A stretch of 64,000 nucleotides of DNA from Pseudomonas nitroreducens TX1 (GTDB taxonomy: Bacteria > Pseudomonadota > Gammaproteobacteria > Pseudomonadales > Pseudomonadaceae), in assembly GCF_000313755.1 (NCBI RefSeq), contig NZ_AMZB01000097.1:1-64000 (forward strand), written 5' to 3'. The position numbers and the translations under genes were made by a program. Below are positions 1-64,000 of this stretch, one piece after another (within the stretch, counting starts at the first letter, position 1; the number at the start of each line of letters is the position of its first letter). The notes under the pieces were generated by a model that was not told where the DNA came from, searched no databases, and was given only the letters and a program-made list of their open reading frames with translations.

Positions 1-210
1 TTCAGGGAGAGGGCGGGGGAGAGGGCGTGCCCCGTGGCGATATTTCAGGTAGAAGCGGATTCCTCCGCGAAGGGCGAGCGGGCCGCCGGAGGTTATCCCG
101 TTGGCAGCGAATTCCTGCGCGACGGTTTTCGCGGACAAGGTCCTGTCCTCCGAGGTCGCATACGAATTATAGGAGCGAGCAAAAGCGGTCAGCGCGCTGG
201 GGTACCCACG
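1..210. other. window edge, no gene recognised
   Basis: This stretch lies downstream of the minus-strand methyltransferase gene. The reading frames that cross it on the plus strand are antisense to that gene or lack family resemblance. It begins with a purine-rich direct repeat of about 11 bp around positions 5-28. I see no convincing terminator. Confidence 0.5.
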
Positions 211-1161
211 TCACCCCAGTCGCTTCATCGTCAGCGTCACCGCCGCGATCCGCTCGGCCTGCTGGTAGGCCGGGCATTCCAGTTCCTCGCCGAAGACGTC
301 CGGGTCCATCTCCTCGTAGCGCCAACTGACCGGCCGGTTGGCCAGCAGTGCATCGAGACGGCGGCGCAGCGGCGCGTCGCCATTGACCACCGCGGCACCG
401 GTGTAGAGCAGCAACGACCCGCCCGGGGCGAGGCGCTCCAGTGCGGTCTCGACGATGCGCAGCGAGAGGCCGTCGCCCAGGTCGCCGCCGCCGTGGCGGT
501 AGGTGCGTTCGTCCGGGTCGAGCAGGTAGGGCGGATTGGCGACTATCAGGTCGAACTGCCCGTCGATGGCATCCAGCAGGTTGCTCTGGCGGATCTGCAG
601 ATCGTCGATGCCGGCGAGGCAGGCGTTGGCGCGGGTGAAGTCCAGGGCGCGGGGGTTGATGTCCACCGCCGTGACTTCGGCGTCGGGGTAGGCCTGGGCG
701 ATGAGGATGGCCCCGGGGCCGGCGCCGCAGCCGATGTCCACGGCGCGGCGCACCGAGTCGGCCGGCTCGCTATCGAAATGGCGCTGCAGCGCCTGGGCGA
801 AGCGATAGGTATCGGGGCCGAAGAACACCGCGTCGGATTCCAGCGTCGGGTAGGCCGAATGGGCGAAGAGCTGTCCGCCCAGGCTTGACCAGCGCACCGC
901 GCTGCGCCACTGGCTGTCTTCGCGTTGCAGCAGGCCGCCGGTTTCCAGCAGCGCGAGCATGCGTTCGCTGATCACCGCGTCGGGGAACAACCGACTCCAG
1001 CCGAACACGCCTTGCAGGTTCTCGGCGACCTGGTTCTGCGGGCGCGAGTTGACTCGCGCGTGGGTCGCCGGGGTGACGGTGGTGAAGCAATAGTTCTCCG
1101 CGCGCAGTTCTTCTCCAAGGGTGATCAGGGCTTGCAGGCGCGTGTCGAAGAAGGCGGTCAT
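211..1161 (-). CDS. class I SAM-dependent methyltransferase with NPPY motif
   Basis: A 316-aa methyltransferase. The SAM-binding glycine loop (DIGCGAGPG) is near residue 140. It is followed by an acidic strand (AVDINP) and then the NPPY tetrapeptide. NPPY is the signature of enzymes that methylate planar nitrogen atoms, such as the PrmC/HemK family and N6-adenine methylases. The roughly 120-residue N-terminal part is probably substrate-specific. The ATG overlaps the stop of the upstream haem-oxygenase-like gene by four bases (ATGA), so the two are translationally coupled and probably act in one pathway. The substrate is unknown. It could be a protein glutamine, a nucleic acid or a small molecule made by the neighbouring oxygenase. 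The family call is firm; the function is not. Confidence 0.85.
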   Translation of the reverse strand: MTAFFDTRLQALITLGEELRAENYCFTTVTPATHARVNSRPQNQVAENLQGVFGWSRLFPDAVISERMLALLETGGLLQREDSQWRSAVRWSSLGGQLFAHSAYPTLESDAVFFGPDTYRFAQALQRHFDSEPADSVRRAVDIGCGAGPGAILIAQAYPDAEVTAVDINPRALDFTRANACLAGIDDLQIRQSNLLDAIDGQFDLIVANPPYLLDPDERTYRHGGGDLGDGLSLRIVETALERLAPGGSLLLYTGAAVVNGDAPLRRRLDALLANRPVSWRYEEMDPDVFGEELECPAYQQAERIAAVTLTMKRLG

Positions 1162-2531
1162 GGTTCGATTCCCAGTTTGTCGGTGTAGATACGGGTCGCC
1201 AGCAGGCCGGCGGGGGTGAAGTGCGAGTGCGGCGCCATCAGCTGTACCAGGCGATGCATACGGCTGCGCGGTGAAAGGGTGGTGAGTTCGTTGAGCAGGG
1301 CGCGCTCTTCGAGGGCAAAGTCCGAATGCATCGGCGGCTCGCCGGCGATGGCCTTGTCGCTGCCACGCCAGGGGTTGCGCGGCTGCGGTTCGTTCCAGTC
1401 GCCGGCAATCCAGTCGTGCAGCAGTTGCCGCTCGTAGGGGTTGAATACCCCGAACATGGCCGCCCCATCGCCGGAAATCAGGTTCCACAAGCGGCTGTGG
1501 GCCGGGTCCTGGTGACGGTGGATCCAGCCCTGGCGCTCCAGCGCTGCGAGGAATTCGCCCATGCGCCCCGGGCCGGCCAGCCACTGGTTCACGGTGCGCC
1601 CGCCGATGCGGGCGCGGTCGTCGTGCATCTGCTTGGCAAAGGGGCGCTTGCGCTCGAGCATGGCGATCAGCTCGGCGTCCAGGTCGAAGCCATCGAGAAT
1701 CTGCCGGTTGCCCAACCCGGCCTCGTTGAGGCGGTAGCCGGCGTGCACGCGGCGCAGGAATTCCTCCTGATCGGCCACCTGCGGCATGCACGCCTTGAGG
1801 GCCTGCAACGCCTTGCGCCCGTGGCCGCTGGCGGCGTTGTCGATGGTGACGTGGAGGCGGAAGTATTCCGGGTCGATGCCCAGTTCGCGCAGTTCGTAGC
1901 TGGTGATCATCAGGTGCAGCGGCGGCAGCTCGTAGCCCAGGTTGTATCCCAGCACTTCGGGCAGGAAGTCGTCCGCCAGATAACCCAGAGCGAGTTGCAG
2001 CGTACCCTGCAGGTAGTGCGCGTCACTGAGTTGCGGCGGGGCGTCGCAACCCAGGCTGTCGAGCAGGCGCTGGTAGATCACCACATGGTTGCGGGCGGGG
2101 ATGCCGTGGCCCAGTTCTTCGAGGCAGATGTGCACCAGCGGCAGCAGGCGCGGGTCGCTCCAGTGCTCGAGGATCCCATAGAGCCAGGCTCCATCGACCT
2201 GCTTGGTGGGTGCCACTGCCTGCAGGAAATACAGCGCGTGGGCGCGGTTGCGGAAGTGTCGGCGCGGCGCGCCCTCGCGCCTGTCTTCCAGGTAGCTGGC
2301 GTAGGCGGCCGCGCTGCACTCCGCGCGGCTCGCCAGCCAGGCGTCCCAGTCTTGTGGGTCGGCGGGCAGCTCGTCGTCCTGCGATAGCTGTTGCTGCAAC
2401 TGTTCCTGAAGGAATTCCGCCGCCATTTCCAGGTGGTTCTGCGGAGCGCGCAGCAAGGCGTCGTAGAGATCCTGGGTGGAACGGCGTGGGCGGCGGGGGG
2501 AGACGGCCTTGCGGGAAGCGGGCAGTGTCAT
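1158..2531 (-). CDS. iron-containing redox enzyme, haem-oxygenase-like diiron (HDO) fold
   Basis: A 457-aa protein of the iron-containing redox enzyme family. The motif LEELGHG (an E-x3-H pair) and the later HVTIDNAASGH segment place Glu, His and Asp residues as expected for a haem-oxygenase-like diiron or iron oxygenase. Known members of that superfamily cleave fatty acids, oxidise amines or take part in natural-product synthesis. The start at 2531 follows GGAGCCCAGC; longer in-frame starts run into the divergent gene. The N-terminus is basic and Ser/Pro-rich. The gene is coupled to the methyltransferase downstream and is divergent from the carboxylate-amine ligase. Iron content and activity are inferred from motifs only. 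Confidence 0.75.
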   Translation of the reverse strand: MTLPASRKAVSPRRPRRSTQDLYDALLRAPQNHLEMAAEFLQEQLQQQLSQDDELPADPQDWDAWLASRAECSAAAYASYLEDRREGAPRRHFRNRAHALYFLQAVAPTKQVDGAWLYGILEHWSDPRLLPLVHICLEELGHGIPARNHVVIYQRLLDSLGCDAPPQLSDAHYLQGTLQLALGYLADDFLPEVLGYNLGYELPPLHLMITSYELRELGIDPEYFRLHVTIDNAASGHGRKALQALKACMPQVADQEEFLRRVHAGYRLNEAGLGNRQILDGFDLDAELIAMLERKRPFAKQMHDDRARIGGRTVNQWLAGPGRMGEFLAALERQGWIHRHQDPAHSRLWNLISGDGAAMFGVFNPYERQLLHDWIAGDWNEPQPRNPWRGSDKAIAGEPPMHSDFALEERALLNELTTLSPRSRMHRLVQLMAPHSHFTPAGLLATRIYTDKLGIEP

Positions 2532-2643
2532 GCTGGGCTCCTTGAGCGGGAATGCGGCTCTTTCCATTGCGAGTGGATGAGCGGGCAAAGGTTTCAACGA
2601 AATGACCGGTGCACCGCTGTGCTGTGACGCGGCTGAAAAGACT

Positions 2644-2670
2644 GAACGGCGACGGTCGCCTCGCGTCTGA
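2644..2670 (+). promoter_or_regulatory. ECF-type promoter, GAACGG-N16-TCTGA
   Basis: The -35 GAACGG is preceded by ACT and GAAAA. The -10 TCTGA follows after exactly 16 bp and ends 29 bp before the ybdK-like ATG. It is one of nine sites with the same architecture in the window. The -10 matches the AlgU consensus exactly. Confidence 0.6.
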
Positions 2671-2699
2671 GCGCTTAACCGCACAACAGGAAGCACCCC

Positions 2700-3893
2700 A
2701 TGTCGCCACGTACCGGGCTGGCCCGTTTTGGTATCGAAGAGGAGTTCTTCCTGCTCGACCCACGCACACTGGATATCGCCCGCGATGTTCCCCTGGGCCT
2801 GCCCCATGCCTGCCGTGCAATTCTGGGTAGCGAGGTGAGCGAGGAAATCTTCGATTGCCAGCTGGAACTGGTGAGTCCGATCTTCCACGCCTTGCATCCG
2901 TCAGCGCAGCACCTGGCGGACCGTCGCAGCCGCCTGCGCGCCATCGTCAACGGCCACGGCCTGGAGCTGTTGTGCGCGGGGGCCCATCCCTTCAGCCAAC
3001 TGCACCTGCAGGGCCCGCAGGTGCGCCCGCGCTATCGCAACCTGATCGAGGAGGAGGGTGTGGTGGCGCGGCAGAGCCTGCTGAGCGGGCTGCATGTTCA
3101 CGTGGAAGTGCTGGGTGAAGATCGCGTGCGGGTGCTCAACAAGGTGCTGCCGTGGCTGCCGCTGCTGCTGGCGCTCAGTTGCTCCTCGCCCTTCTGGGGC
3201 GGGCGCGACAGCGGACTGTGCAGTTACCGCCAGGCGCTGTCCGGGGAATGGCCGCGCATGGGCATTCCACCGTATTTCGAGGACGAGGCGCGCTGGCAGC
3301 GCTTTCTGCGGCTGCTGCTGGAGCAGGGACTGATGGACGAACCCAGCCATGCCTGGTGGTTCCTGCGGCCCTCGGTACGCTATCCCACCCTGGAATTGCG
3401 CATAACCGACGCCTGTCCGCGGGTGGAGGATGCGCTGTGCATCGCCGGCCTGTTCCGCCTGCTGGTCGCCCAGGCACAGGCGGTGCCGGACCATCCCGAT
3501 CCCCACTGGCAACGGGCGTTGCTGGCGGAAAACTGCTGGCAGGCGCGGCGCCATGGTGTGGCGGCGCGGTTTCTCCTGGGAGAGAGCCGCGTCGGGGAGG
3601 GGCTTCTGGACAAGCGCGCCGCGGCGAATGACGTGGGCAAGGGCGACAGCTGCGTGACGGCGCGGGACTGGCTCAGGCTGGCCCGGCATGCGTGCGAACC
3701 CTTTGCCGGCGCGGAGACCGAGTGGGTCTTCGCCCATGCACAGCGGATCATCCACGAGGGCACCAGCGCCGACCGCCAGCGCGCCGTGCATCGCGCCGCC
3801 CGCGAATCGGGCAGCACGGAGCAGCAGGCGCTGCGGGCGGTGGTCGAACACCTGCTGGCGGAGAACCGGAGTGCGCCCGACTACAGGGACTGA
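2700..3893 (+). CDS. YbdK-type carboxylate-amine ligase (GCS2 family)
   Basis: A 397-aa member of the glutamate-cysteine ligase type 2 family. It opens with the hallmark GIEEEFFLLDP near residues 11-21. It also has HVHVEV near residue 125, part of the metal/ATP site, and a C-terminal WFLRPSVRYPTLELRI segment typical of YbdK proteins. Such enzymes join a carboxylate to an amine through a phosphorylated intermediate. E. coli YbdK has weak gamma-glutamylcysteine activity, and other relatives act in secondary metabolism. The start at ATG 2700 follows ACAGGAAGCACCCC. An ECF-type promoter ends 29 bp upstream. The gene is divergent from the HDO/methyltransferase pair, suggesting a shared pathway. 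The true substrate is unknown. Confidence 0.85.
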   Translation: MSPRTGLARFGIEEEFFLLDPRTLDIARDVPLGLPHACRAILGSEVSEEIFDCQLELVSPIFHALHPSAQHLADRRSRLRAIVNGHGLELLCAGAHPFSQLHLQGPQVRPRYRNLIEEEGVVARQSLLSGLHVHVEVLGEDRVRVLNKVLPWLPLLLALSCSSPFWGGRDSGLCSYRQALSGEWPRMGIPPYFEDEARWQRFLRLLLEQGLMDEPSHAWWFLRPSVRYPTLELRITDACPRVEDALCIAGLFRLLVAQAQAVPDHPDPHWQRALLAENCWQARRHGVAARFLLGESRVGEGLLDKRAAANDVGKGDSCVTARDWLRLARHACEPFAGAETEWVFAHAQRIIHEGTSADRQRAVHRAARESGSTEQQALRAVVEHLLAENRSAPDYRD

Positions 3894-3936
3894 CGGCGCC
3901 ACCGGAACAACGCCACTGCGCGAGGCGGGCAGAGAA

Positions 3937-4086
3937 TCAGGGCGCCTCGTTCAAAGCTTGCTGGCGGGCTGCGGAAAGATGCGGTTCCTGTTGGCTGTCT
4001 TCGGGTTCGATGTCCACCCATTCTTCCAGCGCCTGCTCGCCCGAGACTTTCGGATCGGGGTCGGGGATGTCGTTGGGATTTTTCAT
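3937..4086 (-). CDS. 49-aa acidic protein, unknown
   Basis: A short open frame on the minus strand starts at ATG 4086 and ends at TGA 3937. The product begins MKNPNDIPDPDPKV. It is rich in Asp, Glu, Pro and Gln, with no membrane segment and no cysteine. GAGGTAGACC just upstream is a good ribosome-binding site. It sits between the ligase gene and another unknown on the same strand. Composition and spacing look like a real small soluble protein, perhaps disordered and stress-linked like its neighbours, but I recognise no family. Confidence 0.6.
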   Translation of the reverse strand: MKNPNDIPDPDPKVSGEQALEEWVDIEPEDSQQEPHLSAARQQALNEAP

Positions 4087-4133
4087 GGTCTACCTCGGCG
4101 ATCTACCTGATGGCGTGCTGGAGTGCCCTGCTG

Positions 4134-4493
4134 TCATTTGCCCGAGAGCGCCCGTAGGCGTGCGCCGGCGACGACGATCTTGCGCGGCCGGTGGGTCGGA
4201 TTGACGGGAACGAAGGTCTGCAGCTCGATGCGCTTGAGAAACCAGTCGACGTTCTCTTGCTCCAGCGGCCCTTCGACGGTCATCAGGTCGCGGCGGATGC
4301 GTTCCACCAGGTTGTTCAACAGCACCGCGCTGCTTTGTTCCTCCTGCTGAATGACGCGGGACATCAGGCGCTTGCCCGCCGCGTTGCGCAGGTTGATCAG
4401 CACGGTGCCGTCAGGGCGGATGAAGAACTGCGGTCGGTAATCGGTGAACAGAAGGCTCATGTGCTCGATGGCAGTGTCGCGGCAGTTGGACAT
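4134..4493 (-). CDS. hypothetical protein, 119 aa
   Basis: The product begins MSNCRDTAIEHMSLL and contains FIRPDGTVLINLRNAAG. It looks like a small mixed alpha/beta soluble protein with a basic C-terminus. I chose ATG 4493 because GAGGC lies at the right distance upstream; a longer in-frame start at 4571 lacks such a site. I recognise no domain. The gene ends 47 bp before the 49-aa gene on the same strand, so the two could share a transcript. Confidence 0.65.
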   Translation of the reverse strand: MSNCRDTAIEHMSLLFTDYRPQFFIRPDGTVLINLRNAAGKRLMSRVIQQEEQSSAVLLNNLVERIRRDLMTVEGPLEQENVDWFLKRIELQTFVPVNPTHRPRKIVVAGARLRALSGK

Positions 4494-4900
4494 GTCGGTG
4501 CCTCGTATGGCGGTGCGCGAACGCCAGTGGGGTGGCGCGGCTCGCATGGGTTGGAGCCTGGACCGTTGCATCAGCCGTTCCAGCCCGGCGCAGGTTGTCT
4601 CGTTTTCTTAACAGGTTGTTATTGCTGCGCTTGGTGTCGCTGTACTGGCCCCTGGTCATCAGCAAAGTGCAAGGTCACCGGGCAGGCGTGCGGGAAAATG
4701 CACGGCCGGCGCCTGCGTTCCGCTGGGACCTTCTGTCAGAAAGCTCGTATTCGCGAGAACCAGCCCGTCGGCAAAGCGACACTTGCCAGCACTGGCTATC
4801 AGCCAACTGCCCATGGCCTCGGCGCGTGGCTGGGCCAGGTGCCACCATTTCGCTTTGGCGCCAGCGGGCTAATGTGAGGGCTGGGGGACGGGAGACGGCC
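4494..4900. other. 407-bp divergent intergenic region
   Basis: This gap separates the minus-strand 119-aa gene from the plus-strand 76-aa gene and should hold both promoters. An AT-rich patch near 4600-4630 is a candidate core promoter for the minus gene. I find no CTGAAC-N18-TC site here, unlike most stress genes around it, and no convincing coding frame. Confidence 0.4.
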
Positions 4901-5131
4901 ATGACTGAATTCAGACGCCTGGACGTGGAGGCCGTGCTGCACGACGCCTATCCATTGTTCAGCTTCTCGTGCTGCCGCGAAGAGGGTGGACGCTATTCCA
5001 TTGCCTTGGGCAGCCAGCTGGCGAACATGCCGCGCACCACGGTGGTGGGCATTCACAGCGACGAATTGAGCAACGCCGGCCGCGTGCGCAGCCTCGGCAT
5101 GGAATTGATCAATAGCTTCATCGACCCGTAA
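4901..5131 (+). CDS. hypothetical protein, 76 aa
   Basis: Starts at ATG 4901 after GGGAGACGGCC. The product begins MTEFRRLDVEAVLHD and carries adjacent cysteines in SFSCCREEGG, followed by a short beta-rich stretch. There is no signal peptide or membrane helix. It is followed after about 100 bp by the metallothionein gene, which has its own promoter-like site. I do not recognise the family. Confidence 0.65.
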   Translation: MTEFRRLDVEAVLHDAYPLFSFSCCREEGGRYSIALGSQLANMPRTTVVGIHSDELSNAGRVRSLGMELINSFIDP

Positions 5132-5181
5132 CAACCCCCGCGGCGGCGCGTCCCGCTCCGCTGCCTCCCAGCAGAAAACCT

Positions 5182-5208
5182 GAACTCCCTGATTGCGCTC
5201 GGCTCAAC
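5182..5208 (+). promoter_or_regulatory. ECF-type promoter, GAACTC-N16-TCAAC
   Basis: CTGAACTC preceded by GAAAAC, a 16-bp spacer, then TCAAC. It ends 28 bp before the start of the first metallothionein gene. Same architecture as the other eight sites. Confidence 0.6.
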
Positions 5209-5236
5209 CCAGCAGAGCGCAAGGGAGGCTGTCGCC

Positions 5237-5572
5237 ATGAAACCTGAAGTCTGTCAATGCCCGGGCTGCATCTGCGAGCTCGACGGGGACGCGGTGCGCC
5301 GTGGCGATCGCTACTTCTGCGGCGAGGCGTGCGCCGAGGGCCACGGCCAGGACCAGTCCTGCCGCGATCCGGAGTGCCCTTGCGTCGACAAGGCGCGGGA
5401 GCGCAGGTCCCGCCAAGTACCGCCGGGCAAATTAGCGGCAAGCGGAGTACCGGTAAGCAAAGTGCCGGCCGACTCCCCGCAGGCCACGTCAGAGCCTGCC
5501 CCAGAAGAAACCTTCCGCGCCCGCGAACCCCTCTCGCCGGGACGGACCCTCCAGGAGAAACCCCATGACTGA
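5237..5572 (+). CDS. pmtA: metallothionein with extended C-terminal tail
   Basis: A 111-aa protein. Residues 1-50 form a bacterial metallothionein domain with nine cysteines (positions 6, 8, 11, 13, 28, 32, 42, 47, 49) and His36, arranged CxCxxCxC, then CxxxC, then CxxxxCxC. This domain chelates Zn, Cd or Cu in the cytoplasm. Residues 51-111 form a charged, Pro/Ser-rich tail ending with an ETF...PLSP segment that resembles the tail of the Pseudomonas protein PmtA. The start follows AAGGGAGGCTGTCGCC. The stop overlaps the next gene by eight bases. A second, short metallothionein lies 4 kb downstream. The gene symbol is by resemblance only. Confidence 0.85.
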   Translation: MKPEVCQCPGCICELDGDAVRRGDRYFCGEACAEGHGQDQSCRDPECPCVDKARERRSRQVPPGKLAASGVPVSKVPADSPQATSEPAPEETFRAREPLSPGRTLQEKPHD

Positions 5573-5996
5573 ACGACGCGAACAGCACATCGAGATCGAT
5601 GACACCGAGGACCGCATGGGCAGCGTGCGGGAGCTGGATTTCGAGAAGGGCCCGGAGGGGCGCATCGGTGACGAGCGCTCGCCTGAAGACGTGGAACGCG
5701 ACTTTCCCGCCCAGCGCCGCCGCGAAATGGGCCTGAGCGGTGGCGAAACGCTGGGCCGGGGCGAGACCGAGGACGGCGTGAGCATGGACGACTTGTCGCC
5801 CGAAACCCTGATCGACGAGGACGGCACCGAATCCCCGCTGGACCCGGCCGACAGCAAGCCGGCGGACAAGGAACTGTCCATCGTCCGCGAAAGCGAGATC
5901 GGCGGCGGCATCGGCCTGGACGAGGCCGAGGAAGGCCGGGTCCATCCGCTGGACGGCAAACCCTGGGACGAGTCCGACCCTGACGAGGAACAGTGA
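5565..5996 (+). CDS. acidic hypothetical protein, 143 aa
   Basis: A strongly acidic, hydrophilic protein beginning MTERREQHIEIDDTEDRMGS, with many Glu, Asp and Gly residues and no Cys or membrane segment. It is probably largely disordered. Its ATG overlaps the metallothionein stop by eight bases, and it ends only 3 bp before ligD. The three genes therefore form one transcription unit from the promoter at 5182. I do not assign a function; proteins of this type occur in pseudomonad stress clusters. Confidence 0.75.
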   Translation: MTERREQHIEIDDTEDRMGSVRELDFEKGPEGRIGDERSPEDVERDFPAQRRREMGLSGGETLGRGETEDGVSMDDLSPETLIDEDGTESPLDPADSKPADKELSIVRESEIGGGIGLDEAEEGRVHPLDGKPWDESDPDEEQ

Positions 5997-5999
5997 GCC

Positions 6000-8576
6000 A
6001 TGGCCCGAGCCGAGACCCTCCACGAATATGCCCGCAAGCGCGACTTCAGCGGCACCCCCGAGCCCAGTGGTGAATCGGCTTCAGGCCATGCCGGGGAGTT
6101 CGCCTTCGTGGTACAGAAACATGATGCCAGCCACCTGCACTACGACTTCCGCCTCGAACTCGATGGCGTACTGAAAAGCTGGGCGGTGCCCAAGGGGCCT
6201 TGCCTGGACCCCAGCGTGAAGCGCCTGGCCGTCCAGGTGGAAGACCACCCGCTGGACTATGCGCGGTTCGAAGGGCATATCCCCGACGGGCATTACGGCG
6301 CGGGTGACGTCATCGTCTGGGACGAAGGCCGCTGGACGCCTATTGGCGACCCCCACGAGGGCATCCGGAGCGGGCACCTGAAATTCCGCCTGGACGGCAG
6401 CAAGCTCGCCGGCAGCTGGAACCTTGTCCGTACACGCATGGCCGGCCGGCAACCGCAGTGGTTCCTGATCAAGGGCCGCGACGACCAGGCGCGGGATTAC
6501 CCGCGTTTCGACATCCTCGCCGAGGAGCCGCTCAGCGTGGTCACCGGTCAGTCGCTGCCCAGCGAGGCGGCAGCGGTGAAGAAGGCCGCACCCAGGAGCG
6601 GTCGCCCGGAAAGGGCGGCAGTCGCTCCGGCGAAGAAAACGACGAAGCAAGCCGCTTCGGGCAAGCGCGGCAGCGCCAGCTTGCCCGACGCGCTGTCGCC
6701 GGAGCTGGCCACCCTGGTCGAGGCGCCACCGCCCGGCGAATGGCGATACGAGATCAAGATCGACGGCTATCGCATCCTCGCCCGACTCGACCACGGCAAG
6801 GTACGGTTGCAGACCCGCAACGGCCACGATTGGTCCAGCAAGCTGCCCGAGCTGTGCGAGGCGCTGGCCGGGCTCGACGTGCAGTCGGCCTGGCTGGATG
6901 GGGAAATCCTGGTGATGGACGAAGAGGGCCGCCCGGACTTCCAGCGCTTGCAGAACGCCTTCGACGCGCACCTTTCTGAGCCGATCCACTACACCCTGTT
7001 CGACCTGCTCTGGCTGGATGGCGAGGATTACCGAGGCAAGCCGCTGGAGGAGCGCCGCGAAGCGCTGCAACAGGTGCTGCGCGGTAACGCCAGCCAATAC
7101 CTGCGCTATTCCGAAGACTTCACCGACGACCCCCGGAGCATTCTCGACAGCGCCTGTCGCCTGGGGCTGGAAGGCCTGATCGGCAAGCGCGCCGGCAGCA
7201 CCTATACCCAGAAGCGCTCCCGTGACTGGATCAAGCTCAAGTGCAAGCGGCGGCAGGAATTTGTCATCGTCGGCTACAGCGAACCCAAGGGCTCGCGTTC
7301 GCATTTCGGCGCCTTGCTGCTGGGCCTGCACGACAAGGATGGCGAGCTGCGCTACGCCGGCAAGGTGGGCACCGGCTTCAGCAGCACCAGCCTGAAAACC
7401 ATCTACCAACAGCTCAAGCCCTTGCAGCGCAAAGCCTGCCCGTTGCATACGCCGCCTCGGGGCGCCGATGCCAAGGGGGTTACCTGGCTGCGACCGGAGC
7501 TGCTTTGCGAGGTGGCCTTCGCCGAGATCACCCGCGAAGGTCTGGTCCGCCAGGCGGTGTTCCATGGCCTGCGCAGTGACAAGCCCGCCCAGGCCATAGT
7601 CGAAGAGAAACCGCAGAAGGCGGCCAGAGCGCCCGGCAAAACCTCGGGCAAAACCTCGGGCAAAACCTCGGCCGGGGCAGGTGCCTCGACGGGCAACAAG
7701 GTCGAAGGCGTGACCATTACCCACCCCGACCGGGTGATCGACCCCACCAGCAAACTGCGCAAGATCGACGTCGCCCGCTATTACGAGAAGGCCGCCGAAC
7801 GGATGCTGCCCTGGCTTGGCGACCGCCCCGTGTCGCTGGTACGGGCGCCGGATGGCGTGGGCGGCGAGCAGTTCTTCCAGCGGCATGCATCGCGCAACGC
7901 CATTCCCGGCGTCGACCTGCTGGACCCGAAGCTCGATCCGGGGCGCCCGGCACTGTTGCGCATCGCCAGCGCCAAGGGGCTGGTCGGCGCCGCGCAGATG
8001 GGAGCGCTGGAGATGCATACCTGGAACGCCGCAGTCGACGACCTGGAGAAACCCGACCGCTTCGTCCTCGACCTCGACCCGGACCCAAGCCTGCCCTGGT
8101 CCCGGATGATCGAGGCGACCCAGCTGACGCTGACGCTGCTCGACGAACTGGGCCTGCAGTCCTTCCTCAAGACCAGCGGCGGCAAAGGCATGCACATCCT
8201 CGTGCCGTTGCAGCGCAACCATGGCTGGGACGAGGTCAAGGACTTCGCCCACGCCATCAGCCGGCACATGGCCAGGATCATGCCGGACCGATTCAGCGCC
8301 GTGTCCGGGCCGAAGAACCGGGTCAAGCGCATCTTCATCGATTACCTGCGCAATGGCCGCAGCGCCAGCACGGTCTGTGTCTGGTCGGTGCGCGCGCGCG
8401 AAGGGCTGCCGGTATCGGTACCGGTGAGCCGCGAGGAGCTGGCCGAGCTCAAGGGCGCCAATCGCTGGACCATCGCGAACGTCGACGAGCGCCTCGCCGC
8501 AGCCGACCCCTGGGCCGACTGGAGCAAGACCCGCCAGCGCCTGACGCGCAGGATGTGGGATCAGCTCGAGGGCTGA
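6000..8576 (+). CDS. ligD: DNA ligase D (phosphoesterase, ligase, polymerase)
   Basis: The 858-aa multifunctional ligase of bacterial non-homologous end joining. Domain order is phosphoesterase (about 30-185, with the HDASHLHYDFRLE motif), ATP-dependent ligase (about 225-530, nucleophile K253 in EIKIDG), and primase-like polymerase (about 565-855, with DLDPDPS, TSGGKGMH and SGPKNRVKR). The length matches pseudomonad LigD. The two linkers are basic and low-complexity, and the second contains three GKTS units. It works with Ku, encoded 13 kb away. It appears co-transcribed with the metallothionein and acidic protein genes, so end joining may be induced under stress. Confidence 0.97.
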   Translation: MARAETLHEYARKRDFSGTPEPSGESASGHAGEFAFVVQKHDASHLHYDFRLELDGVLKSWAVPKGPCLDPSVKRLAVQVEDHPLDYARFEGHIPDGHYGAGDVIVWDEGRWTPIGDPHEGIRSGHLKFRLDGSKLAGSWNLVRTRMAGRQPQWFLIKGRDDQARDYPRFDILAEEPLSVVTGQSLPSEAAAVKKAAPRSGRPERAAVAPAKKTTKQAASGKRGSASLPDALSPELATLVEAPPPGEWRYEIKIDGYRILARLDHGKVRLQTRNGHDWSSKLPELCEALAGLDVQSAWLDGEILVMDEEGRPDFQRLQNAFDAHLSEPIHYTLFDLLWLDGEDYRGKPLEERREALQQVLRGNASQYLRYSEDFTDDPRSILDSACRLGLEGLIGKRAGSTYTQKRSRDWIKLKCKRRQEFVIVGYSEPKGSRSHFGALLLGLHDKDGELRYAGKVGTGFSSTSLKTIYQQLKPLQRKACPLHTPPRGADAKGVTWLRPELLCEVAFAEITREGLVRQAVFHGLRSDKPAQAIVEEKPQKAARAPGKTSGKTSGKTSAGAGASTGNKVEGVTITHPDRVIDPTSKLRKIDVARYYEKAAERMLPWLGDRPVSLVRAPDGVGGEQFFQRHASRNAIPGVDLLDPKLDPGRPALLRIASAKGLVGAAQMGALEMHTWNAAVDDLEKPDRFVLDLDPDPSLPWSRMIEATQLTLTLLDELGLQSFLKTSGGKGMHILVPLQRNHGWDEVKDFAHAISRHMARIMPDRFSAVSGPKNRVKRIFIDYLRNGRSASTVCVWSVRAREGLPVSVPVSREELAELKGANRWTIANVDERLAAADPWADWSKTRQRLTRRMWDQLEG
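7635..7670 (+). repeat. three perfect 12-bp tandem units inside ligD
   Basis: GGCAAAACCTCG is repeated three times without change, encoding GKTS x3 in the linker between the ligase and polymerase domains. The length is a multiple of three, so copy-number change would keep the frame. Confidence 0.9.
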
Positions 8577-8585
8577 ATCGAAAGG

Positions 8586-9098
8586 CTAGGGTGCCTGCGA
8601 GGCCACGAGCTGGTCGGCCAGCTCACGCTGGTGATAGAGCATCGGCAGCCAGAGCCGGGCGAAGCCTTGCAGGTCCGGGTCGGCGCTGCGCCTGCTCATG
8701 CGGTCGAAGGCTTCCACCGCGGCCTTGCTCGCCTCCAGCTGCGCCACCGCGTAGTCATGGTCGAAGCGTTCGCTCCCGGCCAGTTGCGCCTGCGTTCCTT
8801 GCTGTTTGAGCGGAGCATCCGCCTGCGCCGGCACACCTTTCTTCTGCGCCAGGGTCTGCAGGTCGCGCAGCAGATTGGAGTGCTCGTCCAGCACGCCCTG
8901 GGCCTGGTCGCGCACCGCCAGCGTCTTGCCGTAGCGGATCGCCTGCTGGGCCCGGGCGAGCTGCTGCTGGCTGTTGCGCAGGGCTTCGGAGATGAAGGCC
9001 GATTCGCTTGACGGTTCTTGCGCCGGGGTGGCGCTGCCGAACAGCAGCAGGCCCAGCAGCAGCGGGCCGAGCAGGGTCGACAGTCTGGAATGCGTCAT
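8586..9098 (-). CDS. DUF4142 family exported protein
   Basis: A 170-aa protein with a signal peptide (basic MTHSRLS, then a Leu/Gly-rich core, cleavage probably after ATPA near residue 27). A helical region of DUF4142 type follows, with a ferritin-like bundle pattern. I chose ATG 9098 because AGGAGAACGGCG lies just upstream. It is convergent with ligD (9-bp gap) and has its own ECF-type promoter. A second DUF4142 gene at 49.3-49.9 kb has the same promoter type. The role is unknown; members are commonly stress-induced periplasmic proteins. Confidence 0.75.
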   Translation of the reverse strand: MTHSRLSTLLGPLLLGLLLFGSATPAQEPSSESAFISEALRNSQQQLARAQQAIRYGKTLAVRDQAQGVLDEHSNLLRDLQTLAQKKGVPAQADAPLKQQGTQAQLAGSERFDHDYAVAQLEASKAAVEAFDRMSRRSADPDLQGFARLWLPMLYHQRELADQLVASQAP

Positions 9099-9132
9099 CG
9101 CCGTTCTCCTTGTTCTCCAGTGGGATACCGCG

Positions 9133-9159
9133 ATGGACGCGGACACGGCGCGGGGGTTC
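9133..9159 (-). promoter_or_regulatory. ECF-type promoter, GAACCC-N16-TCCAT
   Basis: Read on the minus strand: TTTTCTGAACCC, 16 bp, TCCAT, ending 34 bp before the DUF4142 ATG. The -10 is a weaker match beyond its TC. Confidence 0.5.
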
Positions 9160-9201
9160 AGAAAAGCCGGTTGGCGGCCGGCACCGCTCGCGAAAAAGCC
9201 T

Positions 9202-9228
9202 GAACTACGCCCGTGCCCGCCGGCCTAC
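9202..9228 (+). promoter_or_regulatory. degenerate ECF-type promoter, GAACTA-N16-CCTAC
   Basis: GAAAAAGCCTGAACTA matches the upstream half of the window's common motif. The -10 at the same spacing is CCTAC rather than TCNNN. It lies 33 bp before the second metallothionein gene. Confidence 0.35.
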
Positions 9229-9261
9229 CCAGTGAGCCCAGCCCAGACCCGGGAGGTCACC

Positions 9262-9438
9262 ATGAACGATCAACCCTGCTCCTGCCCCGGCTGCTCCTGC
9301 AGCCTGGGCGCCAACGCCGTCTACCGCGAAGGCCGCGCCTATTGCTGCCAGGCCTGCGCCGACGGCCACCCCGAAGGCGAAAAACGCTGCCAGGACCCGC
9401 ACTGCCACTGCGGCGAGCAGAAACCGCCACGCGTCTGA
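9262..9438 (+). CDS. short metallothionein, 58 aa
   Basis: A compact metallothionein with ten cysteines (6, 8, 11, 13, 28, 29, 32, 43, 48, 50) plus His36, His47 and His49. It has the same CxCxxCxC start as the 111-aa paralogue at 5237 but no C-terminal tail. The start follows GGGAGGTCACC. Metal binding in the cytoplasm is expected from the family. It is followed after 54 bp by the SDR gene, so the two probably share a transcript. The doubled CC at 28-29 distinguishes it from the first copy. Confidence 0.85.
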   Translation: MNDQPCSCPGCSCSLGANAVYREGRAYCCQACADGHPEGEKRCQDPHCHCGEQKPPRV

Positions 9439-9492
9439 CATTCGACAGTTGGACCTTCATCGATGCCCCGGCGGCATCCCAAGGAGAACGGC

Positions 9493-10350
9493 ATGAGCGA
9501 TACCCAGACCCTTCCGCCCCAGCACCAGGACCAGCAACCCGGCAGCGAGGAGCAGATGCAGCCGCATCCCGAGTTCGTCTCCAGCCAGTACCGCGCCGCC
9601 GGCAAGCTGGCCGGCAAGGTGGCGATAGTCACCGGCGGCGACAGTGGCATCGGCCGCGCCGTGGCGGTGACCTTCGCCCGCGAGCGCGCCGACGTGGTGC
9701 TGCTTTACCTGAATGAATCCGAGGATGCGCTCAAGACCTGCCAGGTCATCGAATCCCTCGGCCAGCAATGCCTGGAAATGGCCGGTGACGTCGCCGATGC
9801 CGGCTTCTGCGCGGAGGTCGCACGCAAGGTGCAGGAGCGCTGGGGGCGCGTCGATATCCTGGTGAACAACGCCGGCGAGCAGCACCCGCAGGAATCACTG
9901 GAGGACATCAGCGAAGCGCAATGGGAGAAGACCTTCCGCACCAACATCTTCGGCATGTTCCAGCTGACCAAGGCGGTGCTGCCGCTGATGGGCGAGGGCG
10001 GGGCGATCGTCAACACCACCTCGATCACCGCCTACAAGGGCAATCCGAAGCTGATCGACTATTCCTCCACCAAGGGCGCGATTACTGCCTTCACCCGCTC
10101 CCTGGCGATGAACCTGGTCAAGCGCGGCATCCGCGTCAATGCCGTCGCGCCGGGGCCGATCTGGACGCCGCTGATCCCCTCGACCTTCAGCGCCGAGGAA
10201 GTGGCCCGGTTCGGCGCCAATACCCCCATGGGTCGGCCCGGCCAGCCGGAGGAGCTGGCGCCGGCCTACGTCTACCTCGCCAGCAGCGATTCCTCCTACG
10301 TCAGCGGGCAGGTGCTGCACGTGAATGGCGGGACGGTGGTCAACGGCTGA
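9493..10350 (+). CDS. SDR family oxidoreductase
   Basis: A 285-aa short-chain dehydrogenase. A Gln/Pro-rich N-terminal extension of about 40 residues precedes the NAD(P)-binding TGGDSGIGRA motif. NNAG lies near residue 130, and the active-site YSSTK near residue 190. This long-N-terminus type resembles the YghA/YhxC group of general-stress aldehyde/alcohol reductases. The ATG at 9493 follows AAGGAGAACGGC; a longer in-frame start at 9463 has no ribosome site. It lies downstream of the metallothionein gene. The substrate is not predictable from sequence. Confidence 0.9.
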   Translation: MSDTQTLPPQHQDQQPGSEEQMQPHPEFVSSQYRAAGKLAGKVAIVTGGDSGIGRAVAVTFARERADVVLLYLNESEDALKTCQVIESLGQQCLEMAGDVADAGFCAEVARKVQERWGRVDILVNNAGEQHPQESLEDISEAQWEKTFRTNIFGMFQLTKAVLPLMGEGGAIVNTTSITAYKGNPKLIDYSSTKGAITAFTRSLAMNLVKRGIRVNAVAPGPIWTPLIPSTFSAEEVARFGANTPMGRPGQPEELAPAYVYLASSDSSYVSGQVLHVNGGTVVNG

Positions 10351-10372
10351 GCCGCCGACCACCGCGCCGGAC

Positions 10373-10687
10373 TCACGGGTTCCGGCTCAACGCACAAGCC
10401 GCGGCAAGGAGGCCGGCGGCCGCGGCGAGGATCGCCACGGTCTGCCACGGATGCTCGCCGACGTAGTCGCTGCCGGCCTGCACGGCGCGCCGGCTGCGCT
10501 GCATCAGGTGGTCGCTGGTTTCGCGGCTCTGGTCGACCAGCCCGCGCAGTTTCGCCTTGAACACCGGAAGCTCGTCCACGGCGAGGTCGCGGCCGCTTTC
10601 CAGCAGGCTTTCCAGGTCGCGTACCAGCGATTGCAGTTCATTCACGCCACTGTGGCGCGAGGAAGGGGACCATCGATAGCTGCCCAT
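10373..10687 (-). CDS. DUF883 (ElaB/YqjD-like) membrane-anchored protein
   Basis: A 104-aa protein. The N-terminal part is helical and charged, and a single C-terminal hydrophobic segment (TVAILAAAAGLLAAACAL) precedes a short basic end. This is the layout of ElaB/YqjD/DUF883 proteins, which are tail-anchored in the inner membrane and some of which bind ribosomes in stationary phase. AGGAGAAAGTCTT precedes the ATG. It is convergent with the SDR gene and follows the Rho_N protein gene by 49 bp, sharing its promoter. Confidence 0.8.
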   Translation of the reverse strand: MGSYRWSPSSRHSGVNELQSLVRDLESLLESGRDLAVDELPVFKAKLRGLVDQSRETSDHLMQRSRRAVQAGSDYVGEHPWQTVAILAAAAGLLAAACALSRNP

Positions 10688-10736
10688 AAGACTTTCTCCT
10701 GGTAAGTCGTCGGAAGTGGATTTCGCTGGCTGATGC

Positions 10737-11114
10737 TCAGGCCGCCTTGCGCAAGGCCTCGATCAGCTCGTGCTTGCGCATGGTCGAGCGGCCGCTGATC
10801 TGCCGGGTGCGGGCGCGGTTGAGCAACTCGGCCTTGGTCATGGATTCCAGCGACTGGTCCGGACGTGGTACGCCTCGCTTGGTGGCCACCGCCCGGCGCG
10901 CGGAGGATTTGCGCGACTGGCTCTTGGCCTGGGGACTCTTGCGCTGGCCCGAGCCGCCTTTGCGCTCGCCGCCGCCGGACTGCTTGTTCACCGTGGCCCA
11001 GGCACGCGCCTCGGCTTCGCCTTGGGAAACACCACGCTCTTCGTAGCTTTCCTCGATGTGCTCGGCCTTGCGCTTCTGCTTGTCGGTGTACTTGTCTTTG
11101 CTGCCGCGTGGCAT
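10737..11114 (-). CDS. Rho N-terminal-domain-containing small basic protein
   Basis: A 125-aa basic protein beginning MPRGSKDKYTDKQKRKAEH. A low-complexity Gly/Ser/Lys middle follows (about 46-75). The C-terminal helix-extended-helix, with MTKAELLNRAR and MRKHELIEALR (about 91-125), matches the SAP-like Rho_N fold that binds nucleic acid. AGGAGAACAGCC precedes the ATG. It heads an operon with the DUF883 gene and has an ECF-type promoter 84 bp upstream. Nucleic-acid binding is inferred from the fold. It is not a full Rho factor. Confidence 0.8.
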   Translation of the reverse strand: MPRGSKDKYTDKQKRKAEHIEESYEERGVSQGEAEARAWATVNKQSGGGERKGGSGQRKSPQAKSQSRKSSARRAVATKRGVPRPDQSLESMTKAELLNRARTRQISGRSTMRKHELIEALRKAA

Positions 11115-11198
11115 GGCTGTTCTCCTCTTGTCTCTGCTGGAAGGGCGCGGGAACTGGAGCACTCCCGCGCCGGGCCGGCAATCTGCCGCCCACAAGGG

Positions 11199-11225
11199 GG
11201 AGAAACCGCTCGTCGCCGAGCGTTC
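11199..11225 (-). promoter_or_regulatory. ECF-type promoter, GAACGC-N16-TCTCC
   Basis: On the minus strand: CTGAACGC, 16 bp, TCTCC, 84 bp before the ATG of the Rho_N protein. It lies back to back with the candidate glgP promoter. Confidence 0.5.
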
Positions 11226-11268
11226 AGCGATTCTGATGAACGGAGGCGCCCGCCCGGCGAAAAGGTCT

Positions 11269-11295
11269 GAACTGATCGTTTTCGCCGTGGACAGA
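11269..11295 (+). promoter_or_regulatory. degenerate ECF-type promoter before glgP
   Basis: GAAAAGGTCTGAACTG matches the shared upstream half, but the bases 16 bp downstream are ACAGA rather than TCNNN. It lies about 65 bp before the glgP start. Possibly weak or not a promoter. Confidence 0.3.
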
Positions 11296-11359
11296 TGCAC
11301 TGGGGTACGTTGCGCTTTGCCGGCCCGCGCCCCTTTCCCGCCCACATCAGGAGACGGCA

Positions 11360-13822
<2,463 letters not shown>

Positions 13823-13928
13823 GGTGCGACGATTGGCGGCAGTTCGCGGGGCAGCGTAGCGGTGTTCGCTTGTGTAGGATGCCGCCCGCCACGCCATGAG
13901 CACTTCAAGAACCGGGAGACGACCGCCG

Positions 13929-14378
13929 ATGCTGATCCGTGACCTTCGCGACGACGACATGGACCGGGTGCTGGATATCTGGCTGCGAGCCTCGCAGCAG
14001 GCCCACGACTTCATCGACGCCGATTTCTGGCAGCAACGCCTGCAGGACATGCGCGATGTCTATCTGCCTGCCGCCGCGTCACGCGTCGTCGAGAGCGACG
14101 GTTGCGTGAGTGGTTTCTACAGCCTGCACGATGGCGCACTGGCCGCGCTGTTCATCGCCCCGGAATGCCAGGGCAGGGGTCTGGGCTCGCACCTGCTGAG
14201 CGACGCCAAGGTTCACCTGCCGATGCTGGAGCTGTCGGTCTATTCGGCCAATGCCGGCGCGGTGGCCTTCTACCGGCGGCATGGCTTCGAGGTGCTGGAA
14301 GAGCGCGCCGACGAGCACACCGGCCATCCGGAGATACGCATGGGCTGGACCGCGCGCCCGACAGTCTGCGGATACTGA
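13929..14378 (+). CDS. GNAT family N-acetyltransferase
   Basis: A 149-aa acetyltransferase. The acetyl-CoA binding motif A (LFIAPECQGRGLGSHLL, about residues 75-91) and motif B with NAGAVAFYRRHGF (about 108-120) are clear. It resembles YiaC-type enzymes. I chose ATG 13929 (MLIRDLRDDD) because GGGAGA lies nine bases upstream; an in-frame ATG at 13896 is poorly placed. Its stop TGA overlaps the likely CTG start of the next gene. The acceptor, protein lysine or small amine, is unknown. Confidence 0.88.
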   Translation: MLIRDLRDDDMDRVLDIWLRASQQAHDFIDADFWQQRLQDMRDVYLPAAASRVVESDGCVSGFYSLHDGALAALFIAPECQGRGLGSHLLSDAKVHLPMLELSVYSANAGAVAFYRRHGFEVLEERADEHTGHPEIRMGWTARPTVCGY

Positions 14379-14686
14379 AGCAGGGCGCGGGCGCTGTGCT
14401 GCTGGCGGTTGCCGGCCTCGCCAACGCCATGGATGGCAAGGGCAACTCCTCCGACCACTTCACCGTCGGCAGCAGCCTCGGCACGGCCGCCGTCGGCGAG
14501 TCCACCAGCCAGTCGCCGCGCGCTGCCTATCAGCACGCCCGCGACGATGCGCTGGCCTATGTCGCTACTGCCGGGCTGATCCACGGCGCCCAACTCGAAC
14601 AAGCCCTGCATCTGTATCGCAGCGAGCATCCGCAATCGCCCCTGAGCGACCTGCAGGTGGCCGAGGCCATCGCCAGCCAGGGCTGA
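14375..14686 (+). CDS. DUF2388 family exported protein, apparent CTG start
   Basis: A 103-aa product of DUF2388 type. It has a signal peptide (KQGAGAVLLAVAGLANA), then a Ser/Thr-rich region, then the conserved RDDALAYVAT and GAQLEQALHLYR segments. No ATG, GTG or TTG begins a complete signal peptide in this frame. The best start is CTG 14375, placed as CTGA over the TGA stop of the acetyltransferase, exactly where ATGA coupling is usual. An in-frame ATG at 14429 would remove the signal peptide. Either a rare CTG start is used or the start codon has mutated. The function of the family is unknown. Confidence 0.6.
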   Translation: MKQGAGAVLLAVAGLANAMDGKGNSSDHFTVGSSLGTAAVGESTSQSPRAAYQHARDDALAYVATAGLIHGAQLEQALHLYRSEHPQSPLSDLQVAEAIASQG

Positions 14687-14880
14687 GTTCTCTACCTACA
14701 AGGAATCAATCCGGCTTGCATTCGTGAGCTGGAGTCAATTGATTTTGCCGAAATGACGTCTTAATCCCCGCCGGTAAAGCCCGCAGACTGCCTTCCATTC
14801 GAACGATCGAGTGGTTCGCGGCACTGCACCGGGCCCCGCGAACTTCCCGATCGCGCCTCTTGCCGCTGAAGGAGTCCGCC

Positions 14881-15990
<1,110 letters not shown>

Positions 15991-16023
15991 ACTGCATCAC
16001 TGCCTGAAGACAGGAATCCGAAC

Positions 16024-16962
16024 ATGAAAGCCCTCGCGACATTCACCCTCGCCGCCTTGTTGCCGCTGGCCATGCAGAGCGCCTCGGCAGAAGACTGGTA
16101 CCCGTCCGTCTACGGCGCCAACGACGAGATCGGCGCCGCCAACCTGCTCACCCCGGCGGTGACCCGGCAGGCCGTGGAGCTGGTGAAGACCGGCAAGACC
16201 TACCCGCTGGCCGTGCCGGTGGACAAGCACCTGCCGGCCTTCCGCCACCGCAGCTTCCACCTGTACAACATCCAGCCGGGCGAGCAGGACGGGCAGACGC
16301 TGGGCCCGAACCAGTTCACCTTCAACGATGAACTGGTGAACGCCTGGACCGGTGTCGGTACCCAGCTCAACGGCATCGGCCACATCGGCATCGACAACCG
16401 CTACTACAACGGCAACCGCGCCGCCGACTTCGTCACCGTCGAGGGCGTGAAGAAACTCGGCATCGAGAAGGTGCCGCCTTTCGTGACCCGCGGCGTGGTG
16501 CTGGACATGACGGCGCACTACGGCAAGGCCATCGTCCCCGGCGGCACCGAGTTCAGCGTCGCCGACATCCAGGCGGTACTGAAGAAGGAAGGCCTGACCC
16601 TGCGCAAGGGCGACGTGGTGCTGTTCAACACCGGCTGGCTGGAGCTGATCGGCAAGGACAACAAGCAGTTCCTCGAAATCGAACCGGGCATCGGCATGGA
16701 AGCGGCCAAATGGCTGGCCGACCAGGGCATAGTCGCCTTCGGCGGCGACACCTGGGCCTCGGAGGTTTACCCGAACCCGCACGGCAAGGACGAGTTCCCG
16801 GTCAACCAGTACCTGCTGGCCAAGCGCGGCATCTACAACCTGGAACTGATCGACAGCCGCGCGCTGGTGCGCGATCAGGCCTGGGAATTCCTCTTCGTCC
16901 TCGGCCAGCCGCTGTACGTCGGCTCGACTCAGGTCAACATCAACCCGGTGGCGATCAGATGA
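16024..16962 (+). CDS. cyclase family protein (kynurenine formamidase-like), exported
   Basis: A 312-aa protein with a clear signal peptide (MKALATFTLAALLPLAMQSASA) and a cyclase/kynurenine-formamidase fold. The segment GTQLNGIGH stands where many relatives have a GT(H/Q)xDxxxH metal motif. Here Asn replaces the usual Asp, so metal binding may differ. A later GGDTWASEVYP loop is conserved in this subgroup. It hydrolyses an amide or lactone in relatives and would act in the periplasm. It follows the alkene reductase gene and ends at a strong bidirectional terminator. Confidence 0.8.
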   Translation: MKALATFTLAALLPLAMQSASAEDWYPSVYGANDEIGAANLLTPAVTRQAVELVKTGKTYPLAVPVDKHLPAFRHRSFHLYNIQPGEQDGQTLGPNQFTFNDELVNAWTGVGTQLNGIGHIGIDNRYYNGNRAADFVTVEGVKKLGIEKVPPFVTRGVVLDMTAHYGKAIVPGGTEFSVADIQAVLKKEGLTLRKGDVVLFNTGWLELIGKDNKQFLEIEPGIGMEAAKWLADQGIVAFGGDTWASEVYPNPHGKDEFPVNQYLLAKRGIYNLELIDSRALVRDQAWEFLFVLGQPLYVGSTQVNINPVAIR

Positions 16963-16965
16963 CGG

Positions 16966-16998
16966 AAAAGCCCCGGCCAATGAGCCGGGGCCTGTTTC
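16966..16998. terminator. bidirectional rho-independent terminator
   Basis: A perfect 8-bp GC stem (GCCCCGGC/GCCGGGGC, 16970-16977 and 16984-16991) with a 6-base loop. It is flanked by AAAA on one side and TGTTT on the other. It lies between the convergent cyclase and SDR genes and can serve both strands; it looks stronger for the minus strand. Confidence 0.85.
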
Positions 16999-17011
16999 GA
17001 TGCGGACCGAA

Positions 17012-17803
17012 TCAGATCGCCAGGCTATCCACCACGCCGCCGTCCACGCGCAGTGCGGCGCCAGTGGTAGCGGAGGAGTAGGGCGAGGCGATGTAGGTCA
17101 CCAGGGCGGCTACTTCGTCGACTTCGGCGACGCGCTGGATGATCGAGCTGGGGCGTTCGCGGCGGACGAAGGCATCGGCTTCCTCGCGGGCGCTGCGGCC
17201 GGACTCGCGCACGGCATCGGCCACGAGGTTGGCCACGCCTTCGGTGAAGGTCGGGCCGGGGAGAATGGCGTTGACGGTGACGCCGGTGCCTGCCAGGCGC
17301 TTGGCCAGTCCGTGGGAGACAGCGAGGTTGGCGGCCTTGGTAACGCCGTAGTTGATCATCTGCGCGGGGATGGCGATGCCCGATTCCGAGGACAGGAAGA
17401 TCACCCGGCCCCAGCCGCGCCCGACCATGCCAGGGGTGTAATGACGGGCCAGGCGCACGCCGGAGAGCACGTTGATCTCGTAGAAGTCCAGCCACTCCTG
17501 GTCCTGGGTCTCGTAGAAGTCGACGTCGTTGTAGATGCCCAGGTTGTTCACCAGGATGTCGGCGTGGGGTTCGGCGGCAAACAGTACGTCTGCACCGGCG
17601 GCGTTGCCCAGGTCCGCGACCACGCCGCGAGCCTTGCCATGGGCGCCGTGGATGCCGGCCACGGCTTCGTCAACCGAGGCTGCATTGCGTCCGACTATGA
17701 CTACCTCCGCGCCGGAAGCGGCGAGCTGGCGCGCGATGCCCAGGCCGATGCCGCCGGTGGAACCACTGATGATGGCGGTCTTGCCGCCGAGATCGATCTG
17801 CAT
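17012..17803 (-). CDS. SDR family NAD(P)-dependent oxidoreductase
   Basis: A 263-aa short-chain dehydrogenase. The cofactor motif SGSTGGIGLG is near residue 16, NNLG near 88, SSESG with the catalytic Ser near 138, and YGVTK near 151. It ends with a VDGGVV motif typical of classical SDRs. I chose ATG 17803 (MQIDLGGK) because GAGG lies upstream; the in-frame ATG at 17818 has no ribosome site. It is divergent from a LysR gene, and the region between them holds an operator-like element repeated upstream of the aldo/keto reductase. LysR control is therefore likely. The substrate is unknown. Confidence 0.9.
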   Translation of the reverse strand: MQIDLGGKTAIISGSTGGIGLGIARQLAASGAEVVIVGRNAASVDEAVAGIHGAHGKARGVVADLGNAAGADVLFAAEPHADILVNNLGIYNDVDFYETQDQEWLDFYEINVLSGVRLARHYTPGMVGRGWGRVIFLSSESGIAIPAQMINYGVTKAANLAVSHGLAKRLAGTGVTVNAILPGPTFTEGVANLVADAVRESGRSAREEADAFVRRERPSSIIQRVAEVDEVAALVTYIASPYSSATTGAALRVDGGVVDSLAI

Positions 17804-17887
17804 GTCTTCAATCCTCATCCAGGAAGGCGCGGGATGCGCCGATGATCGCCTGGAGTTGGCGCCATGCTAGGAACGACCTGTAAGATC

Positions 17888-17919
17888 GTACATAACTTAA
17901 TTCGACATACTTGAGTCCT
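17888..17919. promoter_or_regulatory. LysR operator candidate, copy 1
   Basis: The reverse complement of 17898-17915 reads CTCAAGTATGTCGAATTA. It matches 17 of 18 bases of a site at 18861-18878, and similarity continues so that about 25 of 32 bases agree. It sits between the SDR and LysR genes, as a LysR autoregulatory/activator site should. Confidence 0.65.
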
Positions 17920-17928
17920 TGAGGGTCT

Positions 17929-18825
17929 ATGCTCGATCTCAGACAACTCCGTTACTTCGTCGCCGTCGCCGAAGTCGAGCACGTCGGCAAGGCGGCGGAG
18001 ACGCTGCACATTTCCCAGTCGCCGCTGAGCCGGCAGATCGCCCAGCTGGAGGAGCGCCTTGGCCTGCAGTTGTTCGAGCGCAGCCAGCAGCGCCTGCGCC
18101 TGACCTCCGATGGGCGCACCTTCCTGCACGAGGCCAAGGCGCTGCTCAAGCATGCCGAGCGCCTGGAATCCCTGGGCCGTCGACTGGGCCGGGGCGAGAC
18201 CGGGGGCCTGTGCATCGGTTATGTCAGCCATGCCATCCATGCTGGCGTGTTGCCCGAAGCGCTGCGCCATGTGCGCGAGGAGCGGCCGGGCATCCATATC
18301 GCTCTCTACAATCTCTCGGCCCAGGAGCAGTTCGAGGGTTTGCGCCAGCGCAGCCTGGATATCGCCCTGGTGTGCGAACCGCCGGCCGAAGACGATCCGG
18401 ACCTGCTCGCTGCGCCGGTGTTCGACGACCCGCTGCACCTGGCCCTGCCGCTGGGGCACTCGCTGGCGGATAAACCGCTGATCGAGCCGGCCGACCTGCA
18501 TGAGCAGGACTGGATCATGGTGGAGGGCCACCTGCAGCAGAGCCGCCGCGAGCGCTTTCTCGCCAGTTGCGTCGCTGCCGGGTTCACTCCGCAGATCCGC
18601 CTGGAAGCCGCCGAGCCGCTCAGCGCCCTCGGCCTGGTGTCGGCAGGATTGGGTCTGGCGCTGATCCAGCGGAGCATCGGCGGGGAGCGCAACCCCAATG
18701 TGGTGCTGCGCGAGCTGCCCTGGCTTGGCCAGAGCACCGGACTGTGGGCCGCCTGGCATCGCGTCGACCTGCGGCCGATCGTGGGTGACTTCCGCGAAAT
18801 GGTGCTGGCAGGTGCTCTTGTCTGA
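17929..18825 (+). CDS. LysR family transcriptional regulator
   Basis: A 298-aa regulator. The N-terminal winged helix-turn-helix (MLDLRQLRYFVAVAEVEHVG, then AAETLHISQSPLSRQI) occupies residues 1-60. An effector-binding domain with the YVSHAIHAGVLPEAL segment follows. It is divergent from the SDR and upstream of the aldo/keto reductase-SRPBCC pair. Matching operator-like sequences lie on both flanks (17898 and 18861), so it probably controls both transcription units and itself. The inducer is unknown; the regulated enzymes suggest a carbonyl or cyclic compound. Confidence 0.92.
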   Translation: MLDLRQLRYFVAVAEVEHVGKAAETLHISQSPLSRQIAQLEERLGLQLFERSQQRLRLTSDGRTFLHEAKALLKHAERLESLGRRLGRGETGGLCIGYVSHAIHAGVLPEALRHVREERPGIHIALYNLSAQEQFEGLRQRSLDIALVCEPPAEDDPDLLAAPVFDDPLHLALPLGHSLADKPLIEPADLHEQDWIMVEGHLQQSRRERFLASCVAAGFTPQIRLEAAEPLSALGLVSAGLGLALIQRSIGGERNPNVVLRELPWLGQSTGLWAAWHRVDLRPIVGDFREMVLAGALV

Positions 18826-18860
18826 AAAGCGCTGGAAGACAACTTGATGCTGCGTTAGGT

Positions 18861-18892
18861 CTCAAGTCTGTCGAATTATGACTTGGACGGTC
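18861..18892. promoter_or_regulatory. LysR operator candidate, copy 2
   Basis: CTCAAGTCTGTCGAATTA repeats copy 1 with one change. This copy is also an inverted repeat, with CAAGT and ACTTG arms around a 13-bp centre. It lies about 75-100 bp upstream of the aldo/keto reductase gene, just downstream of the LysR gene. Confidence 0.65.
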
Positions 18893-18963
18893 TAGGTGGG
18901 GCGGGCATAGGATTGTCGCCACTGGAGTTCACAAGCGACTCCCCCCAACCCGGAGAACCCTCC

Positions 18964-19974
18964 ATGAGCCTCAAATCCTTGATTCCCACCCGCCTTGGTT
19001 TTGGCACTGCGCCGCTGGGCAACATGTACCGTGACGTGCCCGCCGAAGAAGTGCAGGCCACTGTCGATGCCGCCTGGGAAAACGGCGTGCGCTACTTCGA
19101 TACCGCGCCGTTCTACGGCGCCGGCCTTTCCGAATCCCGTCTGGGCGCCGCCCTGGCCAACCGCCCGCGTGACGAGTACGTGCTCAGCAGCAAGGTAGGC
19201 CGCATCATCCTCGACGAGCTGGAAGACCCGGCCGCCCGCGAGCTGGGCGAGAAGAGCGGTCTGTTCGAGCACGGCAACCGCAACCGTATCGTCAACGACT
19301 ACAGTGCCGACGCCACCCTGCGCTCCATCGAGGACAGCTTGAAGCGCCTGGGCACCGACCGCCTGGACATCGTCTGGATCCACGACATCGCCCAGGACTT
19401 CTACGGCGACGAATGGCTGAGCCAGTTCGAAATCGCCCGCACTGGTGCCTTCCGCGTGCTCACCCGACTGCGTGAGGAAGGTGTGATCAAGGCCTGGGGC
19501 CTGGGGGTGAACCGCGTCGAGCCCATCGAGCTGACCCTGGACCTGGACGAGCCACGCCCCGATGGCTTCCTGCTCGCCGGCCGCTATTCGCTGCTGGACC
19601 ATGAGCGCGCGCTGCAACGCGTGATGCCGCAGGCAGTGGAGCAGGGCGTCGGCATCGTCGTCGGCGGCCCGTACAGCTCCGGCGTGACCGCCGGCGGCGA
19701 GCACTTCGAATACCAGAAGGCCAGCCAGGCCGTGCTGGCCAAGCTGGAACGCATCCGTGCCGTGGCCCGCGATCACGGCGTCGACGTGAAGGCCGCCGCG
19801 CTGCAGTTCGCCCTGGCCCATCCGGCCGTGGTAGCAGCAATCCCCGGCTCGACCCGCCCGCTGCACGCCAACCAAGACCATGCCGCGCTCAGCGCGGTCA
19901 TCCCCGCCGCGTTCTGGAGCGACCTGCGCTCCCAGGGCCTGATCAGCGCGGTGGCGCCAGTCCCCGTCGTTTGA
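18964..19974 (+). CDS. aldo/keto reductase
   Basis: A 336-aa NAD(P)-dependent reductase of the D-threo-aldose/pyridoxal 4-dehydrogenase type. The catalytic tetrad is visible: Asp in FDTAP, Tyr in PFYG, Lys in SSKVG and His in WIHDI. The C-terminal cofactor loop includes IPGSTRP. The start at 18964 follows CGGAGAACCCTCC. The upstream region contains copy 2 of the LysR operator. The SRPBCC gene follows after 74 bp. It probably oxidises or reduces a sugar-like or cyclic aldehyde/lactol; the exact substrate is not visible. Confidence 0.9.
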   Translation: MSLKSLIPTRLGFGTAPLGNMYRDVPAEEVQATVDAAWENGVRYFDTAPFYGAGLSESRLGAALANRPRDEYVLSSKVGRIILDELEDPAARELGEKSGLFEHGNRNRIVNDYSADATLRSIEDSLKRLGTDRLDIVWIHDIAQDFYGDEWLSQFEIARTGAFRVLTRLREEGVIKAWGLGVNRVEPIELTLDLDEPRPDGFLLAGRYSLLDHERALQRVMPQAVEQGVGIVVGGPYSSGVTAGGEHFEYQKASQAVLAKLERIRAVARDHGVDVKAAALQFALAHPAVVAAIPGSTRPLHANQDHAALSAVIPAAFWSDLRSQGLISAVAPVPVV

Positions 19975-20048
19975 CGCTTCAGGCGCCGGGCCTCGTGGTC
20001 CGGCGCTTCACCGAATCACCAAGGGGCCCTTGCCCCAGGAGAAACATC

Positions 20049-20459
20049 ATGGCCAAGGCCACTGCTCACATCGACCTCAACGCCGACATCGACCAAGTCT
20101 GGCAACTCATCGGCGGCTTCGATTCCCTGCCCGACTGGCTGCCGTTCATTCCGCAAAGCCGGCTCAGCGAAGGCGGCCGCGTACGAACGCTGAACAGCGT
20201 CGACGGTGAAACGATCATCGAGCGCCTGCTGGATTTCAACGAAGCTGAGCGCAGCTACAGCTACACCATCCTGCAGGGCCCGGCGCCGGTGCGCGACTAT
20301 CAGTCGACCCTGCGCGTTCTGCCCGGCAGCGAAGGCGTGCGCGTGGAATGGTTCGGTTCCTTCACGCCCGAGGGCATCACCGATGCCGAAGCTACCGCGT
20401 TGTTCACCGGCATCTACGTCGATGGCCTGGCGGCGCTGAAGCATAAGCTCGAAGGCTGA
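20049..20459 (+). CDS. SRPBCC family protein (polyketide cyclase/START-like)
   Basis: A 136-aa helix-grip protein. It begins ATAHIDLNADIDQVWQLIG and contains LPDWLPFI, the usual pattern of SRPBCC domains that bind hydrophobic ligands in a deep pocket. There is no signal peptide. It follows the aldo/keto reductase in the same orientation, with CCAGGAGAAACATC before the ATG, and ends at a strong terminator. It could bind or isomerise the reductase substrate; this is inference from position. Confidence 0.85.
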   Translation: MAKATAHIDLNADIDQVWQLIGGFDSLPDWLPFIPQSRLSEGGRVRTLNSVDGETIIERLLDFNEAERSYSYTILQGPAPVRDYQSTLRVLPGSEGVRVEWFGSFTPEGITDAEATALFTGIYVDGLAALKHKLEG

Positions 20460-20470
20460 TTGCGTCGGCG

Positions 20471-20507
20471 AAAAAAGCCCCTTGCCAGCGACTGGCAAGG
20501 GGCTTCG
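20471..20507. terminator. strong bidirectional rho-independent terminator
   Basis: A 14-bp perfect stem (20475-20488 and 20492-20505) with a three-base CGA loop is preceded by AAAAAA. It lies between the convergent SRPBCC gene and the 135-aa gene. The A-run gives a U-tract for the minus strand; the plus side is TTCG-rich. Confidence 0.9.
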
Positions 20508-20525
20508 TCGTTCCTGCAGGGTGAC

Positions 20526-20933
20526 TTACCAGAACCCCCCGGCATGCCGGCTGGACGCATAGTCCAGGTGCAGGGCGAAGGAGCTCTGGAAGAATTCCAG
20601 CAGGCGGGTGTCGAGCACCATTTCATTGAGCGAGGCGAGCGAGCCGATCACCTGCTGCACGTCGCCTTCGCTCTCGCCGCAGCGGTTCTCGTGGCATAGC
20701 CGCTGCGTCTGCGGGTCGGCGCTGATGCGGCAGACGCACTCCGGGTCATGGCAGGAGCCGCGCACCTTGAGGCTCAACTCCGGTAGCTCGCGGCGGCCCT
20801 CCAGCAATTCCACGGTGCATTCCAGACCGTGTTCGCGGGCGAATTCGCTGGCGCGGGCGAAGGCTGGCAGGGCCACTTCAACCAGCGCGCTCTGGTAGGC
20901 ATTGGCAAAACTCTTCTGGGGGTCGTCGCTCAT
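20526..20933 (-). CDS. hypothetical protein, 135 aa
   Basis: Begins MSDDPQKSFANAYQSALVEV and contains four cysteines in GSCHDPECVCRIS and RLCHENRCGE, spaced as a possible metal site, with a His in each group. No signal peptide or membrane helix. ATG 20933 follows AAAGGAGACCGCGG; a longer upstream frame has no support. It is divergent from the MgtC-Ku operon, with a 193-bp gap for both promoters. I do not recognise the family; metal binding is a guess from the Cys/His clusters. Confidence 0.7.
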   Translation of the reverse strand: MSDDPQKSFANAYQSALVEVALPAFARASEFAREHGLECTVELLEGRRELPELSLKVRGSCHDPECVCRISADPQTQRLCHENRCGESEGDVQQVIGSLASLNEMVLDTRLLEFFQSSFALHLDYASSRHAGGFW

Positions 20934-21126
20934 CCGCGGTCTCCTTTGCAGGTTGCACGAGGCCGGCTGACAGCAGCCGGGTTGAGTCATGGACCACGCA
21001 ATACGCGGCTTGCGCGATGTATCGGCGGACTTTCCGCCGAGCGGTTGGGCCGCGCGCCGACGAAATGAAGCAAACCAAATGGCCATGACGCCGGTCAGCA
21101 TTCAGGTAAGGGCTGCGGAGCCGGAC

Positions 21127-21654
21127 ATGGACACCCTGGAACGCATCTGGGCGACGCTGGTCGCCGAGTTTTCCGACCTCAGCGAAGTGGAGCAGATCAC
21201 CCGCGCGTCGTTGCGCCTGGCGCTCGCCGTACTGTTGGGTGGAGTGCTGGGCTATGAGCGCGAAAGCAAGGGCAAGGCTGCCGGCCTGCGCACGCACATG
21301 CTGGTGACGATGGGCGCGGCGTTGTTCGTGATGGCGATCCGCGAAGGTACGACGGAGGCGGATGCCGTCAGTCGGGTTATCCAGGGCATTGCCGCCGGCA
21401 TCGGTTTTCTTTGCGCGGGCACCATCCTCAAGGGCAACCGCGCTTCGGACGTCAAGGGCCTGACCACTGCGGCGGGCCTGTGGCTGAGCACTGCCATCGG
21501 CATCAGCGTGGGGCTCGGCCACTCCGCCACGGCGGTGCTCGGCACCCTGCTGGCATTGCTGGTGCTGCACTGCCTGCCGCATGGCCTGGAACCTGGCCGC
21601 GAGCAGGAATCCATTTCCCCTGGACAGCAGCGGGAGGACCGCGATGTTCCGTGA
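21127..21654 (+). CDS. MgtC/SapB family membrane protein
   Basis: A 175-aa protein with the MgtC/SapB N-terminal membrane domain. It has about four helices, including LALAVLLGGVLGYERE, RTHMLVTMGAALFVMA, IAAGIGFLCAGTILKG and TTAAGLWLSTAIGISVG. It lacks the long C-terminal ACT-like domain of virulence MgtC. I chose ATG 21127 because GGAG lies seven bases upstream; in-frame ATGs at 21079 and 20989 are possible. It is first in an operon with the 88-aa protein and Ku, overlapping the next gene by 11 bases. Its role is unknown; relatives respond to magnesium or acid stress. Confidence 0.85.
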   Translation: MDTLERIWATLVAEFSDLSEVEQITRASLRLALAVLLGGVLGYERESKGKAAGLRTHMLVTMGAALFVMAIREGTTEADAVSRVIQGIAAGIGFLCAGTILKGNRASDVKGLTTAAGLWLSTAIGISVGLGHSATAVLGTLLALLVLHCLPHGLEPGREQESISPGQQREDRDVP

Positions 21655-21910
21655 ATTTCCCCAGGCCTGCGCCTGGACCGACGCCATGTGCGAGAACGGC
21701 CGCTGCAGCGGGCTGATCGAATACCAGGTGAGCCGCGAAGGAGCGCCGGTGGAGGTGCTCTGGGTCTATGCGCCCCTGAGCACCAATGCGGCGCAAGCCG
21801 AGGCCGTGGCGCAACGCATGCTCGAACGCGTGTGCGACATCGATGCAGAGGGCCGCGTGCACTTCGATGATGGCGTGATCCTGCAGGAGGACTGCCCATG
21901 GCCCGTGTGA
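21644..21910 (+). CDS. hypothetical protein, 88 aa, between mgtC-like gene and ku
   Basis: Begins MFREFPQACAWTDAMCENGRCSG and carries four cysteines, a short strand-rich centre (VEVLWVYAPLS) and an acidic C-terminus. The start lies inside the MgtC gene (11-base overlap) after GGGAGGACCGCG. The end overlaps the ku start by 13 bases. Such tight packing implies coordinated translation with Ku. I recognise no domain, so any role in end joining is only a hypothesis from position. Confidence 0.75.
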   Translation: MFREFPQACAWTDAMCENGRCSGLIEYQVSREGAPVEVLWVYAPLSTNAAQAEAVAQRMLERVCDIDAEGRVHFDDGVILQEDCPWPV

Positions 21911-22791
21911 TCTGGAAAGGCGCCATCAGCTTCGGCCTGGTGCACATTCCGGTGGCGCTCAACAGCGGCGCGCGCTCCACCGGCACCAACTTCGACTGGC
22001 TGGACGAACGCAGCCTGGAGCCGGTGGGCTACAAGCGGGTGAACAAGGTGACGGGCAAGGAGGTGCCCAAGGAGCACATCGTCAAGGGCGTGGAGCTGGA
22101 GAAGGGCCGCTACGTGGTGCTCAGCGAGGAGGAAATCCGCGCGGCGCGACCCGAAGCCACGCAGACCATCGACATCCTCAGCTTCATCGAGGTGAGCGAG
22201 ATTCCGGTGCCGTTCTACGACTCGCCCTATTACCTCACCCCCGAGAAGCGTGGCGAGAAGGTCTACGTACTGCTGCGCGACACCCTGCAGAAGACCGACA
22301 AGGCCGCCGTCTGCCAACTGGTGATGCACAGCCGCCAGCACCTGGCGATGCTGCGCGCCGAGGGCGATGCCATCCTGCTGATGACCCTGCGCTGGCCGGA
22401 GGATGTGCGCGAGGTGGACGAACTGGGGCTGAACCTGTCGAAGGTCAAGCTCGACAAGCGCGAGGCAGAGATGGCCGAGCGCCTGGTCAAGGACATGAGC
22501 GGCAAGTGGACCCCGGAGGACTACCAGGACACCTTCAGCGAAGAGATACACCGCCTGGTGGAGCAGAAGGCCGCCAAGGGCCAGCTCGCCGAAGTCGCGC
22601 AGGTGGAGGAGCGTTCCAGCGAAGGCGCCGACATCATCGACCTCACCGAGCTGCTCAAGCGCAGCCTGAAGGGCGACGGCAAGAAGCGCAGCGCCGCCAG
22701 CGCGCCGGCCAAGCGCAGCGGCGGGAGCAGCCGCAGCACCAGCAACAGCGCCAGTACCGGGAAGAGTGCGCCCAGGCGCAAAAGCTCCTGA
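21898..22791 (+). CDS. ku: Ku protein, NHEJ DNA-end binding
   Basis: The 297-aa bacterial Ku homodimer subunit. It has the Ku core from ARVIWKGAISFGLVHIPV to about residue 230, including YYLTPEKRGEKVYVLLRDTL. A Ser/Lys/Arg-rich C-terminal tail of about 45 residues follows, of the kind that contacts DNA and LigD. The start ATG at 21898 follows CAGGAGGACTGCCC. It is last in the MgtC, 88-aa and Ku operon; the glgE promoter lies right after its stop. It acts with LigD (6.0-8.6 kb). Confidence 0.96.
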   Translation: MARVIWKGAISFGLVHIPVALNSGARSTGTNFDWLDERSLEPVGYKRVNKVTGKEVPKEHIVKGVELEKGRYVVLSEEEIRAARPEATQTIDILSFIEVSEIPVPFYDSPYYLTPEKRGEKVYVLLRDTLQKTDKAAVCQLVMHSRQHLAMLRAEGDAILLMTLRWPEDVREVDELGLNLSKVKLDKREAEMAERLVKDMSGKWTPEDYQDTFSEEIHRLVEQKAAKGQLAEVAQVEERSSEGADIIDLTELLKRSLKGDGKKRSAASAPAKRSGGSSRSTSNSASTGKSAPRRKSS

Positions 22792-22814
22792 ACCCGCCGC
22801 CGGGAAAATAGCCT

Positions 22815-22841
22815 GAACTTGCGTCGCCCTCACGGTTCGGA
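22815..22841 (+). promoter_or_regulatory. ECF/AlgU-type promoter, GAACTT-N16-TCGGA
   Basis: The -35 is a perfect AlgU GAACTT, the spacer 16 bp and the -10 TCGGA (four of five to TCTGA). It ends 38 bp before glgE. This is the best single match in the window and the one most specific to AlgU. Confidence 0.7.
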
Positions 22842-22879
22842 AGCCTTGTACCGAACAGCGCAGCGAGGAGGGGCCGCGA

Positions 22880-24862
<1,983 letters not shown>

Positions 24863-24886
24863 CCCGATTTCGTAGAGGACCGCGAC

Positions 24887-28218
<3,332 letters not shown>

Positions 28219-28222
<4 letters not shown>

Positions 28223-30408
28223 CCCTGCGCAGCGATCTGGACCATCTTCAGCGGGCCGACCACGCCGACCCCTTCGCCTTCCTCGGCCCGCACCGCGACG
28301 TCGAGGGCGGCGTGGTGCGCGTCTGGCTTCCCGGTGCGCTGGCGGTGGAGTTGCTGTCGCCACAAGACGACTTCCTCGCCGCCATGCAGGCGGTCGACGC
28401 CAGCGGGCTGTTCGTCGCCCATCTGCAATCCCCCTTGGCCAGCGGCACGCCCTACCGCCTGCGCATCCACTGGCCCGAGCACGAGCAGGTCACCGAGGAC
28501 CCCTACGCTTTCGGCCCGTCCCTGAGCGAGCTGGACCTCTACCTGTTCGCCGAGGGCAACCACCGCCAGCTCGGCAAATGCCTGGGCGCCCAGGTGATGG
28601 AGATGGACGGCGTGCCCGGCGTGCGCTTCGCCGTCTGGGCACCCAATGCCAGGCGGGTCTCGGTGGTCGGCGACTTCAATGGCTGGGATGGCCGCCGCCA
28701 TGTGATGCGCCTGCGCTATCCGGCCGGTGTCTGGGAGCTGTTCATCCCGCGCCTGCAGCCCGGCGAAATCTACAAGTACGAGCTGCTGGGCAGCGACGGC
28801 GTCCTGCCGCTCAAGGCCGACCCCATGGCGCTGGCGACCGAGATGCCGCCGGCCACTGGCTCGCGGGTGCCCGACCCGACGCCGTTCAGCTGGCAGGACC
28901 ACGACTGGATGAACCAGCGCGCCGAACGCCAGGGCGTCGACCGGCCGCTGTCCATCTACGAGCTGCACGCCGGCTCCTGGCAGTGGGTGGATAACCGCAC
29001 ACCGACCTGGGACGAACTGGCCGACCGGCTGATCCCCTATGTCAGCGACCTGGGCTTCACCCACATCGAGCTGATGCCGATCATGGAGCACCCCTTCGGC
29101 GGCTCCTGGGGCTACCAGCCGCTGTCGCTGTTCGCACCCACCGCGCGCTACGGCAGTCCGGCGGACTTCGCCCGCTTCGTCGACCGCTGCCACCAGGCCG
29201 GCATCGGCGTGATCCTCGACTGGGTACCGGCGCATTTCCCCACCGACGCCCATGGCCTGGCGCATTTCGACGGCACTTCGCTGTACGAATACGCGCATCC
29301 CTTCGAAGGCTTCCACCAGGACTGGGATACCTACATCTACAACCTCGGGCGCAACGAGGTGCACGGCTTCATGCTGGCCTCGGCGCTGCACTGGCTGCGC
29401 GAGTATCACATCGATGCGCTGCGCGTGGATGCGGTAGCCTCGATGCTCTACCGCGACTATTCGCGCAAGGAAGGCGAGTGGATCCCCAACCGCCACGGCG
29501 GGCGGGAGAACCTTGAAGCCATCGAGTTCCTCAGCCATCTCAACAGCGTGGTGCACACCGAGGCGCCCGGCGCCCTGGTGATCGCCGAGGAATCCACCGC
29601 CTGGCCGGGGGTCAGCCGGCCCACCGAGCAGGGCGGCCTGGGCTTTGCCTACAAGTGGAACATGGGCTGGATGCACGACAGCCTGTCGTACATCCGCGAG
29701 GACCCGATCAACCGCGGCTATCACCACCACAAGCTGACCTTCGGCCTGCTCTACGCCTTCTCCGAGCATTTCATCCTGCCGATCTCCCACGACGAAGTGG
29801 TGCACGGCAAGGGTTCGCTGCTGGGCAAGATGCCGGGTGACCGCTGGCAGCAGTTCGCCAACCTGCGGCTGTACCTGTCGATGATGTGGACCCATCCGGG
29901 CAAGAAGTTGCTGTTCATGGGCTGCGAGTTCGGCCAGTGGCGCGAGTGGGACCACGACGGGCAACTGGACTGGTACCTGTTGCGCTATGCCGAGCACTTC
30001 GGCGTCCAGGCATTGGTGCGCGAACTCAACCGCCTGTTGCGCGAGGAACCGGCCCTGCACGCCTTCGATGATCGCGCCGAAGGCTTCCACTGGCTGATCG
30101 GCGACGACCAGCTCAACAGCGTCTTCGCCTGGCTGCGCCTGGCCGGCGATGGATTGCCCCTGCTGGTGGTGCACAACTTTACCCCGGTGCCGCGCCCTCA
30201 CTATCGCGTGGGCGTTCCGTTGCCGGGTCATTGGCAAGTGCTGCTCAACAGCGACGCGGACTGTTTCGGCGGCTCCGGCGCCGGAAGCCGCGGGACGCTG
30301 GAAAGCGACCCCCACGGGTCCCACGGGCAGGCCCAGTCCCTGGCGCTGGATCTGCCTCCGCTGGGCTGCCTGATCCTGCGCCCTGAAGGCGACGGGGTGG
30401 ACTTGTAG
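28219..30408 (+). CDS. glgB: 1,4-alpha-glucan branching enzyme
   Basis: A 729-aa GH13_9 enzyme. It cuts alpha-1,4 chains and re-attaches them in alpha-1,6 linkage. Two N-terminal carbohydrate-binding modules (about 1-215) precede the barrel. The nucleophile is D404 in [11 protein letters not shown] and the acid/base E457 in [21 protein letters not shown] holds the transition-state residues. It is last in the glgE-treS-glgB operon and overlaps treS by ATGA. Downstream are palindromic repeats rather than a classical terminator. Confidence 0.97.
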
Positions 30409-30437
30409 CCGCGGAGCCTCGGCAGATCAAGAACCGT

Positions 30438-30471
30438 CAGGGCGGATAACGCTGGTGCGTTATGCGCCCTG
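30438..30471. repeat. palindromic repeat, type A
   Basis: CAGGGCGGATAACGC and GCGTTATGCGCCCTG form a 15-bp hairpin with one G:G mismatch and a four-base loop. A nearly identical element with the mismatch at the same place lies at 52251-52287. It may also end glgB transcription. Confidence 0.8.
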
Positions 30472-30507
30472 CGCTCTACGGATGGCCCCCGAGCGATCGC
30501 ACAGAAA

Positions 30508-30576
30508 ATCGCGGATAAATCCGCTCCTACGCCCCCGGTTACTCCGGCGTTGTAGGAGCGGGCCATGCCCGCGATC
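30508..30576. repeat. inverted pair of REP elements
   Basis: A REP-like palindrome (GCGGATAAATCCGCTCCTAC, 30511-30530) is followed after 20 bp by an inverted relative (GTAGGAGCGGGCCATGCCCG, 30552-30571). This is the typical pseudomonad REP pair, located between the ends of the convergent glgB and ybhN-like genes. Confidence 0.85.
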
Positions 30577-30594
30577 CGTCGGCAGGGCCGACGC

Positions 30595-31560
30595 TCAGGA
30601 CGCCCGCGCGGCCTCCTGCCGCTCCGCGCGGCGCTTGAGCTTCTTTGCGTGGCGCTCCAGCCACAGGTAGACGGCGCAGGCGAGCAGCAGCGGGATGAGG
30701 AAATACAGCACCCGATAGCCGATCAGCGCCGCCAGCAGTTCGCCACGGGAAAAATGATCGCGCAGCACGGTGATGAATACCGTCTCGATAACCCCCAAGC
30801 CCGCCGGTACGTGCAGCACCACACCCGCGATGCTGCTGATCAGCAGCGTCGCCAGCACCGTCGGGTAATGCGCCGAATCCGGCAGCAGGGTGTAGATCAA
30901 CAGCGCCATCATCGACCAGTTGCTCGCCCCGGCGATGCCCTGCAGCGCCGCCAGACGCCAGGTCGGCAGGTTCAGCCGATAGCGCTTCCAGCCCCAGGCG
31001 CGGCGGCGGGCGAAGCGGCAGGCGAGCAGGTAGCCGGCGCCGAGCAGAAGCAGCACCACGCCGATGGCGCGCAGGCCGCTCTGGCCCAGTGACCAGGTGT
31101 CCGGCAGGTCGGGATAGCCACAGACGAACAACACCCCGGCCAGCAGCAGGTAGCCGTACCAGTTGGTGATCATGCTGAAGGTCAGGATCCGCGTGATATC
31201 CCCCGCGCTCATCCCCAGCCGCCCGTAGAGGCGGAAGCGCAGCGCGATGGCGCCGACCCAGGAGCTGAGGTTGAGGTTGAAGGCGTTGCACACGAAGGCC
31301 ACGGTGAACACCCGCCGCACCGGCAGCGGGTGGCCGATGTAGAAGCGGCTGAGCACGTCGAAACTGCTGAAGATGGCGTAGCTGCCCAGGGCGATCAGCA
31401 TGCCCAGCGCCAGGGTGCTGAACTTGTATTCGCGCAGCAGGCGGAACACCTCGTCCCAGTCGGTGGCGCGCAGCAACAGGAACAGCAGCACCGGCAGCGC
31501 CACCAGCAGGACGATATTGAAGACGCGGTTGGCGCGCTTCCAGAATTTCTTGTTCTTCAT
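30595..31560 (-). CDS. ybhN: YbhN-like membrane protein (LPG synthase TM/UPF0104)
   Basis: A 321-aa inner membrane protein with about eight helices, matching the UPF0104/lysylphosphatidylglycerol synthase transmembrane family. It includes NLNLSSWVGAIALRFRLYGRLG and HVPAGLGVIETVF, which are conserved in that family. The N-terminus ([11 protein letters not shown]) is basic and the end Lys/Arg-rich. It has no catalytic MprF-like domain. Its ATG overlaps the clsB stop by four bases. E. coli has the same trio (ybhP, clsB/ybhO, ybhN), so a role in phospholipid metabolism is likely but undefined. Confidence 0.85.
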   Translation of the reverse strand: MKNKKFWKRANRVFNIVLLVALPVLLFLLLRATDWDEVFRLLREYKFSTLALGMLIALGSYAIFSSFDVLSRFYIGHPLPVRRVFTVAFVCNAFNLNLSSWVGAIALRFRLYGRLGMSAGDITRILTFSMITNWYGYLLLAGVLFVCGYPDLPDTWSLGQSGLRAIGVVLLLLGAGYLLACRFARRRAWGWKRYRLNLPTWRLAALQGIAGASNWSMMALLIYTLLPDSAHYPTVLATLLISSIAGVVLHVPAGLGVIETVFITVLRDHFSRGELLAALIGYRVLYFLIPLLLACAVYLWLERHAKKLKRRAERQEAARAS

Positions 31561-32756
31561 GGCTGCACCTGCGATTGGTGGGCGTTTTCCTCGAGGCTCG
31601 CGGGATGGAGCACCTGCCGGTGCGCCGGCAACTGGCCGGCAATGGCAGGGAAATGCCGCAGGAAGTGGAAGCTCAGGAACACCAGCGGCGCCCGCCACCA
31701 GTAGCCGCGCCGGGCATACTGGCGGGTGACGCGGCGGCAACTGCTGGCCGCCAGGTTTTCCAGATGGTCGTCCAGCTCGCTGGCGAAGGCGGATTCCTCG
31801 ATCAGCAGATTGCCCTCCAGGTTCAGCGACAGGCTCAGCGGGTCGAGGTTGCTCGAGCCGACCGTGGCCCAGTGGCGATCCATCACCGCAACCTTTCCGT
31901 GCAACGGACGGTCCCGGTATTCGTAGATCTCCACGCCGTCGCGCAGCAGGGTGTCGTAGAGCAGCTTGCTGCACAGGCGCACCAGCGGCATGTCCGGCAG
32001 GCCCTGCAGGATCAGGCGCACCTGCACCCCGCGCCGGGCGGCGTCGCGCAAGGCGCGCAGCAGGCGATAGCCCGGGAAGAAGTAGGCGTTGGCGATCACC
32101 AGGCGTTCCCGGGCGCGGCCGATGGCGCGCAGGTAGTGTTGTTCGATCTCGGTGCGGCGGTTGAGGTTGTCGCGGATCGCCAGGCAGGCCCGGCAGGGGC
32201 CTGCCGGGCCGCCGGGATGCACGGCATCGGCGGCGGGCATATCGCCATACTGGGCGAGCAGGTCCAGGCAGGCGCGGCGGATGTCCTGCACGCTCGGCCC
32301 ACGCACCTTCACCGCATAGTCCTGCTTGGCCATGACGCCGAAATCGGCCAGGTGGTCGGCGCAGAAATTGATGCCGCCGACGAAGCCGACCTGGCCGTCC
32401 ACCACCACGTGCTTGCGATGCAGCCGGCGGAACAGGTTGGTGCGCATGCCCAGCAGCGGCCGCTGTGGATCGAACAGGTGCAGGCGCACGCCGGCATCCA
32501 GCAGGCCGCCCAGGAAGCTGGCATCCAGGTCCGGCGTGCCGTAGCCATCGGCGATCACGTCCACGCGCACGCCGCGCTGCGCCGCGTCGATCAGCACCTG
32601 GCGCAGCCCGCGCCCGACCTTGTCGTCACGCAGGATGAAGGTTTCCAGCAGGACTTCCTGGCGGGCCTCTTCGATGGCCTGGAACACGCTGGGGTAGAAG
32701 GCTTCGCCGTTGATCAACAGCTCGACCCGGTTGCCGTCGCGCCAGCACTCGTTCAT
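31557..32756 (-). CDS. clsB: cardiolipin synthase B
   Basis: A 399-aa phospholipase D superfamily enzyme with two HxKxxxxD motifs: [17 protein letters not shown] (about residues 114-130) and [19 protein letters not shown] (about 288-306). There are no N-terminal membrane helices, as in E. coli ClsB/YbhO. It joins phosphatidylglycerol with another glycerophospholipid to form cardiolipin. The start ATG at 32756 overlaps the ybhP stop. It lies in an operon of ADH, DUF72, ybhP, clsB and ybhN. A longer frame to 33275 runs through ybhP and is not used. Confidence 0.92.
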
Positions 32757-33535
32757 AGCGATACCTCGGCCAGCAGGGGAAGATGGTCGGACAGGTGAGG
32801 CCAGGGCTTGCGGTTGAGCACCTCGCTCAGGGTGACCTTGAGGTTGCGCACGTAGATGCGGTCCAACCGCAGCAACGGCCAGCGCGCCGGAAAGCTGCGT
32901 GGCTCGCCGCCTTCCCGGGGAAAGGCCGGGCGCAGCCCGCAGCCGGCGAGCAGGCCGGAGGCGCGGCAGCGCCAGTCGTTGAAGTCGCCGGCCACCACCA
33001 CCGGGTCGTTCGCCGGCAGCTCGCCGACCAGTTCGCAGAGCAGCCGCAGTTGCTGCTGCCGCTGGGTCTCGTACAGGCCCAGGTGCACGCACACTGCGTG
33101 CAGGGATCGCTCGCCCGGCAGGTCGATCTGCGCGTAGAGCAGCCCGCGTTCCTCGGTGCCGGCCACCGAGACGTCGCGGTTGTCCCAGCGGCTGATCGGC
33201 AGGCGCGAGAGCAGGGCGTTGCCGTGATGGCCCTCGGGGTACACGGCGTTGCGCCCGTAGGCGAATGCCGGCCACATGCTGTCGGCGAGGAACTCGTAAT
33301 GCGGAGTGGCCGGCCAGTTGGGCTGGCGTTCGGCGTGCAGCTGGTGTTCGCCGTGGACTTCCTGGAGAAACACCAGGTCCGCCGAGGTCGCACGAACGGC
33401 GTCGCGCAGTTCGTGAAGAATGAAGCGCCGGTTGAAGGCGGTGAAACCCTTGTGGGTGTTCACCGTGAGCACCCGCAACAGGGTGCCGGCCTGTGCCTGG
33501 GCGAGGTGGGCCAAATCGTTCTCGGCGCGGGTCAT
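32753..33535 (-). CDS. ybhP: endonuclease/exonuclease/phosphatase family protein YbhP
   Basis: A 260-aa metal-dependent hydrolase of the EEP superfamily. Visible signatures are [12 protein letters not shown] (Asn), [10 protein letters not shown] (Glu, metal ligand), [10 protein letters not shown] (Asp/Asn) and a C-terminal [11 protein letters not shown] with the catalytic SDH. Similar YbhP proteins are encoded next to clsB in enterobacteria. It may act on a phospholipid headgroup or a phosphodiester. Overlaps with both neighbours are four bases. Confidence 0.9.
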
Positions 33536-34449
33536 TGCCAGTCTCCTGCCGGTTCGCCGGGTTCCTGGCGGCCCGCGAGCTGAAGGTCCAGCAGCGCCAT
33601 CAATTGGCTGGCGTCGTAGGGGGCGCGGACCTTCATGTCATTGTCGAAGTAGCAGTACACCTCGCGCTGGCGGCGATCGCCGCGGGTGGAGGCATCGAAC
33701 AGCTCGGCGTCGGCCGGTTGCAGGCCGCGCCGCCAGCGGGCGATGCGTTCGCTCCAGCGTTTGAGGGCGGCCTCGCCATAGCCGCTGGCGTACAGTTCCT
33801 TTTCGCCGTGCAGGCGCAGGTAGACGAAGTCGGTGGCGGTGAGGTCTTCGCCGTAGGGCCACTTGCGCGGCGCATCGGCGAACACCAGCGCCACGTTGTG
33901 GCGGCGCAGCTGCCGGGCGAATTCCGCGCAGGCGAAACTGGCGTGGCGCACCTCCATGGCATGGCGCAGCGGGTGTCGGGCGACGGCGGTCGGCCACTCG
34001 GGCGGGCGCCGCGTGGCGGCGTCCTTGGCCAGCTTCAGGGCGGCGTCGGTGGTGCGTGGCAGCAGCGTCAGGAAGGCCTCGACCACGTCCGGGTCGTACT
34101 TCAGCGACGGCGGCACCTGCCACAGCATCGGGCCGAGCTTGCCGCCCAGCTCCAGCGGGCCGGAGGCATAGAAGTTGGCGACGGCTTCCTCCACGTCCTT
34201 CAAACGCCGGGTGTGGGTGATGTAGCGCGGGCCCTTGACGCTGAAGACGAAGCCGTCGGGGGTGTCCTCTGCCCAGCGGCGATAGCGCTCGGGGTTCTGC
34301 AAGGCGTAGAACGAGCCGTTCAGCTCGATGCTGTTGAAGGCTCGCGAGGCGTAGCGCAGCTCGTCCTTCTGGCGCAGCCCTTGAGGGTAGAAATCACCAC
34401 GCCAGGGGGTGTAGCGCCAGCCGGAAATGCCAATGTGCAACTCCTTCAT
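33532..34449 (-). CDS. DUF72 domain-containing protein
   Basis: A 305-aa TIM-barrel protein of the DUF72 (YecE-like) family. It begins [21 protein letters not shown] and contains [14 protein letters not shown], then [11 protein letters not shown] and [15 protein letters not shown] near the end, all family signatures. The catalytic role of the family is unknown. GATTGGCCT precedes the ATG, and a weak Shine-Dalgarno suggests coupling to the alcohol dehydrogenase 17 bp upstream. Its stop overlaps the ybhP start by four bases. Confidence 0.88.
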
Positions 34450-34466
34450 AGGCCAATCATCCTGTG

Positions 34467-35678
34467 TCAGTGGCGGTGCGGCGGGCGCACCCTTTCTTCA
34501 TCGCCCAGGCGTGCCTCCCGGCGCTGCGGTTGCAGTTCGACCTTGACCCAACCGGTCTCGCGCTGGTTGAAGGCCTCGAAGGCGTCGATCACGTCGTTCA
34601 TCGGCTTGACCTGGGTGAGGATGGCCGCGGGATCGATGCGCCCGGCCAGCACCAGTTCGATGAGTTTCGGGATGTAGCGGCGGTGGTGGCAGTTGCCCAT
34701 CTTCAACGTGAGGTTCTTGTTCATCGCCTCGCCGATGGGGAAGCTGCGCTGGTCCGGGCCGTAGACGCCGATGATGCCCAGACTGCCGGCCTTGGCGAGG
34801 GCCGCCACGGCCCATTCCAGGGCCTGGGTCGGCGCGTTGCCCGGCACCCATTCGGCTTTGTGTTCCTGCGCCGGCGCCTCGGTCTCGGCGCCATGGCTGT
34901 GCTCGGCGTCCACGCCCACGGCATCGATGGCACGGTCCACGCCTATGCCTTCGGTGAGCCAGAGCAGCGCCTGTACCGGGTCCTCGCGCTCGAAGTCGAT
35001 CACTTCGGCACCCTGTTGGCGGGCCATATGCAGGCGGTCGGGGTGGCGGTCGATGGCGAACACCCGCGCCGCGCCCATCAGCAGTGCGCTGGCGATGGCG
35101 AACTGGCCGACCGGCCCGCAGCCGAACACCGCGACGGTGTCGCCGATGCCGACCTCGGCCAGCTCCGCGCCGAACCAGCCGGTGGGGAAGATATCCGAGA
35201 GCAGGATCGCCTGGTCGTCGCTGATCTGCGAGGGCAGGCGGATCAACCCGATGTTGGCGTAGGGGATGCGCGCCTTCTCCGCCTGCAGGCCGTGGAAGGC
35301 GCCGGTACTTTCCGGGCCGCCGAAGAAGGCGGTGCCGCCGCGCTTGCCGTTGGGGTTGGCCCTGTCGCACTGCGCGTAGTAGCCGGCGCGGCAGTACGAA
35401 CAGTTGCCGCAGGCGATGGTGGAGGGGATCACCACACGATCGCCCACCTGCAGGTTGCGCACCTCGTCACCCAGCTCCTCGATGATGCCCACGCCTTCGT
35501 GGCCGAGGATGGTGCCGGGTTTCATGCCGCCCACCGAACCGCGCACGAAGTGCAGGTCGGTGCCGCAGATGGCCGAGGCCGTGAGGCGAACGATGGCATC
35601 GTTGGGGTGCTTGAGTGCGGGGGCGGGCACATCCTCCAGGCGGATGTCGCCGACGTCGTGGAATACGACTGCTTTCAT
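34467..35678 (-). CDS. zinc-dependent alcohol dehydrogenase, formaldehyde-dehydrogenase-like
   Basis: A 403-aa medium-chain dehydrogenase. The catalytic zinc ligands lie in ICGTDLH and GHEGVG, the structural zinc site is CGNCSYCRAGYYAQC, and the NAD motif GCGPVGQ is near residue 190. A His/Glu-rich insertion (around 255-280) resembles glutathione-independent formaldehyde dehydrogenases. It oxidises alcohols or aldehydes with NAD. CCGAGGAGGACAAG precedes the ATG. It leads the DUF72-ybhP-clsB-ybhN operon behind an ECF-type promoter. Confidence 0.92.
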   Translation of the reverse strand: MKAVVFHDVGDIRLEDVPAPALKHPNDAIVRLTASAICGTDLHFVRGSVGGMKPGTILGHEGVGIIEELGDEVRNLQVGDRVVIPSTIACGNCSYCRAGYYAQCDRANPNGKRGGTAFFGGPESTGAFHGLQAEKARIPYANIGLIRLPSQISDDQAILLSDIFPTGWFGAELAEVGIGDTVAVFGCGPVGQFAIASALLMGAARVFAIDRHPDRLHMARQQGAEVIDFEREDPVQALLWLTEGIGVDRAIDAVGVDAEHSHGAETEAPAQEHKAEWVPGNAPTQALEWAVAALAKAGSLGIIGVYGPDQRSFPIGEAMNKNLTLKMGNCHHRRYIPKLIELVLAGRIDPAAILTQVKPMNDVIDAFEAFNQRETGWVKVELQPQRREARLGDEERVRPPHRH

Positions 35679-35738
35679 CTTGTCCTCCTCGGCGCGCGCG
35701 GCGGTCGGCGATGCCGGCCCGTGCGCGGACTCTCGCGG

Positions 35739-35766
35739 AAAAAATCGGTGAGCCCCTTTACGGGGC
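35739..35766 (-). terminator. terminator-like hairpin after glgX
   Basis: On the minus strand, GCCCC, a five-base loop and GGGGC are followed after nine bases by TTTTTT. It would end the glgA-glgX operon. It also lies just downstream of the promoter for the alcohol dehydrogenase, inside that mRNA leader. Confidence 0.5.
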
Positions 35767-35776
35767 CCCTACAGAT

Positions 35777-35803
35777 TCCGACTGAGGGCGTGCGGGGCCG
35801 TTC
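35777..35803 (-). promoter_or_regulatory. ECF-type promoter, GAACGG-N16-TCGGA
   Basis: On the minus strand: TCTGAACGG, 16 bp, TCGGA, 98 bp before the alcohol dehydrogenase ATG and just after the glgX stop. The -10 is identical to that of glgE. Confidence 0.6.
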
Positions 35804-35823
35804 AGACCGATTCTCCCCGCTCG

Positions 35824-37953
35824 TCAGTCCTCGCCGCGGCGCAGGGTGAACAGCACCAGCGAGCGCGCACCCAGGGGGTAGGCGGTGCCGAATTCCCAGT
35901 TGCGCTCGTGGTCCTGGCCCGGTTCGCGGGTGTCGAGGAGGAATTGCCACTCGCGACCCTGGGCGGTTTCCGGGAGCACGAAGTCGAGGTCTTCGTGGCC
36001 GGCGTTGACCAGCAGCAGCAAGGTCGCGTCGCCGCCGCTGCGGCGGATGCCGGTGGGCTGCGCGCGGCCATCGAGCAACATGCCGAGGCTGCGGCGCTGC
36101 GGATCGTGCCAATGGTCCTCGGTCATCTCCACGCCCTCGGCGGCGAGCCAGGTGACATCGCGCACGCCCAGCTCCTCGTTGTACTCGCCGACCAGGAATC
36201 TTCCGCGCCGCAGGATCGGGTAGGCTTGGCGCAGACGGATCAGGCGGCGGGTGAAGGCCAGCAGCTCGCGACCCTCGTCGTCGAGGTTCCAGTCCACCCA
36301 GCCCAGTTCGTTGTCCTGGCAGTAGACGTTGTTGTTGCCCTGCTGGGTGCGGCTGAACTCGTCGCCGGCCAGCAGCATGGGCGTGCCCTGGGAGAGCAGC
36401 AGCGTGGCCATCAGGTTGCGCATCTGCTGCAGGCGCAGGTGGCGGATTTCCGGATCGTCCGTGGGGCCCTCGACGCCGTGGTTCCAGGAGCGGTTGTCGT
36501 CGCTGCCGTCGCGGTTGTCCTCGCCGTTGGCCTCGTTGTGCTTGTGGTTGTAGCTGACCACGTCGCGCAGGGTGAAGCCATCGTGGGCGGTGATGAAGTT
36601 CACCGAGGCGTAGGGCCGCCGGCCGCGCTGATCGTAGAGGTCGCCCGAGGCGGTGAGGCGGCGCGCCAGGTCCGGCAACTGACCCTCGTCGCCGCGCCAG
36701 AAGCTGCGCACGGTGTCGCGGAAGCGGTCGTTCCACTCGACCCAGCCCGGCGGGAAGCCGCCCACCTGGTAGCCGCCAGGGCCGCAATCCCACGGCTCGG
36801 CGATGAGCTTGCGGTGGCTCAGCACCGGGTCCTGGCGGCAGGCGACGAGGAAGCTGTGGCGTTCGTCGAAGCCGTCGGCGTAGCGGCCGAGGATGGAGGC
36901 GAGGTCGAAGCGGAAGCCGTCCACGCGCATCTCGGTGGCCCAGTAGCGCAGCGAGTCGGTGACCATCTGCAGCACGCAGGGGTGGCTCAGGTCCAGCGTA
37001 TTGCCGGTGCCCGAGTCGTTGACGTAGTAGCGCCGGTTGTCGGCCTGCAGGCGGTAGTAGGAGACGTTGTCGATGCCGCGCATGGAGAGCGTGGGGCCCA
37101 GCTCGTTGCCTTCGGCAGTGTGGTTGTAGACCACGTCGAGGATCAGCTCGATACCGGCGGCATGCAGGTGCGCGACCATCTCCTTGAACTCGTTGATATG
37201 GCCGCTGGCGAGGTAACGCGCCTGTGGCGCGAAGAAGGCGATGGTGTTGTAGCCCCAGTAGTTGGCCATGCCTTTTTCGAGCAGGTGCTTGTCGTCGAGG
37301 AAGCCATGCACCGGCAACAGTTCCAGGCTGGTGATGCCCAGCTGCCGCAGGTGTTGCAGCAACTCGCTGTTCATCAGCCCGGCGCAGGTGCCGCGCAGGC
37401 GCTCGGGCACGTCCGGGTGGCGCATGCTGAGGCCGCGCAGGTGCGCCTCGTAGATCACCGTTTCGTCCCAGGGCACGCGCACCGGCTGCTGTTCGCCCCA
37501 GGTAAACGCGGGGTCTATGACCTTGCACTTGGGCACGAAGGGTGCGCTGTCGCGCTCGTCGAAGCTCAGGTCGGCGTCGGGGGAGCCGATGGTGTAGCCG
37601 AACAGCGATTCGGACCATTTGAGCTCGCCGACCAACTGCCGGGCGTAAGGGTCGATCAGCAGTTTGTTGGGGTTGAAACGGTGCCCCGCGTCGGGTTCGT
37701 AGGGGCCGTGCACCCGGTAGCCGTAGATCTGGCCGGGATGGGCGTCGGGCAGGTAGCCGTGCCAGATTTCGTCGCTGTATTCGGGAAGTTCGATGCGTTC
37801 GATCTCGCGCTTGCCCTGGGCGTCGAACAGGCACAGCTCGACCTTGGTGGCGTGGGCTGAGAACAGTGCGAAGTTGACGCCCAGCCCGTCCCAGGTCGCC
37901 CCCAGCGGAAAGGGGCGGCCTTCGGTTACGCGGGAATGTGCACGTCGGGTCAT
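35824..37953 (-). CDS. glgX: glycogen debranching enzyme
   Basis: A 709-aa GH13_11 isoamylase-type enzyme that hydrolyses alpha-1,6 branches. A carbohydrate-binding domain (about 10-120) precedes the barrel. The nucleophile Asp lies in VDGFRFDLASILGR, the acid Glu in LIAEPWDCG, and a later FITAHDGFTLRD motif is present. GAGCCGGACATG surrounds the start. It is last in the minus-strand glgA operon, 14 bp after the DUF2934 gene. Debranched chains are the substrate for TreY/TreZ and GlgP. Confidence 0.96.
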   Translation of the reverse strand: MTRRAHSRVTEGRPFPLGATWDGLGVNFALFSAHATKVELCLFDAQGKREIERIELPEYSDEIWHGYLPDAHPGQIYGYRVHGPYEPDAGHRFNPNKLLIDPYARQLVGELKWSESLFGYTIGSPDADLSFDERDSAPFVPKCKVIDPAFTWGEQQPVRVPWDETVIYEAHLRGLSMRHPDVPERLRGTCAGLMNSELLQHLRQLGITSLELLPVHGFLDDKHLLEKGMANYWGYNTIAFFAPQARYLASGHINEFKEMVAHLHAAGIELILDVVYNHTAEGNELGPTLSMRGIDNVSYYRLQADNRRYYVNDSGTGNTLDLSHPCVLQMVTDSLRYWATEMRVDGFRFDLASILGRYADGFDERHSFLVACRQDPVLSHRKLIAEPWDCGPGGYQVGGFPPGWVEWNDRFRDTVRSFWRGDEGQLPDLARRLTASGDLYDQRGRRPYASVNFITAHDGFTLRDVVSYNHKHNEANGEDNRDGSDDNRSWNHGVEGPTDDPEIRHLRLQQMRNLMATLLLSQGTPMLLAGDEFSRTQQGNNNVYCQDNELGWVDWNLDDEGRELLAFTRRLIRLRQAYPILRRGRFLVGEYNEELGVRDVTWLAAEGVEMTEDHWHDPQRRSLGMLLDGRAQPTGIRRSGGDATLLLLVNAGHEDLDFVLPETAQGREWQFLLDTREPGQDHERNWEFGTAYPLGARSLVLFTLRRGED

Positions 37954-37967
37954 GTCCGGCTCCTGGG

Positions 37968-38399
37968 TCAGACGGGCTTGGATTCTTTGGGTTTACCCAG
38001 CCGGGCGGTGGGCGTGGGCGGCGGCGCGCTCTTGGTACGCTTGGACGTGGCCGGCTGGGAAGGCACCGGCTCGTCAGTGGCCTTGGGTTTGGGCGCGGCG
38101 CGCTTGGGCGTAGGTGCCACGGTTTCGCCCACCGCTTGCGCGGGGATTTCGGGGTCGGCCTTGGGCAGGCGCCCCTTGCGGCGCGGCGGCTCCTGCAACA
38201 GGGCGGGCTTCTCCGGCTCCTGCTCGCCTTCGAAGCGCGGCTGCACCGGCTCCTCGGCCTCGCCTTTCTGGTTCGCCGCTTCGGCCTCGGCGAGGCTGCG
38301 CGCCATGCGCCAGTGGCGATCCTGCTGGCCTTCCGGACGCCCCTCGGACTCCCAGATCTGGTAGGCCAGTTCGCTGACTCTGCGCTCGTTGACCTTCAT
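37968..38399 (-). CDS. DUF2934 protein with long Pro/Lys-rich tail
   Basis: A 143-aa protein. Residues 1-40 are a DUF2934 domain (RRVSELAYQIWESEGRPEG, then DRHWRMA). The remaining 100 residues are low-complexity, rich in Pro, Lys, Glu and Ala, and probably disordered. The ATG overlaps the treY stop by four bases, and glgX follows after 14 bp. It is thus embedded in an enzyme operon. A second, minimal DUF2934 gene lies at 46905-47093. The function of the family is unknown. Confidence 0.85.
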   Translation of the reverse strand: MKVNERRVSELAYQIWESEGRPEGQQDRHWRMARSLAEAEAANQKGEAEEPVQPRFEGEQEPEKPALLQEPPRRKGRLPKADPEIPAQAVGETVAPTPKRAAPKPKATDEPVPSQPATSKRTKSAPPPTPTARLGKPKESKPV

Positions 38400-41119
38400 C
38401 GTTCACCTCCTGATATGAGCATGTTCACCGGTACCGCGCGCAGCAGGTCAGCCAGGCGCGGTTCGCCGTCGTGCGGATCGACAGGGCCGGCCAGCCCGCT
38501 CCAGCGGACGGCGGCCAGGGAAGAAGGCAGGTGCAGGCGGGTATCGCCCCAGTCCTCGGGGCGCACCCGCGGTAGCGTTGCGTCGCCCAGCAGGCCGGCG
38601 ACGCAACGCGGCACCACCACCAGCAGGTGCTGGCCGGCATGGCTGCGCACGAAGGCAAGGACCTGGTTGGCCTGTTCGCCGCGCACTTCCAGGGCGAGGT
38701 AGTCCCCTTGCAGGAAGAGCGCAGGCCAGCGCTTGCGCAGGCCGAGGGCATCGGCCAGCAGGGCCTGCTTGATGCGCCCGCTGCGCCAGTCGCGCAGCAG
38801 CTCGGGCCAGTCGGGCGCGTGCTCCAGTGCGGCCTCGTGGGCGGCGTAGTCCGGCACGCGGCGGTTGTCCGGGTCCACCAGGGTGAAGTCCCAGAACTCG
38901 TTGCCCTGGTACAGGTCGGGTATACCGGGCGTGGTATTGCGCAGCACGCATTGCGCCAGCGAATTGAGTGCGCCAGCGGGCATCAGGTACGCAGCCGCCT
39001 CGGCGATGGCCCGGCGCAGTGGCGCGCCGGCCTCTTCGAGCAGGATGCCGGCAAGGAATTCGGCGCAGGCTCTTTCGTAGGCTTCGTTAGGAGCGCCCCA
39101 ATCGCTGTCCAGCTTGGCCTCGCGGATGGCCTTGCGTTGCCATTGCTCGATGCGCTGGTGGTAGTCGCGCATGCCCTCGCCGTCGTCCGGGGAAAGCCCC
39201 AGAGGCCAACTGCCCAGCAGGCACTGGTAGAGGATCAGCTCGTCGCCGCCACTGGGCGCCGGGCCGCGTTCGATGTGCTGGCGCAGCGGAGCGGCGAGCT
39301 TCCACCAGGACCAGACCCGTTCGGCGAACCATTCGGCACGCTCGCTGAGCACGGCCAGGCGTGCGCGGCAGTCTTCGCCACGCTTGTGGTCATGGGTGGC
39401 GGTGGCCAGCATCGCCAGGGGAAAGTCGCGGGCGCGCTGTTCGCAGGCACGGTGGAAGGCGTCCACGTCGCTGCCGAGAAGCTCGGGGTCGAAACCGACG
39501 TCGTTGCGCCCCAGCGCCGCGGCCGAGCGATAGCAGGCGGTGTCTTCCAGGGATTTGGCGGCAATCGGCGGGGTCAGCTGCTGGAAGCGGTCCAGCGCGA
39601 GCTTGCGCAACTGCCGCAGCGGGCCGGGCGGCAGGGCGCGCAACGGCTCACCGCCGAGGATACGGTCGAGCCAGCCCAGGGTGCGCTGGTCGCTGGCGTC
39701 CAGATGCTGCTGTGCCTCTTCCAGGGCCTGACTGAAGAAGCGCTGGTCCTGCTCCGAACGGCCGAGCGCCCCGGCATAGGTGCGGTACACCGGGAAGGCG
39801 GTGAGCAGCTGGAACAGCGCACGGCGGATCGAGCCCAGCGGGATGTCGCGGCTGGCCAGCTCGAAGCGGGCGATCTGCCAGAGTTGCTGCGCCAGGCCTT
39901 CGACATCGCCGGCGAAGAGCGAGGCGAGCACATGCTTGCGGGCCTGGCGTACTTCCGCGGCGAAGCCGTCCTGGCGGCCGCTCACTTCCAGCCAGAGGTG
40001 CCGCAGCTGCGGTTCGCCGCGTACGTCGTGCTGCAGCAGCGATACCTGGTTCATGAAGTCGTAGCCGGTGGTGCCGCGAACCTTCCAGTCCGCCGGCAGC
40101 GATTCGCCGGGGCCGAGGATCTTTTCCACGTAGACCGGTGCACCATCCGTGGCGCGGGCCAAGCGCCGGCAGTAGCCGCGCGGGTCGGCAAGCCCGTCGA
40201 CGTGGTCGATGCGCAGGCCGTCGATCAGCCCTTCGTCCATCAGTTGCAGCAGGTAGCGGTGGCTGGCGTTGAACACGTCGGGATGCTCGGCGCGCAGGCC
40301 GACCAGTTCGTTGATGTCGAAGAAGCGCCGCCAGTTGATGTCGTCCGCCGCCACCCGCCAGTTGGCCAGGCGGTAGTGCTGCTGGTCGATGAGTCGGTGC
40401 AGGCTGTGCCAGTCCTCGCGGTAGGACGCCAGCAATGGCTCCAGGGCGTTCGCGCTCAGGTGAGCGGCGACCTGCTGGCACAGCCCTTCGGCCAGGTGCC
40501 GGGCCAGCGGGTGGTGGTGCAACTCGACGAAGCGCGGCGCCAGTTCGAGCAGCTCGGGGACGTCGCTGTGGCAGAGGATCATGCCGTAGCTGGAAGGGCA
40601 CACCGGGAAGCGCTGCTCGCCGTAGCGCAGCAGGAAGCGACCCGAGTCCGGCAGGTAGTCGAGGCGGATACGCCCGGCAGTGACTTCATCGATGTAGTCC
40701 TCACCCAGGCAGGGCAGCAACACCTGCTGGTCCAGCAGTGGATCGTCGCTGTGCCAGCGGATATCGAAGAAGTGTGCGTGGGGACTGTCCAGCCCCCATT
40801 CGAGGACGTCCTGCCACCATGGGTTGGCGTCGCCGATGCGCATGTGGTTGGCCACGGTATCGATGATCAGCCCCATGCCGTTCTGCCGCAGCCCGGCTAC
40901 CAGGCGGCGCAGCGCGGGTTCGCCGCCCAGTTCGTCGCTGATGCGGGTCGGGTCCACCGAGTCGTAGCCGTGCGTCGAACCCGGCTGCGCGGCCAGCAGC
41001 GGGGATGCATAGAGATGGCTGATTCCCAGGCGAGCGAAATAGTCCAGCCAGGGCAGCGCATCGTCCAGGGTGAATTCACGGTTGAACTGCAGGCGCAGGG
41101 TGGCGCGTATCTCAGTCAT
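38396..41119 (-). CDS. treY: malto-oligosyltrehalose synthase
   Basis: A 907-aa GH13_26 enzyme. It converts the reducing-end alpha-1,4 linkage of a malto-oligosaccharide to the alpha,alpha-1,1 linkage of trehalose. Motifs include YASPLLAAQPGSTHGYD, LIIDTVANHM, GLRIDHVDGLADPRGY (nucleophile), VEKILGPGE (acid) and TATHDHKRGED near residue 670. ATG 41119 lies eight bases inside the end of malQ; a longer upstream frame is only overlap with malQ. It partners TreZ, encoded in the same operon. Confidence 0.96.
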   Translation of the reverse strand: MTEIRATLRLQFNREFTLDDALPWLDYFARLGISHLYASPLLAAQPGSTHGYDSVDPTRISDELGGEPALRRLVAGLRQNGMGLIIDTVANHMRIGDANPWWQDVLEWGLDSPHAHFFDIRWHSDDPLLDQQVLLPCLGEDYIDEVTAGRIRLDYLPDSGRFLLRYGEQRFPVCPSSYGMILCHSDVPELLELAPRFVELHHHPLARHLAEGLCQQVAAHLSANALEPLLASYREDWHSLHRLIDQQHYRLANWRVAADDINWRRFFDINELVGLRAEHPDVFNASHRYLLQLMDEGLIDGLRIDHVDGLADPRGYCRRLARATDGAPVYVEKILGPGESLPADWKVRGTTGYDFMNQVSLLQHDVRGEPQLRHLWLEVSGRQDGFAAEVRQARKHVLASLFAGDVEGLAQQLWQIARFELASRDIPLGSIRRALFQLLTAFPVYRTYAGALGRSEQDQRFFSQALEEAQQHLDASDQRTLGWLDRILGGEPLRALPPGPLRQLRKLALDRFQQLTPPIAAKSLEDTACYRSAAALGRNDVGFDPELLGSDVDAFHRACEQRARDFPLAMLATATHDHKRGEDCRARLAVLSERAEWFAERVWSWWKLAAPLRQHIERGPAPSGGDELILYQCLLGSWPLGLSPDDGEGMRDYHQRIEQWQRKAIREAKLDSDWGAPNEAYERACAEFLAGILLEEAGAPLRRAIAEAAAYLMPAGALNSLAQCVLRNTTPGIPDLYQGNEFWDFTLVDPDNRRVPDYAAHEAALEHAPDWPELLRDWRSGRIKQALLADALGLRKRWPALFLQGDYLALEVRGEQANQVLAFVRSHAGQHLLVVVPRCVAGLLGDATLPRVRPEDWGDTRLHLPSSLAAVRWSGLAGPVDPHDGEPRLADLLRAVPVNMLISGGER

Positions 41120-43154
41120 GCTCGCGGCCTCCGTTGCGGGCGCGGCGCAGGCGTTCGAGGCGAGCGCGCACCCGGGGCTCGTCGAGCAGTTCGCCGGCGT
41201 TGCGCTCGAAGCGTCGCCGCCAGTTGGGATGGGTATCGCCCGGTCCGGGCAGGTTGGGCTGTTCCACGCAGGCCAAGGCGTCCTCCAGGGGCAGCAGTAC
41301 CAGCGGCGCAGGCGTGGCACCGATGAATTCGATGGCGCCGTCGAGCAGCGGCTCGTTGTCGATGCCGCCATCGCTCAGCGCCCGGCGCAGGGCGAAGGTC
41401 TCCTGCTGGCGGCTGTTGCGGTCCTGCGCGGACACCTCGCGCGAGCTGTGGCCGAGACGCTCGCGCCAGTCGACGTCGCGCGCCTGCTGCCAACCTTCGA
41501 GCGTCGGCAGGTCGTGGGTGGTGGTGGTGGCCAGAGCGTTGTCCGGCCACTGCGGCGGTGCGGTGAAATGGCCGTGCTGCTGCTCGAACAGCAGCACGCG
41601 CATGCCGAGGATGCCGCGCTCCGCCAGCTTCTCGCGCAGGCCCGGCGGGACGGTGCCAAGGTCTTCGCCGATGATGATCGCATTGGCGCGCTCGGCTTCC
41701 AGGCAGATCAGCCGCAGCAGGTCGTCGAGCGGATAGTCGAGATAGGCGCCGGCTTCTGGCGGTGCGCCGGCGGGGATGACCCAGAGGCGGCGCAGGCCGA
41801 GCACATGGTCGATGCGCAGTCCGCCGACATAGCGCAGATTGGCCCGCAGCATCTCGATGAAGGCGCGGAAGCCGTTGCGCCGCAGCCCTTCGGGCGAGAA
41901 GGCGCAGATGCCCCAGTTCTGCCCGGCGCGGTTGAGGATGTCGGGCGGCGCGCCCACGCTGACGCCATTGAGCAGTTCGTCCTGGCGCATCCACGCCTGG
42001 CTGCCGGAGGGCTCGGCGCCCACGGCAAGGTCGGCGATCAGCCCGATGCCCATGCCAGACTCGCGCGCCTCGCGCTGCACCCGTTGCAGGCCGCGGGCGA
42101 CCAGCCACTGACCGAAGGCCTGCTGGCTGATCGCCTGTTCCTCGTCGACCATGAAGTGGCCCAGCTCGGCACTGGCAGCATCGCGGTACGGCTCTGGCCA
42201 GAAGCGCCAGTCCAGCCCGTCGCCGGAGGCGGCGCGGCGCAGTTGCAGGACCTGGAAGCAGCAGTGCTGCAGCAGTTCGGCGCCGCCCTGCTGACGAAAG
42301 GCGAGGAAGTCTTCGTGCAGTCTGCCGTCCTGCTGCTGGAACTGCCGGTACAGCTGCGCCAGCAGGCGGTCGCGCAGATCGGCCACGCCCAGCCAGTCCA
42401 CCAGCGGCAGCTGTTCCAGGCGTACAAGTTCCGCCTCCAGCCCGGCTGCCGCCACCGCCTGGCGTACCAGCTCGTCACCCAGCACCAGGCCGGGCGCGGC
42501 ATACAGCTCGTTGAACAGCAGACGGCTGGAAGGCGAATAGGGGCTGAAGATGTTCCGTGCGGCGGGGAACATTGCATGCAGCGGGCTGATTGCCACGGCG
42601 TCCGCGCCCCGGCTGGCGGCGGCACGCACCAGTTGGGCGAGGGCGGCCAGGTCGCCGGCGCCGCCGTCCTGCTCGCGCCGCAGTGAATACAGCTGCGCGG
42701 CGACACCCCACGCCCGTTCCCGGCCGTCGCAGTACTGCGCCACCGACGGGCAGCGCGGTGGGGCGACGGCGACGATGATCTCGTGCTCGCCCAGGTGCAG
42801 CGAGTAATAGCCGCTGTGCGCGACGGCGGGAATCTGCCGGTGCTCGTCGACATGGCCTTCGCTGTGGCCGCTGTCGTCCTCGTTGAACAGTTTGTAGCGG
42901 CTGCCGGTCGCGGCCGGCACGTCGATGGGGCGGTCGCGGTCGGCGGTGATCAGCGCCGGCATCTGCGCGCGACGCTGCTCCAGCAGCTCCAGGCTCTGGC
43001 TGATCTGCTCGGGACTCTGGGCGGCAAACCCGAGGGCCTCGAGCACGTTGCGCTGGACTTCGCCGGTCAGCCGCTGCGGCCGGTTGTCGGCATCGATCCA
43101 GTCGATGGCCAGCCCGGCGGCGCTGGCCAGACGTTCCAGTTGCGGGTCGCTCAT
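41112..43154 (-). CDS. malQ: 4-alpha-glucanotransferase (amylomaltase)
   Basis: A 680-aa GH77 enzyme that transfers maltosyl or longer units between alpha-1,4-glucans. Motifs include LYSLRREQDGGAGDLAAL, DAVAISPLHAMF, GLRIDHVLGLRRLW (nucleophile), IIGEDLGTVPPG (acid) and TTTHDLPTLEGW. The N-terminal region resembles the bacterial long-form MalQ. The start at 43154 overlaps the treZ stop by four bases. It recycles short chains left after debranching and trehalose release. Confidence 0.95.
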   Translation of the reverse strand: MSDPQLERLASAAGLAIDWIDADNRPQRLTGEVQRNVLEALGFAAQSPEQISQSLELLEQRRAQMPALITADRDRPIDVPAATGSRYKLFNEDDSGHSEGHVDEHRQIPAVAHSGYYSLHLGEHEIIVAVAPPRCPSVAQYCDGRERAWGVAAQLYSLRREQDGGAGDLAALAQLVRAAASRGADAVAISPLHAMFPAARNIFSPYSPSSRLLFNELYAAPGLVLGDELVRQAVAAAGLEAELVRLEQLPLVDWLGVADLRDRLLAQLYRQFQQQDGRLHEDFLAFRQQGGAELLQHCCFQVLQLRRAASGDGLDWRFWPEPYRDAASAELGHFMVDEEQAISQQAFGQWLVARGLQRVQREARESGMGIGLIADLAVGAEPSGSQAWMRQDELLNGVSVGAPPDILNRAGQNWGICAFSPEGLRRNGFRAFIEMLRANLRYVGGLRIDHVLGLRRLWVIPAGAPPEAGAYLDYPLDDLLRLICLEAERANAIIIGEDLGTVPPGLREKLAERGILGMRVLLFEQQHGHFTAPPQWPDNALATTTTHDLPTLEGWQQARDVDWRERLGHSSREVSAQDRNSRQQETFALRRALSDGGIDNEPLLDGAIEFIGATPAPLVLLPLEDALACVEQPNLPGPGDTHPNWRRRFERNAGELLDEPRVRARLERLRRARNGGREHD

Positions 43155-44929
43155 CGGGATGCCTCCAGGCTCAGCTGCAGGCTGGGCTCCAGGGACAACG
43201 CCAGTGCGGCGCCGGCGAGCCAGCCGTGGCGATAGTGCGCGGCGGTCTGGCCCAGGCAGAACAGCAGCTGCGCGCTTTCTCCCGGCGGTTCGATGGCGAC
43301 TTCCTCCGTGCCCAGGTTCAGGTCGATGCGCCACAGGCTGCCGTCGCCCAGGCGCCAGCGCGCGCTGAGCGCGCGTTCACCCAGGGGCTGTGCGTCAAGT
43401 GCGCGGCTGCCGGGCAACTGCGGGACGAGCCAGCGGTGACGCAGTTCGAGCAGTTGCCGGTAGTGCTCGCGCCAGTCCGGGTCGCCCTGGTCCGGGCGCG
43501 GACGCGAGGCAACGAAGGTCTGGTAGTCGTTGGGATCGGGAATCCAGGCGGCAGCGCCAGGCTCGGAGAAGCGCGCGAAGCGCTTGAACTCCTCGCGCCT
43601 GCCAACCGTGACGGCCCGCGCCAGGTCGCCCTGGTAGTCGGTGAAGAACAGGAACGGCTGCTGCTCGCCCCATTCCTCGCCCATGAACAGCATCGGCACC
43701 ATGGGTGTGAGCATCACCAGGGCGCTCGCCGCGCGCAGGCGGTCGGTCTGCGTGAGCATGCTCAGGCGCTCGCCCAGGGCGCGGTTGCCAACCTGGTCGT
43801 GGTTCTGCAGGAAGGCCACGAAGGCCTGTGGGCTCAGCGCGCCGCTGGGTTCACCGCGCTCGACGCCGCGGTAATCGGCCTGGCCCTGGAACACCAGGCC
43901 CTCGCGCAGGCAGCGGCAGAGCTTTTCGACGGTCTGCTGGGCGTAATCGACGTAGTACGCCTCGTCCTCGCCGGTGAGCAGCACGTGCAGGCAGTGGTGC
44001 AGGTCGTCGTTCCACTGGGCGTCGAACCCCTGCTCGGCAGGGCCCTGCAGCAGGTGCGCCTGGTTGTTCTCGTTTTCCAGCACCAGGTGCAGTTCGCGAC
44101 CCTCGGCGGCCTGCCGGGCGCGGCTGGCCAGTTCGAGGAGGAAGTCCTCGTCGCCGATGGCGTGCACGGCGTCGATCCGCAGGCCATCGACGCGGTATTC
44201 GCGCACCCACATCTCGGCGTTGCCAATGAAGAATTCGCGCACCGCCGGTTGGCTGAAATCGATAGCCGGGCCCCAGGGCGTCTGCTGCTCCCGGTGGAAG
44301 AAGGCGCTGGCGTAGCGATTCAGGTAATTGCCCTGCGGACCGAAGTGGTTGTAGACCACGTCGACCAACACCATCAGGCCCAGGCCATGGGCAGTGTCGA
44401 TCAACTGCCGCAGGCTGTCCGGCTCGCCGTAGGCGCCTGCCGGCGCGTAGGGCAGTACGCCGTCGTAGCCCCAGTTGCGCCGGCCGGGAAAGGCGTTGAG
44501 TGGCATCAGCTCGATGGCGGTGACGCCCAGCGCTGCCAGTTCGGCGAGGCGTCCCTGCAGGGCGGAGAAACCCTCGAAGAGGCCGACGTGGACTTCATAA
44601 ATCACCGCTTCGTGCCACGGCCGGCCACGCCATTGCGGATGCTGCCAGCGGAACAGCGCGGGGTCGACCACCAGGCTTTCGCCTTCGACGCCGCCGGCCT
44701 GGGCACGGGAGGCCGGGTCGGCGACGCTCAGTTCATGGTCGATGCGGTAGCGGTACGTCTGCCCGACTATGGCCGGCACCTCGGCGCTGAACCAGCCGTC
44801 GGCGCTGGCCTCCAGGTCGTGGCGCCGGCCGCCGCTCAGTTCCACTTCGACACGCTGCGCATCCGGCGCCCACAGCGAAAACCTCACCCTGCCGCCGGGC
44901 AGGACCTGCGCACCGTGCCGCGCGGTCAT
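43151..44929 (-). CDS. treZ: malto-oligosyltrehalose trehalohydrolase
   Basis: A 592-aa GH13_10 enzyme that hydrolyses the bond next to the terminal trehalose unit made by TreY. The N-terminal CBM48-type domain (VRFSLWAPDAQRVEVEL) is followed by the barrel with YNHFGPQGNYL, DGLRIDAVHAIGD (nucleophile), LVLENENNQA (acid) and FLQNHDQVGNRA. The ATG overlaps the glgA stop by four bases (ATGA). A longer open frame to 46051 is a shadow of glgA. Length is normal for the family. Confidence 0.96.
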   Translation of the reverse strand: MTARHGAQVLPGGRVRFSLWAPDAQRVEVELSGGRRHDLEASADGWFSAEVPAIVGQTYRYRIDHELSVADPASRAQAGGVEGESLVVDPALFRWQHPQWRGRPWHEAVIYEVHVGLFEGFSALQGRLAELAALGVTAIELMPLNAFPGRRNWGYDGVLPYAPAGAYGEPDSLRQLIDTAHGLGLMVLVDVVYNHFGPQGNYLNRYASAFFHREQQTPWGPAIDFSQPAVREFFIGNAEMWVREYRVDGLRIDAVHAIGDEDFLLELASRARQAAEGRELHLVLENENNQAHLLQGPAEQGFDAQWNDDLHHCLHVLLTGEDEAYYVDYAQQTVEKLCRCLREGLVFQGQADYRGVERGEPSGALSPQAFVAFLQNHDQVGNRALGERLSMLTQTDRLRAASALVMLTPMVPMLFMGEEWGEQQPFLFFTDYQGDLARAVTVGRREEFKRFARFSEPGAAAWIPDPNDYQTFVASRPRPDQGDPDWREHYRQLLELRHRWLVPQLPGSRALDAQPLGERALSARWRLGDGSLWRIDLNLGTEEVAIEPPGESAQLLFCLGQTAAHYRHGWLAGAALALSLEPSLQLSLEASR

Positions 44930-46458
44930 CGCACGGCCTGCGCGGGCACGCGTTGCAGCAGACGTTGGTAAAGCGACGTGTAGGGCCGCACGGCGTCCTC
45001 CCACAGCAGCGGTGATTCCATGGCCTTGCAGCGCATGGCGTTGAGCAGCTCGGGGTAGCGGTAGATGTTCAGTGCGCGGCGCACGGCATCGAAGTAGCTG
45101 GCCGGAGTCTCGTCGCGGAACAGCAGGCCGGTGACGCCATCGATGATGGTGTCGGCCAGCCCGCCGGTATGCCGGGCAATGGGCAGCGAGCCGAAGCGCT
45201 GGGCATACATCTGGCTGAGGCCGCAGGGCTCGTAGCGCGAGGGCATGAGCAGGAAGTCGCTGGCGGCATAGATGCGCCGGGCGGTGGTCTCGTCGAAGCC
45301 GACCTGCACCCCGACCCGGCCCGGGTAACGCTCGGCCAGGTCGCGCATGGCCTGTTCCAGCTCCGGTTCTCCGCAGCCGATGGAGACCAGGCGTCCACCG
45401 GCGGCCACCATCTCGTCGGCGATCGCCAGGGTCAGGTCGATACCTTTCTGGTGCACCAGGCGCGATACCACGGCGAACAGCGGGCCGCGGCCCGGCAGCA
45501 GGCCGAACTGCTTCTCGATGTATTCGGCGTTGCGGCGCTTGCCGGCGAGACGGGTGGCGTCGAAGCCTTCGATCAGGTGCGGATCGTTCAGCGGGTCCCA
45601 GGTGGCGTCGATGCCATGGGTGATGCCGCTGAGCTGGCCGCGGTCGCGGCGCTGGGCGAGCACGCCATGCATGCCGCAGCCGAACTCCTCGCCGGTGATT
45701 TCGCGGGCGTAGGTTTCGCTCACCGTGGTGATGTGGCTGGCGTGGCTGATGCCGGCCTTGAGGAACGACAGCTTGCCGTAGAACTCCATGCTGCCCGGCA
45801 GGCCGGCCGCCTCGGGCAGGCCCAGCTCGGCGCAGCAGCCCAGCGGGCAGGAACCCTGGTAGCCGAGGTTGTGGATGGTCAGCACGCTGGGGGTGATCTG
45901 CCCGCGCCAGGCCATGTACGCCGGGGCGAGGGCGGTGGGCCAGTCGTTGACGTGGAGCAGGTCCGGGCACCAGCCCAGTTCGCTCATGCCGGCGGAAATG
46001 TCGGCCGCTGCCAGGCTCAGGCGGGCGAAGCGGATGTGGTTGTCCGCCCACTCCTGGCCATGCTGGTCGACGTAGGGCGTGCCGGGACGATCATAGAGCT
46101 CGGGGCAGATCACCGCGTAGACGATCAGGCCGTCGGCCAGTTTCAGCTCGCCGATATCGCAGGCGGGTAGCGCGGCAAGGCCCGGCAGGCGGCCGACCAC
46201 CCGGCACGCCACGGCGCCCTTGAGCACCTGCGGATAACCGGGAATCAGCACGCGGATATCGTGGTCGGCCAGCAGTGCGCGAGGCAGCGCGGCGGACACG
46301 TCGCCCAGGCCCCCGGCCTTGACGAAGTCGCTGAATTCGGAGGTCGCGAAGAGGATTCGCTTGCGTCGCTGGGGCGGCGCGCCATCGGCCGGGGTGGGGA
46401 TTGCGGTGAGATTGACGGTGGCTTCTTCCAGGCGCACATCGGCCAGCTGGTTGCGCAT
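44926..46458 (-). CDS. glgA: glycogen synthase, ADP-glucose type
   Basis: A 510-aa GT5 glycosyltransferase. The sugar-nucleotide motif KAGGLGDVSAALPRAL lies near residue 47. LLHVNDWPTA, RLVHQKGIDL and PSRYEPCGLSQMYAQRFG are conserved. The N-terminus has about 30 extra residues. GAGAGGAATGAGCA precedes the ATG. It is first in the six-gene operon glgA-treZ-malQ-treY-DUF2934-glgX. GlgA normally uses ADP-glucose, but no glgC is in this window, so its donor must be made elsewhere or by another route. Confidence 0.95.
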   Translation of the reverse strand: MRNQLADVRLEEATVNLTAIPTPADGAPPQRRKRILFATSEFSDFVKAGGLGDVSAALPRALLADHDIRVLIPGYPQVLKGAVACRVVGRLPGLAALPACDIGELKLADGLIVYAVICPELYDRPGTPYVDQHGQEWADNHIRFARLSLAAADISAGMSELGWCPDLLHVNDWPTALAPAYMAWRGQITPSVLTIHNLGYQGSCPLGCCAELGLPEAAGLPGSMEFYGKLSFLKAGISHASHITTVSETYAREITGEEFGCGMHGVLAQRRDRGQLSGITHGIDATWDPLNDPHLIEGFDATRLAGKRRNAEYIEKQFGLLPGRGPLFAVVSRLVHQKGIDLTLAIADEMVAAGGRLVSIGCGEPELEQAMRDLAERYPGRVGVQVGFDETTARRIYAASDFLLMPSRYEPCGLSQMYAQRFGSLPIARHTGGLADTIIDGVTGLLFRDETPASYFDAVRRALNIYRYPELLNAMRCKAMESPLLWEDAVRPYTSLYQRLLQRVPAQAVR

Positions 46459-46904
46459 TGCTCATTCCTCTCTTGTCAGCGGGGCGTCTTTTCAGCGGGG
46501 CCGGCGTTTCCTTCCGGGCCCGTGGGTCTCTCCGTGGTGGTGAAGATGTCCTTCGGCGGACGGGGCGGCGAAGGACGAAGTTTCGAATTTCCGCCGATGG
46601 GTTCAGGACGGCGGCGCACGCTCCGGCTTTCGCCCAGACGGGAGCGGAGCGACGGCGCTTGGGTCGAACGGCGTCCGTGGATTCAGCATGGTGGCTGCCC
46701 TCGTAGTGGGTGGTTGCGGCAAGAACGGAAGGTGACGCCCGGCTGAATGCGCAGGCGTCAGGTAATGAAGCAAGCAGGGTCCGTACCAGACTTTGGATGG
46801 TGTATAAGTCCTTGAAAAACAAGAGAATTAGGCGGGTCAAATGGCGATGTGCAACCAGCAAAGTGCACGATGTGCCGCTTCGCCGGTTGCAATATGCCTT
46901 GCCG
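46459..46904. other. 446-bp region upstream of glgA
   Basis: No convincing gene. On the minus strand a CCTGAACCC matching the shared -35 lies at 46599-46604 (minus-strand GAACCC), but the -10 at the usual spacing is AACTT. An AT-rich stretch near 46795-46835 contains TTATAC and is another candidate promoter. The region may hold the glgA promoter and leader. I see no clear terminator for the DUF2934 gene. Confidence 0.4.
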
Positions 46905-47093
46905 CTACGCTTCGCGGCGGGGGTTGTCCTTGCCCTTGTAATCCAGGTCCTGGGCGCGCTCCACGGGCAAGGGCTGGTCGAGGCTCTGCTCGGCGAGCTT
47001 CCAGTGGCGCTCGGCCTGACCGCTGGGTTTTCCTTCGGCCACCCAGAGGTCGTGGGCCTTCTGGCGGATCTGTGCTTCGCGGTCCTGGTCCAT
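46905..47093 (-). CDS. DUF2934 domain protein, 62 aa
   Basis: A minimal DUF2934 protein: DREAQIRQKAHDLWVAEGKP, then QAERHWKLAE, with a short charged end. It shows the same core as the tailed protein at 37968-38399 but without the tail. GCCGGAGGACAC precedes the ATG. It is divergent from the DUF3182 gene, and their promoter-like sites overlap on opposite strands. The function of the family is unknown. Confidence 0.82.
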   Translation of the reverse strand: MDQDREAQIRQKAHDLWVAEGKPSGQAERHWKLAEQSLDQPLPVERAQDLDYKGKDNPRREA

Positions 47094-47155
47094 GTGTCCT
47101 CCGGCAGGTCGTTGGGGTACGCAAGGTTTCGCACCGGCAGTTCGTCATGTGCGTA

Positions 47156-47182
47156 GAACCGATGACTGTTCCATCAGTCGAG
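47156..47182 (+). promoter_or_regulatory. ECF-type promoter, GAACCG-N16-TCGAG (plus strand)
   Basis: The -10 ends 29 bp before the DUF3182 ATG. The site overlaps the minus-strand promoter at 47161-47187 almost completely, so the two could not be used at the same time on one DNA molecule. Confidence 0.5.
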
Positions 47183-47187
47183 TGTTC
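47161..47187 (-). promoter_or_regulatory. ECF-type promoter, GAACAC-N16-TCATC (minus strand)
   Basis: On the minus strand TGAACAC, 16 bp, TCATC, 67 bp before the 62-aa DUF2934 gene. It overlaps the plus-strand site by 22 bp. Confidence 0.5.
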
Positions 47188-47211
47188 ATACAGCCTGACC
47201 GAGGGAAACCG

Positions 47212-48321
47212 ATGAACGATGCCGACCGCTCACGCCTGGTCGTGACCTGCTCGCTGGCCCCCGACGCGCAACCCGCCGACCGGCAGACGCACGAAGCGCT
47301 GGCCGCCTGGCTGGCGCAGATCCAGGGTCTGGATTTCAGTCCGCAATTGCCTGAAGAGCGCTCGGCGGGCCGCCCCCTCTACTGGGTTCCGGACGCCACG
47401 GTGGTGGGGCGCCAGCAGGCTGCCGACCTGGGCATCCACGGCCCGCTGGAACTGTTCGGCGGCTTCGTCGAGCGCGCCTTCCAGGCCGGCAAGGCCATTG
47501 TCCATCCGCTGTTCGAGCGTCCCACCCTGACCCCGCGCGGCTGGAGCGAAGCCTTCGCCACACGGGTCAAGCCGCTGGTACTCGATGGCCACAGTGTGTT
47601 CTGCCACAACGATGCGGTGCGCTGCGCCAGTGCGCGCCTGCAGCGCGGGCCGCAACGCCTGAAGCCTGCATCCAGCCGTGGCGGGCAGGGCCAGCAGGTG
47701 GTCGAGGACATCGACCAGTTGGCCGACGCGCTGGCTTGCTACGAGGAGGGCGACTACCTCGAAGGGCTGGTGATCGAGGACGACCTGCGCGATGCCCGGA
47801 CCCACAGCGTGGGACAGGTGATGATCAACGGCGTGCTGCTCAGCTACCACGGCATGCAGCAGCACAATCGCAACCCGCGCGGCGAGCTGGTGTATGGTGG
47901 CAGCGACCTGCTGGTAGTACGCGGCGATTTCGACTGCCTGCTGGCGCTGGACCTGGTCGCTTCGGTGCAGCAGGCGATCCGCCAGGCCGTGCAGTTCGAC
48001 CGCGCGGCGCACCAGTTGCTGCCGGGGTTCTTTGCCTCGCGCCGCAACTACGACGTGGCCCAGGGGGTGGACGCCCGGGGCCAGGATTGCTCCGGCGTGC
48101 TCGAACAGTCCTGGCGCATCGGCGGGGCCAGCGGCGCGGAACTTGCTGCGCTGGAAGCCTTCGTCGCCGATCCCTCGCTCTGCGTGGTGCGCGCGTCGAC
48201 ATTCGAAATCTTCGAGGACAAGCCGTTGCCGGACAATACCCGCGTGCTCTATCGCGGCCCGGACGCCATCGGCGACTTCCTCATGAAATACGCGATGGTG
48301 GAGCCCTATGTTTTCCAATGA
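47212..48321 (+). CDS. DUF3182 family protein, possible ATP-grasp ligase
   Basis: A 369-aa protein of the DUF3182 family. The middle part (RLQRGPQRLKPASSRGGQGQ, about 140-160, then LEGLVIEDDL and later GDFDCLLALDL) resembles an ATP-grasp nucleotide-binding fold, with a Lys before a Gly-rich loop and acidic metal ligands. The C-terminus includes LPGFFASRRNYDVAQG. There is no signal peptide. Start ATG 47212 follows GAGGGAAACCG. It overlaps the alpha/beta hydrolase gene by 14 bases. The reaction is unknown; an ATP-dependent ligase paired with a hydrolase is a reasonable guess. Confidence 0.75.
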   Translation: MNDADRSRLVVTCSLAPDAQPADRQTHEALAAWLAQIQGLDFSPQLPEERSAGRPLYWVPDATVVGRQQAADLGIHGPLELFGGFVERAFQAGKAIVHPLFERPTLTPRGWSEAFATRVKPLVLDGHSVFCHNDAVRCASARLQRGPQRLKPASSRGGQGQQVVEDIDQLADALACYEEGDYLEGLVIEDDLRDARTHSVGQVMINGVLLSYHGMQQHNRNPRGELVYGGSDLLVVRGDFDCLLALDLVASVQQAIRQAVQFDRAAHQLLPGFFASRRNYDVAQGVDARGQDCSGVLEQSWRIGGASGAELAALEAFVADPSLCVVRASTFEIFEDKPLPDNTRVLYRGPDAIGDFLMKYAMVEPYVFQ

Positions 48322-49090
48322 CGAGCGCTACTCAGCCATCTCCATCGACGAGCAGGTGGACATCGATGTAGGCAGCCTGCGCTTGCAGGGCAACTTCCTG
48401 AGCCCGCGCACCCATGTGCCGGGCGTGCTCTTCGTGCATGGCTGGGGTGGCAGCCAGGAACGCGACCTCAAGCGCGCCCGAGGTATCGCCGGACTGGGTT
48501 GCGTGTGCCTGACCTTCGACCTCGCCGGCCATGGCGCGGGCGAGGCGTTGCAGGCATCGATTACCCGCGAGGACAACCTGCGCGACCTGCTGGCGGCCTA
48601 CGACCGCCTGGTAGCGCATCCGCGCATCGACCCCGAGGCGGTTGCCGTGGTGGGCACCAGCTACGGTGGTTACCTGGCGGCGATCCTCACCGAGTTGCGG
48701 GCAGTGCGCTGGCTGGGCCTGCGGGTGCCGGCGATCTACCGCGACGAGGACTGGAACGTACCCAAGCGCGACCTGCCGCGCGACGACCTGATGGAGTACC
48801 GCTCCAGCCACATTCCGGCGGCCAGCAACCGCGCGCTGAAGGCTTGCAGCGGATTCAAGGGCGACGTGCTGCTGGTGGAGTCCGAGCACGACGACTTCAT
48901 TCCCCGCCCGACCATCATGAGCTACCGTGCCGCTTTCCAGCGCACCCATTCGCTGACCCACCGGATCATCGACCAGGCCGACCACGCGCTCTCCAGCGAA
49001 CGCTCGCAGGAGGCCTACACCGACATCCTGGTGCGCTGGATCACCGAGATGGTGGTGGGCGAACGCTCGAGTCGGTTGGTGGTGGGCTGA
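48308..49090 (+). CDS. alpha/beta hydrolase
   Basis: A 260-aa serine hydrolase. The oxyanion HGWGGSQ motif is near residue 44, the nucleophile elbow GTSYGGY near 115, a candidate Asp in ESEHDDF near 195 and a candidate catalytic His in DQADHALS near 223. There is no signal peptide. The start lies within the DUF3182 gene (14-base overlap), so translation is coupled. It probably hydrolyses the DUF3182 product or a related ester or thioester; that link is inference from position. Confidence 0.88.
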   Translation: MFSNDERYSAISIDEQVDIDVGSLRLQGNFLSPRTHVPGVLFVHGWGGSQERDLKRARGIAGLGCVCLTFDLAGHGAGEALQASITREDNLRDLLAAYDRLVAHPRIDPEAVAVVGTSYGGYLAAILTELRAVRWLGLRVPAIYRDEDWNVPKRDLPRDDLMEYRSSHIPAASNRALKACSGFKGDVLLVESEHDDFIPRPTIMSYRAAFQRTHSLTHRIIDQADHALSSERSQEAYTDILVRWITEMVVGERSSRLVVG

Positions 49091-49164
49091 GCACGCGGCC
49101 AAGGCACGGTATGTCGGGTGGGAGCAACGGGCTTTCCCGGGTACGGCCGGTCCTGCCAGGTTTT

Positions 49165-49259
49165 CGCGGATAGGCTCCGCTCCTGGGAAACGCCGTGCCG
49201 TTCCGGTGTTGGGTAGCACCGGAACCGGCCACGCGCTCGCAGGAGCGGGCTGCGTCCGC
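49165..49259. repeat. REP-like palindrome pair
   Basis: GCGGATAGGCTCCGCTCCT (49166-49184) and the inverted relative AGGAGCGGGCTGCGTCCGCG (49241-49260) flank this intergenic gap. They match the REP pair at 30508-30576 in the core. The gap lies between the convergent hydrolase and DUF4142 genes. Confidence 0.7.
49200..49225. terminator. hairpin between convergent genes
   Basis: A perfect 9-bp stem (GTTCCGGTG/CACCGGAAC) with an eight-base loop. There is no T-run, so it is a weak terminator candidate or part of the repeat structure. Confidence 0.35.
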
Positions 49260-49335
49260 GTTCAGGGCACGCTTGCGCGAACGCGGGCGAAGTCGGCGGT
49301 GGCCGATCAGGGGTGGTCGGCCGGAGGCTACTCCA

Positions 49336-49866
49336 TTATTTCGATGGATGCGCCTTCACCAGTTCCTTGGCCATTTCCAGGTGTTGCTGCAGCACCGGCA
49401 GGGTCTTCTGGGCGAAGGCCTTGATCTGGGTGTCAGCCGAATTGTTCGCCGCATCGGTGAACAGCTTCACCGCATCCTCGTGGGCGCTCACCTGGTTGTT
49501 GGCGTAGGCCGCGTCGAAGGATTCGTCACGCACGTCCAGCACCTTGGCCTTGGCCTGGTTCATCACGCTGGGCGAGTCGGAGAGCTCGAGCTTCTGGTTC
49601 TGGGCGATGGCCTTGAGCTCGGTGTTGGCTTTGGTGTGATCGTCGATGATGTGCTGGGCGAAGGTCTTCACGTCAGTGGACTGGCTCTTCTTCAGCGCGA
49701 GCTTGGCGGCATCGATTTCCGCCATGCCGGCGGCGGAGGCCTCGGTGGCAAAGTTCTGCGCCTGGGCATGCGGATCATCGGCCAGCAGCGGGCCGGCGAA
49801 CAGCAGGGACGCGCAAACCATGGCGCCTCGCAAAATGGCGGTTCCTTTCATGACGGATCCATTCAT
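49336..49866 (-). CDS. DUF4142 family exported protein
   Basis: A 176-aa protein. A signal peptide (basic start, then AMVCASLLFAGPLLA, cleavage near ADD) is followed by a helical DUF4142 domain with HAQAQNFATEASAAGMAEID, FAQHIIDDHTKAN and LQQHLEMAKEL. The ATG at 49866 follows CGGGAGAATCGTC; ATG 49851 is an alternative. It has its own ECF-type promoter of the same form as the other DUF4142 gene (8586-9098). Likely periplasmic and stress-induced, function unknown. Confidence 0.85.
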   Translation of the reverse strand: MNGSVMKGTAILRGAMVCASLLFAGPLLADDPHAQAQNFATEASAAGMAEIDAAKLALKKSQSTDVKTFAQHIIDDHTKANTELKAIAQNQKLELSDSPSVMNQAKAKVLDVRDESFDAAYANNQVSAHEDAVKLFTDAANNSADTQIKAFAQKTLPVLQQHLEMAKELVKAHPSK

Positions 49867-49927
49867 GACGATTCTCCCGATCGGGTGATGGGGCCTCGAT
49901 GGTCGAGGCATTGGGTGTGACTACTGT

Positions 49928-49954
49928 GTTGACGGGAGCGCGCCACGGGGGTTC
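49928..49954 (-). promoter_or_regulatory. ECF-type promoter, GAACCC-N16-TCAAC
   Basis: On the minus strand GAAAACTCTGAACCC, 16 bp, TCAAC, 61 bp before the DUF4142 ATG. The -35 region is almost identical to that of the first DUF4142 gene at 9133-9159. Confidence 0.6.
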
Positions 49955-50065
49955 AGAGTTTTCCACTGACTGGCTGCGGGCCAGGAGCTACGCCGTCGGG
50001 CGGCATCTTCGGTAGGATTGGCGAGCCTATGCTTTGCTGCAATGAGCCGAGAGAGCGCAGACTTC

Positions 50066-52015
50066 ATGCCTGATACCATCGCCAGCACCGCCCAGCTCGT
50101 CGAAGACGCCCGCTATCGCCTGTTGGTCGAAGCGGTCACCGACTACGCCATCTACATGCTGGACCCCGACGGTCGGGTCAGCAGCTGGAGTTCCGGCGCG
50201 CAGCGTCTGAAGGGCTACGCCGCCGACGAAATCCTCGGCCAGCACTTTTCCCGCTTCTACACCCCTGCCGACCGTGAAGCCGGCCTGCCCGAGCTGGCAC
50301 TGGGCGAAGCGGCCCGCGTCGGCCGCTACGAAAGCGAAGGTTGGCGCCTGCACCGGGACGGCAGCTCGTTCTGGGCCCACGTGGTGATCGACGCCATTCG
50401 CGATGACTCGGGCGAGCTGCTCGGCTTTGCCAAGATCACCCGCGACCGCACCGAGCAGCACCAGACCGAACAGGCGCTGCGGCGCAGCGAGCAACACTTC
50501 CGCCTGCTGGTCAACGGCGTCACCGACTACGCGCTGTACATGCTCGACCCCAGTGGCAACGTCACCAGCTGGAACCCGGGAGCGGCGCGGATCAAGGGCT
50601 ATCACCCGGAAGAGATCATCGGCCGCCGCTTCGATTGCTTCTATTGCGACGAGGACCGCCAGGGTGGCATTCCCGAGGCGAGCCTGAGCACCGCGCTGGC
50701 AGAAGGGCGCTACGAGGAAGAGCGCCTGCAGATGCGCAAGGACGGCTCGCGCTTCTGGGCCAATATCGTCATCGACCCGGTGTATGACGATGCCGGGGAA
50801 CTCATGGGATTCGCCAAGATCACCCGTGACATCACCGACAAGCGTCGCGCCCAGGAGGAGCTGGAGCACGCCCGCGACGAGCTGATCCAGTCGCAGAAGA
50901 TGGAGTCCCTCGGCCAGCTCACCGGCGGCGTTGCCCACGATTTCAACAACCTGCTGACGGTGATTCTCGGCGGCTTGCAGGTGCTCCAGCGGCACCTGCC
51001 CAAGGACAACGACAAGGTCCAGACCATCTGGAAGAACGCCCTGGAGGCGACCCGCCGGGGCGCCCAGTTGACCCAGCGAATGCTGGCTTTTGCCCGCAAG
51101 CAGCGGCTGTTCCCGCAACCGTTGCACCTGCCGACATTGCTGCAGGAGATGAGCGAGCTGCTGGTCAGCTCGCTGGGCCCGACCATCAGCCTGGAGACGC
51201 GTTTCCCGCTGCAGCTGGACTGCGTGATGAGCGACCAGAACCAGCTGGAACTGGCGATCATCAACCTCGCCACCAATGCCCGCGATGCCATGCCAGATGG
51301 CGGCAGCATCACCTTTTCGGCGCGTAACGCGGTGGTTGCCCCGCGCCAGAGCGGCAAGCTCGCCCCGGGGGAGTACGTGTGCCTGGCCGTGACCGATTCG
51401 GGACAGGGCATGAGCGAGGATACCCTGCGCCGCGCGGCGGAGCCGTTCTTCACCACCAAGCCCACTGGCAAGGGTACGGGGCTGGGGTTGTCCATCGTCC
51501 ACGGGCTGGCCCAGCAGCAGGGCGGCGCGCTGTTGCTGCGCAGTACGCCGGGCATGGGCACCACGGCGGAAATCTGGCTGCCGGCGGTGAAAGTGAAGGT
51601 GGAGCCCGAAGCCGCGGACACGGCGCCTGCTGACGAGCTCTATGCCGAGATGAACGAGCCGCTCGGGCTGCATGTGCTGGTGGTCGATGACGACGCGCTG
51701 GTCCTCGCGGGCACCAGTGCGCTGCTCTCGGACCTCGGCTGTGCGGTGATCCGCGCCGACTCCGCGCGGGCGGCGCTGCAACTGCTGGAACAGGCGAGCT
51801 TCGACCTGGTCATCACCGATTTCGCCATGCCGGACATGGACGGCATGCTACTGATCCAGAAGGTGCGCCAGTCCCATCCGCAGCTGACCTGTGTACTCAC
51901 CACCGGTTATGCGGGGCGGCTGGATACCCTGGCCGACTCGGTGCTGCGCCTGCCCAAGCCTTTCGACCGCGACCAGTTGCAGACACTGTTGCTGCAGGTG
52001 AAGCAAGTCGGCTAG
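50066..52015 (+). CDS. PAS-PAS hybrid histidine kinase with receiver domain
   Basis: A soluble sensor kinase of about 649 aa. Two similar PAS domains (about 15-130 and 140-250, each with a YALYML/YAIYML start and a FWA.IVID core) precede the dimerisation helix with phospho-acceptor H291 in GGVAHDFNNLL. The ATPase domain follows (NLATNARDA, DSGQGM, GKGTGLGLS). The C-terminal receiver has VVDDDALV and phospho-Asp D585 in ITDFAMPDMDG. No membrane helix is seen, so the signal is cytoplasmic. The start is uncertain: ATG 50042 and TTG 50018 are also in frame. No response regulator is adjacent. The PAS domains lack the GxNCRFLQ motif, so it is not a LOV kinase. Confidence 0.88.
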   Translation: MPDTIASTAQLVEDARYRLLVEAVTDYAIYMLDPDGRVSSWSSGAQRLKGYAADEILGQHFSRFYTPADREAGLPELALGEAARVGRYESEGWRLHRDGSSFWAHVVIDAIRDDSGELLGFAKITRDRTEQHQTEQALRRSEQHFRLLVNGVTDYALYMLDPSGNVTSWNPGAARIKGYHPEEIIGRRFDCFYCDEDRQGGIPEASLSTALAEGRYEEERLQMRKDGSRFWANIVIDPVYDDAGELMGFAKITRDITDKRRAQEELEHARDELIQSQKMESLGQLTGGVAHDFNNLLTVILGGLQVLQRHLPKDNDKVQTIWKNALEATRRGAQLTQRMLAFARKQRLFPQPLHLPTLLQEMSELLVSSLGPTISLETRFPLQLDCVMSDQNQLELAIINLATNARDAMPDGGSITFSARNAVVAPRQSGKLAPGEYVCLAVTDSGQGMSEDTLRRAAEPFFTTKPTGKGTGLGLSIVHGLAQQQGGALLLRSTPGMGTTAEIWLPAVKVKVEPEAADTAPADELYAEMNEPLGLHVLVVDDDALVLAGTSALLSDLGCAVIRADSARAALQLLEQASFDLVITDFAMPDMDGMLLIQKVRQSHPQLTCVLTTGYAGRLDTLADSVLRLPKPFDRDQLQTLLLQVKQVG

Positions 52016-52022
52016 AAAAACC

Positions 52023-52049
52023 GAACCTCCGCCGATGTGGCGCGCCCAA
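52023..52049 (+). promoter_or_regulatory. degenerate ECF-type promoter, GAACCT-N16-CCCAA
   Basis: AGAAAAACCGAACCT resembles the shared upstream half. The -10 is CCCAA instead of TCNNN. It lies 30 bp before the 44-aa gene, just after the kinase stop. Confidence 0.35.
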
Positions 52050-52079
52050 TGATGACGCCCATACTTGCGGAGGTTCCCC

Positions 52080-52214
52080 ATGTCTATCCAAGCCCAGCGC
52101 CCCGAGCCCCAGGAAGCGCCACCCAGCCGCGAAAGCCGGATTCCCGAGGAGTTTCCCGAAGAGGTGCCAATGCAACAGCCACCGGAGGAACCGGTGCCGC
52201 GACCGGAGCAATGA
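52080..52214 (+). CDS. 44-aa Pro/Glu-rich protein
   Basis: An ATG at 52080 preceded by a strong GGAGGTTCCCC opens a 44-codon frame ending TGA 52214. The product begins MSIQAQRPEPQEAPPS. It is one-third Pro and Glu, without Cys or hydrophobic segments, so it is surely disordered. The strong ribosome site and a promoter-like element upstream support a real gene. I recognise no family. Confidence 0.6.
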   Translation: MSIQAQRPEPQEAPPSRESRIPEEFPEEVPMQQPPEEPVPRPEQ

Positions 52215-52250
52215 CCAGGCGCGATGCGTGCGTTTGTACCGGTTCAGACC

Positions 52251-52287
52251 GTAGGGCGGATAAGCGCTGTCGCGTTATGCGCCCTAC
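52251..52287. repeat. palindromic repeat, type A (second copy)
   Basis: GTAGGGCGGATAA and TTATGCGCCCTAC form a 13-bp arm pair with the same single G:G mismatch as at 30438-30471. The loop differs. Confidence 0.8.
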
Positions 52288-52317
52288 GATCCGCGGGAGT
52301 CGTCGCGCAACGGAGGC

Positions 52318-52337
52318 GATCGCGGATGGATCCGCTG
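52318..52337. repeat. degenerate REP half
   Basis: GATCGCGGATGGATCCGCTG resembles the REP at 30508 and lies 31 bp after a type A palindrome, in the same order and similar spacing as at 30.4-30.5 kb. Confidence 0.55.
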
Positions 52338-52383
52338 CGCCTTCACGATGACAATGGCGCTCCCCGGTGGCACGCGGGAGCGG

Positions 52384-52995
52384 CTATTGCTGCAGATATT
52401 CGCCCGACCCGCTCATCGCCTGGCCCCACAACTCGAGGAAGGCGAAGGCGGTGGTGAGCAGCACGAGGAAGCCGAACGCCAGAATGCAGCCGGCATAGAA
52501 CGCCGCGCTGCGCTGGGTCATGCGCATGTAGATGGGTAGGCCGACGAACAGCAGCCAGCACGAATAGGCCGTGGCGATGCCGGCCGCGACGAGCAGCAGC
52601 CAGCGCGACGGCAGCAGGGCGGCGACGCCCGCGAGCATCAGTGGCAGGGCCACCGCCGTAGAGAAGCTCATGCTGTAGTTCACGCCGGGCCGGTGCTCGG
52701 TGCGGAACAGCACCCAGCGCACCAGATAGGCGATCATCACGATGCCGGCCACCAGCCCGACATAGCACCAGAAGGCCAATAGCGCGGCGCTGCTGGGAGT
52801 GAGGAACTGGGTTTCCTCGTTGCCTGGCAGGCGCCAGCCGACCTGCGTGGTGCCAATGAACAGGCACACTGCGGGAATCAGCGGCAGCAGCAACCAGAAC
52901 GGCAGGTAGGCGGCGGGGTGCTGGTCGACATTTTCGCGCAGCTCGTGCCAGGCCTTCTCCGGCCGGGTGAAAAAGTGGGTCAGGGGAAAGGTCAT
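52384..52995 (-). CDS. Yip1 family membrane protein
   Basis: A 203-aa integral membrane protein with five predicted helices, of the Yip1/DUF1282 type. It has an amphipathic N-terminus (HFFTRPEKAWHELREN), then YLPFWLLLPLIPAVCLFIG and later LLVAAGIATAYSCWLLFVG. AGGAGGCGAAG precedes the ATG. It follows the 114-aa gene by 38 bp on the same strand and probably shares its transcript. The role of bacterial members is unknown. Confidence 0.82.
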   Translation of the reverse strand: MTFPLTHFFTRPEKAWHELRENVDQHPAAYLPFWLLLPLIPAVCLFIGTTQVGWRLPGNEETQFLTPSSAALLAFWCYVGLVAGIVMIAYLVRWVLFRTEHRPGVNYSMSFSTAVALPLMLAGVAALLPSRWLLLVAAGIATAYSCWLLFVGLPIYMRMTQRSAAFYAGCILAFGFLVLLTTAFAFLELWGQAMSGSGEYLQQ

Positions 52996-53033
52996 CTTCG
53001 CCTCCTCATCTTGACGGGTACGGCGTACCGGAC

Positions 53034-53378
53034 TCAGCGCCGGGTACGAAAGCCTTCGGCGGTTTCGATCTCGATCAGCGAGCCGGGGTCCTCGTTGCCG
53101 GGGTCGTTGATGCCATCTCCCGCAAGGGCAGGTTCGCCGATCGCCGGGTCCAGGCTGCCCTGGGGCATCAAGCCTTCGCCGCGGTCGCGGCGGTCGAGCA
53201 GCGGCAACAGCTCATCGTGGAATTGCTGTTGCTGCTCCTCGGAAAGCGCGGCGAAGCCATGGTTGAGGATGTAGCGGGCGAGGATTTCCTGGCGGCTGTC
53301 GGTTTCCAGCGCGCCCTCGTCGAGCAGGCGGCGAAGCCCTTCGGACAGTTCGACATCCTGATGATCGTTCCAGCCCAT
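53034..53378 (-). CDS. hypothetical protein, 114 aa
   Basis: Begins MGWNDHQDVELSEGLRRLLDEG. The first 60 residues look helical (ILARYILNHGFAALSEEQQQQF), and the rest is acidic and Gly/Pro-rich, probably disordered. CCGGAGGTGACGAACG precedes the ATG. It is upstream of the Yip1 gene in one apparent operon. I do not recognise the family. Confidence 0.7.
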   Translation of the reverse strand: MGWNDHQDVELSEGLRRLLDEGALETDSRQEILARYILNHGFAALSEEQQQQFHDELLPLLDRRDRGEGLMPQGSLDPAIGEPALAGDGINDPGNEDPGSLIEIETAEGFRTRR

Positions 53379-53734
53379 CGTTCGTCACCTCCGGATCGGT
53401 TCAGCGAGTTTGGCTCGGCATGAGCCCTGGCGGTCGGCGGCCGCTTTCGCAGCGCCTATGCGGATGACCGATGCGAGGCCGCGCCTGTTCGGCGGGCGGG
53501 ACGAACGGTCCCAGCGGGGGCTTGGCGCTCGCCGCAGGCACCTCGAAGGGTGCGAGTGTCTGCCCAAGTCCGGACATCCCGGCGGGCTTGGCCGCCCCGA
53601 GCCCTGCTCAAGGGGCGAGGGCAGGGTTGCGTCGCAGGCATTGCTGCCTCGTCGAACGGAATGAACCTTGGGCGATATTCGCGGCCAGCCACAGCACAAG
53701 GGCAAAATTTCCCCGCGACCCAAAGGAGACCGCC
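53379..53734. other. 356-bp divergent intergenic region
   Basis: Separates the 114-aa gene (minus) and the PLDc_N-like gene (plus). On the minus strand a GAACAG-N17-TCATC at about 53448-53475 and, on the plus strand, two GAAC cores near 53653-53668 without a proper -10 are possible but weak members of the promoter family. No convincing coding frame. Confidence 0.35.
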
Positions 53735-53953
53735 ATGTCCACGTTCGCGCTCGCTTCCTGGTTCTGGATCGTCATCGCGATCATCATCGTGCTGCTGGAC
53801 CTGTGGGCCATCGTCAGCATCTTCCGCAGTGACAAGGAGGTGAACGCCAAGGCCTTGTGGTCGCTGCTGATCGTCATCTTCCCGGTGGTGGGGCTGGTCA
53901 TCTGGGGCATCGCCGGCCCGCGCGGCGTGGCCCAGGAACCGCCGCTGGACTGA
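53735..53953 (+). CDS. small PLDc_N-type membrane protein, 72 aa
   Basis: A 72-aa protein with two membrane helices (WFWIVIAIIIVLLDLWAIVS and LWSLLIVIFPVVGLVIWGI) joined by a short charged loop, RSDKEVNAKA. This matches the N-terminal domain of cardiolipin synthases (PLDc_N), here as a stand-alone protein. AAAGGAGACCGCC precedes the ATG. Stand-alone PLDc_N proteins are common near stress genes; function unknown. No catalytic HKD motif is present. Confidence 0.82.
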   Translation: MSTFALASWFWIVIAIIIVLLDLWAIVSIFRSDKEVNAKALWSLLIVIFPVVGLVIWGIAGPRGVAQEPPLD

Positions 53954-54084
53954 TCCTCCGGCCCGTCCGGAAGGACCCATCGCATTCCGGCATGGCCGGC
54001 ATCGACCTAAGGTATTGGCCGGTGGCCGCGCACCACTCTTAGCATCTCGTTCGTCTATCAGCAGCCTGACAACGAGAACAACAA

Positions 54085-55632
54085 GTGGACCTGGGAAAAA
54101 TCCTGCGCCGCAGCGCACTTTACTGGCCTGACCACGAAGCCGTGGTCGACTCCCGCCAACGCATCACCTTCGCGCAGCTTGAACGCCGTACCAACCGCCT
54201 GGCCTCCGGGCTTTTCGCGCTGGGGCTGGAGCAGGGCGCACACGTGGCGATCCTGGCGCTCAACCGCGTCGAGCTGGTGGAGGCGGAGGTCGCTCTCTAC
54301 AAGGCGGCCATGGTCAAGGTGCCGATCAACGCGCGCCTGGCGCCCGATGAAGTCCTCAGCGTACTGAAGGATTCGCGCAGCCAGGCGGTGATCGCCGATG
54401 CCGCCTTTGCCCAATTGATCGACCGGCGTCGTGCCGAACTGCCGGACCTGAAGCGGATCATCCCGCTGGCCGATGAGGGCGCCGATGTGCCCTACGAAGA
54501 GGTTCTGGATCGCGGGTCGGACGCACACATCAGTTGCGACCCGGCCGATGACGCCCTGGCCGTGCTGCATTACACCTCCGGCAGCTCCGGCGTGCTCAAG
54601 GCGGCGATGCTCAGTGTGGGCAACCGCAAGGCCCTGATACGCAAGAGCATCGCCAGCCCCACCGGCCGCTCCGGCCCGGGAGACGTGATGGCCCACGTCG
54701 GCCCGATCACCCATGCCAGCGGTATGCAGATCATGCCGCTGCTGGCGGCGGGTGCCTGCAATCTGCTGGTGGAGCGCTACGACGATCGTCAGTTGCTGGA
54801 GACCATCCAGCGTGAACGTGTCACCCGGTTGTTCCTGGTGCCGGCGATGATCAATCGACTGGTGAATTTTCCCGGTGTGGAGACCTACGATCTCAGCAGC
54901 CTGCGCCTGGTGATGTACGGCGCCGCACCCATGGCGCCTGCGCTGGTGCGCCGCGCCATGCAGGTGTTCGGGCCGATCCTGGCGCAAGGCTACGGTGCCG
55001 GGGAGACCTGCTCGCTGGTCACCGTGCTCACCGAGCAGGATCACATCGCCGCGCTGGACGACCCCAAACGCCTGGCCTCCTGTGGCCGCTGCTACTTCGA
55101 CACCGACCTGCGGGTGGTCAATGAAGATTTCGTCGACGTGAAGGCCGGCGAGATCGGCGAGATCGTGGTGCGAGGCCCGGACATCATGCAGGGATACTGG
55201 CAAGCGCCGGAGCTGACCGCCGAGGTCATGCGCGACGGCTATTACCTTACCGGCGATCTCGCCACGGTGGATGAGCATGGCTACGTGTTCATCGTCGACC
55301 GCAAGAAGGAAATGATCATTTCCGGCGGCTTCAACATCTACCCGACCGAGGTGGAGCAGGTGCTCTACAGCCTGCCGGAAGTCTTCGAAGCGGCGGTGGT
55401 GGGCGTGCCCGACGAGCAGTGGGGTGAGGCGGTCAAGGCCGTGGTGGTGCTCAAGCCCGGCATGCAACTGGACGAAGCGCGGATCATCGAGCTGTGCGCC
55501 GAGCAACTGGCCGGCTTCAAGAAGCCGCGCAGCGTGGACTTTGTGCGCGAGCTGCCGAAGAACCCCAATGGCAAGGTGGTGCGCCGCCTGGTGCGCGAAC
55601 CCTACTGGCAGAACCAGGAACGGCGGATCTGA
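54085..55632 (+). CDS. AMP-binding acyl-CoA ligase
   Basis: A 515-aa acyl-adenylate/CoA ligase. The AMP motif HYTSGSSGVLKAAML (about 160-175), YGAGE, TGDLATVDEHGYVFIVDRKKEMI (about 388-410) and a C-terminal PKNPNGKVVRR with the catalytic Lys are intact. The start is GTG 54085; no ATG fits. It activates a carboxylic acid to its CoA thioester in the cytoplasm. The acyl-CoA dehydrogenase gene follows five bases later, then an MFS transporter. The substrate is probably a medium-chain or aromatic acid taken up by the MFS protein; that is inference. Confidence 0.92.
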   Translation: MDLGKILRRSALYWPDHEAVVDSRQRITFAQLERRTNRLASGLFALGLEQGAHVAILALNRVELVEAEVALYKAAMVKVPINARLAPDEVLSVLKDSRSQAVIADAAFAQLIDRRRAELPDLKRIIPLADEGADVPYEEVLDRGSDAHISCDPADDALAVLHYTSGSSGVLKAAMLSVGNRKALIRKSIASPTGRSGPGDVMAHVGPITHASGMQIMPLLAAGACNLLVERYDDRQLLETIQRERVTRLFLVPAMINRLVNFPGVETYDLSSLRLVMYGAAPMAPALVRRAMQVFGPILAQGYGAGETCSLVTVLTEQDHIAALDDPKRLASCGRCYFDTDLRVVNEDFVDVKAGEIGEIVVRGPDIMQGYWQAPELTAEVMRDGYYLTGDLATVDEHGYVFIVDRKKEMIISGGFNIYPTEVEQVLYSLPEVFEAAVVGVPDEQWGEAVKAVVVLKPGMQLDEARIIELCAEQLAGFKKPRSVDFVRELPKNPNGKVVRRLVREPYWQNQERRI

Positions 55633-55637
55633 GGACC

Positions 55638-56840
55638 ATGATCATGCAAGCGAATTCTATTCAAGCGAGCTATCCCGGGATCCAGCCCAGCGCCAAGGCG
55701 CAGGCCATCATCGACGACCTGCGCGGCTTCCTGCGCGAAGAACTGCTGCCGCTTGAGCAACGCGAGGGTATCCGGTTCGGCGAGAAGCACTCCCGCGAGC
55801 TGTTGCGCAACCTGTGGAAGCGCTCCTGCGAGCGCGGCTTCTACAACGTGATGCTGCCCGAGGAACTGGGCGGGGCAGGCCTGGGCATCGTCGACCTGTG
55901 CGCGGTGAAGGAAGCTGCGGCCAGCAGCGGCGCGGTGCTGGCCGCCCACGTGCTGGGCGAGTTGAGTGGCCCGCCGCGGGTGGGGCACCTGTTCCGCGTG
56001 GCCAGCCAGGAGCAGATCGAGCACTTCCTGCGTCCGGTGTGCCGTGCGGAGAAGGCCGTGTGCTTCGCCCTGACCGAGGCCGAAGCCGGCTCCGACGCCA
56101 CCGCGATCAAGACCAGTGCGCGGCTGGAAGGCGATCACTACGTGCTCGACGGCGCCAAGCGCTACATTTCCGGCGCGCCCTACGCCGACTTCGCCGTACT
56201 GCTGGCGGTCACCTCGCCCGGCAAGGGCGCTGAGGGCATCTCGGCGTTCTTCGTCGACCTCACAGCTCCCGGTGCACAGGTGGTCTCTGACTACCAGGCG
56301 ATGTCCGGTCCGGGGACTCACGGCGACATTAACCTGGACGGCGTGAAGGTCCCGGCGGCGCACCGCATCGGCGAGGAGGGCAAGGGTTTCAAGCTGGCCA
56401 TGGGTCGTATAACCCTGAACCGCCTGTTGCATTGCGCCACCATGCTGGGCATGGCCGCCCTGGCGCTGGACCTGTCGGTGGGCTACGCCCGCTCGCGGGT
56501 GCAGTTCGGCCGGCCGATCGGCATGTTCCAGGCGGTCAGCCACATGATCGCGGACATGGCCACCGAGCTGTATGCCGCGCGCAGCATGATGTATGCCACG
56601 GCGGCCGGCTACGACGCGGGCGGGGATATCCGCACCCAATCGTCGATGTGCAAGGTGTTCAGCTCGGAAACGGCCTTCCGCATCGCCGACCGCGCGGTGC
56701 AGGTACACGGTGGCGCCGGCCTGATCAACGGACATCCGGTGGAGTGGTTGTTCCGCGCGACCCGTATGATGCGCATCCTCACGGGCACCAGCGAAATCCA
56801 GCGCAACACCATCGCCAAGGGCATCCTGATGCCCGATTGA
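55638..56840 (+). CDS. acyl-CoA dehydrogenase, atypical active site
   Basis: A 400-aa flavoenzyme of the acyl-CoA dehydrogenase family. CFALTEAEAGSDATAIKT (about 135-152), RSRVQFGRPIGMFQ and HGGAGLINGHPVEWLFR are present. In most family members the catalytic Glu lies in a YEGTS segment; here that site reads LTGTSEIQ, with Thr at residue 382. The isovaleryl/long-chain alternative position on the earlier helix also shows Asn, not Glu. It may use another base or act as a reductase. The start at 55638 follows TGAGGACC. It is in an operon with the ligase and the MFS gene. Confidence 0.9.
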   Translation: MIMQANSIQASYPGIQPSAKAQAIIDDLRGFLREELLPLEQREGIRFGEKHSRELLRNLWKRSCERGFYNVMLPEELGGAGLGIVDLCAVKEAAASSGAVLAAHVLGELSGPPRVGHLFRVASQEQIEHFLRPVCRAEKAVCFALTEAEAGSDATAIKTSARLEGDHYVLDGAKRYISGAPYADFAVLLAVTSPGKGAEGISAFFVDLTAPGAQVVSDYQAMSGPGTHGDINLDGVKVPAAHRIGEEGKGFKLAMGRITLNRLLHCATMLGMAALALDLSVGYARSRVQFGRPIGMFQAVSHMIADMATELYAARSMMYATAAGYDAGGDIRTQSSMCKVFSSETAFRIADRAVQVHGGAGLINGHPVEWLFRATRMMRILTGTSEIQRNTIAKGILMPD

Positions 56841-56898
56841 CTGGCGGGACCTCGATGCGTGAGCACAGCACCCGACAAGAACAAGAGAGATAAGCGAC

Positions 56899-58197
56899 AT
56901 GCACGATTTCAATGCCCACAAGCATGACCCAACGAGTGCCTACCAGCCCCGGCGGGCCTGGACGGTCGCCTTCCTGCTGGCGGCGATGATGCTGGTGAAC
57001 TTCCTCGACAAGGTCGTCACCGGCCTGGTCGCGGTGCCGATGATGAAGGAACTGGACCTGACACCGGCTGAGTTCGGCCTTGTCGGTGGCAGTCTGCACT
57101 GGTTGTTCTCCATATCGGCGGTGGTCGGTGGCTTCCTCGCCAACCGCCGTTCGACCCGCTGGCTGTTGCTGGGCATGGGCGCCTTCTGGGCGCTGGTGCA
57201 GTTGCCGATGCTCTATGCCACGTCGCTTTGGACGCTGGTGGCCTGCCGCGTGCTGCTGGGCGTAGGGGAGGGGCCGGCATCGCCGGTGGCTACCCATGCG
57301 CTGTACAAGTGGTTTCCCGACGAGCGCCGCAGCCTGCCGGTCGCGTTGCTGCATTCGGGCAGCGCCATGGGCCTGCTGATCGCCGGGCTGATGATCCCGT
57401 GGATCAGCACCCATTACGGCTGGCGCAGCAACTTCGCGGTGCTGGCGGTAATGGGGGCAGTCTGGTGCGTGGCCTGGTTCTTCCTCGGCCGCGAAGGCGA
57501 GCTGGTGGAGACATCCCGCGGCCGCACCGGCAGCGAAAAGCTGCCGTACCGTCGCCTGTTGGGCGACAGTACCGTGCTGGCGAACTACTTCTGCCACTTC
57601 GCCGCCAACTGGTCCCTGGCGCTGACGCTGACCTGGGTGCCGGCATACCTGGAAAGCGGTCTGGGCCTGAGCTCGATCAACGCTGGCCGGTTGTTCGGCC
57701 TGTTCGTGCTGGTGACCATGCCGCTGAGCCTGTTCATGGCGTGGCTGTCCCAGCGCATGCTGGGTGCCGGGCTCTCATCGCGGGTAGCGCGGGGGGTCTT
57801 CGTCTCGGCCTGTCTGATGGCCAGCGGCGTGCTGTCCATCAGTCTGCTGGCGGATCTGCCGGTGGTATTGCGCATGACCTACATGACGCTGAGCGGCGGT
57901 CTCGCACTGGTGATGTATTCGGTAGGCCCGGCGATGCTGGCGGAGGTCACGCCCACTGCCCAGCGTGGCAGCATCCTTGCCATCGGTAATGCGTTTTCGT
58001 CCCTGGCGGGATTGAGCGCGCCCATTGTCACCGGTTTCCTGGTGCAGCGTTCCGGCGGACTGGACGGTCTCGGCTACGCCCATGGGTTTGCCGTCAGCGG
58101 CGTACTGCTGGTGGTGGCAGGCCTGGTTGGCCTGGCCTGGCTGCACCCGCAGCGCTCGCGAGCCCAGCTGTCCGGTGAGCTGGCGACCGCCGGCTGA
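56899..58197 (+). CDS. MFS transporter
   Basis: A 432-aa major facilitator with 12 predicted helices. The first half contains ANRRSTRWLLLGMGAFWA after helix 2, the usual D/RxxGRR-like loop, and RVLLGVGEGPASPVATHALYKWF, which is typical of the anion:cation symporter group that takes up organic acids. A long central loop holds RTGSEKLPYRRLLG. It follows the acyl-CoA dehydrogenase by 58 bp and probably imports the acid processed by the operon. It is convergent with the LysR gene. Confidence 0.9.
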   Translation: MHDFNAHKHDPTSAYQPRRAWTVAFLLAAMMLVNFLDKVVTGLVAVPMMKELDLTPAEFGLVGGSLHWLFSISAVVGGFLANRRSTRWLLLGMGAFWALVQLPMLYATSLWTLVACRVLLGVGEGPASPVATHALYKWFPDERRSLPVALLHSGSAMGLLIAGLMIPWISTHYGWRSNFAVLAVMGAVWCVAWFFLGREGELVETSRGRTGSEKLPYRRLLGDSTVLANYFCHFAANWSLALTLTWVPAYLESGLGLSSINAGRLFGLFVLVTMPLSLFMAWLSQRMLGAGLSSRVARGVFVSACLMASGVLSISLLADLPVVLRMTYMTLSGGLALVMYSVGPAMLAEVTPTAQRGSILAIGNAFSSLAGLSAPIVTGFLVQRSGGLDGLGYAHGFAVSGVLLVVAGLVGLAWLHPQRSRAQLSGELATAG

Positions 58198-58221
58198 TCG
58201 CTACGCCGGGGCCCATGGCGG

Positions 58222-59169
58222 TCAATCGACCCGATGGACCGCCGCCAGAGGCGAGCGTTCGATCAGCTCGCCTTTCCACGTGCCGTTCCGCACCGCCTCC
58301 ACCAGCAACTCTCGCACCAGGTCGTGCACGCAGGATGCCGCGAAACTCAGTGGCTTGTGTGCCGAGTGGGCGATGGACACGGTGCGCTCGATCTGCGGCT
58401 CGACGATGCGCCGGGCCAGTGACTGGGAACCCACCTCGATCGGCGGCCAGTTGCTGATGGACGCTGCCAGGCCGCTGGTCACCAGCCCGGTGATGCCGTA
58501 GGCGGACTGCTGTTCGTACTTCACGTTCAGCTCAAGCCCCGCCGCCATGGCCGCCTGCTCGATCCTCCGGCGCAGGTGCATGCCCCGGGGCGGCATCACC
58601 AGCGGATAGCTCAGCGCCTCGGCCAGGGTGATGGTGTCGCCTTCGTTGTCCAACGACATTCGTCCCACCCAATAGAGCTGCTCCACGAAGATCGGCTCGG
58701 CGACCACACCTTCCAGTTCCTCGGCATTGGGCACGATGCCGAAATCGACCTTGCCCAGCTCGATGGCCTCGCCGCCTTCCTTGCTCAGGCCGTCGCGCAC
58801 CACCAGGTCGATGCCGGCGAATTTTTCCTGCACGCGGCGAACGATCGCCGGCAACAGAAGGGCGGAGGTGGTCACCGGGATCGCCACCGACACGCGTCCG
58901 CGAGGGTCGCCGCGGCTGGATACCAGTTCGTCCTTCACCGAATCGATCTTCTGCACCACCGAGCGTGCCACTTCATAAAGGCGCCGACCGGCGTCAGTGA
59001 GATCCACGCCATCGTACTGACGCAGCAGCAGTTGCACCTCCAGTTCGCTTTCCAGCATGCCGATCTGACGGCTCAGCGCCGGCTGAGCAATGTAGGCGTT
59101 GCGGGCCGCAGCCGAGAAGCTGCCGGCTTCGGCGATGGCGATCAGGTAACGCAACTGCTTGAGGGTCAT
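58222..59169 (-). CDS. LysR family transcriptional regulator
   Basis: A 315-aa regulator resembling Nac/Cbl-type LysR proteins. The N-terminal winged helix (LKQLRYLIAIAEAGSFSAAARN, then AQPALSRQIGMLE) occupies residues 1-60. I chose ATG 59169 (MTLKQLRY) because AAGG lies eight bases upstream; an in-frame ATG at 59190 is possible. It is divergent from the DUF1302-DUF1329 operon and convergent with the MFS gene, so it could control either; the divergent set is more likely. Confidence 0.9.
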   Translation of the reverse strand: MTLKQLRYLIAIAEAGSFSAAARNAYIAQPALSRQIGMLESELEVQLLLRQYDGVDLTDAGRRLYEVARSVVQKIDSVKDELVSSRGDPRGRVSVAIPVTTSALLLPAIVRRVQEKFAGIDLVVRDGLSKEGGEAIELGKVDFGIVPNAEELEGVVAEPIFVEQLYWVGRMSLDNEGDTITLAEALSYPLVMPPRGMHLRRRIEQAAMAAGLELNVKYEQQSAYGITGLVTSGLAASISNWPPIEVGSQSLARRIVEPQIERTVSIAHSAHKPLSFAASCVHDLVRELLVEAVRNGTWKGELIERSPLAAVHRVD

Positions 59170-59463
59170 CGTCGTGCCTTTTCCGGTCATGCCGGTTTGT
59201 TATGGGGCCCATCTGAAGACGATATTTGTTTGCCGTCCAGGCGCTATTTAGTATCGGTCCATCGACGCAAATCAAGGGCTGGTAACGATAAGCCAACAAT
59301 CCGAACACTATTTCGTAAGTTAAATCGAAGATTCATTCTAAATAAAAAATATCCAGTCAATTCAATCCTCTGCGCTTTAAAGCTCATGTGACCTCATGTG
59401 CTTTCGAGGTTGGATTTGTATTGCCTGAAGATCGCTCGAACAAGAATAAAGAGGATAAGAGTG
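59170..59463. promoter_or_regulatory. AT-rich divergent promoter region
   Basis: The most AT-rich stretch of the window (59290-59360). CTATTTNGTA occurs twice as a direct repeat, at 59244-59253 and 59308-59317, 64 bp apart. It lies between the LysR and DUF1302 genes and is the natural place for LysR binding and both promoters. Confidence 0.5.
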
Positions 59464-61314
59464 ATGACGCCGAAAGTTCGCATCATGGTGCGAGGCTCAT
59501 GGCTGCTGGTTGCAACTTGCACCTGCCATTCCGCCTGGGGTTACAACTTCGAAGTCGGTGAAATCCAGGGACAGCTCGACTCTGCGCTGTCGCTGGGCGC
59601 CAGCATGTCCACCCACAACCCGGAGCAGCGCCTTATGCGCAGTGCGTCCGGTGATGACGGACGACGCAACTACCGCGCCGGGGATGTCTTCTCGAAGATT
59701 TTCAAGGGGCGCCATGACCTGGAACTGAAGTACAACGACAGCGGCGTGTTCCTGCGCGGCAGCTATTGGTACGACTACGCCCTGCGTGACGAGGGCCAGC
59801 GCTTCAAGGACGTCGAGGACAACGGGCGCAAGAACGCCAACAAGTCCGCCGGCTTCGAGCTGCTCGATGCCTTCGTCTACCACAACTTCCAGATCGCCGA
59901 TGAGCCGGGCTCCGTGCGTCTGGGCAAGCAGGTGGTGAACTGGGGCGAGAGCACCTTCATCCAGGGGGGCCTGAACGTGGTCAACCCGACCAACCTGTCG
60001 GCCATCCGCCGGCCGGGCTCGGAAGTGAAGGACGCCCTGGTGCCGGTGAACCTGTTCTACGTCACCCAGAACCTCACCGAAAACATCTCCGCGGACTTCT
60101 TCTACCAGCTGGACTGGGAACAGACCAACCTGGACAACTGCGGCACCTTCTTCTCCAGCAACGATTACATTCCCGATGGCTGCTACGGCCTGGACGTGGG
60201 TCGCAACCTCACCGGCAATGCCGCTGCCGTTCGCGCCCTGACACCGTTCGGCGTGGACCTCAACGGCGAAGGTATCCGCCTGCACCGAGCCGCCGACCAG
60301 GACGCCCGCAACAGCGGCCAGTGGGGCCTGTCGCTGCACTGGTTCGTGCCGAGCCTGGACACCGAGTTCGGCGCCTACGCCGCCAACTACCACAGCCGGC
60401 TGCCCTACACCGGCTCGGTCAGCAGCCCCTACCTGACCAACACCAGCTTCGTGCCGCAGCTGTGCGGCAATCTCGGGCTGTCCGGCGCGGCGTGCAATGG
60501 CCTGATGAACAGCAGCGCCGGCAAGACGCTGACCGACGCGCTGCGCATGGGCACCTCCAGCTACTTTGTCGAGTACCCCGAGGACATCCGCCTGTACGGC
60601 CTGACCTTCGCCACCACGCTGTCCAGCGGTACCGCACTGCAGGGCGAGATCAGCTATCGGCCGAACCTGCCGCTGCAGTTCAACGGCCCGGACCTTATCC
60701 AGTCCGGTCTGGGCGATCCGTCGCGCACCCCGCTGTATGACGCCGGCGTGGTGGTCTATGCCGACAGCCACGCCTCCGATGGCTACCGCCGCAAGGAAGT
60801 GACCCAGGCACAGATGACCGCCACGCAGACGATCAGTCAGGTCATGGGCGCCGACCAGTTGGTGCTGGTGGGCGAGGTGGGCGCTACCTTCGTCGGTGGT
60901 CTGGAAGGTACCGGTGGCCCGCGCTACGGCCGCAACAGCACCTTCGGTTCGGGCGAGCTCGCCAACAACGCGGTGTGCATTGCCAACTCGGCGACACCAG
61001 AGAACTGCAACAACGACGGGTTCGTCACGCCCTTCTCATGGGGCTACCGCGCCCGGGCGATCTGGAGCTACGCCAACGCCATCGCCGGTATCGATCTGAA
61101 ACCGGGGATTTCCTGGTCCCACGACGTGAAGGGCTACGCCCCCGCCGAGGTTTCAGGATTCAACGAAGGCTCCAAGGCGGTTGGCGTCTCGCTGGATGCG
61201 GACTTCAACAGTACCTATACCGCCGGCATTTCCTACACCAACTACTTCGATGGCGACTACGGCAACCGCGGCGACCGCGATTTCGTCTCGCTGTCGGTCG
61301 GCATCAACTTCTAA
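59464..61314 (+). CDS. DUF1302 family outer-membrane protein
   Basis: A 616-aa exported protein. A signal peptide (PKVRIMVRGSWLLVATCTCHSAWG) is followed by a beta-rich sequence with alternating hydrophobic residues and an aromatic C-terminal end (VSLSVGINF), as in outer-membrane barrels. DUF1302 motifs include RLGKQVVNWGES and NVVNPTNLSAIRRPG. The start at 59464 follows AGAGGATAAGAGTG. It is followed by DUF1329 after 14 bp. The pair is often found with acyl-CoA enzymes and lipid or sterol-degradation genes and may move hydrophobic molecules across the outer membrane. Confidence 0.88.
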   Translation: MTPKVRIMVRGSWLLVATCTCHSAWGYNFEVGEIQGQLDSALSLGASMSTHNPEQRLMRSASGDDGRRNYRAGDVFSKIFKGRHDLELKYNDSGVFLRGSYWYDYALRDEGQRFKDVEDNGRKNANKSAGFELLDAFVYHNFQIADEPGSVRLGKQVVNWGESTFIQGGLNVVNPTNLSAIRRPGSEVKDALVPVNLFYVTQNLTENISADFFYQLDWEQTNLDNCGTFFSSNDYIPDGCYGLDVGRNLTGNAAAVRALTPFGVDLNGEGIRLHRAADQDARNSGQWGLSLHWFVPSLDTEFGAYAANYHSRLPYTGSVSSPYLTNTSFVPQLCGNLGLSGAACNGLMNSSAGKTLTDALRMGTSSYFVEYPEDIRLYGLTFATTLSSGTALQGEISYRPNLPLQFNGPDLIQSGLGDPSRTPLYDAGVVVYADSHASDGYRRKEVTQAQMTATQTISQVMGADQLVLVGEVGATFVGGLEGTGGPRYGRNSTFGSGELANNAVCIANSATPENCNNDGFVTPFSWGYRARAIWSYANAIAGIDLKPGISWSHDVKGYAPAEVSGFNEGSKAVGVSLDADFNSTYTAGISYTNYFDGDYGNRGDRDFVSLSVGINF

Positions 61315-61328
61315 GTGGAGCCTGCCTC

Positions 61329-62681
61329 TTGAAACGCATCTACTGCCTCTTTTCCGCCATCCTCCTGGCCCACGCTGCCCAGGCCGCCGTACCGGCCGAG
61401 GAGGCCGCCAGGCTGGAGAACACGCTGACGCCGATGGGGGCTGAACGGGCCGCCAGCGCCGACGGCAAGATTCCCGCCTGGCAGGGCGGCCTGTCCGGCG
61501 ACGGCCTGAAAATCCAGGGCAACGGCACGCCAGCCGACCCGTATTCAGCCGATCAGCCGTTGTTTACCATCGACTCGAGCAACTACCAGCAGTACCAGGC
61601 CAACCTCACGGCGGGACAGGTCGCGCTGCTCAAGCGCTATCCCGGCCAGTACAAACTGCCGGTCTACCCCAGCCATCGCAGCGTTGGCATTTCCGAACAG
61701 GTGAAGGGCTGGGTAGCGCATAACGCCACTGGCGCCAGGCTGGTCAACGAAGGCAACGGCATCGAGGGCTTCCAGGGCGCGGTCGCGTTCCCAATTCCGC
61801 ACAATGGCCTCGAAGCGATCTGGAACCACATCACCCGCTACCGCGGCGGCAGCCTGCTGTCGGTCAATGACAGTGCGGCGCCGCAGGCCGGCGGCGATTA
61901 TGTGATCACCACCACCGAGCAGCGCTTCACCATGGCCGACCAGGTGAGCAATTACGAGCCGGGCAAGGTGGACAACATGCTGTTCTATTACAGCCACCGC
62001 ATCACCGCGCCGTCGCGCCAGGTGGGCGAGGTGGTGCTGGTCCATGAGACGCTGGACCAGGTAAGGCAACCGCGCCTGTCCTGGGTCTACAGCTCCGGCC
62101 AGCGCCGCGTGCGCCGCGCCCCGGACAACGCCTACGACGCCGCCGGTCCGACCACCGCGGGCCTGCGCACCGCCGACAGCCGCGACATGTACAACGGCGC
62201 GCCGGACCGTTACGACTGGAAGCTGATCGGCAAGAAGGAGCTGTACATCCCCTATAACAGCTACCGCCTGGCGTCGCCGAGCCTGAAGTACGCGGACTTC
62301 CTCAAGCCCGGTGTTATTGACGCTGCGCCGACCCGTTACGAGCTGCACCGGGTCTGGGAAGTGGAGGCGACCCTCAAGCCCGGCGCGCGGCACATCTATT
62401 CCAAACGTCGCTTCTACCTCGACGAGGACAGCTGGACCGTGGTCGAGAACGACCAGTACGACAGCCGTGGCGAGCTCTGGCGGATCGGTGAGAACCACAC
62501 GTTCTACCGCCCGGATGCCCATGTGCTGTTGTCTGCCGCCCAGGTGTTCTACGACCTGCAGGCCGGCCGCTACATCGCCTCGAACATGAGCAATCAGCAG
62601 CCGCGCGGTTATGACTTCGGCTTCCGCGCCACCACCTCGGACTACTCGCCCGGCGCCCTGCGCGGGCTGGGCATCCGCTGA
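61329..62681 (+). CDS. DUF1329 family exported protein, TTG start
   Basis: A 450-aa exported protein with a signal peptide (KRIYCLFSAILLAHAAQA) and the DUF1329 core (TPMGAERAASADGKIPAWQGG, DQVSNYEPGKVDNMLFYYSHR, DRYDWKLIGKKELYIPYN). The start is TTG 61329, after GGAGCCTGCCTC; no in-frame ATG fits the signal peptide. DUF1329 is thought to have a LolB/outer-membrane-lipoprotein-sorting-like fold, so it may carry a lipid to or from the DUF1302 barrel. The two genes form a pair in many proteobacteria. Confidence 0.88.
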   Translation: MKRIYCLFSAILLAHAAQAAVPAEEAARLENTLTPMGAERAASADGKIPAWQGGLSGDGLKIQGNGTPADPYSADQPLFTIDSSNYQQYQANLTAGQVALLKRYPGQYKLPVYPSHRSVGISEQVKGWVAHNATGARLVNEGNGIEGFQGAVAFPIPHNGLEAIWNHITRYRGGSLLSVNDSAAPQAGGDYVITTTEQRFTMADQVSNYEPGKVDNMLFYYSHRITAPSRQVGEVVLVHETLDQVRQPRLSWVYSSGQRRVRRAPDNAYDAAGPTTAGLRTADSRDMYNGAPDRYDWKLIGKKELYIPYNSYRLASPSLKYADFLKPGVIDAAPTRYELHRVWEVEATLKPGARHIYSKRRFYLDEDSWTVVENDQYDSRGELWRIGENHTFYRPDAHVLLSAAQVFYDLQAGRYIASNMSNQQPRGYDFGFRATTSDYSPGALRGLGIR

Positions 62682-62694
62682 TGGGGGCGTGCTC

Positions 62695-63060
62695 ATGAGC
62701 AGCGGCCGCAGCCGCCTGGCCGACCGTCTGCTGGGTGGCGGCCAGGAACCGGACCCCCGCTTCACCCTGGCCAACGAACGTACCTTCCTGGCCTGGATTC
62801 GCACCTCCATGGCACTGCTGGCCGGCGCCATTGCCGTGGACGCCTTCGCGTCCCCCGCGCTGACGGGCGCCACACGGATGTTTCTCGCCCTGGCGCTGGC
62901 CGGTCTGGGTCTGCTCACCGCGGGGGCGGCCGGGCTGCGCTGGCTGAATGTCGAGCGCGCGCTGCGCCACGGCAGGCCCTTGCCGGTGCCGCTGCTCGTC
63001 CCGATCCTGGCGCTGGCCTGTGTGCTGCTGGCCGCCGGCCTCATCGGCTATCAGCAATGA
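62695..63060 (+). CDS. DUF202/YidH family membrane protein
   Basis: A 121-aa protein with three predicted membrane helices. It has the DUF202 signature RFTLANERTFLAWIRTSMALL near the N-terminus. It follows DUF1329 by 13 bp. YidH-type proteins are inner-membrane proteins of unknown role. A second, related DUF202 gene follows after 10 bp. Confidence 0.85.
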   Translation: MSSGRSRLADRLLGGGQEPDPRFTLANERTFLAWIRTSMALLAGAIAVDAFASPALTGATRMFLALALAGLGLLTAGAAGLRWLNVERALRHGRPLPVPLLVPILALACVLLAAGLIGYQQ

Positions 63061-63070
63061 GCCCGGCCAC

Positions 63071-63388
63071 ATGAGCGACGGCGGATTGCAGGCGGAGCGC
63101 ACCACGTTGGCCTGGACGCGAACCTTGCTGGTGTTGCTGGTGCTGGCGGCCCTGCTGTTACGGCGTATCGGTGAACTGTCCGCGCTGGCCCTGGTTCCGG
63201 CGGCGCTGCTGGCCGGCTGTGCGCTGGTCTGTCTGCTTGGGCAGGCCCGCCACTACCGGCGCAGCTGCCGCGCGCTTGCCGGTGATCGCCATGGCGGTAG
63301 CGGTCGCGCCGTTGCAGGCCTTTGCCTGGCGCTGATGCTGACAGCAGGCTTGCTGCTCGGCTTGATCCTGCTGCACGACGATTACTGA
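63071..63388 (+). CDS. DUF202 family membrane protein (YidG-like)
   Basis: A 105-aa protein with three membrane helices. It begins SDGGLQAERTTLAWTRTLLVLL, a DUF202 signature. YidG and YidH are encoded in tandem in E. coli in the same way. It is the last gene of the DUF1302-DUF1329-DUF202 cluster, ending 2 bp before the next LysR ATG. Function unknown. Confidence 0.85.
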   Translation: MSDGGLQAERTTLAWTRTLLVLLVLAALLLRRIGELSALALVPAALLAGCALVCLLGQARHYRRSCRALAGDRHGGSGRAVAGLCLALMLTAGLLLGLILLHDDY

Positions 63389-63390
63389 CG

Positions 63391-64000
63391 ATGCACGATC
63401 TGTACGACCTCGATCTGAACCTCCTCTGCGTGTTCGATGCCATCTACCAGCAGCGCAGCATTACCCGCGCCGCGCGCTTGATGGGCCTCAGTCAGCCCGC
63501 GGTGAGCAATGCCCTGAGCCGATTGCGCAAGCACTGTGGCGACCCGTTGTTCATCAAGAGCCATCTGGGCGTGACGCCCACAGTGGCCGGACACCGCCTG
63601 GCCGATCACGTTCGCCTGGCGTTCGAGAGCCTGCGCGAGGGATGGCGACAGGTTCCGGGCCGCGAGCCGACCCGGCGGGAGCTGCGGGTCAGCTGTATCG
63701 ACTGCCTGCAGCCGCTGTTCCTCGATACCGCGTTGGCGCGGCTGGGCGAAGAGTGGCGGGTCACCTTCTACCAGCCGCAGCGCCGCGTGGCCTTTGATGA
63801 ACTGCGCGGCGGCCGACTGGATATCCTGCTGGATATCGAGCAGGTGGTGCCGTTCGGCTACGGTATCGAGCGCATTGCCGTGCCCGCGGATCGCTACGTC
63901 TTTGCCTACGGCGCGGCGCTGGAGCAGCCACCGATAACCCTGGCCGACTATCTGCGCCTGCCGCAGATCCAGGTGTCTGCCCGCCGTGGCGGCCTGTGCC
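63391..64000 (+). CDS. LysR family regulator, cut by window end
   Basis: The first 203 codons of a LysR regulator. The winged helix reads DLYDLDLNLLCVFDAIYQQRSITRAA, then LMGLSQPAVSNALSRLRKH, typical of the NodD/LeuO/SyrM-type branch. The start at 63391 lies two bases after the DUF202 stop, so it may be part of that operon. The C-terminal part lies outside the window. Confidence 0.88.
   Translation, partial: MHDLYDLDLNLLCVFDAIYQQRSITRAARLMGLSQPAVSNALSRLRKHCGDPLFIKSHLGVTPTVAGHRLADHVRLAFESLREGWRQVPGREPTRRELRVSCIDCLQPLFLDTALARLGEEWRVTFYQPQRRVAFDELRGGRLDILLDIEQVVPFGYGIERIAVPADRYVFAYGAALEQPPITLADYLRLPQIQVSARRGGLC

Follow-up and report, generated by a model that had tools for sequence, protein, structure and literature searches.

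The stretch of Pseudomonas nitroreducens TX1 DNA analysed here (the window, 64,000 nucleotides) raises the question of whether an oxygenase, a methyltransferase and a ligase encoded side by side near its start act in one pathway, and what such a pathway would be for. The trio is intact, its open reading frames lie where an initial annotation had placed them, and each gene has one copy in this genome. On the reverse strand, the gene of a 457-residue haem-oxygenase-like diiron oxygenase (HDO; 1158-2531, PF14518 9e-28) is followed by that of a 316-residue class I SAM-dependent N-methyltransferase (211-1161, PF05175 4e-20). The ATGA at 1161-1158 on that strand, already recognised in the initial annotation, joins the oxygenase stop to the methyltransferase start, suggests translational coupling and is present in close relatives too. 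A 397-residue carboxylate-amine ligase is encoded divergently on the forward strand (2700-3893, PF04107 1.5e-58). These genes are surrounded by a stress island of a metallothionein (5237-5572, forward strand, PF02069 3e-9), the NHEJ ligase/polymerase LigD (6000-8576, forward strand, PF21686 and PF13298), Ku and GlgE/TreS, and 38 of 80 oxygenase loci have at least one gene of the LigD cluster no more than 10 kb away from the oxygenase. The catalase genes of this genome are on other contigs, none of them beside the oxygenase.

Comparison of neighbourhoods across genomes indicates that the three genes travel together. Among 25 genomes of the same genus the trio is complete in the same 10, where the genes are always adjacent, and missing from the same 15, a co-occurrence far beyond chance. 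Across 198 genomes of the same family the oxygenase is found in 99, the ligase in 38 and both in 27. Directly after the oxygenase, the methyltransferase is encoded in 78 of the 80 loci (two more distant PF14518 proteins, larger and without a methyltransferase, were set aside), and the pairing recurs in genomes of three further families. The ligase, by contrast, adjoins 27 of the 80, in one of two arrangements, divergent or collinear behind the methyltransferase. The proposal of the initial annotation that the trio forms one set therefore stands as regards joint conservation, having passed the check set there, the joint presence of the genes in other genomes, but the core unit is the oxygenase-methyltransferase pair, to which the ligase is an optional addition, gained or lost several times.

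This patchy distribution, together with 11 family genomes that hold a ligase without the oxygenase, leaves some room for the ligase being an independent stress gene (perhaps as a gamma-glutamyl ligase in the synthesis of a glutathione-like thiol) which merely shares the divergent promoter region; YbdK itself has weak gamma-glutamylcysteine ligase activity. We consider this doubtful, for three reasons: first, a ligase copy adjoins the oxygenase, by the listed coordinates, in all 27 family genomes that carry both; second, the ligase occurs in two arrangements, of which only one is divergent; third, the ligases of oxygenase-less genomes mostly nest within oxygenase-linked ligases, and an oxygenase remnant in one such genome indicates secondary loss. 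Where the oxygenase is missing, the ligase has RES/Xre toxin-antitoxin and polyamine-type ABC genes as neighbours; these were considered as a guide to its function and judged incidental, because those ligases form one derived clade. The protein is a predicted YbdK/GCS2 ligase, as initially annotated (TIGR02050 1.5e-86, 290 bits against a cut-off of 176; alignment with the YbdK structure 1r8g at 9e-49), with the conserved motifs FGIEEE, GLHVHV and TLELRI and invariant residues E13, E15, E56, H132, H134, R223, E232 and R234, and it falls in an oxygenase-linked subfamily from Pseudomonas.

The regions upstream of the genes hold two promoter-like elements. Alignment of relatives places an AlgU/RpoE-type ECF promoter-like element, GAACGG-N16-TCTGA, upstream of the ligase (2644-2670, forward strand), in which GAAC and GTC, 17 nucleotides apart, are invariant in sequence and distance in all 14 relatives aligned. 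The stress promoter initially proposed for the ligase is supported to this extent, but the strict AlgU -10 box/motif, with the consensus taken from PMC10651043, occurs in only 2 of 18 scanned regions against a chance expectation of about 8% per region and strand, which alone is not significant. Upstream of the oxygenase, intergenic alignment and the upstream regions of ligase-less loci identify a promoter-like conserved block, TTGAAACCTTTGC...CCACTCGCAA (2563-2598, reverse strand), that reads GGAAT[CT]TTT in relatives.

By sequence the oxygenase belongs to the family of DtpC, a desiccation-tolerance protein of Acinetobacter baumannii published in June 2026 (PMC13232832), with 37-40% identity over the full length (37% over 425 residues, E 1e-100), so that the homology reaches beyond the PF14518 domain. 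The A. baumannii reading frame compared lies 54 bp upstream of the catalase gene and carries E143, H153 and H232, the residues that were mutated and found essential in DtpC (PMC13232832). They correspond to E139, H149 and H227 in the window and are invariant in 47 homologues, as is the full set of metal ligands (E139, H149, E201, H227, D231 and H237). All six, three histidines and three carboxylates, align with SznF. Invariant D113 may be a candidate for the fourth carboxylate that SznF-like 3H/4C N-oxygenases draw from an auxiliary helix: its spacing of 26 to E139 equals that of E189 to E215 in SznF, but it is one residue off in the pairwise alignment. The protein is thus predicted to be a diiron HDO with all its metal ligands, which bears out the haem-oxygenase-like iron protein of the initial annotation. 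The nearest solved structures to its model are RohS (Z 20.4), HrmI (19.2) and SznF (18.3), followed by FlcD (15), CADD (14), BesC (13) and UndA (12). P. aeruginosa PA2181 was considered as a possible homologue and dropped, being just a listed hypothetical gene in a stress region.

The settings of the two DtpC-family proteins are alike in part. DtpC is surrounded by catalase and trehalose genes and the window oxygenase by the island described above, similar stress genes in both cases. DtpC, however, lies in a KatE catalase operon without a methyltransferase or ligase, whereas the operon partner of the window oxygenase is the methyltransferase, not katE; the katE operon is taken here as a trait of the Acinetobacter gene and not as a criterion for the protein family. 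Given the homology to DtpC and the position beside metallothionein, LigD, Ku and GlgE/TreS, a stress role for the trio is likely, and the stress metabolite of the initial annotation is upheld in its first word, the small-molecule step being deduced.

It could be argued that the oxygenase protects alone, by binding iron or by consuming peroxide or superoxide at its diiron site, and that the methyltransferase and ligase are separate genes of the stress island. Protection against desiccation and peroxide was shown for DtpC in Acinetobacter, where its authors count sequestration and scavenging among the possible mechanisms and where an iron chelator helped the dtpC mutant to survive (PMC13232832). 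A search of Acinetobacter records, three chromosome-sized ones among them, for homologues of the methyltransferase and ligase gave no match at the thresholds used; A. baumannii appears to do without both, so that the oxygenase can protect alone there, perhaps by another route. This also qualifies the view of the trio as a typical tailoring set, plausible as that view is. Nevertheless, we regard a stand-alone oxygenase as unlikely in the window: the ATGA overlap, the adjacency of the methyltransferase in nearly all loci and across families and the joint loss of the trio within the genus argue against it, and the same methyltransferase is paired elsewhere with an unrelated HDO subfamily, which mere hitch-hiking in an island does not predict.

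The initial assignment of the methyltransferase as an NPPY N-methyltransferase is supported by its modelled class I SAM fold (pLDDT 94), of which the best PDB matches are the Asn-amide N-methyltransferase AerE (Z 26, 302 of 316 residues aligned) and the aminoglycoside N-methyltransferase GenN (Z 24). These full-length matches take in the N-terminal domain, the catalytic domain resembles PrmC/HemK, and NPPY (residues 209-212), the motif of HemK/PrmC, is invariant; putative N-methylation is the activity to which the model points. Identity to AerE (aeronamide) and GenN (gentamicin) is about 20%, they act on different substrates, a peptide asparagine and an aminoglycoside, and we know of no HDO partner for either. 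AerE methylates asparagine side chains of a proteusin peptide and PrmC/HemK a glutamine in release factors, which raises the possibility that the substrate of the pair is a peptide or protein, undergoing post-translational N-methylation and oxidation of Asn, Gln or Arg side chains, and not a free metabolite. HDOs that act on ribosomal peptides provide a precedent (PMC13108848). This scenario is improbable: a shallow search recognised no precursor gene beside the loci, the HDOs of nearest fold use free amino acids or small heterocycles, and ligase and amino-acid symporter partners fit small molecules.

For a small-molecule route, known systems offer partial likenesses. In streptozotocin biosynthesis the N-methyltransferase SznE, an arginine methyltransferase, is followed by the HDO N-oxygenase SznF acting on the guanidine; the window methyltransferase is instead of the AerE/GenN/HemK type. 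SznF also bears a C-terminal cupin domain, and its product is an N-nitroso compound (PMC13108848). In place of the cupin, for which Pfam gave no match in the window oxygenase, the C-terminal part of the latter has a weakly MarR-like match only. The mangotoxin pathway likewise combines an HDO, MboA, with ATP-dependent amino-acid ligases (PMC13185094), but those ligases are ATP-grasp and not GCS2 enzymes, and MboA belongs to another HDO subfamily and makes an alkyne. The N-oxygenases HrmI/BelK and RohS, although nearest in fold (Z 19-20), share merely 12-17% identity with the window oxygenase, and a shared fold with N-oxygenases falls short of proof of N-oxygenation. A literature search found no paper on a pathway with this trio, as the initial annotation had supposed, but since the publication of DtpC the oxygenase family can no longer be called entirely uncharacterised.

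The substrate is probably derived from arginine, on the evidence of a single fusion and a single gene cluster, both from other taxa with a different oxygenase subfamily. In other Proteobacteria, namely Komagataeibacter, Sphingobium, Variovorax and Legionella, homologues of the methyltransferase are paired with an oxygenase related to HrmI (E 4e-29), which oxidises lysine; this oxygenase differs in subfamily from that of the window and takes its place beside the methyltransferase, while the surroundings of HrmI itself differ. In Legionella (n=1) the methyltransferase forms a fusion protein with a dimethylargininase-like domain (NF045659, 5e-31), and the fusion gene adjoins the oxygenase gene, LigD and Ku. 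In S. yanoikuyae it lies inside a cluster for cyanophycin (Asp-Arg) with cyanophycin synthetase, cyanophycinase and isoaspartyl peptidase. The cyanophycin link was not repeated in four Sphingomonadaceae plasmids with HrmI-type loci, the Pseudomonas loci showed no arginine or cyanophycin gene up to a distance of 10 kb, and a class-level search for further methyltransferase contexts (4 of 369 genomes) gave no new partner.

The pairing of a DtpC relative with an N-methyltransferase, and often a ligase, suggests protection by a small N-modified molecule. In the proposed pathway, the methyltransferase would use SAM to methylate a nitrogen atom (amide, amine or guanidine) in a substrate derived from an amino acid, with arginine or a peptide containing it as the likeliest candidates; the DtpC-family diiron oxygenase, whose cofactor site the sequence shows, would then N-oxygenate the substrate with O2, like SznF, HrmI and RohS; and, in species with the ligase, this enzyme may use ATP to link the product, as an amide, to glutamate or another carboxylate. 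On the ligase side, an envelope-stress sigma factor of the AlgU type would probably drive expression. Peroxide and iron damage in dried or stressed cells would be limited by the product or by the oxygenase, by analogy with DtpC in Acinetobacter. That the module produces a small molecule which protects under stress, through oxidation and methylation of a nitrogen atom, we hold to be an even call; the molecule would probably be arginine-based and conjugated in some species. More tentatively, and with the odds against it, the loci may represent a modular stress pathway shared among bacteria. Its enzymes would be an N-methyltransferase and an HDO N-oxygenase of either of two distantly related kinds; its starting material would be arginine, or arginine set free from cyanophycin or a similar store; and its end product, both N-methylated and N-oxygenated and in some species conjugated by a YbdK-type ligase, would guard dried cells against iron- and peroxide-driven damage, with DtpC as a reduced Acinetobacter version.

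The survival of bacteria that dry out on surfaces is a practical problem still to be solved, and no HDO had been connected with it before DtpC. Its discoverers left three options, iron binding, peroxide destruction and protectant synthesis (PMC13232832). Protectant synthesis is favoured by the near-constant methyltransferase (78 of 80 loci), by the ligase where it occurs, by the Legionella fusion and by the cyanophycin cluster. These also name candidate substrates, with which the question of how DtpC acts becomes testable in purified enzymes and in harmless strains of Pseudomonas. If true, this would give a new biological role to HDO chemistry, which to our knowledge is so far known mostly from antibiotics and toxins.

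The three genes proposed in the initial annotation to form a small pathway are present as claimed: a DtpC-family haem-oxygenase-like diiron oxygenase (HDO; 1158-2531, minus strand, PF14518) shares an ATGA with a class I methyltransferase (211-1161, minus strand, PF05175, PrmC-like), and a carboxylate-amine ligase that keeps the YbdK motifs in sequence comparison (2700-3893, plus strand, PF04107/TIGR02050) is divergent from both (domains from Pfam/NCBIfam). Each occurs as a single copy in the source genome. The neighbourhood is conserved: among 25 genomes of the genus all three genes are present in the same 10, adjacent in every one, and all are absent from the same 15. At family level the oxygenase occurs in 99 of 198 genomes, the ligase in 38 and both in 27, and by the listed coordinates a ligase copy adjoins the oxygenase in all 27. 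Scanning one genome per species yielded 540 oxygenase relatives; in the neighbourhoods of the best 80, where contig ends cut some loci and counts are lower bounds, the methyltransferase lies directly behind the oxygenase in at least 78 and the ligase is found in at least 27 (16 divergent, 11 collinear behind the methyltransferase). Conservation and coupling of the module are demonstrated.

Genomes from three other families also contain the oxygenase-methyltransferase pair, there without the ligase. Mapping the ligase label onto the oxygenase tree takes at least 8-10 changes, whereas shuffled labels take about 26; the ligase is therefore clustered yet repeatedly gained or lost. The ligase tree gives the collinear arrangement a single origin and places the ligases of oxygenase-less genomes mostly among oxygenase-linked ligases. 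Genome G512 retains the methyltransferase and a 27-residue remnant of the oxygenase. The decaying locus L127 (8078-10533) keeps the methyltransferase and divergent ligase with 27 residues of oxygenase, and locus L129 has lost the methyltransferase in addition to the oxygenase. In oxygenase-less genomes (loci L120-L126, L131 and L132), a derived ligase clade has as its neighbour a RES-like/Xre-like toxin-antitoxin pair, named by eye.

In A. baumannii, DtpC protects dried cells and limits peroxide, its gene shares a transcript with katE, which lies 54 bp away, and E143, H153 and H232 are required (PMC13232832). The DtpC sequence was located by gene context, as an ORF that precedes a catalase-like one by 54 bp in a chromosome-sized A. 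baumannii record of a plasmid collection; with the start at MPVVV, the residues land exactly on E143, H153 and H232. (L162 (NZ_CP077849.1), NZ_CP064203.1 and NZ_CP104448.1 are such records, of 3.7-4.1 Mb, listed as plasmids in PLSDB.) Across 425 residues the window oxygenase and this ORF are 37% identical (E 1e-100). The counterparts of the three residues in the window protein are E139, H149 and H227, invariant in 47 homologues; DtpC homology and intact active-site motifs are likewise demonstrated. Alignment to SznF gives the full ligand set as E139, H149, E201, H227, D231 and H237, with a three-residue insertion ahead of H237 and D113 as candidate fourth carboxylate.

In its AlphaFold2 model (mean pLDDT 88) the oxygenase best matches the N-oxygenases RohS (Z 20.4), HrmI (19.2) and SznF (18.3), followed by FlcD (15), CADD (14), BesC (13), and UndA and PolF (12). 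Residues 300-360 (or 306-361) give a weak MarR-like match, and the C-terminal domain (residues 290-457, window 1158-1660) has conserved H303, D305, N315, W317 and H437. The methyltransferase model (pLDDT 94) aligns along its whole length with AerE (Z 26), an asparagine-amide N-methyltransferase, and GenN (Z 24), an aminoglycoside N-methyltransferase; next come HemK/PrmC enzymes, which have the same NPPY motif as the methyltransferase. A common fold is no proof of the reaction. Another HDO cluster, in a Pseudomonas genome (L148 7215-11164), has a different, larger HDO-domain protein (703 aa) adjoining a carbamoyltransferase-like protein, named by eye.

Beyond the trio lies a stress island (5237-46458) with metallothionein, LigD, a DUF4142 protein, an SDR oxidoreductase, glycogen phosphorylase, Ku, GlgE, TreS-type, GlgB, GlgX-type and starch-synthase-type genes; in P. 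aeruginosa, tolerance of desiccation is mediated by glucan derived from GlgE (PMC8084333). The oxygenase-ligase intergenic region holds two conserved promoter-like blocks, GGAAT[CT]TTT on the oxygenase side and, on the ligase side, GAAC-N17/18-GTC, invariant in all 14 aligned sequences. The stress promoter ascribed to the ligase stands in so far as this block resembles the AlgU consensus, GAACTT-N16/17-TCtgA (PMC10651043), but strict AlgU matches are rare.

Plasmids from Komagataeibacter, Sphingobium, Novosphingobium, Variovorax and Legionella carry homologues of the methyltransferase at 38-52% identity, several of them adjoining an HDO of another subfamily that is HrmI-related (E 4e-29) and only marginally related to the window oxygenase. 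In Sphingobium yanoikuyae (plasmid NZ_CP115457.1, L170 1502-9241) the order is cyanophycin synthetase, isoaspartyl peptidase, cyanophycinase, methyltransferase, HDO and dicarboxylate symporter; other Sphingobium have the methyltransferase with a homologous symporter. In Legionella sainthelensi (plasmid NZ_CP025493.2) a dimethylargininase/arginine-dihydrolase-like domain precedes the methyltransferase in a fusion (L186 3561-5390), followed by an HrmI-type HDO (5417-6334), a hypothetical gene, LigD and Ku, which points to a DNA-repair stress context shared with the window. Both arrangements point to arginine. Since four further plasmids did not show the cyanophycin link and no arginine genes were found near the Pseudomonas loci, arginine as substrate is a hypothesis.

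It is proposed that the pair is an N-methylation/N-oxygenation unit making a protective small molecule, in which the oxygenase would N-oxygenate and the methyltransferase N-methylate, in a presumptive order, a substrate that may be arginine; the product could optionally be conjugated by the ligase, and the pathway would be stress-induced. Acinetobacter provides the main argument against this: at the thresholds used, no homologue of the methyltransferase or of the ligase was found there, and therefore the oxygenase protects in that genus alone or with other partners. On Acinetobacter plasmids a DtpC-like oxygenase is accompanied by catalase and otsA/otsB; loci L163, L164 and L165, some on mobilizable plasmids, also carry acyl-CoA dehydrogenase, PIG-L deacetylase, another methyltransferase and a glycosyltransferase, possibly a mobile desiccation-tolerance cassette. 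The oxygenase family has counted as a stress factor since June 2026; the literature searched gave no account of the oxygenase-methyltransferase-ligase module, of how widely it occurs or of a connection to arginine-type enzymes.
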